A stretch of DNA of 64,000 bases from Candidatus Thiodiazotropha sp. CDECU1 (lineage in GTDB: Bacteria > Pseudomonadota > Gammaproteobacteria > Chromatiales > Chromatiaceae). Below are positions 1-64,000 of the stretch, one piece after another. The stretch spans positions 4,092,001 through 4,156,000 of the forward strand of contig NZ_OY734020.1 of assembly GCF_963455295.1 (NCBI RefSeq), written 5' to 3'. Both the position numbers and the translations under genes were made by a program. Each line of letters begins with the position of its first letter. Position 1 is the first letter of the stretch. The notes below the pieces were generated by a model. That model saw nothing but the letters and a program-made list of their open reading frames with translations, ran no database searches and was not told the DNA's origin.

Positions 1-868
1 GCCCCAATCCAATCACGATCAGCTGCAAGCTCGATATGGAGTCGGCAAAATAGGCGCGGTCTTTTGCCACCACCAATACCCCGATGGTCTCACCAGAGTA
101 GTTCTCCACCGGTGCCGCATAGTAGGAGACAGGCTTATCGCCCAATTCACCTGTATCGAAGAGATGTTCGCCCTTGCCCAGTCCTTTCATCTGCTCGGCT
201 GAGACAAGATCATTGTTCACCATTGTCGAAGCAAACCGATCCAACTTGCCATTACGGTCGATATGGAGTTCCAGGTCGATCTCATGCTGTTTGGCATACT
301 CGTCGAAAAACGACTGCCCAAAGGACATGCCGAATTCCACGGTACCCACATGAGAACCGCCATTGCTCACAGGCACCAATCCCCTAACGCCAAGTCCGGC
401 CACGCCCACTTCCAGGCCCTGTATCGCACTCTTACTCTGATTGCCTTCCACCACCGTAAAGCGAAAAGAGGAGAGGTCATCACCGAACTTGGCCGGCTTG
501 TGCACCCTCAAAAATGAGGTTGCCGGGGGTTCATGAAATTGAAACTGCCGAACGCCATACTCCTTCTTGAGCACCTGGAATCCCGGCACGAAGAGTGCCT
601 CCAGCGCGTCCCGGTCACGTGCGGCAAAGTGCTCCTGCACAATGGGAATCCCGGCAACCAGGGCACTCATCGCCCGGGCCAGCCTTCCCTCCGACTCGAT
701 CCCCGCTACCACGGTCTCAAAGATCTCTCCCATCTCATTCTCTTCCGCCGCATGCAGGACCCCCCCCATGTAGTTGAAGGTGATCGAGAGGGTAATGGCG
801 AGAACAATAGTAACAGCCAAGACTGTTGCGACGACAAATCGCAGCGAGATACCGATATTCCGAAACAT
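1..868 (-). CDS. Methyl-accepting chemotaxis-type sensor protein, N-terminal part (runs off window)
   Basis: Reading the minus strand from an ATG at 868 gives 289 open codons with no stop before the window edge, so only the N-terminal sensor half is visible. It opens with a short positively charged tail and a membrane segment (about residues 10-33, FVVATVLAVTIVLAITLS), followed by a large periplasmic domain. Motifs FLRVHKP..FGDDLSSFR and GLEVG.AGLGVRGLVPV match the double-Cache sensor class (dCache_3 type) found in chemoreceptors and histidine kinases. A GGGGA ribosome-binding site precedes the ATG. The output domain (MCP signalling, kinase or GGDEF) lies outside the window, so chemoreceptor is the likeliest but unproven reading. 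A terminator at 969-1006 separates it from groEL. Confidence 0.7.
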   Translation of the reverse strand, partial: MFRNIGISLRFVVATVLAVTIVLAITLSITFNYMGGVLHAAEENEMGEIFETVVAGIESEGRLARAMSALVAGIPIVQEHFAARDRDALEALFVPGFQVLKKEYGVRQFQFHEPPATSFLRVHKPAKFGDDLSSFRFTVVEGNQSKSAIQGLEVGVAGLGVRGLVPVSNGGSHVGTVEFGMSFGQSFFDEYAKQHEIDLELHIDRNGKLDRFASTMVNNDLVSAEQMKGLGKGEHLFDTGELGDKPVSYYAAPVENYSGETIGVLVVAKDRAYFADSISSLQLIVIGLG

Positions 869-968
869 GAGTTTTCCCCGATAGAGTGATGATGATTTCC
901 GTGAATAAATATGGTTCCAAATCGTAGTCAGTAGCGGCATTCACAAAAAAATATTTACCTCACAGAAT

Positions 969-1006
969 GAAAAAAGCCCCGTGCCTTTGAGGCACGGGGC
1001 TTTTTG
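969..1006 (-). terminator. Rho-independent terminator of groESL (bidirectional)
   Basis: A perfect GC-rich stem (AAGCCCCGTGCC / GGCACGGGGCTT) with a 4-nt loop, flanked by A-tract and T-tract, sits about 25 bp past the groEL stop. It ends groESL transcription and separates it from the chemoreceptor gene. Confidence 0.9.
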
Positions 1007-1031
1007 TGGGTCTAAAACCTGGGAGCGTGAA

Positions 1032-2678
<1,647 letters not shown>

Positions 2679-2752
2679 TTAATTCCTTGGGTAAATGTTG
2701 AGAATCTTCACCAGGTTTAACCTGTATGGTTCTGTGATCTAAAGGCCAGGAT

Positions 2753-3043
2753 TTAGTCTTCGATCACACCCATGATGTCTTCTTCACGCATGACGAGGAC
2801 TTCCTCACCACCCAACTTCACTTCAGTGCCGGAGTATTTGCCAAACAGCACACTATCTCCGACCTTGACATCCAACGGCCGAGCCTCACCTTTATCGGTG
2901 ACCTTTCCGTTGCCGACAGCGAGCACCTCACCGAGGACGGGTTTCTCGGTGGCTGCATCTGGGAGCACAATGCCGCCCGGGCTGGTGCGCTCCTCTTCCT
3001 TACGACGAACGATCACGCGATCGTGCAGCGGACGAATATTCAT
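2753..3043 (-). CDS. groS: Co-chaperonin GroES (Hsp10)
   Basis: 96 residues beginning [14 protein letters not shown], the family N-terminus; caps the GroEL ring. Includes the mobile-loop region ([16 protein letters not shown]) and the ending [14 protein letters not shown]. The start at 3043 is chosen over an upstream in-frame GTG at 3121 because it matches the family start and has a GAGGAG site; the GTG lies inside the CIRCE operator. First gene of the groESL operon. Confidence 0.97.
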
Positions 3044-3114
3044 CGACTGATTCTCCTCAATAAATGGTTTTTTCTGAAAATCGATATTGGGTTCTTCATT
3101 CCCAGGCAAGGCTG

Positions 3115-3141
3115 TTAGCACTCGCCAGAACTGAGTGCTAA
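3115..3141. promoter_or_regulatory. CIRCE operator (HrcA binding site)
   Basis: TTAGCACTC at 3115-3123, a 9-bp spacer, and GAGTGCTAA at 3133-3141 form the exact CIRCE inverted repeat. It lies in the 5' leader of groES and abuts the -10 box, so heat control by the HrcA repressor is expected. hrcA itself is not in the window. Confidence 0.95.
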
Positions 3142-3168
3142 TAATAGAGGGAAAAAGCCGTTAGTCAA
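3141..3168 (-). promoter_or_regulatory. Sigma-70-type promoter of groESL
   Basis: Reading the minus strand: -35 TTGACT (3168-3163), 16-bp spacer, -10 TATTAT (3146-3141). The -10 touches CIRCE, the usual arrangement for HrcA-repressed promoters. No clear sigma-32 signature was seen. Confidence 0.7.
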
Positions 3169-3278
3169 GACTGCCCAATAAGATTTTTTCAATATAAATG
3201 GAAACCACCCATCACGACGCACTGAATCTATGTGATAATTACCCATTTACACTACATCTGAACAATAAGAGGCCAATC

Positions 3279-3707
3279 ATGAGTCAAGCCAAACAGGGGG
3301 ATACTGTGCGTATTCACTACACCGGCACACTGGATGACGGAACCCAATTCGATTCATCGGTAGATCGAGAACCCTTCGAATTCACCCTTGGCGAAAAAGC
3401 GGTTATCCCCGGATTCGAGTCCGGCGTGGAGGGTATGCAAGTCGGCGATCAGAAGAAGATTCACATCCCCGCTGACGAGGCCTATGGGCAACGTAACGAC
3501 GCCCTGATTGAAAAGGTTCCCCGGGAACACTTTCCCGATGACCTGAATCTCGAGGTAGGCATGCATCTTCAGGCGCAGAGCCCGAACGGCGAACATTTCA
3601 ACGTGGTTGTTACCGACCTGTCAGACAAGGAAGCGACCATAGACGGTAACCACCCATTGGCAGGCGAGGCATTGAATTTCGACCTGGAGTTGCTAGAAAT
3701 CGTATAA
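3279..3707 (+). CDS. FKBP-type peptidyl-prolyl cis-trans isomerase, SlyD-like
   Basis: 142 residues. Catalyses proline isomerisation; SlyD-like members also act as chaperones. VRIHYTGTLDDGTQFDSS at the N-terminus and VIPGFESGVEGMQVGDQKK are the FKBP signature, and the central insert (YGQRNDALIEKVPREHFP...) followed by NHPLAG is the SlyD-class insert-in-flap domain. It lacks the Cys/His-rich metal-binding tail of E. coli SlyD. The start at 3279 is preceded by AAGAGG; the longer upstream reading from 3198 lacks conserved sequence. It is divergent from groES, so two folding factors share one intergenic region. Confidence 0.93.
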   Translation: MSQAKQGDTVRIHYTGTLDDGTQFDSSVDREPFEFTLGEKAVIPGFESGVEGMQVGDQKKIHIPADEAYGQRNDALIEKVPREHFPDDLNLEVGMHLQAQSPNGEHFNVVVTDLSDKEATIDGNHPLAGEALNFDLELLEIV

Positions 3708-3779
3708 TCATACAGGCTTGACACGCGAGACCAACGCGATTCACTGACTAAAAAATGAGCGTGAGACCGGGAGGCTGCA

Positions 3780-4598
3780 ATGGCTGAAGTAAAAAAAGAA
3801 GCAAGCAAAAAAAAGCCGAAAAAAATCAATAGCAAAGTCTATGAAGAGGAGTTGTTCAAGCTGCAGCTTGAGCTTGTCAAACTACAGGAATGGATCAAAT
3901 ACAAGGGTTTGAAGGTGGTTGTCATCTTCGAGGGGCGGGATGCCGCCGGTAAAGGGGGGGTGATAAAGCGTATCAACCAACACCTGAACCCACGCATCTG
4001 CCGTGTTGTAGCCCTCCCAGCCCCCACGGAAAGGGAACAGACCCAATGGTACTTTCAACGCTATGTACCCCATCTACCCGCTGCCGGCGAGATGCTCCTG
4101 TTCGACCGCAGCTGGTATAACCGGGCCGGTGTCGAGAAGGTGATGGGATTCTGCACCCAGGAGGAGTACCAGGAGTTCTTACGCTCATGCCCAGAGTTCG
4201 AGCGTATGCTGGTGCGCTCCGGCATCATCCTGATCAAATACTGGTTCTCCGTCTCAGATGAGGAGCAGGAGCGAAGGTTTCAGAGCAGGCTGGAAGAGCC
4301 GCACAAGCGCTGGAAACTAAGCCCCATGGATCTGGAATCCCGCTCCCGCTGGCTGGAGTATTCAAAGGCGAAGGATGAGATGTTTGCCCACACCGACATC
4401 AAGCAGGCACCCTGGTATGTGGTCAACTCAGATATCAAGAAACATGCCCGACTCAACTGTATCGCCCATCTATTAAGCTTGATCCCCTATGAGGATCTGA
4501 CCCCTGAACCCATCGAGCTGCCTCACCGCGCCCCCGATACCGGTTACATAAGGCCGCCGATCACCGACCAGACATTCGTACCGGAAATCTATCCTTAA
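3780..4598 (+). CDS. ppk2: Polyphosphate kinase 2 (PPK2 family)
   Basis: 272 residues. Transfers phosphate between polyphosphate and nucleoside (di)phosphates in the cytoplasm, typically favouring NTP formation from poly-P. Walker A GRDAAGKGG (about residues 52-60), the lid region around YFQRYVPHLPAAGE and Walker B FDRSWYNRAG (about 108-117) are intact, as is the SPMDLESRSRW segment typical of class I PPK2. A lysine-rich N-terminus (KKEASKKKPKK) precedes the domain. The ATG has a GGGAGG site. It stands alone between the FKBP gene and convergent fxsA. Poly-P use fits an organism that stores reserves, but storage is inference. Confidence 0.95.
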   Translation: MAEVKKEASKKKPKKINSKVYEEELFKLQLELVKLQEWIKYKGLKVVVIFEGRDAAGKGGVIKRINQHLNPRICRVVALPAPTEREQTQWYFQRYVPHLPAAGEMLLFDRSWYNRAGVEKVMGFCTQEEYQEFLRSCPEFERMLVRSGIILIKYWFSVSDEEQERRFQSRLEEPHKRWKLSPMDLESRSRWLEYSKAKDEMFAHTDIKQAPWYVVNSDIKKHARLNCIAHLLSLIPYEDLTPEPIELPHRAPDTGYIRPPITDQTFVPEIYP

Positions 4599-4616
4599 AC
4601 CTTGCATCAAAATGAG

Positions 4617-4634
4617 TCCCGGCTTACGCCGGGA
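4617..4634. repeat. Short REP-like palindrome
   Basis: TCCCGGC-TTAC-GCCGGGA is a perfect 7-bp-stem palindrome in the convergent gap between ppk2 and fxsA. It may act as a weak terminator for either gene or be a REP-type dispersed element; there is no T-tract. Confidence 0.5.
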
Positions 4635-4705
4635 TGACGTGCCCAGTCGGCACTTAAGCCAAATAGCGGGAGTTTGCAGGGGACCGGTTCAGTGCCATTC
4701 GCTGG

Positions 4706-5161
4706 TTATTTTTTATCCTCCTCGCGTTCAAATTCCCCCTCGATGACCCGCCTCTCCTGACTTCTGTTCGATTCATCCCGGGATGATGCCACCGGCCCCA
4801 TAACACCCCCTTGCTGCAACCCAAGGGCAAGCAACCATCGCCGGAGGGGGGGAACCAGAAACACGAAACCCACCACATCCGTTATAAATCCCGGGAGCAG
4901 CAGGAGAAAACCACACACAAGCAATACCGCCCCCTCCATCATCTCAAAGGCCGGCACCTCTCCGCGATCCATCGATCCACGCACTCTGGAGAAGGTGGAA
5001 AATCCCTGGGCGCGCACCATCCACCCCCCCAGCAGTGCAGTGAAGATGGTGAGGAAAATTGTCGGAAAAGCGCCGATCTGGGAACCGACCTTTATAAGAA
5101 AGTAGAGCTCCACCAGGGGGACACCGACAAATAACAGCAAAAACAACAGCAGAGGATTCAT
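4706..5161 (-). CDS. fxsA: FxsA family membrane protein
   Basis: 151 residues with about three hydrophobic segments (residues 1-22, 28-50 and 75-100) and a charged tail ending EREEDKK. The motif FLLLFVGVPLVELYFLIKVGSQIGAFPTI is split over the first two helices and is characteristic of FxsA, an inner-membrane protein that in E. coli lies beside groES and relieves phage T7 exclusion when overproduced. Here too it sits close to groESL. The start at 5161 (MNPLLLFLLL) fits the family; a longer reading from 5251 adds 30 residues without conservation. Cellular role is unknown. Confidence 0.9.
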   Translation of the reverse strand: MNPLLLFLLLFVGVPLVELYFLIKVGSQIGAFPTIFLTIFTALLGGWMVRAQGFSTFSRVRGSMDRGEVPAFEMMEGAVLLVCGFLLLLPGFITDVVGFVFLVPPLRRWLLALGLQQGGVMGPVASSRDESNRSQERRVIEGEFEREEDKK

Positions 5162-5406
5162 AGCGGAGAGCTTACGCCGGGCTCCCGGCCCATACAAGGC
5201 TCTCAAACCATGCTTGGATCGCCCCTGCCCCCAGCCATTGCTGCTACGCACAAGGATTTAATCGATATGGAGCCCGCAGCATGGCGGTAATTGATTTCAA
5301 AAATAATTCATGTTCTTATCAAACTTGACGAAATAATAAAACCAGAGTGCAATTACGCAACTCTCATCTATATTTATTGTTTGTTCATTTAAGGGAAAGT
5401 GAAAAA

Positions 5407-6249
5407 ATGAAACCATCAACCAATCTACGAAGAACACCTGGCTTTACCGCCCTGGCAGCGGTGATTGCAGCCGCCTTCATCGGCCTGAGTGGCTGTGAGG
5501 CCACCATGCCAAAGATGGGGGGGTCATCCGGGAACACGGTCACTGGCGCTGCCAGCGGTGAAACTTCGGAAGGCGCCAACAGCGCCCTGGAGAGCTGCGA
5601 TGAGACACTCGGCACACTGGCCGTGGTTGAAGACCAATCCGCGCCTTGGTGGGCCACCTACAGGCACCGCTACCCTTCACTGGGCACCACTGTCCCGGTG
5701 CTGCGCACCATGATCCAGCAGTCCAACTGCTTCGTCGTCGTTGAACGCGGCAGGGCGATGAATAATATGATGCAGGAGCGGGCCCTGATGCAGTCTGGCG
5801 AGATGCGTCAAGGCAGCAATTTCGGCAAGGGCCAGATGGTTGCTGCCGACTACACCATGAATCCAAGCATTCAGTTCTCTGAAAAGGGTACCGGCGGAGT
5901 GAAGGGCATTGTCGGCGGTCTATTCGGATCTGTTGCCGGTGCGCTGGCAGGTGGAATGAAGTCCAACGAGGCCGCTACCACCCTGTTGCTGATAGACAAC
6001 CGCTCTGGCGTCCAGATCTCTTCCTCGGTGGGTAACGCGAAGAATTTTGACTACAACCTGTTTGGCGGCCTCTTCGGCGGCGGCGCCTTTGGCGGTGCTG
6101 GTGGTTTCACCAAAACACCGGAAGGCAAGGTGATCACTGCTGCCTTCGCCGATTCATTCAATCACATGGTAAAGGCCCTGAGAAACTACAAGGCACAGAC
6201 GGTCAAGGGCGGTCTGGGCAAGGGCGGACGCCTGAAAGTCGGCGAATAA
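5407..6249 (+). CDS. CsgG/LpoB-like outer-membrane lipoprotein
   Basis: 280 residues. The signal peptide ends in lipobox LSGC (residues 27-30), so the mature protein is a lipid-anchored envelope protein. The body shows features of the CsgG/HfaB/LpoB fold: LGTLAVVED, LRTMIQQSNCFVVVERGRAMNNMMQER, and a mid-domain strand pattern AADYTMNPSIQFSEKG. A glycine-rich stretch (GLFGGGAFGGAGGF) is inserted near the C-terminus. A strong terminator follows. The fold assignment is by motif, and the substrate or partner (peptidoglycan synthase activation versus a secretion pore) is not determined. The ATG at 5407 has AAGGGA upstream; an upstream in-frame start at 5347 would spoil the signal peptide. Confidence 0.7.
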   Translation: MKPSTNLRRTPGFTALAAVIAAAFIGLSGCEATMPKMGGSSGNTVTGAASGETSEGANSALESCDETLGTLAVVEDQSAPWWATYRHRYPSLGTTVPVLRTMIQQSNCFVVVERGRAMNNMMQERALMQSGEMRQGSNFGKGQMVAADYTMNPSIQFSEKGTGGVKGIVGGLFGSVAGALAGGMKSNEAATTLLLIDNRSGVQISSSVGNAKNFDYNLFGGLFGGGAFGGAGGFTKTPEGKVITAAFADSFNHMVKALRNYKAQTVKGGLGKGGRLKVGE

Positions 6250-6287
6250 GCCAGGCCTGCCTCTGACTGACACAGAGGCTTGATCCT

Positions 6288-6313
6288 AAAAGGCGGCCCC
6301 AGGCCGCCTTTTT
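6288..6313 (+). terminator. Rho-independent terminator after the CsgG-like lipoprotein gene
   Basis: AAAAGGCGGCC / GGCCGCCTTTT stem with a 3-nt loop and trailing T-tract, 38 bp beyond the stop codon. Confidence 0.92.
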
Positions 6314-6385
6314 CATTGCCGAGTCAGAACCACACCAGGCCATTCCCATTTTGCCAGTTGCATGTGGATAGTGTATTTTCCGCCA

Positions 6386-6709
6386 ATGCCAACACCACTC
6401 CTCTTGATTCTCTGTACCGTACCCGATAGGGAGACAGGGCTTAAGCTCGCCAAAGCTTTGCTGGATCAGGGACTGGCCGCATGCGTCAATCTCACTTCGC
6501 CGGTCACATCTGTCTACCGCTGGCAAGGACAGTTGGAACAGTCCGATGAGATTCTGCTGCTGATCAAGAGTGTAGAAAAACAATATCAACGTGTGGAAGC
6601 CTTGCTCCGGGCACAACATCCCTATGAACTTCCGGAAATCATCGCAGTCCCTGTAGAACAGGGGCTGGATGATTACCTCGACTGGGTGGAGAGATGCACA
6701 AAAGAATAG
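6386..6709 (+). CDS. cutA: Divalent cation tolerance protein CutA
   Basis: 107 residues, the normal CutA1 length; a small trimeric protein linked to copper tolerance and proposed to bind divalent cations or to signal. Motifs LILCTVPDRETGLKLAKALLDQGLAACVNL, in two pieces, and the C-terminal HPYELPEIIAVPVEQG..DYLDWV are diagnostic. The ATG at 6386 was preferred over 6362, which adds eight non-conserved residues; neither has a good ribosome site. It overlaps dsbD by 16 bp, so the two are translationally coupled, as in many gammaproteobacteria. Confidence 0.93.
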   Translation: MPTPLLLILCTVPDRETGLKLAKALLDQGLAACVNLTSPVTSVYRWQGQLEQSDEILLLIKSVEKQYQRVEALLRAQHPYELPEIIAVPVEQGLDDYLDWVERCTKE

Positions 6710-9003
6710 ATTTGATGATGATGTTCCTGGCACTGCTGGCTGTCTCCAGCCTGAGCCCAGCGGTCTGGGACGAAGAAGAGCTGTTGATGCCCGACCAGGC
6801 CTTCCAGATCTCCGGCCGCACGGACGGTACGGAAAAACTGGTCGTTGAATGGCGCATCGCGGATGGCTACTACATGTATCGCGATAAGATCCATTTCGAC
6901 AGCGACACCATCGGTATCGAAATCGGCGAACCGAAACTATCGAAAGCCAAGATAAAAAACGACGAATTCTTCGGCGAGGTAGCCGTCTACCGGAATAAAG
7001 CCATTGCGGAGATCCCAATACGACGCATGCAGGGGTCCCAGGAGACCCTGCTGGTAAAGGCGCGCTCACAGGGCTGTGCCGATCAGGGCATCTGCTTTCC
7101 ACCCCACCTACAGGAGATACGCCTGGCACTGGAACCGATGGTCGCTGCCAATGGCATCGAGGCGGTTGGAGAACCTCTGCTCAATATCGCGGATTCAACC
7201 CCACCACCCCTGTTTGACAACAGTGTTGAAGATGAGCTGCTGGATCCCGAGGAAGCCTACAAACTCTCGGTCACAGTGGAGGACGGGACCCACCTCCGTC
7301 TCTACTGGAGTATCGCCGATGGGACCTATCTCTATCACGACAAGATTGTTCTTTCCGCAGCTGAGGATCAGGCCATCGCTCTGGGCCAGATCACCCTGCC
7401 TGAACCGGAAATCAAGCAGGACACGGTAAGACCCGATGGAAGCATCGGCGATGTTGCCGTATACCACAATGAGATCGACCTTCTGGTCCCCCTGCTCAGA
7501 AGCACTACCGATGCGCAAGATTTCACGCTGAAAGCCGGCTATCAAGGGTGTGCTGAGATTAGCGTATGCTATCCGCCGATAAACAAGCAGTTCACCCTGG
7601 CACTGCCAGCCATCTCAGCGGCCCAGGCAAGCGATACCACGCAAGCCGCGGTTACTGTGCTACCGGCCGAATCTTCCGATGAGCCGATATCCGAACTGGA
7701 CGAGATTACAGAAACCCTAAAAGGCGGTTCAACCCTACTCATCATCAGTCTCTTTTTTCTCCTCGGTCTGGGCCTGGCATTCACCCCCTGTATCTTTCCG
7801 ATGATCCCCATCCTCTCCGGCATCATCGCCGGCCATGGGGATAAGATCACCACCCGAAAGGCCTTCACGCTATCCTTGGTCTATGTGTTGGCGATGGCGG
7901 TCACCTACACCGTCGCCGGGGTCCTGGCCGGACTGTTCGGCGAAAATCTGCAAGCCTATTTTCAGAACCCATGGATCCTCAGCAGCTTTGCCCTGGTTTT
8001 CGTCTTACTGGCCCTGTCGATGTTTGGCTTCTACGATCTGCAGCTTCCCAGCAGCCTGCAGAGTCGTCTGTCTGATATCAGTAACAAACAACAGGGCGGC
8101 TCCCTCACCGGCGTCGCCATCATGGGCTTTCTCTCCGCCCTGATAGTCGGCCCCTGTGTCGCACCGCCGTTGGCAGGGGCACTCATCTATATCGGCCAGA
8201 CCGGCGACGCCATGCTGGGAGGCCTGGCCCTGTTTGCCCTCAGCATGGGTATGGGGGCACCGTTGATCGCAATCGGCACATCCGCCGGTAAGCTGCTGCC
8301 ACGGGCTGGCAGTTGGATGGATGCGGTCAAGGCCGTGTTCGGTGTCGCCCTGCTGGCTGTCGCCATCGTCATGCTTGAACGCATCATCCCCGCCGAGGTC
8401 GCAATGTTGCTGTGGGGCATACTGTTCATTGTCTCGGCAATCTATATGGGGGCCCTGCGTCACTTGGAGATCGAGGCCAGCGGTTGGCAGAAGCTCTGGA
8501 AAGGACTCGGTTTCGTATTTCTGGTCTACGGCACACTGATGCTGGTCGGTGCCGCATCTGGCGGCAAGGATACCCTTCAGCCACTGCGCGGGATTGCCAT
8601 TGCCGGCGGTGCTGGTGGCGCTCAGGGGCATCAGGAACTGCAATTCAAGCGGATCAAAAGCATCGATGATCTGCAGCGTGAGGTCGCTTTTGCCAGCAGT
8701 CAGGGAAGGCCCGTGATGCTCGACTTCTACGCCGACTGGTGCGTCTCCTGCAAAGAGATGGAGAAATATACCTTTTCCGATCCCCAGGTGATCAAGACAC
8801 TCGCCAATACGCATCTGTTACAGGCCGATGTCACCGCCAATGACGACATCGACCAGGCCTTGCTGCAAGGGCATTTCGGACTACCCGGCCCACCAGCCAT
8901 CATTTTTTACGGCAGTGACGGGCAGGAACGCAGGAACTATCGCCTTGTAGGTTTCAAACCCGCCCAGGAATTCACTCAGCACGCGTCCAGGGCCATACAG
9001 TAA
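6694..9003 (+). CDS. dsbD: Thiol:disulfide interchange protein DsbD with duplicated N-terminal alpha domain
   Basis: 769 residues, about 200 longer than E. coli DsbD. It moves electrons from cytoplasmic thioredoxin across the inner membrane to periplasmic acceptors such as DsbC and CcmG. After a signal peptide there are two successive alpha (DsbC-binding) domains, about residues 30-147 and 182-304. Each keeps its redox pair in a C-x5-C-[FY]PP motif (C128/C134 in GCADQGICFPP; C286/C292 in GCAEISVCYPP). The eight-helix beta domain follows with its cysteines in FTPCIFPM (C366) and GPCVAPP (C488). The C-terminal gamma thioredoxin domain carries WCVSC (C683/C686). The extra length is explained wholly by the domain duplication. 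It is co-transcribed with cutA. Confidence 0.96.
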   Translation: MHKRIDLMMMFLALLAVSSLSPAVWDEEELLMPDQAFQISGRTDGTEKLVVEWRIADGYYMYRDKIHFDSDTIGIEIGEPKLSKAKIKNDEFFGEVAVYRNKAIAEIPIRRMQGSQETLLVKARSQGCADQGICFPPHLQEIRLALEPMVAANGIEAVGEPLLNIADSTPPPLFDNSVEDELLDPEEAYKLSVTVEDGTHLRLYWSIADGTYLYHDKIVLSAAEDQAIALGQITLPEPEIKQDTVRPDGSIGDVAVYHNEIDLLVPLLRSTTDAQDFTLKAGYQGCAEISVCYPPINKQFTLALPAISAAQASDTTQAAVTVLPAESSDEPISELDEITETLKGGSTLLIISLFFLLGLGLAFTPCIFPMIPILSGIIAGHGDKITTRKAFTLSLVYVLAMAVTYTVAGVLAGLFGENLQAYFQNPWILSSFALVFVLLALSMFGFYDLQLPSSLQSRLSDISNKQQGGSLTGVAIMGFLSALIVGPCVAPPLAGALIYIGQTGDAMLGGLALFALSMGMGAPLIAIGTSAGKLLPRAGSWMDAVKAVFGVALLAVAIVMLERIIPAEVAMLLWGILFIVSAIYMGALRHLEIEASGWQKLWKGLGFVFLVYGTLMLVGAASGGKDTLQPLRGIAIAGGAGGAQGHQELQFKRIKSIDDLQREVAFASSQGRPVMLDFYADWCVSCKEMEKYTFSDPQVIKTLANTHLLQADVTANDDIDQALLQGHFGLPGPPAIIFYGSDGQERRNYRLVGFKPAQEFTQHASRAIQ

Positions 9004-9171
9004 TATGCGACGATCATGGCATGTACTGCATTGAAACTGGACAAAATCGCGCTGATCTTGCAGAATCTAACGATTCATCAACACCCCCCTGGATCCCTGT
9101 TGTAGGGATCAGCATCAGAAATATAAGCAGCGGGGATATACGCGGATTTCTCTGCTCTGGAATATTGGAAA

Positions 9172-9612
9172 ATGGCAACCATCCTGGTACTCAACGGCCC
9201 AAATCTGAATCTGCTTGGCACCCGGGAACCCGACCACTATGGTCATGAGACGCTTGACGCCATTCGCCAACGCCTGCAAAACAGCGGCAGAGAGTCGGGG
9301 TTCGATATCGACTTCCGTCAAAGCAATGCGGAACACGAACTCCTGACATGGATACATCAGGCAAACCAATCGGATGTCTGTTTCATCATCATCAATCCGG
9401 CAGCATTCACTCACACCAGCCTAGCGCTGAGGGATGCGTTACTGGGAACAGACATACCCTACATAGAGGTTCATCTCTCCAATGTGCACGCCAGGGAGGA
9501 ATTTCGTAAACACTCCTATTTCTCTGACAAGGCCGAAGGTGTCATCACCGGCCTGGGTGCACAGGGTTATGAGCTTGCCTTGCAAGCCGCCATCACGCGG
9601 CTCAACAAATAA
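9172..9612 (+). CDS. aroQ: Type II 3-dehydroquinate dehydratase
   Basis: 146 residues. Third step of the shikimate pathway: trans-dehydration of 3-dehydroquinate to 3-dehydroshikimate. The N-terminal [17 protein letters not shown], the active-site lid with [25 protein letters not shown] and [21 protein letters not shown] (in two pieces) are all type II signatures including the catalytic Tyr (DHYG) and His (EVHLSN). Begins the aroQ-accB-accC-prmA unit; only 19 bp separate it from accB. Confidence 0.97.
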
Positions 9613-9631
9613 TTCTAAGAGACAGGTCAAC

Positions 9632-10105
9632 ATGGATATTCGCAAAGTAAAAAAACTGATTGAACTACTTGAGGAGTCGGACGTCGCGGAGATCGAAATT
9701 CATGAAGGAGAGGAGTCGGTCAGAATAAGCCGTCAAAGCTCCATACCCACAAGCATAGCCATCCCAAACATGCAGCCTCAGGCAGCTGCGGTCCCGACGC
9801 CTGTAGCACCTGCAGCCACCGCCGCAGGAGCTGTATCACCTGAACCACAGGCAGCCGCTGAGGAGATGCAGGGGCACAGCGTAAACTCACCCATGGTGGG
9901 CACCTTCTACCGATCCCCCTCTCCCGGCAGCAAACCCTTTGTTGAGGAGGGCCAGGCAGTCGCGGTCGGTGACACCCTGTGTATCATCGAAGCGATGAAG
10001 ATTCTCAACCAGATAGAGTCCGACAAGGCAGGTACCGTGAAAAAAATACTGGTTGAAAACGGTCAGCCCGTCGAATACAACGAACCGCTATTCATCATTG
10101 ATTGA
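9632..10105 (+). CDS. accB: Biotin carboxyl carrier protein of acetyl-CoA carboxylase
   Basis: 157 residues. Carries the biotin that shuttles CO2 from AccC to AccA/AccD in the first committed step of fatty-acid synthesis. N-terminal [23 protein letters not shown] is typical. An Ala/Pro-rich linker (about residues 50-80) leads to the biotinyl domain with the biotin-attachment lysine in [11 protein letters not shown]. The start at 9632 follows a GAGACAGG site; the longer reading from 9482 overlaps aroQ and is not conserved. The stop is 8 bp before accC. Confidence 0.97.
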
Positions 10106-10113
10106 GTGAAACC

Positions 10114-11454
10114 ATGATAGACAAGATCGTAATCGCCAATCGTGGTGAGATAGCCTTGCGCATCCTGCGCGCCTGTAAAGAACTCGGTATCAAGACAGTC
10201 GCTGTACACTCAGAGGCTGATCGTGACCTGAAGCATGTATTGCTCGCCGACGAATCGGTATGTATTGGCCCTGCCCCCTCGAGTGAAAGCTATCTGAACG
10301 TACCGGCTATCATCAGCGCCGCCGAGGTGACCGACTCAGTTGCCATACACCCCGGATATGGTTTTCTTTCGGAGAATGCCGACTTCGCAGAGCGGGTGGA
10401 AAACAGTGGATTCATCTTTATCGGACCCAAGGCGGACACAATCCGCACCATGGGCGATAAAGTGGCGGCCATCGACGCCATGCGCAAGGCAAAGGTACCA
10501 ACGGTGCCTGGCTCAAACGGCCCCTTGGACAACAATGCCAAACGCACCAGAGAGGTGGCGAACGAAATCGGTTACCCGGTCATCATCAAGGCCGCCGGCG
10601 GTGGTGGTGGCAGAGGCATGCGGGTGGTGCATTCGGAAGCAACCTTGCTGAACGCAGTGGCCATGACCAAGGCCGAAGCCGAAGCCGCGTTCGGCAACGG
10701 CACAGTGTATATGGAAAAGTTCCTCGGTAATCCACGCCACGTCGAGTTTCAGGTCCTGTCCGACACCCATGGCAATGCGATTCACCTGGGGGAGCGTGAC
10801 TGTTCCATGCAACGCCGCCATCAAAAGGTGGTGGAAGAGGCGCCGGCACCAGGCATCACGGAACAGCAACGCGAAGAGGTCGGTGAAAGATGCGCCGAAG
10901 CCTGCCGCCAGATCGGCTATCGGGGCGCCGGCACTTTCGAATTTCTCTACGAGGACGGCGAATTCTACTTCATTGAGATGAACACCCGGGTACAGGTGGA
11001 ACATCCGGTCACCGAACTGATCACCGGCGTCGACATCGTTAAACAGCAGATTTTCATCGCTGCCGGGGAGCCCCTCAGCTACAAACAGGACGAGATCAAA
11101 CTGCAAGGCCATGCCGTGGAGTGCAGAATCAATGCGGAGGATCCAGAAAATTTTCTCCCCAGTCCAGGTACCATCAGCCAACTCCACACCCCGGGTGGCC
11201 CAGGGGTGCGGGTCGATACCCATATCTATAACGGCTACAAAGTACCACCCTATTACGACTCCATGATCGGTAAGCTGGTCACCCATGGAGAGAGCCGTGA
11301 ATCTGCCATTGCCAGGATGCGAATCGCTCTGCAGGAGATGGTTATCACCGGTATCAAGACAAATATACCACTGCATCTGGACATCATGCGTGACGCTGCC
11401 TTCAAGGAAGGCGGCGCCAACATCCACTACCTGGAAAAGAAACTAGGACTATAG
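10114..11454 (+). CDS. accC: Acetyl-CoA carboxylase, biotin carboxylase subunit
   Basis: 446 residues. ATP-dependent carboxylation of biotin on AccB with bicarbonate. [21 protein letters not shown] at the start (in two pieces), [15 protein letters not shown], the glycine-rich ATP-grasp loop [14 protein letters not shown] and active-site [16 protein letters not shown] are all present. The ATG at 10114 gives the family N-terminus; an in-frame TTG four codons earlier is unlikely. It follows accB in the standard operon. Confidence 0.98.
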
Positions 11455-11459
11455 CTGAA

Positions 11460-11530
11460 GAGTTTTGAGTTATGAGTTTTGAGTTGAGAAGGCATCTCTC
11501 ACCAAACTTATAACTAAAAACTCAAAACTC
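11460..11530. repeat. Intergenic inverted repeat between accC and prmA
   Basis: Left arm 11460-11487 is made of two copies of GAGTTTTGAGTT; the right arm 11508-11530 (ATAACT..AAAACTCAAAACTC) is its approximate reverse complement. The transcript would fold into an AU-rich hairpin that fills most of the 82-bp accC-prmA gap. It may be a transcript-processing or attenuation element or a decayed dispersed repeat. Confidence 0.6.
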
Positions 11531-11536
11531 GAAGCA

Positions 11537-12412
11537 ATGTGGTTGCATCTTTCTATCGACTGTAGCGAAACCGAGGCCCCTTTATTGGAGCTGGTATTTG
11601 AAAACCTCGGCGCCCTCTCCGTTACCCTGGGTGATGCAGGTGATCAACCCCTGTTGGAAACGCCACCGGATTCGACCCAGTTATGGCTGCATACCCAGGT
11701 CACCGCGCTGTTCCAGGGAGATCAGGACCCGGTAGACCTACGCAATGCCCTTGTCTCCTTCCTCGATCCCGAACTGGTAGCAAGATTACGCTGGGAACGC
11801 ATCGAAGACAGGATCTGGGAACGGGTCTGGCTGGATCACTTCAAGCCCATGCCGTTCGGGCAGCGATTGTGGGTCTGTCCGGCAGGTGAATCGATCCAAC
11901 AGCAGGATGCTATCGTCATTCAGCTCGATCCCGGACTGGCCTTCGGTACGGGCACCCATCCCACCACCGCACTCTGCCTGGAATGGTTGGATGCTCAAGC
12001 GTTGCAGGGAAAGTCCATCATCGACTACGGCTGTGGCTCCGGTATCCTCGCCATCGCCGCCTTGAAACTCGGGGCAGCCTCAGCCGTGGCTCTCGACCAT
12101 GATCCACAGGCCTTGATTGCGAGTAGAGACAATGCGGAGAAGAACGGGGTTTCCAGCAACCTCACCACCTGCCTGCCTGATGAGCTGCCCCAAAGGCAGT
12201 ATGACCTGTTGGTTGCAAACATTCTCGCTGCTCCACTGATCCAGCTGGCCCCAGAGTTCGCGCGCCTAATCCGACCCGGCGGATGTTTCGCCCTCTCGGG
12301 CATTCTCGCCGAACAGCAACCGGCGGTTCTGCCAGTCTACCAATCATTCGCAGCCATGGAGAGGCCTAAACAGCAGCAGGATTGGCTACTGCTGAGTGGC
12401 GCTGTCATCTAA
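11537..12412 (+). CDS. prmA: Ribosomal protein L11 methyltransferase
   Basis: 291 residues. SAM-dependent trimethylation of ribosomal protein L11. The N-terminal L11-recognition domain begins MWLHLSIDCS and includes RIWERVWLDHFKPMPFG. The class I methyltransferase core has LDPGLAFGTGTHPTTALCLEW, motif I IIDYGCGSGILAIAALKLGA (SAM binding) and DLLVANILAAPL (substrate loop). Length and position after accC are standard. Confidence 0.96.
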   Translation: MWLHLSIDCSETEAPLLELVFENLGALSVTLGDAGDQPLLETPPDSTQLWLHTQVTALFQGDQDPVDLRNALVSFLDPELVARLRWERIEDRIWERVWLDHFKPMPFGQRLWVCPAGESIQQQDAIVIQLDPGLAFGTGTHPTTALCLEWLDAQALQGKSIIDYGCGSGILAIAALKLGAASAVALDHDPQALIASRDNAEKNGVSSNLTTCLPDELPQRQYDLLVANILAAPLIQLAPEFARLIRPGGCFALSGILAEQQPAVLPVYQSFAAMERPKQQQDWLLLSGAVI

Positions 12413-12531
12413 AACATTTACAGCCAGCCCCAATTTTCCATAAAGGGCTTGCCTGCGGTTTGGCTTCGGTCTAACGTAGAGGTGTCGAAAACTACGCTCA
12501 CTTGAAGTATAGATAGAAAGAAATCTGCCAG

Positions 12532-13950
12532 ATGTTTACCCAGTGCCAACACTGTCTGACCATGTTCCGCATCACACCGGAGCAGCTCAAGGTTGCTGAC
12601 GGAAAAGTACGCTGCTGCCAATGCAACAACGTATTCAATGCGCTGCATAAGCTTATGGAATCCCCCACCCCCTTTACCAACGACGACCAGATCCAGGAAG
12701 GATCATCAACAACCGAACAGAATGGGATCTCTTCCGCCACTACGGCACAAACAAGGGAAGGCGGGGCAGACGCTGATGGACTCGCAATTGAATCCAGCTT
12801 GGTTAGTGACAGTGAAGTGGTGAAATCCCTCGATGCCTTGGCTGACGAAGAGCCCCGTATCCAACAATTGAGTGAAGAATCGATCCTGGAAGTGGATGAG
12901 AATAGCTCAGATTTCGATAGCCAAAACCAGTTTATTCTTGAACAGGACGACGGGCTCGAGACGGAACCTGAGTATTTTGCTGCCGGTACTGAGTCGCAGA
13001 TGTCCGAACTCCTCGATAAAGACTCTACCTCTCTGCTACTCGAAGAGAAGGGTGCAGACGAACAGTTAGCAGATGTCATAGCCCTCGAAAACCATGACCA
13101 GAAGACTGATGCTGAATATAGACCGATCCGATTAGACGAGGAGTCTCAGACTACAGATGCATCGATACCCTCAGATGAAGAGCTACTTGCTACAGATGAA
13201 TCTATACCAACAGACCAAGAGCCACTAACCACAGATGGATCCATATCAACAGACGAAGAGCCGCTAGTCACAGACGGATCTATACCAATAGACAATGATC
13301 CACTTGCTGCAGATGTAACCACAGACACAGAGGGTGAGTCAGATCACGAGTCATCATCGGAGTTCACCCCACTGGAGGAGGACTCTATCCCGACCGTTGA
13401 AGAGCCTTTCCAATCCCAGGATCCGCTGGATGAGGAGAGTCGTTTCACCTTTGAGGAGGAGTATGAGCGACCCCAACCCAGTCGATCCCGGCGTTACTGG
13501 ATTGTCGGCTCATTACTCCTGCTGTTGCCCCTAAGTGGGCAGATTACCTGGTATTTACGGGACAATCTCATCACCCACGATGCCGGAAGGCAGCTGCTTC
13601 AGGGTGTCTGCAGCCTCACCGGTTGTGAGGTCCCCCTGCGCCGGGATACCGAACAGATAATCATCAGTGAAAGGGCCCTGACCGCTCACCCTGAAAAGGA
13701 AGAGATCCTCTCTCTCAAACTTGAGATGGTGAATGCCGCAGCCTTCCAACAACCTTTCCCAAAATTGCAGTTAAGCCTCTACAATGATATGGGAAAAATA
13801 TTAGCAAGACGTACCTTCCATCCCGATCAGTACAAGGGCGAGCAATACCAATCACAACAGATGATGCCGAAATTAAAGGCCGTGCAGATAGAACTCGAAC
13901 TACTGGACCCGGGCAATGATGTCACAGGCTTCAAGTTCGATTTTCTATAA
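12532..13950 (+). CDS. MJ0042-type zinc-ribbon / DUF3426 membrane protein
   Basis: 472 residues. The N-terminal zinc ribbon (MFTQCQHCLTMFRI...VRCCQCNNVF; Cys 5, 8, 28, 31) is followed by about 280 acidic, low-complexity residues, a single membrane helix near 320-340 (YWIVGSLLLLLPLSG) and a C-terminal DUF3426-type domain with AAFQQPFPKLQLSLYNDMG. The topology implies a cytoplasmic zinc ribbon tethered to the inner membrane with a periplasmic C-terminus. The acidic linker contains four 13-residue repeats (13153-13308). The family habitually sits between prmA and dusB-fis; its function is unknown. Confidence 0.85.
   Translation: MFTQCQHCLTMFRITPEQLKVADGKVRCCQCNNVFNALHKLMESPTPFTNDDQIQEGSSTTEQNGISSATTAQTREGGADADGLAIESSLVSDSEVVKSLDALADEEPRIQQLSEESILEVDENSSDFDSQNQFILEQDDGLETEPEYFAAGTESQMSELLDKDSTSLLLEEKGADEQLADVIALENHDQKTDAEYRPIRLDEESQTTDASIPSDEELLATDESIPTDQEPLTTDGSISTDEEPLVTDGSIPIDNDPLAADVTTDTEGESDHESSSEFTPLEEDSIPTVEEPFQSQDPLDEESRFTFEEEYERPQPSRSRRYWIVGSLLLLLPLSGQITWYLRDNLITHDAGRQLLQGVCSLTGCEVPLRRDTEQIIISERALTAHPEKEEILSLKLEMVNAAAFQQPFPKLQLSLYNDMGKILARRTFHPDQYKGEQYQSQQMMPKLKAVQIELELLDPGNDVTGFKFDFL
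13153..13308 (+). repeat. Four tandem 39-bp repeats inside the zinc-ribbon protein gene
   Basis: Encodes four consecutive 13-residue units of consensus TD-x-SIPTDEEPL-x. Units are in frame and diverged, consistent with slippage-driven linker growth. Confidence 0.8.
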
Positions 13951-14488
13951 TTGAAGCAACCTGCAAGCAGAACAGATCAACACGACATTGCATGCTACTG
14001 TTGCTAGTAAATACGTATATCCATGTACACCTTTATTATTATCTGCGGTTAAGCTCCTACTGATACTAAAACACCCTACCAGGCAGCAAACGATCCGACT
14101 CATTACAACAGATTGTTCTGCATCCCAAACAACACTATCTGTTCAGCCAACGAAGGGTAATAACAGAGTGAATAATGTCGGTAATAAAAATGGCAAGTGT
14201 AAAAAAGTTCGACACTTAATAATTGGTTAGTATCAGTAAGGAATTAAATTCTACAAAAAGAATTTACATTCCCCATATAATCATCTGCCACTTATCCCTT
14301 GTCACATATCTGCCTAAGATTTAAGAGCTTACTTAGCACCCTTCCAGCCGATTCGCAGGTCGACTCCCAAACGCCACTTGTACCAGATCAATTCAGACTC
14401 AATTTGCCTTTGATTCCGCCAACATTTAGCGGTAGTATCCCATCCCCTCCTTCACCCATGATGGACCTCCTGAAGAGTGGCATTCTGG
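13951..14488. other. AT-rich intergenic region upstream of dusB-fis
   Basis: 538 bp with no convincing gene; an 80-codon open stretch at 13988-14230 lacks a ribosome site and coding bias. A TATAAT hexamer at 14276-14281 is a candidate -10 for dusB-fis, with no good -35 partner, as is common for growth-rate-controlled fis promoters. No terminator hairpin was seen after the zinc-ribbon gene. Confidence 0.5.
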
Positions 14489-15475
14489 ATGCAAATTGGA
14501 CCCTATAAATTAGAGAACAATCTGCTATTGGCGCCAATGGCCGGCGTCACGGACAGACCGTTTCGGCAATTATGCAGAGAGATGGGGGCTGGGCTTGCCG
14601 TGTCGGAAATGGTCTCTTCAGATGCCTCCCTAAGAGGCACGAAAAAAACCGTGAGACGACTCGACCATGAAGGGGAAGCGCGACCCGTCAGCGTACAGAT
14701 AGTCGGCTCCGAGCCGGACCAGATGGCGGAAGCGGCGCGGGCCAATGTGGCCAATGGCGCACAGATCATAGATATCAACATGGGATGCCCGGCGAAAAAG
14801 GTGTGTAAACGTGCTGCCGGCTCCGCCCTGTTGAAGGATGAGCATCTCGTAGCCAGGTTGCTGGAAGCGGTGGTCAGTGCCGTCGAGGTGCCTGTAACAT
14901 TGAAAATCCGCACCGGCACTGATCCCGAAAACCGCAACGGCATACGTATCGCGAACATAGCTGAGGCGGCAGGTATCCGCGCCATTGCTGTACATGGACG
15001 CACCCGAGCATGCAAGTTTATGGGTCAAGCGGAGTATGAAACCATTCGCGACATCAAACAATCAGTCGAGATACCGGTTATCGCAAACGGAGATATCGAT
15101 ACACCACAAAAAGCCGCTTTCGTCTTGAACCGCACTGGGGCCGACGCCCTGATGATCGGTCGAGCTGCGCAAGGACGCCCTTGGATTTTTAAAGAGATCA
15201 ACCACTATCTGCTGACCGGTAAAGAATTACCGCAACCTGATCTCGAATGGATTACTGACGTTGTAACCAAGCATGTCAGACAACTGTATGATTTTTATGG
15301 GGAGTACCTTGGCATACGCATTGCACGAAAACATATTGCCTGGTACAGCAAGGGGCGCCCTGGTGGCGCAGTTTTTAGGAACAAAATAAACTACTCGGAT
15401 TCTGTAGAACAACAGACGAAGGCTATCCGTAACTATTTTGAATGCCTACAAAACAACGGGGATTTGGCGGCATGA
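14489..15475 (+). CDS. dusB: tRNA-dihydrouridine synthase B
   Basis: 328 residues. FMN-dependent reduction of uridine to dihydrouridine in the tRNA D-loop. MQIGPYKLENNLLLAPMAGVTDRPFR at the N-terminus (in two pieces), DINMGCPAKKVCKRAAGSALL with the catalytic Cys, and phosphate-binding ANGDIDTPQKA and GADALMIGRAAQGRPWIF are intact. The ATG at 14489 matches the E. coli DusB start; a GTG four codons upstream is possible. It overlaps fis by 4 bp (ATGA), the conserved dusB-fis operon. Confidence 0.96.
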   Translation: MQIGPYKLENNLLLAPMAGVTDRPFRQLCREMGAGLAVSEMVSSDASLRGTKKTVRRLDHEGEARPVSVQIVGSEPDQMAEAARANVANGAQIIDINMGCPAKKVCKRAAGSALLKDEHLVARLLEAVVSAVEVPVTLKIRTGTDPENRNGIRIANIAEAAGIRAIAVHGRTRACKFMGQAEYETIRDIKQSVEIPVIANGDIDTPQKAAFVLNRTGADALMIGRAAQGRPWIFKEINHYLLTGKELPQPDLEWITDVVTKHVRQLYDFYGEYLGIRIARKHIAWYSKGRPGGAVFRNKINYSDSVEQQTKAIRNYFECLQNNGDLAA

Positions 15476-15768
15476 TGATTGAAGCTGTTCTAACGAGCAA
15501 AGAAAACCAAGATTACCTGACAGTTACACACAGTAAGAAATCAGAACCCTTACGCCAGTGTGTCAGCGACGCAATGCAACGCTATTTCAATAATCTTGAC
15601 GGGCATGGTGCCAACAATCTCTACCGCTTGGTGATGAACGAGGTGGAAGCACCGTTACTCGAGAGCGTCATGAAGCATACCGGCGGCAACCAATCCCAAG
15701 CCGCATCTATTCTGGGTATCAGTCGAAGCACCCTGCGCAAAAAACTTTCCCAATACGATCTCGACTGA
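15472..15768 (+). CDS. fis: DNA-binding protein Fis
   Basis: 98 residues (or 97 from the second ATG of a tandem pair at 15475). Nucleoid-associated factor that bends DNA and activates stable-RNA promoters. The C-terminal helix-turn-helix [29 protein letters not shown] (in two pieces) is nearly invariant in the family. Translationally coupled to dusB, with GGGGA as its ribosome site. Confidence 0.97.
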
Positions 15769-15799
15769 ACCCCGCTTACACTTACTTGGAATCTACAAC

Positions 15800-17359
15800 A
15801 TGGCATCGATAAAACGCGCCCTGATAAGCGTTTCTGACAAAACAGGGATTGTGGAATTCGCCCGCAGTCTCGCTGAGAAAAAAATTGAGATCCTATCCAC
15901 TGGTGGTACAGCAAAATTGCTGACCCAAAATGACATCCCGGTCATCGAGGTTTCCGAATATACCGGTTACCCGGAAATGATGGATGGCCGGGTGAAGACC
16001 TTACACCCCAAGATTCACGGCGGAATCCTCGGTCGACGCGGTATCGACGACGGGGTCATGAAGGAGAACGGTATTGGAGACATAGACCTGATCGTGGTCA
16101 ATCTATACCCCTTCGAGGAGACTGTGGCAAAACCCGATTGCGATCTTCCCACAGCGATTGAAAACATCGATATCGGCGGTCCCACCATGCTTCGCGCAGC
16201 GGCCAAGAACCATAAGGATGTAACCGTGGTCGTCGACGCACTCGACTATGACAGAGTGCTGCGTGAGATGGGGGATAACAACAATCTGGTGAGTGACGCC
16301 ACCCGTTTCGATCTTGCGGTCAAGACCTTCGAGCATACTGCCCGCTATGATGCCGCCATTGCCAACTACCTTGGCAGCCGTCTAGGGAGTGAGATAAGCG
16401 ACTTTCCTCGCACCCTCTCGCTTCAATTCAGACAAGCGCAGAGCATGCGTTACGGTGAGAATCCCCATCAGAAAGCGGCGTTTTATGTGGAGCACAGGAT
16501 CGATGAATCCAGTATCGCCACGGCCAAGCAACTGCAGGGCAAGGAGCTCTCATATAACAATATTGGCGATACCGATGCCGCCCTGGAGTGCGCCAAGAGC
16601 TTTGATGAGGGCCCCGCCTGCGTCATTGTCAAGCATGCCAATCCCTGCGGCGTGGCTTATGGCGCAAACATGCTGGAGGCCTATGACCGGGCCTACAGCA
16701 CCGATCCCGAATCGGCATTCGGCGGTATCATCGCCTTCAACGGTGAACTGGATGGAGAGACAGCAAAGGCTATTGTGGAACGCCAGTTCGTTGAAGTAAT
16801 CATTGCACCTAAGGTTTCGGCAGCAGCAGCTGAAGCTGTCAGCAGCAAGAAGAATGTGCGCTTACTGGAGTGCGGTGAATGGCTCAGCGAAGCGATCCAT
16901 CGCACCGAATACAAACGGGTCAATGGGGGCCTGTTGGTGCAGGACGCGGACCTGCAGCTGACCCATGACATCAAGGTGGTCAGCCAACGCCAGCCCACCG
17001 AGCAGGAGATGCGTGATCTGCTGTTCACCTGGCGTGTCGCCAAGTTCGTCAAGTCCAATGCCATAGTCTACGGCAAGGATGGAATGACCATCGGCGTCGG
17101 CGCCGGCCAGATGAGTCGGGTCAATTCGGCTCGCATCGCCGCGATCAAGGCTGAACAGGCATCCCTTGAAGTGAAGGGTTCGGTGATGGCATCGGATGCA
17201 TTCTTCCCCTTCCGTGACGGCATCGACAATGCCGCCGAGGTTGGTATCGCCGCTGTTATTCAACCCGGCGGATCGATGCGCGATGATGAGGCGATCGCTG
17301 CAGCCAACGAGCATGGTATGGCAATGGTATTCACAGGTATGCGTCACTTCCGTCACTAA
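15800..17359 (+). CDS. purH: Bifunctional AICAR transformylase / IMP cyclohydrolase
   Basis: 519 residues. Last two steps of IMP synthesis. The N-terminal cyclohydrolase domain ([48 protein letters not shown]) covers about residues 1-195. The C-terminal formyltransferase domain has [23 protein letters not shown] with the catalytic Lys-His pair, and [12 protein letters not shown]. Normal length. It is separated from purD by an inverted-repeat element. Confidence 0.98.
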
Positions 17360-17376
17360 GCCTTGTTATCAAGTTT

Positions 17377-17482
17377 TATAACGCAATGAACGCTAAGAAA
17401 CACAAAGTACGCAAAGCAATTTTCTGTTTTGCTATAAATATACTTAGCGTCCATTGCGCTTCATTGCGAGCTCTGCGTTATA
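17377..17482. repeat. Intergenic inverted repeat between purH and purD
   Basis: The outer arms TATAACGCA (17377-17385) and TGCGTTATA (17474-17482) and the inner arms ACGCTAAG / CTTAGCGT are exact reverse complements. The whole 106-bp segment can fold into one interrupted hairpin within the purH-purD transcript. It looks like a dispersed palindromic element rather than a classical terminator, since no T-tract follows. Confidence 0.65.
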
Positions 17483-17510
17483 GCCCACTTACCAGAAGTC
17501 TCTCATCACT

Positions 17511-18800
17511 ATGAACATACTTGTCATCGGATCGGGCGGCCGTGAACACGCCCTGGCCTGGAAGGCCGCACAGTCAGACCAGGCGGATAAGGTTTTCGTC
17601 GCCCCCGGCAATGCCGGCACTGCCATTGAGAATAAGCTCGAAAATGTGGAGATAGGCGCAGACTCCATCGATGAACTGATCGAATTCGCCCTGGCAAACC
17701 AAGTCGGTTTGACTATCGTCGGTCCCGAGGCACCACTGGTGAACGGCATCGTGAATGCTTTCCAAGCTGCCGGTTTGCGCTGCTTCGGACCAACCCGGGA
17801 TGCGGCGCAACTGGAGGGCTCGAAATCCTTCACCAAGGACTTTCTCGCACGGCACAATATACCTAGCGGTAGCTACCAGACCTTCACAGAGGTTGGTGCC
17901 GCACTGGCCTATCTACACCAGGTGGGCGCCCCCATTGTCATCAAGGCCGATGGACTGGCGGCCGGGAAGGGCGTCATCGTTGCCATGGACCTCGCAACCG
18001 CGGAAGCAGCCGTCCGCGATATGCTGGCTGGCAATGCCTTCGGCGAAGCGGGTCATCGGGTGGTCATCGAGGAGTATCTTGAGGGGGAAGAGGCGAGTTT
18101 TATCGTCATGGCCGACGGCAGGCATATCCTGCCGATGGCAACCAGCCAGGACCACAAAAGGGCCGGGGATGGCGATACCGGTCTCAACACCGGAGGCATG
18201 GGGGCCTACTCCCCTGCTCCTGTGGTGGATGATGTCATCTATGGGAGGATCATGCAGGAGGTTATCCTGCCCACCGTCAACGGTATGGCCGAAGAGGGCA
18301 TGCCCTATACCGGGTTCCTCTATGCAGGGCTGATGATTACTGAGGACGGTTCACCCAAGGTGATCGAATACAATTGTCGCTTTGGTGATCCCGAGACACA
18401 ACCGATCATGTTGCGCATGCGCTCCGACCTGGTTGCCCACTGCCTGGCCGCACTGGATGGCAGACTTGATCAGGAGCGGACCGAATGGGACTCCCGGGCA
18501 TCGGTGGGAGTGGTACTGGCCGCTGGCGGTTATCCCGGCCCCTATGAAAATGGCAAGGTCATCAGCGGGCTACCACAATCTGACGACCTGTCGCGCAAGG
18601 TCTTCCATGCCGGCACCAAGCTGCAGGGCGACGACGTCGTCACCGCAGGTGGACGGGTGTTATGTGCCACCGCGCTGGGTGAATCCGTTACCTTGGCCCA
18701 GCGGAGCGCATACACCCTGACCCGCGCAATCCATTGGGATGGCGTCTATTTTCGCAACGACATCGCTTACCGGGCGATTGCCAGGGAAAATAGCGATTGA
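17511..18800 (+). CDS. purD: Phosphoribosylamine-glycine ligase
   Basis: 429 residues. ATP-grasp ligase making GAR from phosphoribosylamine and glycine. Features include MNILVIGSGGREHALAWKA at the start, the GPEAPLVNGIVNAF region, the nucleotide loop IKADGLAAGKGVIVA, QDHKRAGDGDTGLNTGGMGAY (in two pieces) and metal-binding YNCRFGDPETQ. The stop overlaps the next gene by 4 bp. Confidence 0.98.
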   Translation: MNILVIGSGGREHALAWKAAQSDQADKVFVAPGNAGTAIENKLENVEIGADSIDELIEFALANQVGLTIVGPEAPLVNGIVNAFQAAGLRCFGPTRDAAQLEGSKSFTKDFLARHNIPSGSYQTFTEVGAALAYLHQVGAPIVIKADGLAAGKGVIVAMDLATAEAAVRDMLAGNAFGEAGHRVVIEEYLEGEEASFIVMADGRHILPMATSQDHKRAGDGDTGLNTGGMGAYSPAPVVDDVIYGRIMQEVILPTVNGMAEEGMPYTGFLYAGLMITEDGSPKVIEYNCRFGDPETQPIMLRMRSDLVAHCLAALDGRLDQERTEWDSRASVGVVLAAGGYPGPYENGKVISGLPQSDDLSRKVFHAGTKLQGDDVVTAGGRVLCATALGESVTLAQRSAYTLTRAIHWDGVYFRNDIAYRAIARENSD

Positions 18801-19201
18801 AGAATAGGGCTGCTGGTGTGGCTGCATCCATCGTCAGCACGCGCACTATTCGCGTACTGCTGGTGGTGGCGCTGCTGCTGATCAGTTATCTCGCATTCAC
18901 CCCAATAAGCACCCCGGTCATCGACGAATTCAACGACAAATTTTCCCACATAGCAGCGTTTATCGTACTTGCCTTTCTGGTCGACTTTTCCTGGCCTCAG
19001 ACAAGCTGGAATCTGCCCAAGATAGCCCCACTTATCGGTTATGGCCTCCTCATCGAGGTAGTCCAGGCCCTGATGCCCTATCGTATATTCTCAACCTGGG
19101 ATTTACTGGCAGACGTCTTGGGACTGCTCATCTACCCTTTGCTGCTACCGCTACTGCTACGCATCCCCCTTATCAAAAGATTGCGCAACGATCCTGCGTA
19201 A
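18797..19201 (+). CDS. VanZ-like family membrane protein
   Basis: 134 residues with about four hydrophobic segments. FNDKFSHIAAFIVLAFLVDFSW and GYGLLIEVVQALMPYR.FSTWDLLADVLG (each in pieces) are the VanZ-like signature. The function of chromosomal VanZ-like proteins is unclear; VanZ itself gives low-level teicoplanin resistance. A TTG at 18797 overlapping the purD stop (TTGA) is the likely start; a GTG at 18818 is an alternative. Confidence 0.8.
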   Translation: MKNRAAGVAASIVSTRTIRVLLVVALLLISYLAFTPISTPVIDEFNDKFSHIAAFIVLAFLVDFSWPQTSWNLPKIAPLIGYGLLIEVVQALMPYRIFSTWDLLADVLGLLIYPLLLPLLLRIPLIKRLRNDPA

Positions 19202-19350
19202 TGAGATGAATCCCCCACCGATGGGGATGCTGAACAGGTCGCGTTTCAGCAACATGGCGTTGTTTCCACCCCCCCTCCTGGCTTTAGGTTATATTTAATC
19301 TAAACCACAGTGGTAATCGCCGCACAACCAAAAACACAACTTCGTCTGTC

Positions 19351-21819
19351 ATGAGCAAAGTCAAACACAGCGCTTTCAAATACGATTTTTTAGGCTCAGA
19401 TCCAAAGGACATTCAACGATCAGTCTCCAATCACCTGGTCTACACCATAGGCAAGGACCCCTACACCGCTACCGACCATGACTGGATGATGGCCTTCAGC
19501 CATGTCATTCGCGACCGGCTCATCGAACGCTGGATGGAGTCACAACGCAACTACTACAGGCACGACGCCAAGCGGGTCTACTACCTGTCGATGGAGTTTC
19601 TCATCGGGCGTAGTCTGGTCAACAGCCTGTTGAACATGGATATTCACGACGCCTGCACCGAGGCCTTGCATAAACTCGGTCTCGAACTGGAGCGACTCCG
19701 CAGCCTTGAACATGACGCGGCACTTGGCAATGGCGGGCTCGGGCGCCTGGCCGCCTGCTTTCTCGACTCCATGGCCAGCTTGAATATCCCGGGCTATGGC
19801 TACGGCATACGCTTCGAATATGGCATGTTCAGACAGAAGATCGAAAACGGCTGCCAGGTCGAACTGCCGGAAAACTGGTTGATACATGACAATCCCTGGG
19901 AATTTCCCCGCCCCGAGGTCTCCTACCGGGTGCGCTTCGGCGGACGGGTCATGGAGTACCAGGATACAACCGGCCGGCGCCATTTTGATTGGATCGAGGG
20001 TGATGTGGTCATCGCCCAGGCCTACGACACCCCGATCCCCGGTTTCAAAAACGATACCGTCAACAATCTTCGCCTCTGGAGCGCCAAGGCGTATGAGGAC
20101 TTCGACCTGAACCGATTCAATCAGGGCGAGTATACAGAGGCCGTCGTCGGCAAGACCCTGTCTGAGAATATCTCCAAGGTACTCTATCCCAACGACAGCT
20201 CGACGATGAACAAACGCCTGCGGCTGAAACAGCAGTACTTTTTTGTCTGCGCCTCACTCAAGGATGTATTACGTCGCTTCTTCGCCGATCACGACAGCCT
20301 GAGTGAACTGCCGGACAAGGTTGCCATCCAGCTCAATGACACCCACCCCGCCATCGCCATCCCGGAGATGATGCGGCTGCTGATGGATAAACATCACCTG
20401 GAGTGGCAACCCGCCTGGGAGATCACCACCCGGGTCTTCTCCTACACCAACCACACCCTGCTACCAGAGGCCCTGGAGACATGGCCGGTGGATATCTTTG
20501 AACAACTGCTGCCAAGACATCTGCAATTGATAATGGAGATCAATCGCCGCTTCCTGCTGATGCTCGGTCATCTCCACCCGGGGGATATGGATATCCTGCG
20601 ACGCCTCTCCATCATCGATGAAAGCAACGGGCGACGGATTCGCATGGCCCACTTGGCGATCATCGGCAGCCACAAGGTAAATGGGGTCTCGGCACTGCAC
20701 AGTGAACTTCTGCGCGAATCGACCTTCAAGGATTTCAACAGCTTCTATCCGGGCAAGATCATCAACATCACCAACGGCATCACTCCCCGCCGTTGGCTCT
20801 ACCAATCCAATCGAGGCCTCTCGACACTGATCAGTGAAGCCATTGGCCCGGACTGGATCAGAGACCTGAGCCGCATCAAACAGCTTGAGTCCTTTGCTGA
20901 AGACAGCGCCTTTCAGGAGAGGTTTTACGCCATCAAACAGGCAAACAAACAACGCCTTGCCAAGCTGGTGCAGTACTTTTTGGAGAGCAAGGTTGACCCG
21001 CACACCCTGTTCGACGTCCAGGTCAAGCGAATCCACGAATATAAACGTCAACTGCTCAACCTGCTACGTGCCATCGCCCTCTACAATCGTATGCTCGATG
21101 ATCCCAATGCCAGATGCGTACCGAGAACCATCATCTTCGGCGGTAAGGCCGCGCCTGGATATACAGTCGCGAAACTTATTATCCGCCTGATAAATGACGT
21201 GGCCGATGTGATCGATAACGACCCGGCCGTCAGCGATCGCTTGAAGATAATCTTCATCCCCAATTACGATGTAACCACCGCATCGGACATCATCCCAGCG
21301 GCGGAACTCTCACAACAGATCTCCACTGCCGGTATGGAGGCTTCGGGTACGGGTAATATGAAACTTGCGCTGAACGGCGCCCTGACCATGGGAACCATGG
21401 ATGGCGCCAATGTAGAGATGCTGGAGAATATCGGTGCCGAGAATTTTTTCATCTTCGGCTTGAACACAGAACAGATAGCAAGGCTCAATCGACAGGGCTA
21501 CCAACCGCGTCGTGCTTATGATTCTGATCCGGTATTGAAACGCGTCATCGACATGATCGCCAATGGCTTTTTTTCACCCGAGGAGCCGGATCGCTACCGC
21601 GTGATCACCGACAATCTTCTCAACAATGATCATTTCAAGGTGGTCGCCGATTTCAACAGCTACCTGGCAACCAGCGACCAGGCCGACCAGGTCTACCTCG
21701 ACACGGCCGAGTGGAACAAACGGGCAATACTCAACACCGCCCGTATGGGCTATTTCTCCAGTGACCGCACCATCCAGGAATATGCCGGGAAAATCTGGCA
21801 TGTTAAGCCAATAAGATAG
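19351..21819 (+). CDS. glgP: Glycogen/alpha-glucan phosphorylase
   Basis: 822 residues. PLP-dependent phosphorolysis of glycogen to glucose-1-phosphate. N-terminal YYLSMEFLIGRSLVNSLLN and DAALGNGGLGRLAACFLDS, the IQLNDTHPAIAIPEMMRLL segment and the PLP site EASGTGNMKLALNGALT (Lys about residue 671) are all canonical. No other glycogen genes lie adjacent. Confidence 0.97.
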   Translation: MSKVKHSAFKYDFLGSDPKDIQRSVSNHLVYTIGKDPYTATDHDWMMAFSHVIRDRLIERWMESQRNYYRHDAKRVYYLSMEFLIGRSLVNSLLNMDIHDACTEALHKLGLELERLRSLEHDAALGNGGLGRLAACFLDSMASLNIPGYGYGIRFEYGMFRQKIENGCQVELPENWLIHDNPWEFPRPEVSYRVRFGGRVMEYQDTTGRRHFDWIEGDVVIAQAYDTPIPGFKNDTVNNLRLWSAKAYEDFDLNRFNQGEYTEAVVGKTLSENISKVLYPNDSSTMNKRLRLKQQYFFVCASLKDVLRRFFADHDSLSELPDKVAIQLNDTHPAIAIPEMMRLLMDKHHLEWQPAWEITTRVFSYTNHTLLPEALETWPVDIFEQLLPRHLQLIMEINRRFLLMLGHLHPGDMDILRRLSIIDESNGRRIRMAHLAIIGSHKVNGVSALHSELLRESTFKDFNSFYPGKIINITNGITPRRWLYQSNRGLSTLISEAIGPDWIRDLSRIKQLESFAEDSAFQERFYAIKQANKQRLAKLVQYFLESKVDPHTLFDVQVKRIHEYKRQLLNLLRAIALYNRMLDDPNARCVPRTIIFGGKAAPGYTVAKLIIRLINDVADVIDNDPAVSDRLKIIFIPNYDVTTASDIIPAAELSQQISTAGMEASGTGNMKLALNGALTMGTMDGANVEMLENIGAENFFIFGLNTEQIARLNRQGYQPRRAYDSDPVLKRVIDMIANGFFSPEEPDRYRVITDNLLNNDHFKVVADFNSYLATSDQADQVYLDTAEWNKRAILNTARMGYFSSDRTIQEYAGKIWHVKPIR

Positions 21820-21961
21820 ATGTTCAGGGTTCCGGGCCTAACGACGGCTCAACGAATAAAAAAGGATCACGGCGGATAATAAAATTGGATGCAGCTGGCA
21901 ATAATTTAGGATATTATTCCCAAATATACGCTAAATGGCTTGGGTCCAGGGAGTGTACACA

Positions 21962-23713
21962 ATGTCTTTGCACCGGAAATGGCTAACCGCTCTACTTATC
22001 ATGCTGCTGTTAACCGCCTGTGGCGGGGGCGGGGGTGACGATGACGACGACCATGATGATGACGATGACCATAACGATGGACCGGGGGTGTCAGAGGTAA
22101 CGGGTAGCCACCGCGTCCTGGCATTCAACGATCTGGGGATGCACTGCGCAGATCTGGACTATTCAACCTTTGTCATCCTGCCACCTTTCAATGTCATACA
22201 TGCCCAGATCATCGAACGTGGCGCATCTCCCCGCATCCTCGATGCATCGAGTGTCAATGTGGATTACCGGGCCAGTACGGATGGCAGCGGTTCCATCAAC
22301 AGCACCAGCCAGAACCTGGCGGGCAGCGTGAATAAAACAAACTTCTGGGACACCAATCCTGCAAGCGGCAACAGCTTTGTCAACGACCTGTTCGGGCTCG
22401 ATCCGCCAGCGGACGAAGGTCTGCTGTTTGGCCAGTCGATGCCCGGTATCCTCAATCCCTACACGGCAAACGATGCCCAGGCCTTCAACCATTACGATCC
22501 GCAAAAAAAGTGGTTTGCCGCCGATGGTGTGCCCATTGTTCCCATCGACGATACAGGACAGCTGAACGCCTATCCATTGATGCGGGTCAGCGCCACCGAA
22601 CCGGGTAGCGCGGATCCCCTCGCCAGTCTGGATGTGGTGTTACCGGTGGCCTCTGAAGCGGATTGCCAGAACTGTCACGCGGCGGGAGAGGTCGCCGCGC
22701 CCATCGACAGTAGCATCGATTTCGTCCTGCCTGAGGACATCAACGATGCCAACAGTGTGTTGCAGGCAGCGAAGCAGAATATCTTGCTCCTTCACGACGC
22801 CGAGCACGGCACCGATCTCATCAATGCAACCCCGGTCCTGTGTGCTGGCTGCCACTACTCCGCAGCACTCGACCTGACCGGCAGCGGCCCGACTGGCCAG
22901 CAACTCAACATGGACACCATGTCTGAGGTCATGCATGACCACCATGGCCAGCTAACAGATCCTGACACCGATCAACCCCTGTTCCCCACCGATGGCAGCC
23001 TTGAGGAGACCTGTTATCAGTGCCACCCCGGCAAAATAACCCAATGCCTCAGGGGCGCAATGGGTGCTGCAGGCATAGGTTGCCAGGATTGTCACGGCAG
23101 CATGCTTGCAGTGGGGAGCGATGAGCGGCAACCCTGGTTGGATGAACCCCGCTGTGAATCCTGCCACACCGGTGATGCGGTCAGCCACCTGGGTAATAAC
23201 CTGCGCCTGACCCAGGCCTGGGAGGATGATATAGATACAGCCACGCCACGTGTGGCCAGCAACAAGAGATTTGCGGAAAACAGCGACACCCTCTATCGCA
23301 ACAGCCTCGGTCATGGTGGCGTCGCCTGCGAGGGTTGCCACGGTTCCACCCATGCCATCTGGCCAAACCCGGTCGCTTCCGCCAACGACAACCTGGCGGC
23401 GATACAGCTTCAGGGTCATGCCGGTACGCTGAGTGAATGCAGCAGCTGCCATACCAGCCTGCCACTTACCCTCGACGGCCCCCATGGCATGCACAACGTC
23501 AACAGCCGCGGCTGGAACCTTGAACATGAAGATTTCTATGAAGACAATCCACAGGCCTGCATGAGCTGTCACGGACAGAACCTGGAAGGAACAGTCCTCT
23601 CCGTGACTGCTGCCGACCGTACATTTCTACGCGATGATGACGGGGAGCGTACCCGCTTCGTTGCCAAGGGCACAGCGGTGAGTTGTACCCTATGTCACGA
23701 AAGACCCGACTGA
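21962..23713 (+). CDS. Nonaheme c-type cytochrome lipoprotein
   Basis: 583 residues. The signal peptide ends with lipobox LTAC (Cys20). It is followed by a Gly5 run and a DDDDDHDDDDDHND stretch (residues 26-39), a likely flexible, metal-attracting spacer. Residues 48-230 form a heme-free domain (RVLAFNDLGMHCADLDYSTF...). Nine CxxCH heme-c sites follow at about residues 235, 294, 351, 374, 398, 456, 493, 533 and 575. The protein is therefore a lipid-anchored periplasmic or outer-membrane electron carrier. The ATG at 21962 has AGGGAG upstream; an ATG nine codons earlier is less likely. No electron-transfer partner genes are adjacent, so donor and acceptor are unknown. Confidence 0.88.
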   Translation: MSLHRKWLTALLIMLLLTACGGGGGDDDDDHDDDDDHNDGPGVSEVTGSHRVLAFNDLGMHCADLDYSTFVILPPFNVIHAQIIERGASPRILDASSVNVDYRASTDGSGSINSTSQNLAGSVNKTNFWDTNPASGNSFVNDLFGLDPPADEGLLFGQSMPGILNPYTANDAQAFNHYDPQKKWFAADGVPIVPIDDTGQLNAYPLMRVSATEPGSADPLASLDVVLPVASEADCQNCHAAGEVAAPIDSSIDFVLPEDINDANSVLQAAKQNILLLHDAEHGTDLINATPVLCAGCHYSAALDLTGSGPTGQQLNMDTMSEVMHDHHGQLTDPDTDQPLFPTDGSLEETCYQCHPGKITQCLRGAMGAAGIGCQDCHGSMLAVGSDERQPWLDEPRCESCHTGDAVSHLGNNLRLTQAWEDDIDTATPRVASNKRFAENSDTLYRNSLGHGGVACEGCHGSTHAIWPNPVASANDNLAAIQLQGHAGTLSECSSCHTSLPLTLDGPHGMHNVNSRGWNLEHEDFYEDNPQACMSCHGQNLEGTVLSVTAADRTFLRDDDGERTRFVAKGTAVSCTLCHERPD

Positions 23714-23756
23714 TCCTGAAACAGTCTCATACGCAGGCCGGGCAGATATAGTGGAA

Positions 23757-25490
23757 TCAATCGAAGAGGGCGTCGAAGTGCCCGCTTTCGCCACTCGCCT
23801 CAAGCTGGCTGAAGAATTCAGCAGTGCGTTGTTGCAGCATAGCGAGTGACGACTGCCTCACCAGCTCCCTGGCTTCGAGCAGGGCACTGGGTTGCATACT
23901 CAACTCACGCAGCCCCATTCCGATCAGCAGTCGGGCATAGCGTGGTTCACCCGCCATCTCACCACACATACTGATCGGAATGCCCGCGCTATTGGCGGCG
24001 TCGATAGTGTGCTGAATCAGAAACAGCACCGAAGGGTGGAGTGGATCGAACAGGAAATTCACCTCTTCATCCATACGATCCACAGCCAGGGTATATTGAA
24101 TCAGATCATTGGTACCGATTGAGAGAAAGTCCAGGTGACGGGCAAAACTCTCTGCCGCCAAGGCCGCCGCCGGCACTTCGATCATACCCCCTATCGGGAT
24201 CTGGGTATCGAAAGGCAGGCCGGCACTGCGTAGATCCTGCTTGGTCCTGTCAATCATCTGCAACGCCTGTTTCAGCTCCTTGAGCCCTGACAACATGGGC
24301 AGCATCAATCTCACCGGCCCCTCGGCGGAGGCGCGCAGAATCGCCCTGAGCTGAGGCAGGAACAGCTCCGGCTCCTTCAGACAGAGGCGAATCGCGCGCA
24401 GTCCCAGGGCTGGATTGATAGCCGGCATGCAACCCGAGTCAGATATATTTCCGGTGGTCTTATCCATACCCAAATCGAGTGTGCGGATGGTAAGAGGGAT
24501 ACCTCCCAACCCCCTGACCGCATTGTGATAGGCCTCCAGCTGTTCCTCTTCCGTTGGCAGTGTCGGTCGATTCATGAAGAGAAATTCAGTACGGAAGAGC
24601 CCCACCCCATCCGCCCGGTTATTGAGCGTAGTCTCAATATCATCCGGTAACTCAATATTGGCATGCAGAAAGATCTGCTCACCATCGGTAGTGAATGCGG
24701 GCAGATCCACACGACGTCGCAGATCTTCCTCACGCAGACGTCTGTTCTCGATGCGTTGGCGATAATAGGCAAGGATTCGCTCCGTGGGATCGGCAAGCAC
24801 GACTCCCTGAGCCCCATCCACCACCAGTTGTTCCCCCTGGCGAAACAGAGAAGTTGCCTGATGAATACCGACAACCGCAGGGATACCCAGACTACGTGCG
24901 AGAATCGCAGTGTGAGAGAGTGGTCCGCCATATTCGGTAACGAAAGCGACCACACCCTGATTCTTCATCATGATGGTTTCGGCGGGGGTCAGGTCCTTGG
25001 CCACCACAACCCGGCCATTCAGGTCACCCTGTTGTTGCGGCTTTCCACCCGCAAGCACAAACTGCACCTGACCCACCACATGGTCGACATCGTCCTTGCG
25101 GGTTCGCAGGTAGGGATCATCCATTTCGTCAAACACCCTGACCAACTCATCCCTGCGCACCTGCAGTGCCCACTCGGCACTATACAGGTTCTCCCTGATG
25201 AGATTGATCGTCGCCTGACTGATGGCATAGTCCTCCAACATCAACAGATGGGTATCAATGAACTCACTGATATCCAAAGCCGTATTGGTCGGTATCTGTT
25301 CGCGCACCAGGCGCAGGTGACTGCTTGTGGTGTGCAAGGCGTCTTCGAAACGATCTATTTCGCTCTGAATCAAATCCTCAGTGATTTCCCGATGGATGAC
25401 CTCCGGGATACCCCGCTGCAGCAGATAGACCTCACCAATCGCCACTTCCCGTGAGGTATTGATCCCTATGCCCTGGCAGGATAGCGTCAC
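23757..25490 (-). CDS. ptsI: Phosphoenolpyruvate-protein phosphotransferase (PTS Enzyme I)
   Basis: 577 residues, canonical EI length without the extra GAF domain of EI-Ntr (PtsP). Transfers phosphate from PEP to HPr. The phospho-histidine is His193 in YGGPLSHTAILARS, and the PEP-binding barrel has GVGLFRTEFLFM, IGTNDLIQYTLAVDR and ISMCGEMAGEP. It overlaps the HPr gene by 4 bp and ends the regulatory PTS cluster. No EIIB/EIIC gene is present in the cluster. Confidence 0.96.
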   Translation of the reverse strand: MTLSCQGIGINTSREVAIGEVYLLQRGIPEVIHREITEDLIQSEIDRFEDALHTTSSHLRLVREQIPTNTALDISEFIDTHLLMLEDYAISQATINLIRENLYSAEWALQVRRDELVRVFDEMDDPYLRTRKDDVDHVVGQVQFVLAGGKPQQQGDLNGRVVVAKDLTPAETIMMKNQGVVAFVTEYGGPLSHTAILARSLGIPAVVGIHQATSLFRQGEQLVVDGAQGVVLADPTERILAYYRQRIENRRLREEDLRRRVDLPAFTTDGEQIFLHANIELPDDIETTLNNRADGVGLFRTEFLFMNRPTLPTEEEQLEAYHNAVRGLGGIPLTIRTLDLGMDKTTGNISDSGCMPAINPALGLRAIRLCLKEPELFLPQLRAILRASAEGPVRLMLPMLSGLKELKQALQMIDRTKQDLRSAGLPFDTQIPIGGMIEVPAAALAAESFARHLDFLSIGTNDLIQYTLAVDRMDEEVNFLFDPLHPSVLFLIQHTIDAANSAGIPISMCGEMAGEPRYARLLIGMGLRELSMQPSALLEARELVRQSSLAMLQQRTAEFFSQLEASGESGHFDALFD

Positions 25491-25756
25491 TGGTCTTCTC
25501 CAAATCGCTCGTTGATCAGAGAGGTCAATGCCTGCATCGCCTCCTGTTCATCACTACCGTCTATTTCAAGTACTATTATGGAGCCCTGGTTCGCTGCCAG
25601 CATCATGACTCCCATAATACTTTTACCATTCACCCTCTGGCCGTTGCGATTCAGAAAGACATTGCTGGAAAAGCTATTGGCGCAACTCACCAATTTAGCC
25701 GCCGCACGGGCATGCAGCCCCAGTTTATTGATGATTTCAATCTCTTTATTCAACAT
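25487..25756 (-). CDS. ptsH: Phosphocarrier protein HPr
   Basis: 89 residues. Carries both regulatory sites: His15 in KLGLHARAAAKLV (phosphorylated by EI) and Ser46 in VNGKSIMGVMML (target of HPr kinase). The presence of HprK upstream makes Ser46 control plausible. Could equally be named ptsO/NPr; with one HPr in the cluster the distinction is not resolvable here. Confidence 0.95.
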   Translation of the reverse strand: MLNKEIEIINKLGLHARAAAKLVSCANSFSSNVFLNRNGQRVNGKSIMGVMMLAANQGSIIVLEIDGSDEQEAMQALTSLINERFGEDQ

Positions 25757-25764
25757 ACACCTTT

Positions 25765-26163
25765 CTATTTACTTAGGGTTTCACAGCAGACTATTCCCTC
25801 TTTTCCTCCGCTCACCGCCTTCTCTGTCAACATATCAAGATTCATGGTCTGATAATTGAGGGCGCGTATAAGCATCGGCAAATTGATACCCGAGATCACA
25901 TTCACCCGACCCTTCTGCGCCAAACTGTAAGCAATGTTGCTGGGTGTGGAACCGTACATATCGGTAAGCACCAACACACCATGGCCCTGGTCCAGCCGGG
26001 TAATCATCATGCTGGCCTGTTCGATTAGTTTTTCCGGGATGCCGTCTGTACCAACAGGCAGGCACTCGACACCCAGGGGTGCGCCCTCAAGCATTTTCCC
26101 AGCCGTCTCCAGGATTGCCTCGCCAATCCTGCTGTGGGTGATAAGCAGCAAACCAACGGTCAT
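25765..26163 (-). CDS. PTS EIIA-Man-type component
   Basis: 132 residues. MTVGLLLITHSRIGEAIL places the phosphorylatable His at residue 10, and VLVLTDMYGSTPSNIA is the EIIA-Man/fructose-superfamily motif. Its start overlaps the rapZ stop (TAATG). With no EIIB-IIC-IID partner nearby it is presumably a phosphorylation-state output module rather than part of a sugar transporter. A longer frame from 26265 is just rapZ read-through. Confidence 0.92.
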   Translation of the reverse strand: MTVGLLLITHSRIGEAILETAGKMLEGAPLGVECLPVGTDGIPEKLIEQASMMITRLDQGHGVLVLTDMYGSTPSNIAYSLAQKGRVNVISGINLPMLIRALNYQTMNLDMLTEKAVSGGKEGIVCCETLSK

Positions 26164-27044
26164 TACAATTCCCGATGTCGGCTCATGACATGTAAACCCG
26201 CCTCTGCAAAGTGTTGTGACAGCCGTTCCACCAAAAACACAGACCGATGCTGCCCCCCTGTACATCCCACTGCAATAGTGAGATAGCTACGCCCATCGGC
26301 TTCGAATGCAGGTATCCAACGGGCGAGGAAATCGATCATGTCAGAAAGCATACTGGTCACCTCTTGATGTGCCGACAGATAGTCAGCTACAGGTGCCTGC
26401 ATACCATTGTAGGCGCGCAGTTCTTCCTGCCAATAGGGATTAGGCAGACAGCGGGCATCAAAGACAAAATCCACATCTCTAGGCAGGCCGTGTTTGAAGC
26501 CGAAGGATTCGAAAAGAATCGAGACCTTACCCTCCTCACCTCCGATACGGTGTCGCACCAGGTCACGCAACTCGTGAAGATTGGTATGGGTGGTATCGAT
26601 TCTCAGATCAGCCGCCTCGATCACCGGCGCCAGTAATTCACGTTCATAGCGAATGGCCTCTGCCAGAGAACGCTGCTCATTCGTCAACGGATGTTTACGC
26701 CGGGTTTCACTGAAGCGCTTGATCAATGTTTCCGCTTTGGTATCAAGAAAAAGCATCTTACAGTCGAGTCCACTGTTACGAATATCCTCCACCATATCCG
26801 GTAGCGTGGATAACTGACTGGATTGGCTGCGGGCATCTATGCCCACCGCGGTCTTGCGGAAGATCGCCTCCGGTTCATTTATCAGATGATCGGCCACAGA
26901 GACCAACAGGGAAATCGGCAGATTATCGATACAGTAATAGCCCATATCTTCCAGCGTATGCAGGGCTATTGTCTTGCCCGATCCCGACATTCCGCTGACG
27001 ATTTGCAATTTGAACCAATCAGACATGTCGGCTGCTTTATTCAT
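26163..27044 (-). CDS. rapZ: RNase adapter protein RapZ
   Basis: 293 residues. In enterobacteria it binds GlcN6P and guides RNase E to the sRNA GlmZ; elsewhere described as a nucleotide-binding P-loop ATPase. Walker A GMSGSGKT follows LQIVS, then LEDMGYYCIDNLPISLL, the SETRRKHPL motif and the C-terminal AVGCTGGQHRSVFLVERL domain. The start is ambiguous: 27044 overlaps the hprK stop by 8 bp, while 27026 (MSDWFKLQIVSG) gives a length closer to E. coli RapZ. Confidence 0.94.
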   Translation of the reverse strand: MNKAADMSDWFKLQIVSGMSGSGKTIALHTLEDMGYYCIDNLPISLLVSVADHLINEPEAIFRKTAVGIDARSQSSQLSTLPDMVEDIRNSGLDCKMLFLDTKAETLIKRFSETRRKHPLTNEQRSLAEAIRYERELLAPVIEAADLRIDTTHTNLHELRDLVRHRIGGEEGKVSILFESFGFKHGLPRDVDFVFDARCLPNPYWQEELRAYNGMQAPVADYLSAHQEVTSMLSDMIDFLARWIPAFEADGRSYLTIAVGCTGGQHRSVFLVERLSQHFAEAGLHVMSRHREL

Positions 27045-27975
27045 CCTGATCGATATAGATCTGTTGTCGTTCAATGAAATCCTGAGTGGCATTATAGCCA
27101 TCGAGCATCAGCATATGCTGGCGCACAGCGGTTTCAACCAGGATAGCCAGGTTACGACCGGCGGCAACCGGCAGGCTTGTCATCGGGATTTCAACCCCGA
27201 GCAAGGTTCTTGTTGAATGACAGCCTTCGAGACGATCCATATCATGTAGTTTCTTGTCATCGAAATGCAGCAGATCAATGATCAAGTGCAACTCTTTATT
27301 GGGTTTGATGGCGCTGTTACCGAACATGGCGCGGATATTGATCATGCCCAGTCCACGCACTTCCAGAAAATCCTGTAAAACCTTCGGACAACGACCGATG
27401 AGTGTTTTACTGGCTGATTTATAGAGCTCCGTTGCGTCATCCGCAATTAGACAATGTCCGCGGGAAATGAGCGCCAGTGCGAGTTCGCTTTTACCGATCG
27501 CCGGATCACCGCTGAACAGCACTCCCCTGCCCAGGACCTCCATATAGACCCCATGTACCAGCAGCTTTTCACCCACCGGCTGGCTGAAGCGTTCCACCAG
27601 GCGTTTTATCACCTGATTATCGGATTGCGGGGTATAGAAAAGTGCGACATTCCTATCCATGGCCTGTCCCTCACACTCTTGAAGTGGTTTTAAACCATCG
27701 GTAAATATAAGCGCGGCCGGTGAGGCCTTGAATAGAACCTGTAGGTATTCATGATAGGCATCCTTTTCCTCACTCAGCAGATGTTTCCTTTCCGGTGGCC
27801 CGATGACCTGGATCTGATTGGGCCTGATCAAGTTGAGGGGGCCAGCGGGCTGCCTTCCATGCTGCAGCTCGATATCCACCACAATCTCCGCGTCTCCCCC
27901 CTCACCATTCCAGGTCAGCGAAAGTTCGCTGGCCAACTCATCATAGAGATCCCGAATGGTATAGATTGGCTTCAT
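27037..27975 (-). CDS. hprK: HPr kinase/phosphorylase
   Basis: 312 residues. ATP-dependent phosphorylation of HPr on Ser46 and the reverse phosphorolysis. The N-terminal domain spans about residues 1-130; HGVYMEVLGRGVLFSGDPAIGKSELAL (in two pieces) contains the family His and the P-loop, and LEVRGLGMINI is the HprK signature. Found in Gram-positives and a subset of proteobacteria, where it sits with rapZ and ptsN as here. Its start is directly adjacent to the ptsN stop. Confidence 0.95.
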   Translation of the reverse strand: MKPIYTIRDLYDELASELSLTWNGEGGDAEIVVDIELQHGRQPAGPLNLIRPNQIQVIGPPERKHLLSEEKDAYHEYLQVLFKASPAALIFTDGLKPLQECEGQAMDRNVALFYTPQSDNQVIKRLVERFSQPVGEKLLVHGVYMEVLGRGVLFSGDPAIGKSELALALISRGHCLIADDATELYKSASKTLIGRCPKVLQDFLEVRGLGMINIRAMFGNSAIKPNKELHLIIDLLHFDDKKLHDMDRLEGCHSTRTLLGVEIPMTSLPVAAGRNLAILVETAVRQHMLMLDGYNATQDFIERQQIYIDQDE

Positions 27976-28442
27976 TAAGCAGAGATTATAGCTTCCCGTT
28001 GCTGGATCAGTTCATAAAGATCATGTGCGCTTGCCGCCTGCCTCAGGGCAGTGCAGAACTCCTCATCATCGAACATCTGCGCCAACTTGGCCAAAAGCTG
28101 CAGATGTTCGTCGGTTGCCTCCTCCGGAACCAACATTGCAAAGGCAAGATCAACCGGCTGATTATCGATTGCGTCGAAATCGATTCCCTCGGGGAGCTGG
28201 ATAAACGCTGCAAGCGCTCCAGTGATTTGCGGCATGCGGGCGTGGGGCAGGGCGATACCCTTGCCCAGACCGGTGCTACCCAGCCTTTCACGCTCGAGGA
28301 GCGCATCAAATACCAGATCTTGATTGAGATCGGGAACAGCCTCGGCCAAGCGCTGACCGAGCTGTTCCAATACGCGCTTCTTGCTGGCAGCCTCCACTTT
28401 GCAACCGATCCGTTCTTCCACAAGATAGCCGTTTGGAAACAT
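27975..28442 (-). CDS. ptsN: PTS EIIA-Ntr regulator
   Basis: 155 residues. Phosphorylatable His67 lies in GSTGLGKGIALPHARM, the EIIA-fructose/Ntr motif. In other proteobacteria EIIA-Ntr links PTS state to potassium transport, nitrogen metabolism and the stringent response. An in-frame stop lies seven codons before the ATG, so the start at 28442 is essentially fixed. Lies 29 bp after hpf in the conserved rpoN-hpf-ptsN order. Confidence 0.95.
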   Translation of the reverse strand: MFPNGYLVEERIGCKVEAASKKRVLEQLGQRLAEAVPDLNQDLVFDALLERERLGSTGLGKGIALPHARMPQITGALAAFIQLPEGIDFDAIDNQPVDLAFAMLVPEEATDEHLQLLAKLAQMFDDEEFCTALRQAASAHDLYELIQQREAIISA

Positions 28443-28471
28443 GGAGACCTCGCCAGTTCAATCAGCCCGTA

Positions 28472-28792
28472 TTACTCAGACGCATACTTAACGCCGCTAC
28501 CGGCGCGATGACTTTTCATTTTCTCCTTGTGTTTCAACACCTGCCTATCGAGTCTATCCGTGAGCAGATCGATGGCTGCATACATATCTTCCTGTACAGA
28601 GTCCGCATAAACACTCGCACCGTTCACTTGCATTGTAGCTTCTGCCTTCTGCCTCATTTTCTCCACGCTCAAGATAACGTGGACATTGATCACATTATCA
28701 AAATGGCGCTCAAGACGTTCAAACTTATTGTCTACATAGCTTTTCAAGGCATCGGTTACATCCACATGATGACCGGTCACGCTAATTTGCAT
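28472..28792 (-). CDS. hpf: Ribosome hibernation promoting factor
   Basis: 106 residues, the short HPF form. MQISVTGHHVDVTDALKSYV at the start and the basic C-terminus DRLDRQVLKHKEKMKSHR are typical. It binds the 30S decoding centre to promote 100S dimers in stationary phase. Downstream of rpoN in the standard cluster. Confidence 0.95.
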   Translation of the reverse strand: MQISVTGHHVDVTDALKSYVDNKFERLERHFDNVINVHVILSVEKMRQKAEATMQVNGASVYADSVQEDMYAAIDLLTDRLDRQVLKHKEKMKSHRAGSGVKYASE

Positions 28793-28963
28793 AATTTTCT
28801 CCTATCTTAGATGAGGTTACCCATCACCCTGCCTGATGTCACTAATTGAGGACCAATCGTACTTTCAGTATATGCTGTGCAGCAATCCGCATAAGCCTCG
28901 TGCCTGGCTGCATCCGCAAAGGGATCGCTGTTAACAACCTGCGATTCGTCGCTCAAATAACTC

Positions 28964-30451
28964 CTATATCAGACGCTTACGTTCGTTCGATGGAGGAATA
29001 CCCATCGACTCTCGGTACTTTGCCACTGTCCGACGGGCGACTTCGATACCCTGATCAGACAAAAGAGCGGCAATCTTGTTGTCACTGAGAGGCTTGTTGG
29101 GAATCTCAGCGGCTATCATTTTCTTTATCAGCGCGCGAATCGCTGTAGACGAGCACTCACCTCCCGCACTGGTGCTGACATGGCTGGAAAAGAAATACTT
29201 GAACTCCAGTGTCCCCCTGGGTGTATGCATGTATTTCTGGGTTGTCACACGGGATATGGTCGATTCGTGCATTTCCAACGCCTCAGCGATATCCCTCAAA
29301 ACCAGAGGCTTCATCGCCTCTTCTCCATGTTCGAAAAACCCCCTTTGATACTCTACGATTTTACTCGCTACGCGTAAAATAGTCTCGTTTCTACTCATCA
29401 AACTCTTAATGAACCAACGAGCTTCCTGTAAATGGTTCTTCAGAAAGGTGTTGTCTTCGCTCTGATCCGCGCGCCTGATCAAATTGGCATAACCTGTGTT
29501 CACCCGCAATTTTGGCGTCACCTCGCCATTCAGCTCGACTATCCAGCGACCGTTTTGCTTGCTCACGAACACATCGGGTATGACATAATCCGGCTCGCTG
29601 CTGGCAATCAGTGAACCCGGGTGGGGATTAAGTGTACGAATCAGCTGCATCACCGCCACAAGCTCATCCTGATTGATCTTCATCCTGCGTATGATCTGAT
29701 TTTGATCCTGCGCGGTCAAAAGATTGAAATAGTCCCTGCAAAGCTTGATTGCCAACTGCCGATAGGCGGTCGATTCGGGTAGTTGATTCAACTGGATGAG
29801 GAGACAGTCCTGAGGGCCCTGGGCCCCCACGCCAGGCGGGTCGAACGCCTGGATCCGGTGCAACACCGCATTGATATCCTCAATGGTGGCCTCTTCATCG
29901 TTGAGCGACTCCAGCACCTCCTCCGGATCACCGGTGTAATAGCCATCCTCATTGATGCCGTCGATGATGTTTGTGGCGATTGCGATATCCTGGGGTGAGA
30001 AAGGCGTCAGGTTCATCTGCCATACCAGATGGTCATGCAGGGTTGTGGCACTACTATTGTGCATCAAATAGTCGTGATCGTTCGTCTCGCCACCACCGCT
30101 TGAAGTGGGCTGATAACTGTCGTAGACATCGCTCCATTCGCTATCGACCGGCAGTTCCTCCGTCGCTTGGGGCGCATCAGTCTTAATTTCACGTTCGTTG
30201 TTGATGTCGTTGCTGTTCGCATCAACCGCCGCAGATTGCTCCGACACCCCGCTGTCAGCGGCCTCCCCCTCCTTGGTGGTGTTCTGTTGACCAAACTCCT
30301 CTTCCACTTCGAGCATGGGGTTGGTCTCCATCACCTCCTGAACCTCCTGACTCAGGTCGAGCGCGGAGAGTTGCAGCAGGCGTATTGCCTGCTGCAATTG
30401 AGGTGTCATGGTTAGATGTTGACCGAGCCGGAGCTGTAGGGCCTGCTTCAT
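28964..30451 (-). CDS. rpoN: RNA polymerase sigma-54 factor
   Basis: 495 residues. The Gln-rich activator-interacting region I (MKQALQLRLGQHLTMTPQLQQAIRLLQLS, in two pieces), an acidic region II (about residues 50-115), the core-binding domain, the HTH around MHESTISRVTTQKYMHTPRG and the RpoN box ARRTVAKYRE near the C-terminus are all present. It directs transcription from -24/-12 promoters with enhancer-binding proteins. Lies between lptB and hpf. Confidence 0.97.
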   Translation of the reverse strand: MKQALQLRLGQHLTMTPQLQQAIRLLQLSALDLSQEVQEVMETNPMLEVEEEFGQQNTTKEGEAADSGVSEQSAAVDANSNDINNEREIKTDAPQATEELPVDSEWSDVYDSYQPTSSGGGETNDHDYLMHNSSATTLHDHLVWQMNLTPFSPQDIAIATNIIDGINEDGYYTGDPEEVLESLNDEEATIEDINAVLHRIQAFDPPGVGAQGPQDCLLIQLNQLPESTAYRQLAIKLCRDYFNLLTAQDQNQIIRRMKINQDELVAVMQLIRTLNPHPGSLIASSEPDYVIPDVFVSKQNGRWIVELNGEVTPKLRVNTGYANLIRRADQSEDNTFLKNHLQEARWFIKSLMSRNETILRVASKIVEYQRGFFEHGEEAMKPLVLRDIAEALEMHESTISRVTTQKYMHTPRGTLEFKYFFSSHVSTSAGGECSSTAIRALIKKMIAAEIPNKPLSDNKIAALLSDQGIEVARRTVAKYRESMGIPPSNERKRLI

Positions 30452-30644
30452 CGCAGATGTTATCTTTGGACCTGGTATGTTATTTGTATGTCTTTAATTT
30501 CATTCTAGCTAAAAAACGCCGCAGAGGAAAAATATATTTCTTGGCTGAATCCCACTGCATTACCTTGCCCAATGCCCGAACCATTCAAGGATTAATCCTG
30601 TAATTCATTTAAAATCAACAGGATAACCAAGCCCCCTCAGTCTG

Positions 30645-31370
30645 CTACATGGAAAAATCCTCACCGAGATAGACACTTCGAACCTCCTCGTTCTGAAGTA
30701 TCTCTCCCGTGGAGCCCTCAGCCAACACGCGACCGCTGTTGATGATATAGGCCCGATCACAGATATCCAGGGTCTCTCTGACATTATGATCCGTAATCAG
30801 GACGCCTATTTGCAGGGCCTTCAGGTGCTGAATGATCTTCTTGATATCGATGACCGCAATGGGATCGACACCGGCAAAGGGTTCATCCAATAATATAAAG
30901 CGCGGCCGAATGGAGAGGGCCCTGGCAATCTCCAGACGCCTGCGCTCACCCCCGGAGAGGCTCATTGCCAGGCTTTCCCTCAAGTGCCCGATACCTAACT
31001 CCAGTAACAGCTCGTCACACAGCTCACGGCGTCTGGCGGCATCCAGCTGCTCCTGGGTCTCCAGGATCGCAAGAATATTCTGCTCCACACTCAGGCGGCG
31101 AAAAACCGATGGCTCCTGAGCCAGATAGCCGATACCGCTGCGTGCCCGTTTATGCATCACCTGATCGGTCAATACCTCTCCATCCAGGAGTATCTCCCCA
31201 CTATCCGCCTGGATCAGGCCAACGATCATATAGAAACTGGTGGTCTTTCCCGCGCCATTCGGCCCCAACAACCCAACCACCTCACCACTGTTCACGCTGA
31301 GTGAGACACCATCCACCACATTACGCTTTCCATACTGCTTCTGCAGCGCCTTGGCCTGTAGCTGGCTCAT
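30645..31370 (-). CDS. lptB: LPS export ABC transporter ATP-binding protein LptB
   Basis: 241 residues. Cytoplasmic ATPase that powers LPS extraction through LptFG. Walker [22 protein letters not shown]-loop [11 protein letters not shown], signature [15 protein letters not shown], Walker [14 protein letters not shown] and H-loop [10 protein letters not shown] are intact. It overlaps lptA by 4 bp. Confidence 0.98.
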
Positions 31371-31882
31371 GGTTTTGACTGCTGTTCAGGTTCAATGACG
31401 ACCTGTACTCGCTGCTTGCCTTGTGCGCTGGTACCCGCCCTTACCAGTGCCTTGCCGCGATTGTAGATTATCCGGTCGCTTCGAAAATGGTTGTTTCCCT
31501 GCTCAAGCAGCGCATCATCGATCAACAGTAACTCATCGTGCTCCAGGCTGATCTCCACCCGTCGGGCTTCGCCGCGCGCCTCTTCTCCCCCCTGCTCTAT
31601 CAATTGGCGAAAGCGAACAGGATTCCCTTCACCGATAACCTTCTCGGTTTTACCCTGGCGGCGATGCACCCAGAGTCGCTCGGCCCAAATTTTCAGACTG
31701 CCCTGGGTAACTTCGACACTACCCTCATAGAGCACCACCCCAGACGCTTCATCGATGGAAAGGCTGTCCGCCTCCAGTTGCATGGGTTGATCCTTGTCAC
31801 TCTCCAGCGCAAGCCCCGGTTGCGCTATGCATAGCAGCAAAATCAGATAGACCATGCCGGCTTTTGCTCTATTGAATCTCAT
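31367..31882 (-). CDS. lptA: LPS transport periplasmic protein LptA
   Basis: 171 residues with a signal peptide ([25 protein letters not shown]). The mature OstA-fold domain ([30 protein letters not shown], in two pieces) forms the periplasmic LPS bridge. The ATG at 31882 is preferred over 31900 because GCGAGG lies at proper spacing before it. Overlaps lptC by 14 bp. Confidence 0.94.
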
Positions 31883-32432
31883 AATAGCCTCGCACCTCAT
31901 GTAGCAGCTTGAGTCGCATCGGTCCTTTCAACCAGGCCTGCATACCCGTTGCCGTCATCCATTGATTCTCGCTTTCAATACGTACCGGCGCTTCGGTGGT
32001 GGCAAAGGATTCATCAATGTGCAGGGTCAAATCCTGGGTGATGATATGGAGTGGTGCCAAATCCGCACTGCTTGGTCTGTCGATTACCACCCGACCGGGT
32101 AGATGCAGGGTCGATTCACTGCGTTTGATCAGGCCATCCTGAGCCTGCATCTGCAAGGGTGGAGCCTGTTGATCGAAATGCCAGAGAGTCGGTTGTTTCA
32201 GTTTGGTAATCCCGGTTTGTTCAAAATGTTCCATCCCTCGTGACTGCAAACGCTGTTTCAGCACACCCTGGTCATCATAGGTCTGTACCACCAGTCCGTC
32301 GGCATACGAATCGGGATAGATTTTAACCCTGGGCTGTCTGACCTCTTCCGGCTGTGTCAATCTATTCATCCACCAGCCCAGACTCAGCAGTGCTGCAAGG
32401 ATGAAAAAGAGACCGATCAGTTGACGCTTCAA
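31869..32432 (-). CDS. lptC: LPS export protein LptC
   Basis: 187 residues. A single N-terminal membrane helix (about residues 5-24, LIGLFFILAALLSLGWW) anchors a periplasmic LPS-binding domain with PDSYADGLVVQTYDDQGVLK and a C-terminal DQGL..L-type strand pattern. It docks LptB2FG to LptA. Translationally coupled to kdsC (4-bp overlap) and lptA. Confidence 0.93.
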   Translation of the reverse strand: MKRQLIGLFFILAALLSLGWWMNRLTQPEEVRQPRVKIYPDSYADGLVVQTYDDQGVLKQRLQSRGMEHFEQTGITKLKQPTLWHFDQQAPPLQMQAQDGLIKRSESTLHLPGRVVIDRPSSADLAPLHIITQDLTLHIDESFATTEAPVRIESENQWMTATGMQAWLKGPMRLKLLHEVRGYYEIQ

Positions 32433-32956
32433 AGATAGCTGTCCAACTCAGTCTCAAGATTACCCTGGGCCTGCAATACCATTTCGCAGACATCCCTGGC
32501 TGCGCCACGCCCACCGTTGTGGGGCGTCTGCCAGTGAGCATGCTGGAGCACGAAGGGATGGGCATCATTTACCGCGATAGCCAAGCCGACACGCCGCATG
32601 ATGGGCAGATCGACCACATCATCACCCACATAGGCGACCTGGTCATGCGACAGGCCCAGTTTGTCACGCAACTCCTCGTAGGCCGGAAGCTTGTCCAGCT
32701 TCCCCTGATAGACATGCTCAATCCCCAGGCTCGCCATACGGATGCGCACAACCTCTGAGGTGCGCCCGGTGATAATACCGATTACCACACCCGATTTTTG
32801 CAGCATCTTCATGCCATGACCATCCCGGGAGTTGAATGATTTATACTCCTGGCCATCGTCACCCAGATAGAGACTTCCGTCCGTAAGCACGCCATCCACA
32901 TCAAAGATAACGAGTTTCACCCCGCGGGCTTTGGTATCAATATCCTGCACTTTCAT
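32429..32956 (-). CDS. kdsC: 3-deoxy-manno-octulosonate-8-phosphatase
   Basis: 175 residues. HAD phosphatase producing free Kdo for LPS. The nucleophile motif is VIFDVDGVLTDGSLY, with IITGRTSEVVRIR and the metal-binding YVGDDVVDLPIM. A minimal HAD without cap, normal length. Sits 6 bp after kdsD. Confidence 0.97.
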   Translation of the reverse strand: MKVQDIDTKARGVKLVIFDVDGVLTDGSLYLGDDGQEYKSFNSRDGHGMKMLQKSGVVIGIITGRTSEVVRIRMASLGIEHVYQGKLDKLPAYEELRDKLGLSHDQVAYVGDDVVDLPIMRRVGLAIAVNDAHPFVLQHAHWQTPHNGGRGAARDVCEMVLQAQGNLETELDSYL

Positions 32957-32962
32957 CCCCCT

Positions 32963-33961
32963 CTACAACACGCCGGCTCTTAGCAGATCGTGCATATTAA
33001 ATGCACCGATCAACTGCTGTTGTTCATCGATCACCAGCAGACCGTTAATCTTTTTCTCATCCATCATCTGCAAGGCCTCGGCAGCCAACATATCAGGCGT
33101 CACAGTCAGACAGTTCTTGGTCATGACCTCACTCACTTTGACATGGTGAATATCAATGGGCTTATTCAAGGTACGCCGCAGATCACCATCGGTATAGACC
33201 CCAGCCACACTCCCCCCAGGACCTAACACGGCAGTCATACCCAAACCTTTGGCTGACATCACTTCCAGTGCCTCATGCAGTGTGGCATCGAGTCCGATAG
33301 CGGGCAGCGACCTGTCCGCATGCATTATATCACCGACCCGCAGCAGCAAGCGTCTTCCCAGGGTACCCCCCGGGTGAGAGAGGGCGAAGTCTTCGGCTGT
33401 AAAACCCCGTGCCTGAAGCAAGGCAACCGCCATTGCATCACCCATCACCAATGCCGCTGTGGTGCTCGAGGTCGGCGCCAAACCCAGGGGACATGCCTCT
33501 TTCTCAACGCTGACATCGATATGCACCTCGGACTCCCTGGCCAGGGTCGAATCAGGTCTTCCGGTCATGGCGATCAAGGGCGCACCCAGTCGCTTGAGCA
33601 GGGGTAAGATGACGAGCAACTCGCCGGTCTGCCCCGAGTTGGACAGGGCCAACACCACATCCTGAGGTGTAATCATACCCAGATCGCCGTGACTGGCTTC
33701 ACCAGGATGGACAAAAAAGGCCGGACTACCGGTACTGGCAAGGGTTGCAGCGATCTTGTTGCCAACGTGACCCGACTTGCCCATACCGATAACGACGATC
33801 CTCCCCTGGCAATGGAGCAGATAGCTGCAGGCCCGGGCAAATTCATCACCCAGGCGGGGAATAAGCGATGCCACCGCATCCGCCTCAGTCTCGATCACAG
33901 CCCGGCCCAGGTCGATCATCCGGGCCATCTCATCTTGTGTTGGGGTAGTGGGTTTGGTCAT
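32963..33961 (-). CDS. kdsD: D-arabinose-5-phosphate isomerase
   Basis: 332 residues. Converts ribulose-5-P to arabinose-5-P, the Kdo precursor. The N-terminal SIS domain (VIGMGKSGHVGNKIAATLASTG in two pieces; HPGEASHGDLGM) is followed by two CBS domains (about residues 210-332). Typical length and neighbourhood. Confidence 0.97.
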   Translation of the reverse strand: MTKPTTPTQDEMARMIDLGRAVIETEADAVASLIPRLGDEFARACSYLLHCQGRIVVIGMGKSGHVGNKIAATLASTGSPAFFVHPGEASHGDLGMITPQDVVLALSNSGQTGELLVILPLLKRLGAPLIAMTGRPDSTLARESEVHIDVSVEKEACPLGLAPTSSTTAALVMGDAMAVALLQARGFTAEDFALSHPGGTLGRRLLLRVGDIMHADRSLPAIGLDATLHEALEVMSAKGLGMTAVLGPGGSVAGVYTDGDLRRTLNKPIDIHHVKVSEVMTKNCLTVTPDMLAAEALQMMDEKKINGLLVIDEQQQLIGAFNMHDLLRAGVL

Positions 33962-33999
33962 TGGACAACTAACTCAAATCGGTTTGAAACACCCATCCA

Positions 34000-34968
34000 T
34001 CAGGCATTCACCAGTGAAAAGAAGAGCAGGGACTGATAACCGATAAAACAGAGCAACAGCAGCAGACCCTCCAGACGATTGATACGCCCTTGCTTACCCA
34101 GACCGTGCCCCATAAAGTAGAGCAGCAGGGTCAGCGCCAGCATCACCGGCAGATCGCGATTCATGACCTCTGGCGAATAGGCACCCGGCGCTATCAAACC
34201 CGGGATACTCAAGACCGCAAGCAGATTATATAGATTCGAACCAATTACATTACCAATCGCGAGGTCATCCTCACCCTTGAGGGCACTGGTGATACTCGCG
34301 GCCAGCTCCGGCAGGCTGGTACCGATGGCAACGATAGTCAAACCGATGATCACATCGCTGACGCCCAGCACAACCGCCACGTTGGTGGCGCCCCAGACCA
34401 ATACGCGGGAACTCACAAGCAGGAAAACCAATCCGCCCAGTAACAGGAGCAATGCTTTCTTGGTTGGCACATTATGCGGAATCTCCGCATCGAACTCTCC
34501 GGCGATGGGATCGGCAGCACCTGTCTTTGCGGTGTAGATCATCCAGCCAAGCACCCCCACCAGGGTCACGATCAGGATTGTGCCATCGAGACGATTCAGG
34601 TCGCCGTCCCACATCAACAGAAAGGTCATCACCGAGACCGCAAGCAGCAGCGGATATTCCCTTCTTAATACACTGGAGTGGACGGAAAGGGGGATCACCA
34701 GGGCGGTGAAACCGAGAATAAGTCCGATATTCGCAATATTGGAGCCAATGGCGTTGCCGATCGACAATCCGGGATTGCCATTGATCACTGCCATGGTCGA
34801 TACCAGTATCTCCGGCGCCGAGGTGCCAAATCCTACAACGGTGAGTCCTATCAACATGGGCGAGACACCCAGATTATCTGCCAGGGCCGCCGCACCGCTG
34901 ATAAACCGGTCGGCACTCCAAACAAGCACAACCAGGCCGACAAGTATCGCAACGCTGAAAAGAAACAT
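34000..34968 (-). CDS. Calcium/sodium antiporter (CaCA family, YrbG-like)
   Basis: 322 residues and about ten hydrophobic segments. The two inverted alpha repeats are visible as GLTVVGFGTSAPEILVSTMA..GNAIGSNIANIGLILG (pieces) and GLTIVAIGTSLPELAASI..GNVIGSNLYNLLAV (pieces), which are the ion-binding motifs. Upstream of kdsD, as yrbG is in E. coli. It probably heads the minus-strand LPS operon. Confidence 0.94.
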   Translation of the reverse strand: MFLFSVAILVGLVVLVWSADRFISGAAALADNLGVSPMLIGLTVVGFGTSAPEILVSTMAVINGNPGLSIGNAIGSNIANIGLILGFTALVIPLSVHSSVLRREYPLLLAVSVMTFLLMWDGDLNRLDGTILIVTLVGVLGWMIYTAKTGAADPIAGEFDAEIPHNVPTKKALLLLLGGLVFLLVSSRVLVWGATNVAVVLGVSDVIIGLTIVAIGTSLPELAASITSALKGEDDLAIGNVIGSNLYNLLAVLSIPGLIAPGAYSPEVMNRDLPVMLALTLLLYFMGHGLGKQGRINRLEGLLLLLCFIGYQSLLFFSLVNA

Positions 34969-35108
34969 AAAATATTTTATATAAAATTCAATAAACTATG
35001 GAGGCTAGGGGTGAATTTAAAGAGTCTCTTCACTGCGACTAGTTAGCTAATGATCTGCCACAGGGGTGCTGAGGGCAAAGATGATAGCAGAAAGCGTTAA
35101 AAATTGGC

Positions 35109-35137
35109 TTGACAAGAATCTTAGTATATTAGATAAT
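35109..35137 (+). promoter_or_regulatory. Strong sigma-70 promoter with no protein-coding gene directly downstream
   Basis: TTGACA (35109-35114), 17-bp spacer, GATAAT (35132-35137). Predicted transcription start is about 35144. The next element is a hairpin and terminator rather than a gene, so it is read as the promoter of a small RNA. Confidence 0.7.
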
Positions 35138-35143
35138 TTAAAT

Positions 35144-35227
35144 ATACTGATACTTCAGGTAACAGTATTCCTCCTTTGGTGGTAAATATAGATTCAGCGC
35201 GACACCCCCCTGTCGCGCTTTTTTTTT
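35144..35227 (+). ncRNA. Candidate small RNA (about 84 nt)
   Basis: Starts 7 bp after a consensus -10 and ends in a perfect terminator. A 5' stem ATACTG (35144-35149) / CAGTAT (35163-35168) is followed by a mostly unpaired stretch with CCTCC (35170-35174), complementary to Shine-Dalgarno sequences, and then the terminator stem at 35196-35219. No open reading frame of note. This hairpin / unpaired anti-SD / terminator plan is typical of base-pairing sRNAs. An alternative is a terminated leader (attenuator) of rplM, but rplM appears to have its own promoter at 35297. Confidence 0.55.
35196..35227 (+). terminator. Rho-independent terminator of the candidate sRNA
   Basis: AGCGCGACA / TGTCGCGCT perfect 9-bp stem, C6 loop, nine T residues. 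It lies on the plus strand 146 bp before rplM; no plus-strand protein gene precedes it, so it must end a short RNA or attenuate the rplM leader. Confidence 0.93.
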
Positions 35228-35296
35228 GGCTCGAATCCGGGCATAGCCGTTTGGCCCCATGTGTCGGATCCATGCCTAATTATATTTGATTAGGCC

Positions 35297-35325
35297 TTGT
35301 CTCCCATTCTTGGATCATGTAATAT
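35297..35325 (+). promoter_or_regulatory. Putative promoter of rplM-rpsI
   Basis: TTGTCT (35297-35302), 17-bp spacer, TAATAT (35320-35325), about 48 bp before the rplM start and after the sRNA terminator. Confidence 0.5.
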
Positions 35326-35373
35326 CCGCCGTCTTTTTCAAGGCATTTTAGTTCTCCCTCGGAGCGACATCGG

Positions 35374-35802
35374 ATGACTACTGTAAGCGCGAAACCGGCA
35401 GAGGTACGCCGCAATTGGTATCTAGTGGATGCAACAGACAAGACCCTGGGTCGTCTGTCCACGGAAATTGCCCGTCACCTGCGTGGTAAACACAAACCGG
35501 AATACACACCTCACGTCGATACCGGCGACTATATCGTCGTGGTCAACGCCGAGAAGATACGTGTTACCGGCAACAAACTGAGCGATAAGATGTACCACCA
35601 CCACACCGGGTACATCGGCAATCTGAAGTCCATCAGTCTGGAAAAGTTGCTGCAGAAGGCCCCGGAGCGCGCAATCGAACACGCGGTCAAGGGTATGATG
35701 CCGAAGAACCCGCTGGGTCGCGCCATGTTCAAGAAACTGCGCGTCTTCGCCGGTCCCGAGCATACCCATCAGGCACAGCAGCCCCAGCCGCTGGACATCT
35801 GA
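35374..35802 (+). CDS. rplM: 50S ribosomal protein L13
   Basis: 142 residues. [45 protein letters not shown] (in pieces) and the C-terminal MLPK-equivalent [26 protein letters not shown] are the L13 signatures. Forms an operon with rpsI, 22 bp downstream. The ATG follows GGAGCGAC. Confidence 0.98.
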
Positions 35803-35824
35803 TCATTAATATAGAGTAACCAAC

Positions 35825-36214
35825 ATGGCAGATAAGCATATCACCACCGGACGCCGTAAGAGTTCAACTGCCCGGGTCTTCCTGACAGCAGGCAGCGGCA
35901 ACATCGTGGTCAACAACCGTCCCCTCGACGAATACTTTGGCCGCGAGACCGCTCGCATGGTGGTACGCCAACCACTGGATGCCACCGAAACCACTGACAA
36001 GGTCGATATCAAAGTGACCGTCAACGGCGGCGGCACCACCGGCCAGGCAGGCGCCATCCGCCACGGCATCTCACGCGCTCTGGACGCCTTCGACGAGTCG
36101 TTTCACAGCACCTTGCGCAAGGCCGGCTTCCTGACCCGCGACGCCCGCGCCGTGGAGCGTAAGAAGGTCGGTCTGCACAAGGCCCGCAAGCGTCCGCAAT
36201 ACTCCAAACGTTAA
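35825..36214 (+). CDS. rpsI: 30S ribosomal protein S9
   Basis: 129 residues. [12 protein letters not shown] at the N-terminus and the strongly basic tail [20 protein letters not shown] that reaches the P-site tRNA are characteristic. Second gene of rplM-rpsI. Confidence 0.98.
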
Positions 36215-36238
36215 GCCTGGCTCTCACGAGCCTGCAAC

Positions 36239-36312
36239 TGGGGATTCGTCTAACGGCAGGACACCGGACTCTGACTCCGTATGTGGAGGTTCGAATCCTC
36301 CATCCCCAGCCA
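36239..36312 (+). tRNA. tRNA-Gln (anticodon CTG)
   Basis: 74 nt including an encoded CCA. Acceptor TGGGGAT pairs with ATCCCCA, discriminator G, 3' CCA. The anticodon loop CTCTGAC gives CTG, decoding CAG. The T-arm GGAGG-TTCGAAT-CCTCC is perfect; the outermost anticodon-stem pair is a C/T mismatch. Its 3' end is repeated twice downstream. Confidence 0.93.
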
Positions 36313-36668
36313 ACAGTTATTGAAGCCCACACTATGTGGGCTTTTTTACTGGTTCTACAAAGCTGCCCGGATGGAGGATTTGAACCGATCAGAGGTTCGA
36401 CGACTGAGCAACGCGAAGGAGAACAGCTTTAGCTGGCCCCGAAGGGGTGAGGCCCAAAGGGCCGAATAATCCTCCATCCCCAGCCAACAGTAAATTGAAG
36501 CCCACACTATGTGGGCTTTTTTACGGGTTCTACAAAGCTGCCCGGATGGAGGATTTGAACCGTTCAGAGGTTCGACGCCTGAGCAACGCGAAGGCGAACA
36601 GCGCAAGCTGGCCCCAAAGGGGTGAGGCCCAAAGGGCCGAATAATCCTCCATCCCCAGCCAACATAGA
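36294..36668 (+). repeat. Tandem repeats containing the tRNA-Gln 3' end
   Basis: The tRNA 3' segment AATCCTCCATCCCCAGCCA occurs at 36294 (inside the tRNA), 36468 and 36643, spaced 174 and 175 bp. Each unit between them carries the GCCCACA hairpin terminator, a reverse-oriented near copy of the T-arm/acceptor (GGATGGAGGATTTGAACC) and a palindromic GGCCC.AAAGGGCC segment. The two units are about 93% alike by eye. The layout resembles repeated attachment-site copies left at a tRNA 3' end. A weak hairpin (36669-36685) follows, and the rest of the gap to 36801 holds nothing recognisable. Confidence 0.88.
36323..36347 (+). terminator. Terminator downstream of tRNA-Gln
   Basis: AAGCCCACA / TGTGGGCTT stem with a short loop and T-tract. 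The same hairpin recurs in the next repeat unit near 36498-36521. Confidence 0.85.
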
Positions 36669-36801
36669 ACCCGCCATGTGCGGGTAATTTTTGGTGCCTT
36701 AATTAGAACCTGACAGAAGGATGAGGCAATCAAAAAGGGCACACAGCGGGTAACCACCAATGGCGTACACCGCTGCTGCCCTACACATACAACCCTATGT
36801 T

Positions 36802-39108
36802 CTAATAGAGATAGACAGCCCCGGCATAAGGTGCTGTTGCATCCTGCTGATTCGCGCTATCCCCAGAATTCTCCAGAGGCGCCCCCACAGCCAGGGTCGA
36901 TCCGTCACCGGAGATGGCCAGGCTGCTGCCGAACTCGTCGTTTAGATCGGGGCAGAATAGTGAACAGAGCGGCTGTTCCCAGCCTGCATCCGTATTCGAG
37001 GCCTTGACATAGGAGTGCTGAAACCAGCCGCTATCGCCACGCGTAAACATATAGGCCGCACCTGGCGGGGAGGCAGCTGCGCTGTTGTCCACCTGACTGC
37101 CGTTGACACCCGCAGCCAGGGAGTCCTCATAGGCTGCGCTCACAGCCAAACTGTTTCCATTCCCGGAAAGCGCCACTTTATAGCCAAATTTGTCATTGGG
37201 ATCGGCATTGGATGCCTTGAAATAGGCGGTTTGCGACCATACGCCGGCCTGACGCTCAAACAGATAGACCGCGCCCGAGTTTTCTCTGGAATTATTGGCA
37301 GCGCTGCCATTGACACCAATGGCGCTTGAATCTTCCGCCCAGGTTGCCACAACCACGGAATCCCCATCCGCCGAGATTGACACATCATTACCGAATTCAT
37401 CACCACTGTCGGTCGTTGATGGCTTGAGATAGGCTTGCTCGCTCCAGGCAGAACCACTATAGGCAAAAACATAGGCCGCTCCTGCCCCTCTCGCGTCATT
37501 GTTGGTCTGGTCACCATTGATACCGGTTGCCGAGGAGTCTTCTCCCGGCGCGCCCACAACCAGTGTCACGCCATTACCGGAGAGTTGCAATGCGTCACCG
37601 AAACCGTCCGTACCCTCGCCATTGGTTGCCGCCACCATCGCCTGCTGGGACCAGCCGTTGCTATCTTCGAAAAGGTAGACACCGCCACCACTGACAGCCA
37701 ACCTCTGTCCGTTGTCCGAGAGCGAGACCTGTTTGCCGAAATTGGCGCCTGCCACCGGCGAGGACGCCTTGATATAGGCCTGTTGATTCCACGCGCTACC
37801 GGCATAGTTAAAGATGTAGACAGCGCCCGCTCTTTGTAATGAGTTATCTGTCTGGTCGCCATCGATACCAGAAGCGGACGAATCCTCTGCTGTTGCACCG
37901 ACGGCCAGCACCTGGCCATCCTCAGAGAGGGATACCGCCTGACCAAACATATCGCCTGCCTGGGCGTTGGAAGCCTTGAAATAAGCCTGCTGACTCCAAT
38001 CGTCGCCATCCCGGGCGAACAGAAAGACCGCACCGGAACTCAATGCCATGTCTGTTCCGACCACCGGATCACCATCGATCCCGGTCGCTATGGAATCCTC
38101 CTCTGGGACGCCTATTGCCAGGGTCGAACCATCGCTGGAGAGCGCGACACTGCTGCCAAACCGATCCTCCGAGCCGATAAACGAGGGCTTGAGGTAACCG
38201 ATGACATCGATCATCAGCGAAGCCGCAGACATGGTTATCGAATCGGCGCAATCTCCCGTGGCATTGCATGACTGAACCATGTAGCTGGCATTTATCCAGT
38301 CAGTCAGGTGGACAGGAATTACCGCATCCACGCTGGTCCCGGTGATGTTGTCACCCACCTGGCTGAAGCCGGAGCTACCGTCTGGATTCTGTAACAAGCG
38401 GTAGTGATCGACACCCACATCGTTCCAGCTAAAGCGCAGCAGCTTGGGCCCTGCGACAGTGACACTGGGGTTGACAATATCGCTCGGTGGGCAGCTGATC
38501 TGCACATCGGTGACAGCGGCTCCGCTCAGGCTGCCGCTACCGTTCGTTACCGTACATGTCTGACCAGTGGGCTGGGTGGCGACGGTCACGCTATAGGCCT
38601 CGCCGTCGTTCAGCGCAGTGGTAAAAGTGAATGTACCACTGTCTGTGATACTGAGATCATCACCACCGTTGTTTTGCAACAACAGGCCATCACCGGTAAG
38701 ACCGCTGACAATGCCGCCAATGGTAAAGACACCGCCAGTACTGTCAGTACAGGTGATGGTGATAGCGGTGACATCGGCGGCCGCTATGGTCCCGCTGCCA
38801 TTGCCCACCGTGCAGCTCTGATCAGTGGGCTGGGTGGCGACGCTTACGCTGTAAGTACTGCCGTCGCTGAGCCCGGTAGCGAAACTGAAACTGCCGTCAC
38901 CGCTGAGTGCCAGATCATCGCTTCCATTATTCTGCAACACCAGTCCGCTGCCTGTCAGGCCGGTAAGGGTGCCGCTGAGGGTATAGGTGGTTCCAGTCGT
39001 GTCTCCATCATCACTGCTGCCACCGCCACCACCTCCGCCACAGGCGACCAGTAACAACAACGGCATCAATAACACTGTTTTAAACACCCAACTCAAAAAT
39101 TGCTTCAT
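36802..39108 (-). CDS. FG-GAP repeat lipoprotein
   Basis: 768 residues. Signal peptide with lipobox LVAC followed by a Gly7 run, so a lipid-anchored envelope or surface protein. Two homologous domains of about 80 residues (YTLSGTLTGLTGSGLVLQNN... and FTIGGIVSGLTGDGLLLQNN..., each with ATQPT.Q.CTV.NGSG) come first, then a fibronectin-like stretch, then roughly seven FG-GAP/beta-propeller units from about residue 310 of the type FGSSVALSSDGSTLAIGVPEEDS...GAVFLFARD. Several blades share DSSA.GI.GDQTDN, suggesting calcium-type Asp loops. It ends the propeller cleanly at GAVYLY. Adhesion or binding is plausible; the ligand is unknown. Confidence 0.8.
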   Translation of the reverse strand: MKQFLSWVFKTVLLMPLLLLVACGGGGGGGSSDDGDTTGTTYTLSGTLTGLTGSGLVLQNNGSDDLALSGDGSFSFATGLSDGSTYSVSVATQPTDQSCTVGNGSGTIAAADVTAITITCTDSTGGVFTIGGIVSGLTGDGLLLQNNGGDDLSITDSGTFTFTTALNDGEAYSVTVATQPTGQTCTVTNGSGSLSGAAVTDVQISCPPSDIVNPSVTVAGPKLLRFSWNDVGVDHYRLLQNPDGSSGFSQVGDNITGTSVDAVIPVHLTDWINASYMVQSCNATGDCADSITMSAASLMIDVIGYLKPSFIGSEDRFGSSVALSSDGSTLAIGVPEEDSIATGIDGDPVVGTDMALSSGAVFLFARDGDDWSQQAYFKASNAQAGDMFGQAVSLSEDGQVLAVGATAEDSSASGIDGDQTDNSLQRAGAVYIFNYAGSAWNQQAYIKASSPVAGANFGKQVSLSDNGQRLAVSGGGVYLFEDSNGWSQQAMVAATNGEGTDGFGDALQLSGNGVTLVVGAPGEDSSATGINGDQTNNDARGAGAAYVFAYSGSAWSEQAYLKPSTTDSGDEFGNDVSISADGDSVVVATWAEDSSAIGVNGSAANNSRENSGAVYLFERQAGVWSQTAYFKASNADPNDKFGYKVALSGNGNSLAVSAAYEDSLAAGVNGSQVDNSAAASPPGAAYMFTRGDSGWFQHSYVKASNTDAGWEQPLCSLFCPDLNDEFGSSLAISGDGSTLAVGAPLENSGDSANQQDATAPYAGAVYLY

Positions 39109-39181
39109 ACCTTAATATCCTGATTTTACTTACTATCCGACAGCCTCAACAGGAAGGCCGCATACTTATCCACATGCCACC

Positions 39182-39592
39182 TCAGTAACTTAGCCTACTT
39201 TCCACAATTGGTGGATGGTAAATTATCTGAACAGTGGTACAGTCGGGATCGAAGCAGTAAAAACTGCGAGCTCCGTCACGGTGTGTGCGCGGTGCGTTAC
39301 GCATCCTCACCCCGGCCGCCAGCAGATAGTCGTACCAAGCATCCACCTCCTCAGGATTGGAAAGGAAGAAACCGATATGGTCGAGGCGTTGGGCGGCCTC
39401 GTCAAACTGCTCCGCCGCGGTCTTGTGCAGTGCCAGATTGTCTGGCCCGGAGGTAAGATAGAGATTGTCCGGGTCGGGCCGCCACTCAATCTCCATTCCC
39501 AGCAGGTCCACATAGAAATGTTCGCTGGCCGCCATATCCCTCACATTCAGGGCCACATGTCGCATACCAAGGTGTTGCGGTGGTCGTTTCAC
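39182..39592 (-). CDS. VOC (glyoxalase/dioxygenase superfamily) protein
   Basis: 136 residues. MRHVALNVRDMAASEHFYVDLLGMEIEW (in pieces), DHIGFFLSNPEEVDAWYDYLLAAG and FYCFDPDCTTVQIIYHP form two beta-alpha-beta-beta-beta modules of the vicinal oxygen chelate fold, with metal-ligand candidates in HVALNV, DHIGF and the terminal VQIIY (Gln in place of the usual Glu). Substrate unknown. It overlaps the preceding DUF885-like gene by 4 bp. Confidence 0.85.
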   Translation of the reverse strand: MKRPPQHLGMRHVALNVRDMAASEHFYVDLLGMEIEWRPDPDNLYLTSGPDNLALHKTAAEQFDEAAQRLDHIGFFLSNPEEVDAWYDYLLAAGVRMRNAPRTHRDGARSFYCFDPDCTTVQIIYHPPIVESRLSY

Positions 39593-41187
39593 GAAAGCAC
39601 CTCACTCAAGGCCTGGTCCCAGGTCTCCCGATCGCAGGCCCGTTGCACCACCAACGGCAGCGCGACGGCACCATGGGCCAGCAACTCTTCGTGTAAAGAA
39701 CGCAGGGTGGCATCGGGCCTCTGTTCAAGTTGCTGCTGGCAAAGGTGATCAATCAACTCGGACCCCAACAGGGCCATGAAGGCATCAGTCGGACGCCTCG
39801 ATATGGCAGTCAGACTGACCTCCGCCCAGCACGGAATATCTGACAGCAGTTTCAACCGTTCCAGGGCCTGTCGGCTGTTGATCTCTCCGGCATGAAACTC
39901 CAGGTCGATGGTCGCCTGTTCGGCCAGGGCCAGGCGCCGCTGATAGAGGGCAAGGCGATCATCTTCATTGAAATAGGCATGTACCTCCAGGATCCGACTC
40001 ATGTAGTGTGCCCAACCCCTTTTGAAAGCGGCGGAGGGATTGATCTGGCGCACCAGGCTGTGTGCCGATACCCCACCGGCCCAGGCCAGATAGTGGCGGC
40101 CGGCCCAGCCGCTGTAGAGATTACGCATGCGGATCGCCGCGCGGGTCTCACCACCCCCAACCTGTTGATCATGGGGGATTAGGAATACCCCGCCCTTTTG
40201 GGTGCGCAGATAGCTGCCGCAATCCGGCTGCCGGAAGCAGCTGTCGGTAATGCGGAAATCCAGGGGTTGGGTGGACTCCGGCAGGAGTTCGAGCCGCTGC
40301 AGGAAAGACCTGAGACCAATGGACTCCTCCCGATAGGCCTGTAATCTGCTGTCACCGCTAAGCAGCTCACCATCATCCTGCTTTACACTCTGTAGGGTGA
40401 TCCCCTGCTGCTCCATCTCGGTGTAGGTCTGGTGCAATCGTCTGCGGGCATAGGCCAAGGCATCCTCTACCGGGATATCGAGCTGGTCACGGTGCCGCAA
40501 TAACCAGGCGAGCAGTTCCTTGCCGCAATCGGCGGTTCCCGAGGCGGCCGGGGCCAGATCCTGGATCAATACCTGTCTGAAATCATCCACCGCTTCCGCT
40601 GCCTGACTGCTGAGTGCCTGCAGGCGCCCCTTGTCGGCACAACATTCGTGGGTTTGTGGCAGATCCCTGCCAAGCCGTTTCAGCCAGGGCACCCCCTTCT
40701 CCGCCGTCTCCAGGGCATCGGCCAACCACAGGGTGGACACCAGGCCCGGAAACTCTGCAAGCTGCCCCCTGGCATCCCGCAGATAATTGGGGGTCTTCTC
40801 CAGTACCCCCATCAAGGCCTCGCACAACCTCTCCGGTTGGCGCACAACCAGCTCCTGGAGCAGATGCAAGGAGAGGTAGCGTGCCGGATCCCGGTGGCGC
40901 CAGTCGTGCTCAAGGAGCATTCGATGCTCAACCATGGCGGCGCCATAGATCAGCTGCAGATCGAGTTGACGGTCGGCATCCAGGGCCTCATAGTCCAACT
41001 CCTTCAGACTGACCAGGAGATTGCTGATCAGGCTTGCCAAGGCACCCATTTCATCATCCCCGTCGGCAGCCAGCAGTCCCTCATACCCCGGCACCGATGC
41101 ATACACTGCTGCCACCGGGTGAAAACGGAACCAGACCCGGTAGTAGTCGGCAATCAGCCTATCGAAATCGGCCGCCTCACTGCTCAT
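39589..41187 (-). CDS. DUF885-like protein with degenerate metallopeptidase motif
   Basis: 532 residues from the ATG at 41187 (an ATG at 41199 adds four). The length, helical pattern and order of blocks (DFDRLIADYYRVWFRFHPVAA at the N-terminus in pieces; IRMRNLYSGWAGRHYLAWAGG; FKRGWAHYMSRILEV; DLEFHAGEINSRQALERL) match DUF885 proteins. Where the family has a HExxPGHH-type site this protein reads YSGWAGRHYL, so the zinc-binding His-Glu is missing. It is probably non-catalytic or altered. Translationally linked to osmC upstream (11-bp overlap) and the VOC gene downstream. Confidence 0.65.
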   Translation of the reverse strand: MSSEAADFDRLIADYYRVWFRFHPVAAVYASVPGYEGLLAADGDDEMGALASLISNLLVSLKELDYEALDADRQLDLQLIYGAAMVEHRMLLEHDWRHRDPARYLSLHLLQELVVRQPERLCEALMGVLEKTPNYLRDARGQLAEFPGLVSTLWLADALETAEKGVPWLKRLGRDLPQTHECCADKGRLQALSSQAAEAVDDFRQVLIQDLAPAASGTADCGKELLAWLLRHRDQLDIPVEDALAYARRRLHQTYTEMEQQGITLQSVKQDDGELLSGDSRLQAYREESIGLRSFLQRLELLPESTQPLDFRITDSCFRQPDCGSYLRTQKGGVFLIPHDQQVGGGETRAAIRMRNLYSGWAGRHYLAWAGGVSAHSLVRQINPSAAFKRGWAHYMSRILEVHAYFNEDDRLALYQRRLALAEQATIDLEFHAGEINSRQALERLKLLSDIPCWAEVSLTAISRRPTDAFMALLGSELIDHLCQQQLEQRPDATLRSLHEELLAHGAVALPLVVQRACDRETWDQALSEVLS

Positions 41188-41596
41188 CACGTATCTCATA
41201 GTCGTGGGTGATCTCAGCGCTCTTAGCCAGCATCAGGGAGGCGGAGCAGTATTTATCGGCACTCAAAGAGATGGCACGGGCCACATGCTTTTCACTGAGC
41301 CCCTTGCCGGTGACGATGAAATGGGCGTGGATGCGGGTGAACACCTTGGGATCCTGATCCGCCCGTTCAGCCTCGAGTTCCACCACGCAGCTGCTTACCT
41401 GCTGGCGGGATTTCCTCAGGATGGAGAGCACATCGAATTCGGTACAGCCGCCCATCCCAAGCAGCAGCATCTCCATGGGCCTGACGCCAAGATTGCGTCC
41501 GCCGTGCTCTGGCGGCCCATCCATCACCACCCCGTGACCACTCCCGGACTCCCCCAGCATGACAGAATCCTCCACCCAAACGACCCGTGCTTTCAT
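41177..41596 (-). CDS. OsmC family protein
   Basis: 139 residues. Thiol peroxidase-fold protein of the OsmC/YhfA class. RPMEMLLLGMGGCTEFDVLSILRK holds the first redox Cys and LSADKYCSASLMLAKSAEI the second. It begins a three-gene minus-strand unit and is divergent from crp, an arrangement also seen in pseudomonads. Confidence 0.92.
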   Translation of the reverse strand: MKARVVWVEDSVMLGESGSGHGVVMDGPPEHGGRNLGVRPMEMLLLGMGGCTEFDVLSILRKSRQQVSSCVVELEAERADQDPKVFTRIHAHFIVTGKGLSEKHVARAISLSADKYCSASLMLAKSAEITHDYEIRDEQ

Positions 41597-41919
41597 TAGT
41601 TACTCCAGTTCTCCACCCCAAAGGCGTCAAATATGTGACAGAAGGGATAGATGATTAGTATGAATTGAGTTAAATTAATGAACTCTTGTTTTTGTTACAC
41701 TGTGCATCGCCCGTATCTACCGATGCCTGTAGATTCGACAAGTTGAAAAGGGTTGCTAAACTAGATCCTAATCTCCTTAATATTTAAACGATGACAATAA
41801 CACTACGGACGAGGGCTCAGAATTACTGCGATAAAGATCACCTGAAGCTGCCGATAGGCAGATAGTTGGATCAATCTGCAGGCTGATCTCTCCCCACAAC
41901 AGCCAAGAGTCCCGAGATC
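41597..41919. other. Intergenic region between osmC and crp
   Basis: 323 bp carrying the divergent promoters. A weak match TCGACA-16-TAAACT (plus strand, about 41736-41763) could serve crp. A TGTGA half-site occurs near 41634 without its palindromic partner, so crp autoregulation is not supported by sequence alone. Nothing else seen. Confidence 0.3.
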
Positions 41920-42573
41920 ATGACGATCATAAAACCGCCACCGCAGGAACCTGAGTATCTTCAGCGATTCCTCTCGTTTTGTCACCGCCGACGTTACCCC
42001 AAAAATACCGAGATTATTCATATCGGTGATCCGGCTGATATCCTCTATTACATCACGGAAGGCTCGGTGGCTGTCTACATCGAAGATGAAGACGGTCGGG
42101 AGATTATCCTCACCTATCTCAACAAAGGGCAATTTGTCGGCGAGATGGGCCTTTTCGTCCCTGAACCCAAGCGAAGTGTGATGGTTCGGACGCGTGCTTC
42201 CTGTCAGATAGCGGAGATCAGCTACCAGCGACTGGAACAGCTCTTCAATCACGATCTCAAGGATTATACCAAAGACATCCTGTATGCCGTGGGGGCTCAG
42301 CTCTCTCAACGGCTCAACCAGACCAGCAATAAGGTTGGACACCTGGCCTTTTTCGATGTGACCGGGCGCATTGCCCGCACCCTGCTCGATCTGTGCAAGG
42401 AACCGGATGCCATGACCCATCCCGACGGCATGCAGATTCGCATCACCCGCCAGGAGATCGGGCGTATCGTCGGCTGTTCCCGGGAGATGGCTGGCAGGGT
42501 ATTGAAAAACCTGGAAGAGCAGGGATTGATCAGCGTAAAGGGCAAGACCATCGTAGTCTTCGGCACCCGCTGA
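41920..42573 (+). CDS. crp: cAMP-activated global regulator CRP (Vfr-like)
   Basis: 217 residues. The N-terminal cyclic-nucleotide domain has [27 protein letters not shown] (pieces) and the phosphate-binding cassette VGEMGLF.....RSVMVRT with the Arg-Ser that contacts c[51 protein letters not shown] (pieces) is nearly identical to the E. coli dimer hinge and HTH. Full-length; expected to bind TGTGA-N6-TCACA sites. Confidence 0.96.
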
Positions 42574-42693
42574 CAGCATACAAACTAATGATCGAAAAGG
42601 GAGTCGGTTGGTACTCCACTTTCGCATTCGCAGCAGGGATGCCTAGGTAACCCCAGCGAAACATGGACGGACCGTTGGGGAGGCGGATGCCTG

Positions 42694-43266
42694 TTATAGT
42701 CCGGCGACCTCCTTGTGCCGCGGACAACTCAGCAGATGATCGTTCACCATCCCCACCGACTGCATGAAAGCATAACAGATAGTGGTACCGATAAAACGAA
42801 AACCGCGGCGTTTGAGTTCCTTGCTCATAACGTCTGAAAGCGATGTGGAAGCCGGTACCTCCTCCAGGGTGCGCCAACGATTCTGGATCGGCGCACCGTC
42901 AACGAAGGACCAGAGGAAATCGGCCAGTCCCTCCCCGGACTCCAGTTCCAGGACGGCCCTGGCGTTGTCAATGGTCGCGGCCACCTTGAGCCGATTCCGC
43001 ACGATACCCGGATCCGCGAGCAATCGGCTTGTATCCGCCTCGTTATATCCAGCAATCCGTTGCACATCAAAATTGTGCAAAGCGCGTCGGTATCCCTCAC
43101 GCTTGCGCAGGATAGTCAGCCAGGAAAGGCCCGCCTGAGCGCCCTCTAAAATAAGCATTTCATACAGGTGGCGAGGATCATGGGAGGGGACGCCCCACTC
43201 CTCATCATGATAGCGCTGATACTCTTCATGCCCAAGACACCATGGACAGGGTTCCATCTTGCTCAT
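42694..43266 (-). CDS. tag: DNA-3-methyladenine glycosylase I
   Basis: 190 residues. Base-excision repair of 3-methyladenine. N-terminal CPWCLGHEEYQRYHDEEWGVPSHD and C-terminal MVNDHLLSCPRH supply the Cys/His zinc-snap residues, and EGAQAGLSWLTILRKREGYRRA contains the active-site region. Follows trpC on the minus strand after 78 bp. Confidence 0.95.
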   Translation of the reverse strand: MSKMEPCPWCLGHEEYQRYHDEEWGVPSHDPRHLYEMLILEGAQAGLSWLTILRKREGYRRALHNFDVQRIAGYNEADTSRLLADPGIVRNRLKVAATIDNARAVLELESGEGLADFLWSFVDGAPIQNRWRTLEEVPASTSLSDVMSKELKRRGFRFIGTTICYAFMQSVGMVNDHLLSCPRHKEVAGL

Positions 43267-43344
43267 ACTTCATCTCCTGGGCAGTCAGATAGCGCTTGCT
43301 ATCCAGCTCATGGGTAATGTGGAAGAGTCGATCGGCCCGGCGCA

Positions 43345-44142
43345 TCAGGCGAAGAGCCGCGCCAGCTTCGCCCCCGGATCCTCGGCCCGCATGAAGGCCT
43401 CGCCTACAAGAAAGGCGTTGACCTGGTGACTGCGCATCAGGGCCACGTCCTCGCTTGTGAGAATGCCGCTCTCCGTCACCACGATCCTGTCGGCCGGTAT
43501 CCTGGGCAGTAACTCAAGGGTGGTATCGAGACTGACCTCAAAGCTGCGCAGATTGCGGTTGTTGATGCCGATCAGACGATTCTCCACCTGCAAGGCCCGC
43601 TGCAGCTCCTCTGCATCATGCACCTCGATCAAGACATCCATACCCAACTGCCGGGCCAGATCGTTCAGATCCTTGAGTTGTTGGTCATCCAGGCAGGCGG
43701 CGATGAGGAGAATGCAATCCGCACCAATCGCCCGCGCCTCATACACCTGGTAGGGATCGATAATGAAGTCTTTGCGGATCACCGGCAGCGTGCAGGCGTC
43801 CCGGGCCTGCTGCAGGTACTGGTCGCTGCCCTGAAAGAAGTCGATGTCGGTCAGTACGGAGAGGCAGGCAGCGCCACCCTTGGCATAACTCAGGGCGATC
43901 TGCGCAGGTTGAAAGTCCTCTCTCAATACACCTTTACTGGGTGATGCCTTCTTGATCTCAGCGATCACACCCGCCTCACCAGCCGCCAGTTTGCGGGCGA
44001 TCGCATCGGCAAAGCCCCGCGGTTCGGAAGCCTGGGGCAGCGACGTCTCCAGCTCGGCGATGGAGCGTAGCGACAGCCTGTCGGCGATCTCCTGGCGCTT
44101 ACGCCGGGTTATCTTCAGCAGAATATCGGGGGTAGCGCTCAT
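43345..44142 (-). CDS. trpC: Indole-3-glycerol phosphate synthase
   Basis: 265 residues, monofunctional (no fused TrpF). Ring closure of CdRP to indoleglycerol phosphate. [19 protein letters not shown] holds the catalytic Lys region, [35 protein letters not shown] and IGINNRNL are signatures. Two bp after trpD. Last gene of the trpEGDC cluster. Confidence 0.97.
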
Positions 44143-44144
44143 GT

Positions 44145-45167
44145 TCAGTCAAAGCTCTGGGTCAGGACCACCAGGCGATCGAGACGGCTCCGCGCCTCAC
44201 CGCTGGTAATGGCGTGATTGGCCTTCTCGATACCTTCCTCCAGGCTCTCCGCCAGACCGGCAGTATAGATCGCGGCCCCCGCATTGAACACCACGATATC
44301 CCGAGCCGGCCCGGGATTGTCTTCCAGTAAACCGCGGATCATGGCCAGACTCTCTGCGGCATCGTTGACCCGGATGGCATCCAGGGAACTGCGCTGCAGG
44401 CCGAACTGTTCGGGGTGCAGGGTGAATCGCCTGATCCGGCCATCTTTCAACTCTGCCACGTCTGTGACATCTCCGATACTGATCTCATCCAGGCCGTCAC
44501 GGGAGTGAACCACCATCACATGCCGGCTTCCCAGACGTTGCAACACCTCGGCCAGGGGTTCGAGCAAGTCGCTGTCGAAAACACCCAGCAGCTGATTCGG
44601 TACCCCTGCCGGATTGGTCAACGGTCCCAGGACATTGAAGATGGTACGCACACCCATCTCCTTACGCGGACCGATGGCGTGTTTCATCGCACTGTGGTGG
44701 CCTGGAGCGAACATGAAACCGACGCCGACTTCACGCACACACTGCTCCACCTGCTGTGGCGACAGGTCGAGCCTGACACCCGCGGCCTCGAGGGCATCGG
44801 CACTGCCCGACTTGGAAGAGACCGAACGGTTGCCGTGTTTGGCCACGTGACAGCCGGCGGCGGCAGCGACGAACATACAGGCGGTGGAGACATTGAAGGT
44901 GCCGGAGGCATCGCCCCCGGTGCCGACGATATCGACGGTGTTGGAAAGATCAGCGATTGAGACGCCGGAGGCCAGCTCGCGCATCACCGAGGCCGCGGCG
45001 GCGATTTCGCTCACCGTCTCCTCCTTCATGCGCAGACCGACCAGGAATCCACCGATCTGGGCCGGGGTGGCATTACCGGTCATGATGTTGCGCATCACCG
45101 CCGTCATCTCGTCGGCGGTGAGATCCTGACGGGCCAGGACTTTTTTTATCGCTTGCTGCATCTCCAC
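44145..45167 (-). CDS. trpD: Anthranilate phosphoribosyltransferase
   Basis: 340 residues. Adds the PRPP ribosyl group to anthranilate. [18 protein letters not shown] is the PRPP loop and [21 protein letters not shown] the anthranilate site; [22 protein letters not shown] (pieces) closes the fold. It is normally contiguous with trpG, but here 1,128 bp of tandem repeats intervene upstream. Confidence 0.97.
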
Positions 45168-45211
45168 GGGGGGTCTCCTTTTATTCGTTCAGGAGTGAAT
45201 CTATTGCAGTC

Positions 45212-45228
45212 CGCGAATGAACGCAAAT
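45212..45228. repeat. Single copy of the terminal motif of the 49.2-kb element
   Basis: CGCGAATGAACGCAAAT matches the first 17 bp of the terminal inverted repeats of the element at 49248-49397. It sits between trpD and the tandem array. Confidence 0.7.
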
Positions 45229-45264
45229 GAACGCAAATTTTTCTTCTCTGGTTGCCAGGGTCCA

Positions 45265-46285
45265 CCATGGGAGTGGACAGTATCTGGCAGAGCATTATGA
45301 CCATGGTGTAGGGTGGGGCCTGCCCCACTAATTCAGGCCTATTGTCGGGTTTTTTTGGTGGGGCAGGGCCCCACCCTACAAGCTGCTCCCTATTACCTGG
45401 CACAGAAGCCCCCGGCACTCTTCTTTCGCAACAGCGGCATGGACGCCGCGGTAGCCCCGTCGGCACAAGGAAGTGCTGTCGGGGCGGCGGAGAAAGAAGA
45501 GTGTCGGAGGCTGGTGGTGATGGAGGGGGACTAGTCCACGAACGGTGCGGCAAGTCGCACCCTACATCTGCCCCACCGAAATGACTGTCTGTTCGTATTG
45601 GTGGGCCATGGGAGTGGACAGTATCTACAAGCTGCTACCTATTGCCTGGCACAGAAGCCTCCGGCACTCTTCTTTCGCAGCAGCGGCATGGACGCCGCGG
45701 TAGCCCCGCCGGCACAAGGATGTGCTGTCGGGGCGGCGGAGAAAGAAGAGTGTCGGAGGCTGGTGGTGATGGAGGGGGACTAGTCCACGAACGGTGCGGC
45801 AAGCCGCACCCTACATCTGCCCCACCGAAATGACTGTCTGTTCGTATTGGTGGACCATGGGAGTGGACAGTATCTACAAGCTGCTACCTATTGCCTGGCA
45901 CAGAAGCCTCCGGCGCTCTTCTTTCGCAGCAGCGGTATGGACGCCGCGGTAGCCCCGTCAGCACAAGGAAGTGCTGTCGGGGCGGCGAAGAAAGAAGAGT
46001 GTCGGAGGCTGGTGGTGATGGAGGGGGACTAGTCCACGAACGGTGCGGCAAGCCGCACCCTACATCTGCCCCACCGAAATGACTGTCTGTTCGTATTGGT
46101 GGACCATGGGAGTGGACAGTATCTACAAGCTGCTACCTATTGCCTGGCACAGAAGCCTCCGGCGCTCTTCTTTCGCAGCAGCGGCATGGACGCCGCGGTA
46201 GCCCCGCCGGCTCAAGGATGTGCTGTCGGGGCGGCGGAGAAAGAAGAGTGTCGGAGGCTGGTGGTGATGGAGGGTGACTAGTCCA
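45265..46285. repeat. Tandem array of about four 249-bp units between trpG and trpD
   Basis: Units begin with CCATGGGAGTGGACAG at 45265, 45606, 45855 and 46104. Units 2 and 3 are 249 bp each and nearly identical; unit 1 is 341 bp because it carries a palindrome insertion; unit 4 ends early at about 46285, ten bases before the trpG stop. Each unit contains a long imperfect hairpin (CTCCGGCACTCTTCTTTC ... GAAAGAAGAGTGTCGGAG, about 17 of 18 paired) enclosing smaller palindromes, plus a GTGCGGCAAGCCGCACCCTA motif in the inter-hairpin part. The short plus-strand reading frames repeated in each unit (61-63 codons) have no ribosome site and are taken as by-products. Confidence 0.93.
45309..45378. 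repeat. REPIN-like palindrome inserted in the first array unit
   Basis: TAGGGTGGGGCCTGCCCCAC (45309-45328) and its near-exact reverse complement at 45358-45378 flank a 29-bp centre. Absent from units 2-4, so it is a later insertion or was lost before amplification. Confidence 0.8.
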
Positions 46286-46295
46286 CTAAAAAAAG

Positions 46296-46874
46296 TTACC
46301 GCCCCTCGACGAAATTACGCAACAGATCGTGCCCGTGACGGGTGAGGATCGATTCGGGATGAAACTGCACTCCCTGGATCGCCAGCTCCTTGTGCCGTAC
46401 CCCCATGATCTCATCCATCCCTCCATCGACCTCGGTCCAGGCGGTTATCTCGAGGCAGTCGGGCAGGCTCTCCTTCTCGATCACCAGGGAGTGGTAGCGG
46501 GTCGCCTCGAAGGGATTCTCCAGACCGCTGAAGACCCCGGTGTCTGCATGCAGGATGGGGGAGGTCTTGCCATGCATCACCTCCCGCGCATGCACGATCC
46601 TGCCACCGAATGCCTGGCCAATGGATTGGTGGCCAAGACAGACACCCAGGATCGGTATGCGGCCGGCATAGGTGCGGATGGTCTCCACGGAAATGCCAGC
46701 CTCGTTGGGTGTACATGGCCCGGGAGAGATTACGATCCGGTCGGGGCCGATGGCATCGATATCCTTCACCCCGATCTCATCGTTACGCACCACCTTGACC
46801 TCCACACCGAGCTCGCCGAGATATTGCACCAGGTTATAGGTGAAGGAGTCATAATTGTCGATCATTAATAACAC
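46296..46874 (-). CDS. trpG: Anthranilate synthase glutamine amidotransferase component
   Basis: 192 residues. Supplies ammonia to Trp[24 protein letters not shown] (pieces), catalytic Cys in [15 protein letters not shown] and the His-Glu of [10 protein letters not shown] are present. Lies 2 bp after trpE. Could also serve p-aminobenzoate synthesis as an amphibolic subunit. Confidence 0.97.
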
Positions 46875-46876
46875 AG

Positions 46877-48385
46877 CTATGTCTCCTTATCACAGGCATG
46901 CCGGTCGAGCCCGGCTTCCGCCAGGGCCACGGCACGGAATACCGCCCGTCCCTTATTCATGGTCTCCTTCCACTCCAGCTCGGGTATGGAGTCGGCAACG
47001 ATACCGGCCCCCGCCTGGATGTGCAGGATTTTGTCCTTGATCACCGCGGTTCGGATGGCGATGGCGGTATCCATATTGCCATTCCAGGAGAGGTAACCCA
47101 CCGCGCCGGAGTAGACCCCCCGCTTCACCGGTTCCAGTTCATCGATGATCTCCATGGCGCGGATCTTCGGCGCCCCACTCACCGTACCGGCCGGGAAGGT
47201 GGCCCGCAGCACGTCGATGGCGCTCATACCGTCGCGCAACTCCCCGATCACATTGGAGACGATATGCATCACATGGGAGTAGCGCTCCACGATCATCTTG
47301 TCGGTCAATTGCACGCTGCCGATCTTCGCCACCCGGCCGGTGTCGTTGCGCCCGAGATCGATCAGCATCAGATGTTCGGCTAGCTCCTTGGGATCGGCCA
47401 GCAGCTCCGCCTCCAGGGCCCGGTCCTCCTCTTCCGTATGTCCACGCCGGCGGGTCCCCGCGATGGGGCGGACCGTGACCTCCCCATCCTCGAGGCGGGT
47501 GAGGATCTCCGGTGAGGAGCCGACGATATGAAAATCGTCCAGATTGAGGTAGTACATATAGGGTGAGGGGTTGAGCCCGCGCAGAGCCCGGTAGAGATCG
47601 ATGGGCGGCGCCTGAAACGGAATCGACAGGCGCTGCGAGACTACCACCTGCATACAGTCGCCCTCGAGGATATACTCCTTGATCCGCTCCACCGCCTGTT
47701 TGTAACCCTGCTCGGTAAAGCCGGAGACGAAATCGGACTCATTAATGGTTCGCTCAGGACCGCAACTCTCCCGGGGTATGGGCTGCCGCATGGCGTGGAC
47801 CAGCTCGCGGATGCGCGATTCGGCCGATGCCAGGGTACCACCCTGAGAGGGATCCACATGCACAATCACGAACATCCGCCCCGACAGGTTGTCGAACACC
47901 ACCAGTTCGTCGGAGACCATCAACAGGATATCCGGAGTCCCGAGTAGATCGGGATTGGGACACTGGGCCAGTTTGGGTTCGATATAGCGGATGATGTCGT
48001 AACCGAAATAGCCCACCAAACCCCCATTGAAGCGCGGCAGGTCCTCTACCTCGGCGGCCTTGAAGCGCTGCTGGAAGGTCTCGATCCAGGCCAGGGGATC
48101 ATCCACCTGGTGGGATTCAGTCACCTCGCCATCGGTCACCACCTCGATCTGCAGACCCTCTACCCTGACCTGGGTATGGCAAGCGAGGCCGATAATAGAG
48201 TAGCGCCCCCACTTCTCTCCCCCATGCACCGACTCAAAGAGATAGGAGTAGGGGCCATGGGCCAGCTTCATATAGACACTGAGGGGGGTGTCGAGATCCG
48301 CAAGGACCTCACACACGACAGGTATGCGGTTGTAGCCCTGTTGCGCCAGGGCGGCGAACTGTTGGGGGGTCATTTTCCTCTCCAC
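46877..48385 (-). CDS. trpE: Anthranilate synthase component I
   Basis: 502 residues. Chorismate to anthranilate. N-terminal feedback-binding region ([24 protein letters not shown], pieces), catalytic core [48 protein letters not shown] and the [22 protein letters not shown] (pieces) motif are intact. No Trp-rich leader peptide or attenuator was recognised in the 156-bp upstream gap. Confidence 0.97.
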
Positions 48386-48541
48386 ACAAAAGACCAGACA
48401 ACGGGATTTAACGGGTTGGTTCGGGAATCACCAACGCCATCGCGCGCCATACATCAAGGTCGTGTCGTGTGAAAGCAGGGCCATTTCAAATCATCTACTG
48501 TGAATAGTCGGGGTTAACCATAATCAAAACTTGGTCCGAGC

Positions 48542-49219
48542 TCAAGCGGCATTTTCCAGCAGGGTGCGAATCTCGATCAACGAATCGAGCACCGCATCCG
48601 GATTGTAGTGCCGGATATCTTCGCCATGATTGTAACCGTAACTCATGCAGACAATCTGAAAACCCGCTGCACGGGCCGCCTTCACATCGCTCTGAGAATC
48701 ACCCACCATCAATGCAGCGGAAGGATCCGCTGACAGCTGCTCCGCCGCATGCAACAGGGGCATCGGATCGGGCTTCTTCTTCGGCAGGGTATCACCGGCG
48801 ACAACGATCTCGAAATCGTCATGCACACCCAGGTCCCGCAGCAGCGGCAGGGTGAACTGGGCGGCCTTGTTGGTGACGCAACCCAGGCGGTAACCCTGCC
48901 CCTTCAAGTAGTCCAGCCCCTCGCGGATACCGGGATAGAGCAGCGATCGCTTACTGGTATTCTCTGCATAGAGTTCGAGAAAGATAGGATAGGCGCGTGC
49001 GAATTCCGCCTCCTCAGGTTCACCATCCAGCCGGCCGATGAGAGCACGGCGCACCAGACGCTCCACCCCGTTGCCTACCCAGTCCCGCACCTTCGTTTCA
49101 CCGTGGGGCGGCCGGCCCAGCTGTTTCATCATCTCATCCACGCAATAGGCCAGGTCAGGCACGCTGTCGACCAGAGTGCCGTCCACGTCGATGAGGATCA
49201 TTTCGGGTTTTTTAATCAT
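48542..49219 (-). CDS. gph: Phosphoglycolate phosphatase
   Basis: 225 residues. HAD-family hydrolase removing 2-phosphoglycolate. Nucleophile motif ILIDVDGTLVDSVPDL, alpha-helical cap, TNKAAQF motif II, and MVGDSQSDVKAARAAG metal site. The rpe-gph-trpE order is conserved in pseudomonads. An inverted-repeat element separates it from rpe. In an autotroph it would also clear RuBisCO oxygenase product (inference). Confidence 0.95.
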   Translation of the reverse strand: MIKKPEMILIDVDGTLVDSVPDLAYCVDEMMKQLGRPPHGETKVRDWVGNGVERLVRRALIGRLDGEPEEAEFARAYPIFLELYAENTSKRSLLYPGIREGLDYLKGQGYRLGCVTNKAAQFTLPLLRDLGVHDDFEIVVAGDTLPKKKPDPMPLLHAAEQLSADPSAALMVGDSQSDVKAARAAGFQIVCMSYGYNHGEDIRHYNPDAVLDSLIEIRTLLENAA

Positions 49220-49247
49220 GACCGGGTACTCTCAAACGGAAGAGGTC

Positions 49248-49397
49248 CGCGAATGAACGCAAATAAACGTAAATGTTTTTTAATATGTAGGGTGCGGCTT
49301 GCCGCACCGTTTATGTCAGAACCGACCTGTCAATGGTGCGGCGAGCCGCACCCTACGCATTAACCGATCAATCATTCTTTATTTGCGTTCATTCGCG
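49248..49397. repeat. 150-bp palindromic element with 20-bp perfect terminal inverted repeats
   Basis: CGCGAATGAACGCAAATAAA (49248-49267) is matched exactly in reverse at 49378-49397. Nested inside are TAGGGTGCGGCTTGCCGCACC (49288-49308) and its near reverse complement (49335-49355). It fills the rpe-gph gap. No coding capacity. Resembles a non-autonomous MITE/REPIN-type element. Confidence 0.85.
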
Positions 49398-49415
49398 AAC
49401 TAATATTTCATTCAA

Positions 49416-50108
49416 TCAAACCTTGGCCATTTCGGCCTTCATCTTGCCAACGATGGTGTCGTAACGGTTGGCATCCCCCGCTTCCGGGAAACCGAAAATG
49501 CCTGAACCGGCGACGAAGGTATCGGCACCGGCAGCCTTGATCTCGGCGATGTTGTCGACCTTGACACCACCGTCGATCTCGAGGCGGATATCCAGACCGG
49601 AATCATCGATCATTTGGCGACACTGGCGCAGTTTATCCAGGGTGGCCGGGATGAAACTCTGACCGCCGAATCCCGGGTTGACCGACATCAGCAGTATCAT
49701 GTCGACCTTATCCAGCACATAGTCGAGATGGGACAGGGGGGTGGCCGGATTGAACACCAGGCCCGATTTACAGCCCTCGCTACGGATCAGCTGCAGGCTG
49801 CGGTCGACATGCTCGGAGGCCTCCGGATGAAAGGTGATGTAGGTGGCCCCGGCCTTGGCGAAGTCAGGAATGATACGGTCCACCGGTTTGACCATCATAT
49901 GCACATCGATATCGGCTGTGACACCATGCTTGCGCAGGGCCTCGCAGACCAGCGGACCAATGGTCAGATTGGGCACATAGTGGTTGTCCATGACGTCAAA
50001 ATGTACGATCTCCGCACCGGAGGCGAGGACGTTATCCACCTCTTCACCCAGCTTGGCGAAATCCGCTGACAATATTGATGGTGCGATCTTATCGGATTGA
50101 CGGGCCAT
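49416..50108 (-). CDS. rpe: Ribulose-phosphate 3-epimerase
   Basis: 230 residues. Interconverts ribulose-5-P and xylulose-5-P in the pentose phosphate and Calvin cycles. [55 protein letters not shown] and [11 protein letters not shown] contain the metal ligands and catalytic Asp residues. First gene of the rpe-gph-trp run. Confidence 0.97.
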
Positions 50109-50371
50109 GATTATTATCTCCTACGGTTCAACTGGCTGTGGCCTGGCGCAAATCCAGATTATCGCCACAGATACCAAAAAAAGGGAGGCCACTTTACCCC
50201 AAAGCGCCGGCATTTTCAGCATTCCCCTTCACAGGGCTATTTTGTGGATCAAACAGAGGTCAGCGGACCCGACCCTGGCGTCGAACAATACCCCTTCACC
50301 GAACCCCGTTAGCGACGCGGATTGTAGAGCAGAGTAGACTGGGTCCGATTGCCAGGCGTAAGGAAATTCCC

Positions 50372-51229
50372 ATGAATCGATACCGCTGCAGCCCCATATT
50401 GGCCTCAAGTCGTACCCTCCCTGTCGCCATCCGCCGGTTGCTCCTGCTACTGATCGTCTGCATGGCGGAATTTACGTCGGCCGCCAATCTGAGCCGTGAA
50501 TTGCGCATTGCGGAAGAGTTGGCGGCCGGGGTGACTGAGGGCAATCCGGTCTGGCTTGAAGCAGACACAGTCCGCTTTCTCGCCTTGCATATCCAAACCC
50601 CTGCCGCTGAACGACTGGGGGGAGTCATTCTGCTTCACGACAGCAACGGCCATGCCGACTGGCACGAGGTGATCCAACCCTTGCGGCGGCAGCTCTCAGA
50701 ACGGGGCTGGGATAGCCTGTCGATCCAGACTCCCATCTCCGATGATCCATCAGACCCCGCCGCCAGCAGCTCGCTGATTTCCTTGAGCACACCGCGCATC
50801 CAGGCCGGCATCGACTTCCTCAACAGTCGACAGATCGATCAGACAATCCTGATCGGGCATGGTTTGGGGGCAGAAATGGCTCTCAATTTCGCCACTCAGC
50901 AGGGGAACAGAATACGGGCCCTGGTCGCTATCGGGGTGGCGCTCAGTGCTGAGAATAGAGAGGATCCGGTGTTCCAGGCCATAACCGGAACAGAGATACC
51001 CATCCTCGATATCTTTGGCAGCCGTGACCATCCTGCCGTTGTTGGCAGTGCCACCCTGCGGCGTGGCATCGCTATCAGGAATGGGCGTGATCAATTCCGT
51101 CAGGACAAGGTAGCGGGTGCCGACCACTATTTCAGCGGTATGCAGGATGAGTTGGGTCATCGGATTGCCGCCTGGTTGAAGCGGGCCGCAGGCCAATGGC
51201 GAGCTAAGCAGCCCCCATCAGCACCCTAA
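50372..51229 (+). CDS. DUF3530-type alpha/beta-hydrolase-like exported protein
   Basis: 285 residues with an N-terminal signal sequence (RRLLLLLIVCMAEFTSA). GGVILLHDSNGHADWHEVIQPLRRQLSERGWDSLSIQ (pieces), a DQTILIGHGLGAEMALNFA segment resembling the nucleophile elbow and a final ADHYF are typical of DUF3530 proteins. The elbow reads GHGLGA, with Gly where a hydrolase needs Ser, so it may not be catalytic. AAGGAA precedes the ATG; the longer frame from 50138 is not supported. Confidence 0.75.
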   Translation: MNRYRCSPILASSRTLPVAIRRLLLLLIVCMAEFTSAANLSRELRIAEELAAGVTEGNPVWLEADTVRFLALHIQTPAAERLGGVILLHDSNGHADWHEVIQPLRRQLSERGWDSLSIQTPISDDPSDPAASSSLISLSTPRIQAGIDFLNSRQIDQTILIGHGLGAEMALNFATQQGNRIRALVAIGVALSAENREDPVFQAITGTEIPILDIFGSRDHPAVVGSATLRRGIAIRNGRDQFRQDKVAGADHYFSGMQDELGHRIAAWLKRAAGQWRAKQPPSAP

Positions 51230-51259
51230 TGGGCCTGACATGGAAGCGGGTCTCACCAA

Positions 51260-52072
51260 TCAGGCCATCCCCCTGGCCTCTTTGACACGTTCATAGGCCT
51301 TCTTGATCTCATCCGTCTTTTGCGCCGCCATCTTCATCATCTCCTCGGGCAGCCCCTTGGAGACCAGCTTGTCGGGATGGTGTTGGCTCATCAAGCGTCG
51401 ATAGGCACGCTTGACCTCCTTGTCGGTCGCCGCTGGTGTGACGTTGAGGACGTCATAGGCATCCTCGAGGGTCGGGCCTTGCGCCCTTGATGGCGCACGA
51501 TCGCCTCCCGTACCGGCATAATGAGACTGGGCCCGTATCATTCGTTCCAGTCTTCTGAAGGTAAATTCGGAGATATTCAGCAGCGAGCAGATGTGCAGCA
51601 ACAGGGACTCTTCCGCGCTATCCATACGCTTGTCCGCATAGGCCGCCTGGATCTGGATCTCCAGAAACATCTGGATCAGGGTTTGGCGACGATGACACTC
51701 CAGGCGAAACTGCTCCACCACATCGTCGAGCGGGAAGTCCTCAGCTTTACCCTCGTTGAAGAGGTGGATAGCAGTCTTGCGCATTTCACTCGAAAGTGAC
51801 ATCTGCGCCATCAGGGCTTCGGCGAGTTTGATCTCGTCTGGGGAAACGCGACCATCGGCCTTGGCCAAGTGTCCCAGTACGGAGAAGGTGGCAGTGAAGA
51901 AGGCGGTCTGGACCCGTTCCTGGTCACCCGGTCCCCAGCTGACCTGGTCATCGGGCAGCCCCTGCAGGCCCTTATCGAAGCGATGGCCAAGGGCAGCGCC
52001 CAACACCGCACCCAAGGGTCCACCCAGCACAAAACCGAATGCACCACCTACCAGTTTACCCCACCAACTCAA
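51260..52072 (-). CDS. djlA: Co-chaperone DjlA
   Basis: 270 residues. A short N-terminal membrane-associated glycine-rich segment (MSWWGKLVGGAFGFVLGGPLGAVLG, pieces), a TerB-like central domain (LGHLAKADGRVSPDEIKLAEALM, pieces) and a C-terminal J-domain with the HPD tripeptide (RRLMSQHHPDKLVSKGLPEE). Stimulates DnaK at the inner membrane. Confidence 0.94.
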   Translation of the reverse strand: MSWWGKLVGGAFGFVLGGPLGAVLGAALGHRFDKGLQGLPDDQVSWGPGDQERVQTAFFTATFSVLGHLAKADGRVSPDEIKLAEALMAQMSLSSEMRKTAIHLFNEGKAEDFPLDDVVEQFRLECHRRQTLIQMFLEIQIQAAYADKRMDSAEESLLLHICSLLNISEFTFRRLERMIRAQSHYAGTGGDRAPSRAQGPTLEDAYDVLNVTPAATDKEVKRAYRRLMSQHHPDKLVSKGLPEEMMKMAAQKTDEIKKAYERVKEARGMA

Positions 52073-52136
52073 AGGCTTACCTCTATACGCAACAGCTTCT
52101 CATTAACCCAAGCCGTCACTATACATTAACCCAAAC

Positions 52137-52802
52137 CTATTTTCCGTGGATATATTGCTCATCGCTGAAGGAGTAGACCCAGGTGGGACAGAACACCACC
52201 ATCAGGGTGATCACCCAGCCGTTGACCAGGGCTTCCGGGAAGAACATCAAGGGAAAAAATGGCATCACCGTGACCTTCAGCTCTGCCATGGTGTAGGCGC
52301 CGCTGAGAACCAACAGTTGCATCGCCAGATAGCCACTCACATAACCGACCAGCCAAGCGGTAAAAAAACCGTTACCCAAGACATAGACAAAGAACTGCCT
52401 TGGCAACCAGCTGCGTATCAATATCAAGGATATCTGCGAGAGGGTGATCGGAACCAACGCCACGGTCAGGAAACTGACCACATAATACTGCCACCCATAG
52501 CCTGCATTCACACATACAGCCAACAGGGCGAGACTGGCCATAATGATGGCCATTGACCAGCCAAACATCAGGGTTATAGCGGTAACCCCAAGCAGATGGA
52601 ATGAGATCCCCGGTTGCAGCTGGGCACGAATATGCCAGAGCACGATCAGGGCAACGATCGCACCTAAAAAGACATGTAACTGCCCTTTACGGGCGAGTCG
52701 ACTCCAGGGCGCCATGCGTAACGCATACAGCAGTACCACACCATACAGGCCGGCGATCCACCACAACAGGGCACCGGAAAAAAGTTCACCATCCAGCTCC
52801 AT
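52137..52802 (-). CDS. CbiM-like energy-coupling factor ABC transporter permease
   Basis: 221 residues, six to seven hydrophobic segments. SFHLLGVTAITLMFGWSMAIIMASLALL and MPFFPLMFFPEALVNGWVITLMVVF (pieces) are the CbiM-type metal/cofactor uptake signatures. No ECF ATPase or T-component lies beside it, so it is an orphan S/M-type subunit that may use a shared energising module elsewhere. Substrate (nickel, cobalt or other) is not deducible. Confidence 0.8.
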   Translation of the reverse strand: MELDGELFSGALLWWIAGLYGVVLLYALRMAPWSRLARKGQLHVFLGAIVALIVLWHIRAQLQPGISFHLLGVTAITLMFGWSMAIIMASLALLAVCVNAGYGWQYYVVSFLTVALVPITLSQISLILIRSWLPRQFFVYVLGNGFFTAWLVGYVSGYLAMQLLVLSGAYTMAELKVTVMPFFPLMFFPEALVNGWVITLMVVFCPTWVYSFSDEQYIHGK

Positions 52803-52921
52803 CGCGATTCAATCCTTTTTACAAAGCGGATTTCAGTTATGCTGTTAGTCAGCAAAAACCGAAACCTCGATATTGGGTGTTAGGCCCGCCAACCCGACCA
52901 CAATAGCAGGGGAAGACTCCC

Positions 52922-53962
52922 GTGAAATACCGCCCGCTCGGCCACACTGACATTAAGGTAAGCGCGCTCTGCCTGGGCACCATGACCTATGGTGAGCAGA
53001 ACAGTGAATCTGAGGCCCATGCTCAGCTCGACCGGGCAGTGGATGCCGGTATTAACTTTATCGACACAGCCGAGATGTATCCGGTTCCACCCAAGGGGAA
53101 TACCCAGGGGCTGACCGAACGCTATATCGGCACTTGGCTTGCCCGTCAGGGTCAGCGCGATCGCCTGATCATCGCCACCAAGGTTGCCGGCCCGGCGGAT
53201 TGGTTAAGCTACCTGAGAGACGGCAATCTCCATCTCGACAGAGTCAATATCGAGGCGGCAGTGAATGAGAGTCTGCAACGACTACAGACAGATTACATTG
53301 ATATCTATCAGCTCCATTGGCCGGATCGTAGTACCAATTACTTCGGCAAGCTCGGTTACCAAGCAGTCGAATCCGAGCAGATGACACCGATCCTGGAGAC
53401 CCTGCAAGTATTGGATGATCTTAAAAAGGCGGGAAAGATACGCCATATCGGTGTCTCCAACGAGACCCCATGGGGATTGATGCGCTATCTGCATCTGGCC
53501 CGGGAGCACGATCTGCCGAGGGCGGTCTCAATTCAAAACCCCTATAACCTACTGAATCGTACCTTCGAGATCGGACTGGCTGAGATCGCCCATCGCGAAG
53601 GCTGCGGTCTGCTGGCCTACTCGCCAATGGCATTCGGGGTACTTTCCGGTAAATATCTCAATGGGCAGCAGCCGAAAGGGGCTCGTCTGACCCTTTTCGA
53701 TCGTTTCGATCGCTACTCCAATCCGCAAGTTCAACGGGCGACCGAAGAGTATGTCGGGCTGGCACAGCAGGAGGGCCTTAATCCCGCACAAATGGCATTG
53801 GCATATGTCACGAGCCGCCCTTTCGTCACCAGCAACATCATCGGTGCAACCAGCTTGGTACAACTTGATGAGAACCTTGAAAGTATTAACACCAGTCTAT
53901 CCAAAGAGGTTTTGCAGGGGATCGAAGCAATCCATACCCAACAGCCCAACCCAGCCCCTTAG
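52922..53962 (+). CDS. NADP(H)-dependent aldo/keto reductase (Tas-like)
   Basis: 346 residues from a GTG start preceded by GGGGAAGA. MKYRPLGHTDIKVSALCLGTMTYGEQNSE (pieces), catalytic Asp-Tyr in FIDTAEMYPVPP, Lys in IIATKVAG, His in YQLHWPDR and the cofactor region ISNIIGATSLVQLDENL-type C-terminus mark the Tas/AKR group. The physiological substrate is unknown. Confidence 0.93.
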   Translation: MKYRPLGHTDIKVSALCLGTMTYGEQNSESEAHAQLDRAVDAGINFIDTAEMYPVPPKGNTQGLTERYIGTWLARQGQRDRLIIATKVAGPADWLSYLRDGNLHLDRVNIEAAVNESLQRLQTDYIDIYQLHWPDRSTNYFGKLGYQAVESEQMTPILETLQVLDDLKKAGKIRHIGVSNETPWGLMRYLHLAREHDLPRAVSIQNPYNLLNRTFEIGLAEIAHREGCGLLAYSPMAFGVLSGKYLNGQQPKGARLTLFDRFDRYSNPQVQRATEEYVGLAQQEGLNPAQMALAYVTSRPFVTSNIIGATSLVQLDENLESINTSLSKEVLQGIEAIHTQQPNPAP

Positions 53963-54071
53963 ACAGATGGTCAATTGATAAAAATGCAGAATCGCAATGG
54001 TAATAAACCACTTTCAGAGCCATAATCGAACTATCCCCGGGGATAAACATATCTAGCGGAGACCCATAAAA

Positions 54072-54365
54072 ATGAACTCACCGAGAATCCAAATTGGCGC
54101 CTGGTTTAAAACAGTCGATGGTGACAATCTCGAGGTTGTGGCCTTTGATTTGGACGAGGGTGTCGTGGAGGTCCAGTTTTATGACGGAACCGTGGAAGAG
54201 TACGACCTGGAAGACTGGAAGGAGCTGGAGGTCAAACCCATTGCACCACCGGAAGACTGGTCAGGTTCTTATGACCTCTCGAAAGACGATTATGGTGTCG
54301 ATCTGGACCATCCGGCAGGTGAAATCATCCCCAATCCACTCGATAATCTGGAGGATACGGAGTAA
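54072..54365 (+). CDS. Small acidic DUF6763-like protein
   Basis: 97 residues, very acidic. IQIGAWFKTVDGDNLEVVAFDLDEGVVEVQFYDGTVEEYDLEDW (pieces) predicts a small beta-barrel (SH3- or Tudor-like) followed by an acidic tail. I associate it with the DUF6763 family of gammaproteobacteria, with moderate confidence. GCGGAGA lies 10 bp before the ATG. No function known. Confidence 0.75.
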   Translation: MNSPRIQIGAWFKTVDGDNLEVVAFDLDEGVVEVQFYDGTVEEYDLEDWKELEVKPIAPPEDWSGSYDLSKDDYGVDLDHPAGEIIPNPLDNLEDTE

Positions 54366-54577
54366 TCGAGTCTTCAACCCTTTTTTTCCTACCGTTGAAA
54401 ACCCCCATCCAGACCCGCATAGTGAAACCAAAGGCTTAGTGCTCACGTAAGTTATTGTAAGGATGTGAAATCCTGGCGATAACACCGAAATTGAGCCTGA
54501 GTAGTTAAAGTTAGCTATACCCACGCCGCTAAATTAAGTAACGAACCCCCACTGAGACGTGGTGCAGGAGGTGCAAA

Positions 54578-54778
54578 ATGAAGAGAGTCTACGACATGAG
54601 TACAGGACAGATCGTTGATAACGGCCTGACTGATGAGACCACGCAACTTATTGCGCCTGACGCATCCGTTCCAGCACTACAACTCCAGTTGGTGACAACT
54701 GAACAGCGTACAGAGAGAGAGATTCCGCCCGAGTTGGTCCTGGCGGACTTAAACGCCTTCCTTGACGAAATGAGCTGA
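54578..54778 (+). CDS. 66-residue hypothetical protein
   Basis: MKRVYDMSTGQIVDNGLTDE... ends LADLNAFLDEMS. I do not recognise it. Support for a real gene: an almost perfect AGGAGGTG Shine-Dalgarno 6 bp before the ATG, and a strong terminator 32 bp after the stop. Predicted soluble, with a C-terminal amphipathic helix (PPELVLADLNAFLDEM). It stands as a single-gene transcript, like many small stress or regulatory proteins. Confidence 0.7.
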   Translation: MKRVYDMSTGQIVDNGLTDETTQLIAPDASVPALQLQLVTTEQRTEREIPPELVLADLNAFLDEMS

Positions 54779-54810
54779 TGGGATAAGAGCCTTTCTCTCT
54801 GTACCACCCA

Positions 54811-54837
54811 AAACCGGGTCTTCACGACCCGGTTTTT
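54811..54837. terminator. Bidirectional Rho-independent terminator
   Basis: AAACCGGGTC / GACCCGGTTT perfect stem with a 5-nt loop and T-tract, serving the 66-residue gene; the convergent Rieske gene ends inside the loop. Confidence 0.92.
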
Positions 54838-55199
54838 CTATCCAGGATCACCACAACCTGGCCTGCCTCCAACCTGACTTCTACGGGCTCGAGCGCATCA
54901 CCTGCACAGGGACCGCGTAAACAGTAACCGTCTTCCAGTCTGAACAGGGCACCGTGGGTAGCACACTGAATATAGCTGTTACTGAGATCAAGAAATTGAT
55001 CCGGCTGCCATTCAAGATTGACACCGGTATGGGGACAGCTGTTTTTATACGCCATCAGAAGTTCGCCGCGACGCACCACGAATAGGGCCACACTCCCACC
55101 CTGTGACTCCAGGACGAAACCTCGGCTTCCCGGATCTCCAAGGGTTGAGATATCACACAGCGGATGACGCTCAAGCAATGTCCAGCCCCCGACGTCCAC
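54822..55199 (-). CDS. Rieske [2Fe-2S] domain protein
   Basis: 125 residues from a GTG. Cluster ligands Cys55-x-His57 (CPHTGVNLEW) and Cys79-x2-His82 (CATHGALF) are spaced as in small ferredoxin-like Rieske proteins. No signal or membrane anchor, so a cytoplasmic electron carrier or regulatory domain. It overlaps the PfkB gene by 29 bp, implying coupled translation. Confidence 0.9.
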   Translation of the reverse strand: MDVGGWTLLERHPLCDISTLGDPGSRGFVLESQGGSVALFVVRRGELLMAYKNSCPHTGVNLEWQPDQFLDLSNSYIQCATHGALFRLEDGYCLRGPCAGDALEPVEVRLEAGQVVVILDRKTGS

Positions 55200-56031
55200 A
55201 CTTTTCGCCGGCCAGACGAACCGCTCTGCCTAATACCTCAGCGGGTTCAAGGCCCGCCTGCAAGCCGTCTATCACGCCGGCATTGAAGACATCCCCCGCC
55301 CCCAGGGTATCGACCACCCGCCCCGGCTGATATGCCGGCATGTGCAGGGTATTTCCATCAACCGTCTGCAGCCAGGCACCATCCTCGCCCCAGGTTGCAA
55401 ACAGCATGACCGAACCCGGGCTTGTACCTATCGCTTCAAACAGATCCAGCGCATTCTCATAGCCATGGGAGGAGGCATAGGCCTTGGCGATAATTACAAC
55501 ATCTGCCAGCGGTATGAGCCGCTCGATGTCTGTCCTGGGTTTTTCGATCTCCAGGGAGATGGTCGCGGATGGTGCTGCAAGTCTGGCATGTCTGAGCATC
55601 GGCTCATACACAGCCGCCTCTCTCCCTTCAAAATGGATCCAAGCGTAGTTCGCAAGATCGATCTGTTCAAAGGCCTCGATCCCGTACTCCGGAAGATCCC
55701 GGTAATGAACGATGGTTCGCGAACCTGTGGCCAGACTGGAGAGGATATAAGAGGTCGGTGTGAAACCTTCAGGCTGAATCCTTGCCCATTGGGTATCAAC
55801 ACCCTGCTGTTGCAAGTCACGCAGGATCAATCGACTCGACTTATCATCGCCCAGCACGCCTGCCCAGCTGCATTGGTGACCCAGTTGACTCAAAACCACC
55901 AGGGTATTGGTGGCATTGCCACCACGGCACTCCTGATGGGAAGTGGCGCGCAGCTCATCATCCTCATTGGGATAGACTGGAACACTGTTGATGATATCAA
56001 GGGTCGCGCCGCCAACCGCAAGCACCTGCAT
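55171..56031 (-). CDS. PfkB family sugar kinase
   Basis: 286 residues. MQVLAVGGATLDIINSVPVYP, the GGNATNTLVVLSQLG sugar-binding motif and the DTLGAGDVFNAGVIDGL catalytic/anion-hole motif with its Asp base are clear. Similarity to ketohexokinase-like PfkB members is suggested by sequence feel only; the sugar is unknown. It lies 31 bp after the giant coiled-coil gene and overlaps the Rieske gene. Confidence 0.92.
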   Translation of the reverse strand: MQVLAVGGATLDIINSVPVYPNEDDELRATSHQECRGGNATNTLVVLSQLGHQCSWAGVLGDDKSSRLILRDLQQQGVDTQWARIQPEGFTPTSYILSSLATGSRTIVHYRDLPEYGIEAFEQIDLANYAWIHFEGREAAVYEPMLRHARLAAPSATISLEIEKPRTDIERLIPLADVVIIAKAYASSHGYENALDLFEAIGTSPGSVMLFATWGEDGAWLQTVDGNTLHMPAYQPGRVVDTLGAGDVFNAGVIDGLQAGLEPAEVLGRAVRLAGEKCGRRGLDIA

Positions 56032-56062
56032 AATTATTTACCCGGCACTTTGAGAGGGTAGT

Positions 56063-59000
56063 TTATTTCCTGCGAAACAGACGCCCCAGGGATGTGCGTT
56101 TCGAGTCTGGACCTGTACTGCTCTTTTCTGTAGATGACGGCCGGGGCGATTCGTTGCGCATGATGGAATCATCTGCCAGATGGCTGTTGTCATACTGCTC
56201 TGAAGACAACTCCAAACCACCGGCCTTTCTGAGTAACAGTTCCAGCTTACGTTTTAACTGATCCACCTCTTTGTCACGGTCCTCGATGGCATCTTCCAAT
56301 GAGCGGCACTGACTTTGCGACATCTTCAGCAGGTGATCTTTCTCGTTAATGGACTGTTGTAGTGAGACCTTCTCCTGGCGGCTGGCCTGGAGTGCCGCCA
56401 CTTCATCAACATCGCGATTTTCTGATGTACCGAGACGGGACTTCGCAGCATGTAATTCACTACGCATATGCTCCAGATCCGCTGCTGCCTGACGACGCAC
56501 CATATCCAGCTCTGTGCGTAGCGCATTCACCTGTTCGTCTACACCGAAAGACTGTACATCCTGGATCTGCTCCACATAGGTCTCGATAACGCTACGCAGT
56601 TCGCTCACTTCACGGCGCATCTTGCTCGCTTCAGCCTTGGCGCCATCACGTTCCCGCTCATACCTCTCGGCCTTGTGACGCAACTCCTCCATCTGACCCA
56701 GCAGATCATCCGCCAGACTGGAATCGGATACCTGCTCTCGCATGCCACTCATTTCAGAGTGTAAATGGTCATTCTCATTGACCATATCTGTATATTGATT
56801 ACGCATCTCCGTAAGCTGCCGGGTCAGGCCCTCCTTCTCCTTGGTGAGAACTTCGAGATCCTCTCCCAGCATCTCAATCGCCGTCTCCTGAACATCACGC
56901 TCCCGTCGCAAGACATCCGCCTGGCGCGCCATTTTCTCCGATTTCTCACGCTTCTTCTTCTCGGCTTCCAATTCCAACCGGAGTGCATGCACTTCGTTTT
57001 CCACATCGTCACTAAGCTGGCTCTCCATCTCCATCTGGACTTCACGCAGGCCCTCCACCTCGCGTTTAAGCGTCTTGATCGTCGCTTCCGCCTTGCGCAG
57101 CGCGTCTCTACTCTCTTTCACTTCGCGCTTGTCGACCATCCGCTCCGCCCCTTCGACCGAAGCCGCCAGGGCGATATGCAACTCATCCATTTCAGCCTGC
57201 TGCTGCCCGATGGTCTGCTTCAACTCCTGCTCGCGCTGCCGGTAACTCTCGGTCTCTTCCCGGGCTTCTCCTTGGAACTGTTCCAGTGCCTGCTGACTCT
57301 CCTGTAACTGCTGCTGCAGCGTCTCAAGATCCTGCTCTTGTTGTACAACAGTTTGAGAGAGCGTCTTCTCCTGCTCTTCATGTAGCTCGCTACGCTCATT
57401 CAATCCCAGTAGTTCTTGCCGCTGTTGCTCCAGCTCACTGTTGAGATCGAGGAGCTGTTGTTCCAGGGATCTCTTTGTCTCCAGCAACGCCTTGTGTTCC
57501 GTATCCAGCTCGGCATAGGATGCCGCAACAGACTCGGCTGACGCCTGCTCAGCCGTCAACTCCTGTTGCAGTTTTTCAACTCTTTGTTTCTCCTCTGCCA
57601 AAGTCGCTTCAGTGCCTTCCCGGTATTGCTGCAGTTCAGCCTGAACCTCATTGAGCTGCTGCTCCAAGCCACTCTTCTCTGCAGTCAATTGCTCTTGGTT
57701 GGTCTCCATCTCCGCGCAAACCTGGTCCATTGACTGCAGGGATTGCTGCATCTCAGCCTGGGCCTCATTCAGCTGCTGTTCCAATCCACTCTTCTCTGCA
57801 GCCAGTTGTTGTTGCTTGGCCTCCATCTCTGACCAAGCCTGGTCCATTGACTGCAGGGATTCCTTGGTCTCCTCCAGTGCTTGTCCCAACTGCTCTGCCT
57901 GCTGAGTCTTTTCATTGATCTGCGCTTCAGCGACCTGTATACGCTCCTGCAACTCAAGCTGCTGTTGATCCTGCTGTTGCTGCAACTCGCTCTGCGCCTG
58001 CTCGGCACCCTGCAGGGATTCTTGCAATGCGGTCAGTTGCCGCTCAAGGGATTGTTGCAGCTGTTTCTTTTCTTCCAACTCGACACTGCTCTGATTCACC
58101 GACTGTTCAGCGGTCTCCAGAGATTTTTTGAGGAATTGAGCGGTCTGATGCTCCTGCTCCAGCAGCGCCTCGAACTCAACCCGCTTTTCTTTTTGCTGCT
58201 TGGCTTCCGCCTCTGCCTGCTGTAATTGATCTTTAAGTGTTAACAGTGCCTCATGGGAACGGGATGTGATCTCATCCTCATGTAGCTGCAATGCATCCAA
58301 CTCCTGCTGCAACTGCTGTTCCCTCTCCTCGGCTTGCTGATGTGCCTGTTCGAATGCTTCCAGTTTCTGCTCTAGCTCGGATACCTCACCCGCATGACTC
58401 CCTGCCTGTTCATCAAGGGAATCCTGCAGCTGCTTGGCCCTGGCTTCCGACTTCTCAAGATCTTGCTCGCGACTCGTCAGCAGCTCGTCATTCTGATGCT
58501 TCTCCTGTCTGAGCTGATCCAAGGCGCTTCTGGCCTCTTCAAGATCACCACGCAGGGACTCCATGGCGTTGGCATACTGGGCATCCGCATCGTTGCCTGC
58601 CTGGCGTACCGCTTCGAGTTCCTTCTCCAGACCGGTTCTGCGGTCATCCAACGCCTGCAGTTCCTGCTGCAGGGAGATGACCTGCGCATGTTCCTCGCCA
58701 TAGCGCTGTTGCAGTTCATCATGCTCGCTCTGAAGGGTGCCCTGGGCCGACTCGGCAGCTTCCAGTTGCTGTTTCAGCTCCTGTTGAGTCTGCAACAGAC
58801 CGCTGACTTGACTTTCCGCCTGTTGTGCAGATTGCTCTACTCGCTGGTTGGATTCCTGCAGCTGATCCTGCAGTTCGGAAACGACCTGCTGATGTTCGGC
58901 CTGCTGATGCTCCAACTCCGATTGAAGCTGAGACAATTCATGCCGGGTCGACTCCAGTCTCTGTTCATGCTCAGACGCCTGCTGCTTGCGTTGCGCCTGT

Positions 59001-61246
59001 TGCTGTTCCAGATCCGCTTGGGTCTTAGACAGCTCCTGCTGGGCAGACTCAAGCTTATGCTCAAGCTCGGCTGCCTCTGCAGTCAAATCCTGCTGGGTCT
59101 GTTGCAGCGATTCATTCAACTGATCACGCTGTTCCGCGATTGCCTGCAACTCGTCTGACTGCTGCTGATGTTCGGCTTGTTGCTGTTCCAGCGCCGACCG
59201 GGCCTCAGACAGTTCGTACTGGGTGGATTCCAGTTTCTGCTCAAGCTCTGCTGACTCTGCAGTCATGTTCTGGTGAGTCTGTTGCAGCGATTCGGCCAAC
59301 CGATCGCGCTCTTGCGTGATCGTCTGTAACTCGTCTGACTGCTGCTGATGCTCGGTTCGATGCTGCTCCAATTCAGACTGGACCTGAGACAGCTCCTGCT
59401 GGGTCGACTCCAGTCTCTGTCCAAGCTCAGCCGCCTCGGCGGTCATATTCTGCTGCGTCTGCTGCAGCGATTCGGCCAACTGATCACGCTCATCCGTAAT
59501 CGTCTTTAATTCGTCTGCCTGCTGTTGGCGTTGAGTCTCCGTCTCCTGGAGATGCTGTTGCAGTTCATCCCGCTCCTTGAGGACGGATTCATGCTCATGG
59601 GTCGATTGAGCATGAAAGGTTTCTGCCTCTTGTTGGAGTTGGGAAATCTCGCTCTGTAATACCTCAATCTCTGCGTTGAGTTGTCTCTCGTTTCCTTCTT
59701 GACTGGATTGCAGCTGCTTGAGTTGTTCACGCAACAAATTGCTCTGGTGGGATGCTTGATCATGACTCTTCCTGGCCCCGTTCAGATCGGCCCGGGTCGT
59801 ATCAAGTGCGTGTTCCAACTCATCGATCCTTTCCTGCAGCACCTGCCTTTCAGCCTCCAGACCCTCCCCCTCCGCAAGCCTGGATTCCGCCATCGCGAGG
59901 GCCTTGCGCAAGGAGTCGACCTCCTGCTCCAGGGCATGCGCGTTTTTTGCACCCTCCTCGCCTGTTTGCATACGATTCTTGGCCACCGCCAGGGCCTGGC
60001 GCAGGAGTTTGATTTCGGTATGCCGCTGTTCCAACTCCTGTTCGAATTGACGGTGGGCTTCCGCCAACTCCTTCTGCAGACGATCTACCACCGATTGAGG
60101 GACACCGGTTCCCTCGGTGGCGTCAGCGGCTTCATCCGATTCACGGTTGAAATCGATGACATTGTTGCTGCCTGCCGGATCCCCTTGTTTATTGAAGCCC
60201 GCGATCTCAGCGATCTGATCCCAGTTGCTTTCCACAACGAAGACCTCTGCGCCGCGCTCGGTCAACAGATATGCGGCTGTGGCGGATTGACCGACCTCCT
60301 CACCATACACAACATAGGCCCGATCGAGGGTAAGGCTGGAGGCTTGAAAGCGTAAGGAGAAAAATGGCAGGTTGATCGCACCGGGAAGATGCCCCTCCTC
60401 ATACTCCTCCGGGGTACGCACATCCAGCCAAAGCGCCCCCTTTTCGATCATTGCGGCCGCCTCCTTGAAATCGATCGATCTGGAGAGGGGCTGTTTGACC
60501 AACTCAATGAAATCATTCTTGTTTAATCGTACCAGTACGCCATCTGTCGTCATGGTGACCGAGCTGCCACGGGGTTTGTTGGAGATCAGGGCCTCCTCGC
60601 CAAATCCTTTGCCGGCACGCAATATAGCCAGCTCTACCGGGGCATGCCCGGCCTCAGGGGTGCGCGAGACGTTACATTCTCCCTTACTGATGAGATAGAA
60701 GTAGTCTCCCTCTTCCCCCTGGGTGATGATTTCAGCCCCTGCTTTGACCTTGATCTCCTCCATCCGCATCATGACACGCTGCAGATTAGCCGGGGGTATC
60801 TGTTGAAATATGGGTGACTGCAGCAGCAGGGTCATCCAATCGTCGCTGCTCGGCTGCTCGATGTCCTTCACTTCATAGCTCGCACTGTGGCTTCGTGCCA
60901 GCATATCGCTGAGTAAACGGCTGTCGACACGGACGAAACTGACGTTGGTTCTCGCCTGTGCGGAGTGCTTTCTTGGCAGCTGGTGAGCCAGGGCGAAACG
61001 CGCTGTAGGCGTTCCACTGCTGATCAGGTCCATCTCCTTCTGCCCGGACAGCAGGGCCACTGTTCCGGAGAGCAGATAGACATTCTGGTGGTCTGTATCC
61101 CCTTCGCGAAAGAGGTAATCACCCTTTTTGGCCTTCTCAATCGCAATCTGGCTCAATAGATGTCCGAGCTGCTCTTCTGAAAGCGTGTTCAGAGGCACCA
61201 GATTCTTGAGTAGGACGTCATCGTTTTTACTATCGGGCACGGCCAT
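56063..61246 (-). CDS. Giant protein: two cNMP-binding domains, rhodanese fold, about 1,300-residue coiled coil
   Basis: 1,727 residues. Domain 1 (about 15-125) is a divergent cyclic-nucleotide-binding fold (KGDYLFREGDTDHQNVYLLSG). Domain 2 (about 145-252) is a better one, with the phosphate-binding cassette FGEEALISNKPRGSSV. A rhodanese domain (about 258-345) has WLDVRTPEEYEEGHLPGAIN, but the loop that should hold the catalytic Cys reads VVYGEEVGQSATAA, so sulfurtransfer is unlikely. From about residue 385 to 1,690 the protein is almost unbroken Gln/Glu-rich heptad coiled coil with internal 60- and 39-residue repeats. It ends in a short basic tail (GRLFRRK). No signal peptide or membrane helix: cytoplasmic. 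The start follows AGAAT/AATGGCC without a strong ribosome site. It reads like a ligand-sensing scaffold; the function is unknown. Confidence 0.85.
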   Translation of the reverse strand: MAVPDSKNDDVLLKNLVPLNTLSEEQLGHLLSQIAIEKAKKGDYLFREGDTDHQNVYLLSGTVALLSGQKEMDLISSGTPTARFALAHQLPRKHSAQARTNVSFVRVDSRLLSDMLARSHSASYEVKDIEQPSSDDWMTLLLQSPIFQQIPPANLQRVMMRMEEIKVKAGAEIITQGEEGDYFYLISKGECNVSRTPEAGHAPVELAILRAGKGFGEEALISNKPRGSSVTMTTDGVLVRLNKNDFIELVKQPLSRSIDFKEAAAMIEKGALWLDVRTPEEYEEGHLPGAINLPFFSLRFQASSLTLDRAYVVYGEEVGQSATAAYLLTERGAEVFVVESNWDQIAEIAGFNKQGDPAGSNNVIDFNRESDEAADATEGTGVPQSVVDRLQKELAEAHRQFEQELEQRHTEIKLLRQALAVAKNRMQTGEEGAKNAHALEQEVDSLRKALAMAESRLAEGEGLEAERQVLQERIDELEHALDTTRADLNGARKSHDQASHQSNLLREQLKQLQSSQEGNERQLNAEIEVLQSEISQLQQEAETFHAQSTHEHESVLKERDELQQHLQETETQRQQQADELKTITDERDQLAESLQQTQQNMTAEAAELGQRLESTQQELSQVQSELEQHRTEHQQQSDELQTITQERDRLAESLQQTHQNMTAESAELEQKLESTQYELSEARSALEQQQAEHQQQSDELQAIAEQRDQLNESLQQTQQDLTAEAAELEHKLESAQQELSKTQADLEQQQAQRKQQASEHEQRLESTRHELSQLQSELEHQQAEHQQVVSELQDQLQESNQRVEQSAQQAESQVSGLLQTQQELKQQLEAAESAQGTLQSEHDELQQRYGEEHAQVISLQQELQALDDRRTGLEKELEAVRQAGNDADAQYANAMESLRGDLEEARSALDQLRQEKHQNDELLTSREQDLEKSEARAKQLQDSLDEQAGSHAGEVSELEQKLEAFEQAHQQAEEREQQLQQELDALQLHEDEITSRSHEALLTLKDQLQQAEAEAKQQKEKRVEFEALLEQEHQTAQFLKKSLETAEQSVNQSSVELEEKKQLQQSLERQLTALQESLQGAEQAQSELQQQQDQQQLELQERIQVAEAQINEKTQQAEQLGQALEETKESLQSMDQAWSEMEAKQQQLAAEKSGLEQQLNEAQAEMQQSLQSMDQVCAEMETNQEQLTAEKSGLEQQLNEVQAELQQYREGTEATLAEEKQRVEKLQQELTAEQASAESVAASYAELDTEHKALLETKRSLEQQLLDLNSELEQQRQELLGLNERSELHEEQEKTLSQTVVQQEQDLETLQQQLQESQQALEQFQGEAREETESYRQREQELKQTIGQQQAEMDELHIALAASVEGAERMVDKREVKESRDALRKAEATIKTLKREVEGLREVQMEMESQLSDDVENEVHALRLELEAEKKKREKSEKMARQADVLRRERDVQETAIEMLGEDLEVLTKEKEGLTRQLTEMRNQYTDMVNENDHLHSEMSGMREQVSDSSLADDLLGQMEELRHKAERYERERDGAKAEASKMRREVSELRSVIETYVEQIQDVQSFGVDEQVNALRTELDMVRRQAAADLEHMRSELHAAKSRLGTSENRDVDEVAALQASRQEKVSLQQSINEKDHLLKMSQSQCRSLEDAIEDRDKEVDQLKRKLELLLRKAGGLELSSEQYDNSHLADDSIMRNESPRPSSTEKSSTGPDSKRTSLGRLFRRK
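57730..57963 (-). repeat. Two 117-bp repeats inside the coiled-coil gene
   Basis: Encodes two consecutive 39-residue units beginning LQSMDQ..., with EKSGLEQQLNE.QAE in each. The DNA is still highly similar, so the duplication is recent. Confidence 0.75.
58960..59515 (-). repeat. About three 180-bp repeats inside the coiled-coil gene
   Basis: Encodes 60-residue units of pattern ERDQLAESLQQTQQNMTAEAAEL... with QQQSDELQ near each end; spacing in DNA is 180 bp. The period is a near multiple of the heptad, which keeps the coiled coil in register only approximately. Confidence 0.75.
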
Positions 61247-61460
61247 TCTTAAAATGCTCAGGAATTTTGATCCTTAATGGAGAGGTCACATCGCTCCTCT
61301 ATGTAACGGCACTTTTTTTTAAAACTGAACGGGTATATTAACCTTATATATGAGCGAATCTCGACCAGGTTCGCACTAATTGCGAACACAAAACCATAGC
61401 TGGATCAAGGTTATGATGCAACGACCCAGATCAATTAATTTAATATCACACGGGTGAAAT

Positions 61461-62999
61461 GTGAAACAGTTTAAGGGCATTATTGCCGCTGGACATTACG
61501 AAACCGTTAAGGCGGGATGCGAGATACTGGGAGAGGGCGGGAACGCCTTCGACGCAGTAGTGGCCTCGATGCTGACCGCCTGCGTGGCCGAGCCGGTACT
61601 CGCATCACTCGGCGGAGGGGGATTTCTCACCGCCAGGCCCGCCCAATCTGACCCGCTGGTCTACGATTTCTTTGCCCAAACCCCGCACCGGAAGCTGACC
61701 GAGGGCGAACTTGGCTTCTATCCGATCGAGGCTGATTTCGGCACCGCCAGCCAAACCTTCCATATTGGCATGGGCTCCATAGCCACGCCCGGGTTCATCA
61801 AGGGCCTGTACACCATTCATGACAATCACTGCCGGCTACCCCTGAGAACCCTGTTTCAACCGGCGATCGAACTGGCGACCAAGGGTGTATCCATCAATCC
61901 GTTTCAGCACCTGATATCCACCATCGTCGCCCCAATTCTGCGTGCGACCCCGGAGGCCCTGCAGATCAATGCCTCGCCAGAAAGCCCTGATCGCCTGATC
62001 TCTGAGGGTGAACGCCATCGATTACCCGCCTTCGCGGATTTCCTGAAGATTCTACAACATGAAGGGGAGAGGTTATTCTACGAGGGTGAGGCAGGCAGAC
62101 AATTGGTCAATGACTGTCGAGATAGAGGCGGCCATCTGCAGATGGATGATCTGCTCGGTTATGCGCTTCTCCGGCGTTCACCTCTGCGATACAGATACCA
62201 CGGCGCACAAATTTTAACCAACCCATTACCTTCCCTGGGTGGCACACTGATCGCCTTTTCCCTGGGTCAACTGGCCTCCCACACCATTGACCCAAACAGT
62301 GCCGGTGAAGAGGATCATATCAGGAGACTTGCGCAAACCATGCAGATAACGCAGATAGCAAGAATGGATCACCATTCGAGCATGGAGCGTCTACTCGATC
62401 CAGATATCAGCGAGCAGTTTAAAAAACGTCTGCGCCAGGGAGGCTTGTCCACCCGCGGCACCACCCAGATCAGCATCGCAGACAGGGATGGAAATCTTGC
62501 CAGCATGACCCTCTCCAACGGTGAGGGCAGCGGCTATGTGATACCGGGCACAGGGATTATGATGAACAATATGTTAGGCGAGGAGGATCTGAACCCAAAA
62601 GGTTTCCATCAATGGCCGCTCAACCAACGTCTTGCCTCGATGATGGCGCCGACCCTGATCCTGACCGACGACGGCCGCTCGATCGTATTGGGTTCCGGGG
62701 GATCCAACCGGATTCGCAGCGCGATATTGCAGGTCATCATCAACCTGCTCGATTTTGGCATGCCCCTCGAACAGGCCGTTTCCTTCCCCCGCATCCACTA
62801 CGAAAGCGAACTCTTGAGTATGGAACCGGGGATCGATGCTGCAATCGGCGACATATTGAAGAGTGAATTCCCGAAGCAACAGCATTGGCAGAGCAAAAAT
62901 CTGTTCTTCGGTGGAACCCACTGTGTCCTGCTGGATGATAAAGGAAATCACATAGGCATTGGCGATGAACGCCGTGGCGGCGTCAGCCTGTCCGTATAA
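61461..62999 (+). CDS. Gamma-glutamyltranspeptidase-family protein (apparently cytoplasmic)
   Basis: 512 residues. Ntn-hydrolase fold: N-terminal GGNAFDAVVASMLTACVAEP, SLGGGGFLTARP, and the predicted autocleavage point before Thr334 in STRGTTQISIADRDGN, followed by SNGEGSGYVIPGTGIMMNNMLGE and RLASMMAPTLIL. There is no signal peptide, unlike periplasmic GGTs; the second residue of the TTH motif is followed by Gln instead of His. Probably a hydrolase/transferase of gamma-glutamyl or related amides. It stands alone, divergent from the giant coiled-coil gene. Confidence 0.88.
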   Translation: MKQFKGIIAAGHYETVKAGCEILGEGGNAFDAVVASMLTACVAEPVLASLGGGGFLTARPAQSDPLVYDFFAQTPHRKLTEGELGFYPIEADFGTASQTFHIGMGSIATPGFIKGLYTIHDNHCRLPLRTLFQPAIELATKGVSINPFQHLISTIVAPILRATPEALQINASPESPDRLISEGERHRLPAFADFLKILQHEGERLFYEGEAGRQLVNDCRDRGGHLQMDDLLGYALLRRSPLRYRYHGAQILTNPLPSLGGTLIAFSLGQLASHTIDPNSAGEEDHIRRLAQTMQITQIARMDHHSSMERLLDPDISEQFKKRLRQGGLSTRGTTQISIADRDGNLASMTLSNGEGSGYVIPGTGIMMNNMLGEEDLNPKGFHQWPLNQRLASMMAPTLILTDDGRSIVLGSGGSNRIRSAILQVIINLLDFGMPLEQAVSFPRIHYESELLSMEPGIDAAIGDILKSEFPKQQHWQSKNLFFGGTHCVLLDDKGNHIGIGDERRGGVSLSV

Positions 63000-63043
63000 C
63001 CCATACCAATAGTTAATGCCCGTCGAATAACAATATCAATGGC

Positions 63044-63310
63044 TAGTGGGCCAAGCGGGAAGTTCTGTAATTCTCAGAGCCCCGCAAAGGGATCAAAGCA
63101 AGGCGCGCTTCGCGGGGAATGGCAGGCCCTTTCCAAGAAGCGCAACGCCGAATTGATCCCTTTGCGGGGCTCCCCATGGGCCAGCCCACAAGCCAAGCTG
63201 ACCGTGTTGTGCTCACTTGAATTGGCTACGGCCAGTCCTGCGCTCGCACGCCTTGTCACCTTGGCTTGTGGACTGGCTGAGAGTTACAGAACTTCCCGCT
63301 TGGCCCACTA
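63044..63310. mobile_element. 267-bp palindromic (MITE-like) element with 27-bp perfect terminal inverted repeats
   Basis: Positions 63044-63070 and 63284-63310 are exact reverse complements (27 of 27), and the match runs on with one mismatch to 34 bp. Nested inside are a second perfect 19-bp inverted repeat (63078-63096 / 63153-63171) and a third imperfect one (CCACAAGCCAAG / CTTGGCTTGTGG). No coding sequence; no convincing target-site duplication. It lies in the gap between the GGT-like and chalcone-isomerase-like genes. Confidence 0.85.
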
Positions 63311-63322
63311 CGCCTGACGCTT

Positions 63323-63396
63323 GTCTTTCGCAGTAGCGGCAAGGATGCCGCGTAAGCCCCATCAGTATAGGGAAGTACTGTTGGGGCGTCGGAGGG
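63323..63396. repeat. Diverged dispersed copy of the trp-array hairpin
   Basis: TCTTTCGCAGTAGCGGCAAG and the following AGCCCC...GGGGCG palindrome match the core of each 249-bp trp-array unit with scattered substitutions. It begins 13 bp after the 267-bp element. Confidence 0.75.
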
Positions 63397-63430
63397 CTAA
63401 AACACGTGTTATTTCTGGACGGGCTACGAG

Positions 63431-63997
63431 TCAGTCTGAACCAAGCAGTTCCTGTTTAAGGGATTTGCTGATTGGCGAATCGCCCAACCACACCAGCAGC
63501 AGCGCCTGGTAGAAATCCCCGCCTGGTATAACCCCTTTCTCCACCCCTTTGATGGTGACATGGGTGCCTGTGCCGGGTATGTAGTCCAGGCTTATCAGGT
63601 CACCCTCCTGTAATGTCTGAAACATGGCATTGAATTGATCGAGTCGATCACGCACCGCCTGTAACTTGTCGGCGTCGAGATTGGCGCTGAAGCCATCATT
63701 CCACCCGGATACGAATTTCTCTTTTTCAATCTCCGAATAGAGAATCTGCATCTGAACTCGGGCAGGCCGGTCAACAGCCAGCACTTCGGCGATGTCACTG
63801 GTCGATTGCTCAAGATAGAGGGAGGCCAGATAGATGCTGAAAAAGAGTTTCTTTCGAATACCGGCGCCATTCAAGACCAGTTCAGCACTATCCGCATCCC
63901 GGACAATCTGCTCCGGCAAAGATATGCCGGCAACTTCCCGGGCTTGACTGGTCATCATGCTGAGGGCCAAAAGAGAGGCAACAACTATTTTTTGCAT
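63431..63997 (-). CDS. Chalcone isomerase-fold exported protein
   Basis: 188 residues with a signal peptide (MQKIVVASLLALSMMTSQA). VAGISLPEQIVRDADSAELVLNGAGIRKKLFFSIYLASLYLE (pieces) and GTGTHVTIKGVEKGVIPGGDFYQALLLVWLGDSPIS (pieces) are the signature of the bacterial chalcone-isomerase-like (Chalcone_3) family. These lack flavonoid substrates and may bind fatty acids or other hydrophobic ligands in the periplasm; function unknown. Confidence 0.88.
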   Translation of the reverse strand: MQKIVVASLLALSMMTSQAREVAGISLPEQIVRDADSAELVLNGAGIRKKLFFSIYLASLYLEQSTSDIAEVLAVDRPARVQMQILYSEIEKEKFVSGWNDGFSANLDADKLQAVRDRLDQFNAMFQTLQEGDLISLDYIPGTGTHVTIKGVEKGVIPGGDFYQALLLVWLGDSPISKSLKQELLGSD

Positions 63998-64000
63998 TAC

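Follow-up and report, generated by a model that had tools for sequence, protein, structure and literature searches.

What could a single chain of 1,727 residues, in which two cyclic-nucleotide-binding (CNB) domains and a rhodanese domain precede a coiled coil of about 1,300 residues, be doing in its cell? The gene lies in the window, the whole stretch of 64,000 nucleotides analysed here, which covers positions 4,092,001-4,156,000 of the 4.46-Mb single-contig genome of a Candidatus Thiodiazotropha, presumably a symbiont of lucinid clams. As a tentative answer, to which we give somewhat less than an even chance, we propose that the protein is a cytoplasmic cyclic-nucleotide-responsive rod scaffold organising or regulating a ketohexokinase-Rieske module; its ligand, assembly and partner binding are inferred. 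The features of the locus are collected in Table 1.

Table 1. Features of the locus, in coordinates of the window; residues are those of the 1,727-residue protein.
Feature	Position	Strand	Basis or remark
Putative scaffold gene, 1,727 aa	56063..61246	-	Open translation, no stop
CNB-1, degenerate	60890..61231 (residues about 6-119)	-	Pfam, 83-row alignment, AlphaFold2
CNB-2, canonical fold	60482..60838 (residues 137-255)	-	Pfam, PDB sequence matches, AlphaFold2, Foldseek
CNB-2 phosphate-binding cassette	60563..60604 (residues 215-228)	-	83-row alignment
Rhodanese domain	60200..60478 (residues 257-349)	-	Pfam 52.1 bits, cut-off 22.2, best stretch 261-344; AlphaFold2
Variable coiled-coil spacer	57047..60181 (residues 356-1400)	-	Identity of 17-74% within the genus, by bins of 50 residues; length varies
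180-bp (60-residue) tandem repeat, 2.9 copies, in spacer	58998..59524	-	
117-bp (39-residue) tandem repeat, 2.0 copies, in spacer	57625..57861	-	
Conserved distal coil module	56222..57046 (residues 1401-1675)	-	Genus conservation, profile searches, AlphaFold2
Basic C-terminal tail RTSLGRLFRRK	56066..56098 (residues 1717-1727)	-	Motif conserved in genus
Ketohexokinase-like PfkB kinase	55171..56031	-	31 nt downstream of the putative scaffold gene, same strand
Rieske-type [2Fe-2S] protein	54822..55199	-	29-nt overlap with the end of the kinase gene, taking the first GTG as start
Gamma-glutamyltransferase gene, divergent	61461..62999	+	Neighbour kept in the genus and in some relatives; we do not count it among the parts of the system
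CRP	41920..42573	+	NCBIfam equivalog, 336 bits, cut-off 266; not part of the system

Reading frame and head domains

The earlier note on this DNA, made from the letters alone, had allowed that the coil might be an assembly artefact absent from all relatives. The head was present in all 20 other genomes of the genus and lay in a single frame of at least 1,350 residues in 17 of them; in the other three, the gene ran off a contig end (G009) or was interrupted, with the head in a shorter frame (G012 and G015). Because of these 17 long frames, together with the long forms outside the genus, an assembly artefact was ruled out. The closest named relative, a metagenome-assembled genome of a Ctena orbiculata symbiont, encodes a protein of equal length whose head is 99% identical. 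A plasmid search gave no match. No membrane-like stretch of 19 residues was present in the 1,727-residue protein, in which hydropathy reached at most 0.79.

Over curated cut-offs, Pfam assigned two cNMP_binding stretches and one rhodanese to the head, and no match to the tail. Based on a 43-row alignment, AlphaFold2 modeled the head as a pair of CNB folds with a rhodanese fold (pLDDT 80.6, pTM 0.62). The domain composition read in the earlier note stood by Pfam, by AlphaFold2 and by the period of the coil, with the corrections that CNB-1 is degenerate and that the rhodanese lacks its Cys.

The two CNB domains are unequal. In CNB-1, the phosphate-binding cassette was absent from the aligned stretch (residues 72-125), and in the cassette of CNB-2, Gly216 and Glu217 were present in every one of 83 rows and Arg226 in 82, which speaks for a cyclic-nucleotide-responsive scaffold. 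At conserved positions of CNB-1, Pro91 was found in all 83 rows and Arg92 in 77, with His in 6. The rows behind these counts are not independent because some genomes occur twice under different names (e.g. L078 and L135). Position 227 of CNB-2, whose equivalent is Ala or Thr in PKA and PKG, was Gly, Ser, Asn or, once, His in the same alignment, and we counted this against the scaffold. Considering known families, we infer that CNB-2, which has the residues for cyclic-nucleotide binding, could bind such a ligand.

Searched against PDB sequences, the head matched the apicomplexan multi-CNB protein PCR12 first and then PKG and PKA-R, which again speaks for a nucleotide-responsive scaffold. In the Foldseek search, the best matches were the tandem CNBs of PKA-R and PKG, with E-values down to 2e-18. 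Two features of these matches count the other way: the rmsd across both CNBs was ~15-20 Å, so that the domains match and their arrangement differs, and several of the top matches were trypanosome PKA-R structures titled cAMP-independent.

In the rhodanese domain, the catalytic Cys is replaced by Gly315 in 17 of 17 genus rows. Outside the genus, Cys was found in 58 of 66 rows and Ser in 8. Judged by its sequence, the rhodanese is a pseudo-enzyme in Thiodiazotropha.

The coiled-coil rod and its distal end

The heptad coil extends over ~1,295 residues (381-1675). Residues 381-1650 follow a single hydrophobic period of 3.53 residues with a power of 54, against at most 10 in 200 shuffles, and beyond residue 355 prolines occur only at positions 357, 383, 1701, 1703 and 1713. 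Coiled coils rise by 0.1485 nm per residue, and the rod, if continuous, would be ~192 nm long. NCBIfam matches of the tail were to SMC/Rad50-type coil, far under cut-offs.

Compared with 15 other sequences of the genus in bins of 50 residues, identity was 82-98% in the head, 17-74% in the spacer and 78-92% in residues 1401-1650, and protein lengths ranged from 1,349 to 1,754 residues among 16 genus sequences. The spacer contains tandem repeats of whole codons, which can account for this variation in length. As only the ends matter for a tether or scaffold, a head and a distal module that are kept on either side of a drifting spacer present the pattern of a tether or scaffold.

Of the 22 genus genomes, our own included, 20 gave a match to the distal stretch, the exceptions being G009 and G012. 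Outside the genus, the profile of the distal module matched locus L088 upstream of an FGE domain (47.9 bits, with a bias of 44.9) and gave weak partial matches in L059, L092, L053 and L058 (16-22 bits). Since weak matches of up to 24 bits outside the genus were likewise obtained with two control profiles of the mid-rod region, the match in L088 alone is more than suggestive. A PDB search with the distal-module profile gave no match at E 0.001. In the AlphaFold2 model of the last 348 residues (pLDDT 78.7), four long helices are followed by a disordered linker and one short terminal helix; with a pTM of 0.24 this model carries no tertiary information. At the very end, 16 of the 17 genus loci of full length keep the tail LGRLFR[RK]K; L046 is the exception, and some of the 17 are nearly identical to one another. 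A membrane anchor is plausible from the composition of this basic tail, though its hydrophobic moment was no better than that of shuffled sequences, 37% of 2,000 of which reached the same moment.

These properties raise another explanation, in which the protein would act as a scaffold of the cytoskeleton or of cell polarity: the coil would assemble into filaments, or its distal end would position something at a pole or at the membrane, cyclic nucleotide would control assembly, and the kinase and the Rieske protein would be bystanders. The length and heptad regularity of the rod, the missing catalytic Cys and the conservation of distal module and basic tail in the genus would all suit it, and the divergent head-coil gene pairs of L139-L141, described below, suggest hetero-oligomers; the tail amphipathicity within the shuffle range, the lack of a solved-structure match for the distal module at E 0.001 and the recurrence of metabolic neighbours speak against it. 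We regard this explanation as possible but unlikely.

Spread of the family and its FGE domain

The protein belongs to a widespread family. At E <= 1e-30, the head was found in 125 of 274 evenly drawn Gammaproteobacteria genomes, with an identity outside the genus of about 35-51%. Among the 150 head places listed, frames of at least 1,000 residues were found at 35 (35 genomes, our own included), frames of 450-999 residues at 35 (28 genomes) and frames below 450 residues at 80 (73 genomes). The earlier note took the giant coil form to be possibly undescribed. The matches listed in a full-text literature search held no description of the architecture, though the rhodanese-superfamily literature might cover cNMP-rhodanese fusions, and the parts of PMC12419801 and PMC8346489 that were consulted do not describe the family. 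As long forms occur across Gammaproteobacteria, the architecture is not peculiar to this cell.

Most long forms examined outside the genus end in an FGE/SUMF1-like domain (FGE-sulfatase, PF03781). It is fused to the head-bearing gene in nine loci (L052, L054, L055, L072, L086 and L088-L091); in five others (L053 and L056-L059) it is encoded further downstream, either in a frame of its own or beyond a stop. Among 17 further single-gene long forms, chosen for length, 14 have the domain, two (L125 and L135) are without it and one (L122) runs off a contig end. Neither the window protein nor any of 19 genus loci has it; of these loci, L049 and L081 end before the gene does. The best NCBIfam match of the domain was PvdO, far under the cut-off, in the two proteins tested, and five aligned FGE domains showed no Cys pair of the kind that marks true formylglycine-generating enzymes. 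A role as target of a diversity-generating retroelement was rejected, as the last 500 nt had no near-repeat in the DNA around each gene at 14 of 14 loci.

Elsewhere in our genome, FGE domains occur in three open frames of 1,000, 424 and 411 residues, the first of which is not linked to the putative scaffold gene. A 999-residue protein ending in FGE (L113:1976-4975; G000:C1 about 856975-859974) looks TIR- and NTPase-like in sequence and adjoins a protein that looks patatin-like; it is perhaps part of a conflict system. In L059:9989-13974 and L057:9989-13947, a second frame that encodes coil and FGE comes after a head-coil gene, and its start resembles the end of the first frame; the arrangement was followed as a whole in L059 and by frame and FGE match in L057. 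Divergent pairs of head-coil genes, of about 800-850 and 900-1,290 residues, are present in L139, L140 and L141. The paired proteins have a similar C-terminal stretch around RIKxRAxxAxxxA and are perhaps hetero-oligomeric partners.

In a head tree of 59 rows, built by a quick method with SH-aLRT supports only and a midpoint root, and with some 'other coil' rows cut by contig ends, the genus formed one clade (100) and the short proteins another (99), and FGE-bearing forms fell in both halves. With a root that is not fixed and several long branches, the tree fits an ancestral long form with FGE; Thiodiazotropha would then have lost FGE, and the short clade its entire tail.

The kinase and Rieske neighbours

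Residues 2-284 of the kinase encoded directly downstream align with ketohexokinase chains, which are presumably mammalian (best match 2.1e-61, 211 bits; next other chain 65.7 bits), and the two have the stretches GGNA[ST]N and VDTLGAGD in common. The neighbour thus appears ketohexokinase-like, and phosphorylation of fructose at C1 is predicted. At other loci, the gap between long form and kinase is 29, 31, 33, 17, 88, 121 and 210 nt (L088, L142, L149, L155, L154, L150 and L145, respectively). Among genus loci with enough flank, the kinase was found in 16 of 16 and the Rieske protein in 14 of 16, with no Rieske match in L045 and L047.

Within 7 kb of the listed long forms (at least 1,000 residues), our own included, the kinase was found in 10 of 35 genomes, the Rieske protein in 14 and either in 16, always downstream. 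Near the short forms this was the case at 2 of 80 places, including G124, where the place is a second head gene belonging to the same cluster. The difference between 16 of 35 and 2 of 80, which we counted in favour of our proposal, gives a Fisher p of 2.8e-8; kinship was not corrected for, and the size classes and the 7-kb distance were chosen after seeing the lists. Three observations were counted against a scaffold of this module: only 1 of 35 places with frames of 450-999 residues has either neighbour, neither lies within 7 kb in 19 of the 35 listed long-form genomes, and the arrangement varies, with the Rieske gene alone in L072, L086 and L151 and before the kinase gene in L157.

The pair also occurs by itself. 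Relatives of the kinase (E <= 1e-25) were found in 76 of 274 genomes and of the Rieske protein (E <= 1e-10) in 105, and in 29 genomes the two are no more than 2 kb apart. In G087, G089, G179, G191 and G302 they share one stop-free open frame, which indicates kinase-Rieske fusions; G225 is arranged likewise but with a stop. Because both are joined in one frame in five genomes, the pair probably acts together. No listed long form lies within 7 kb in 66 of the 76 kinase genomes, so the kinase works without the scaffold, and this too was counted against our proposal. The linkage of the long forms to two enzymes which, in other genomes, are fused together or occur without them suggests an extra layer of control. 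A literature search on the kinase and the Rieske protein together gave an unrelated match only. Between long form and Rieske gene, L157 has a YjbQ-family gene (L157:12464-12871; family tested in this locus), and a gene of equal size takes the same place in L158 (L158:7761-8168).

The Rieske gene, being commoner downstream of listed long forms than the kinase gene (14/35 vs 10/35), also fits a redox or sulfur sensor, in which a Cys-bearing rhodanese would take up persulfide and signal to the Rieske or FGE-like parts, the nucleotide would be secondary, and the sulfur step would have been lost in the genus. The Cys is kept in most rows outside the genus (58/66), and Sedimenticola, which oxidises sulfur, is among the relatives. 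We consider such a sensor rather improbable, since the Cys is gone in all 17 genus rows while the kinase neighbour stays, and 8 more rows have Ser.

Upstream of many long forms, an HU-like gene lies on the opposite strand, together with a retropepsin-like or TerB gene; these genes could be plain synteny. An HU-like protein with a Lys/Ala-rich N-terminal stretch is encoded just past the end of the window (L096:11402-11809). A nucleoid- or chromosome-associated coiled coil, SMC-like in effect and linked to this gene, is highly improbable: many long-form loci from both halves of the tree have the HU-like gene at most about 3.2 kb upstream, and SMC coil matches exist under threshold, but that gene is on the opposite strand, often with other genes in between, Pfam found neither ATPase head nor hinge, and the NCBIfam SMC match, in the coil, reached 86.8 bits against a cut-off of 567.

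Proposed mechanism and known systems

For the cyclic-nucleotide-responsive rod scaffold, a ligand would be at hand. The CRP in the window, complete as the earlier note had it, means that a cAMP receptor exists in the cell, and the genome encodes four class III cyclase-domain proteins besides this true CRP, which we counted in favour. In total, 16 cNMP matches over cut-off lie in 13 open frames of the genome. A CRP site at the promoter of the putative scaffold gene was rejected: with up to 2 mismatches, the window holds 13 matches against a chance expectation of 28.7, none of them in the gap before the gene. A 418-residue protein elsewhere (L112:477-1733; G000:C1 about 24476-25732) combines an N-terminal stretch like the degenerate CNB-1, for which Pfam made no cNMP call, with an HDOD domain. 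A CNB-1-like match in a frame of 366-455 residues recurs in 20 of 20 other genus genomes, the HDOD domain having been tested in the L112 protein only.

In the proposed mechanism, the chain would form a parallel dimer ~190 nm long, and cAMP or cGMP bound at CNB-2 would alter the head in the manner of PKA-R and other tandem-CNB proteins. The pseudo-rhodanese may serve as a docking surface, and the distal coil module may hold a partner at the place where outside the genus an FGE-like domain usually sits. By the level of cyclic nucleotide, the scaffold would gather or gate the kinase-Rieske pair and thus the phosphorylation of ketohexose or a related sugar. The ligand-sensing scaffold of the earlier note survives in part, with a conserved head on a long rod, the CNB-2 residues, CRP and four cyclases on its side, but with unequal CNBs and a pseudo-enzyme for a rhodanese; its suggestion that the rod positions storage granules found no evidence, the recurrent neighbours being the ketohexokinase-like kinase and the Rieske protein. 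The wider claim, that rods of ~150-200 nm with PKA-R-like heads form a widespread, so far undescribed bacterial signalling system through which cAMP or cGMP gathers or gates an animal-type ketohexokinase and a Rieske protein, strikes us as doubtful.

The known bacterial effectors of cAMP and cGMP are mostly CRP-type regulators, channels and acetyltransferases. If our proposal is true, a cyclic nucleotide would steer sugar metabolism post-transcriptionally and spatially, by means of a giant scaffold in the cytoplasm instead of by transcription. As the family spans Gammaproteobacteria, relatives beyond the symbiont could be used for tests.

Compared with known systems, the window protein lacks the split ABC ATPase head and the hinge of SMC proteins, as judged by Pfam. 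Family 2B encapsulins likewise have a cNMP domain on a structural protein and a proposed cNMP-dependent control of enzymes, and rhodaneses are enriched in some Family 2 encapsulin operons (PMC8346489, consulted in part); they differ in their HK97-type shell, built by an unrelated gene, and a word search of the same text found no coil. With PKA-R and PKG, which are among the best sequence matches and are the best fold matches, the protein shares tandem CNBs and the Glu and Arg of the second CNB; it differs in its degenerate CNB-1, its rhodanese and rod, and the arrangement of domains in the model, and a kinase or inhibitor site was not found in it. The short cNMP-cNMP-rhodanese proteins of Gammaproteobacteria (about 350 residues), which form one tree clade, share a head that is about 35-46% identical, but they have no coil, an intact Cys loop in 14 of 14 rows and other neighbours, namely a 3HCDH-ECH enzyme (L085) and putative PilZ, holB, tmk and mltG. 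The cNMP-cNMP-rhodanese-coil-FGE proteins of other Gammaproteobacteria differ in the C-terminal FGE/SUMF1-like domain, absent in the genus, and in a rhodanese Cys that is mostly kept, and they share with the window protein the head, the rod and, in many cases, the kinase and/or Rieske neighbours.
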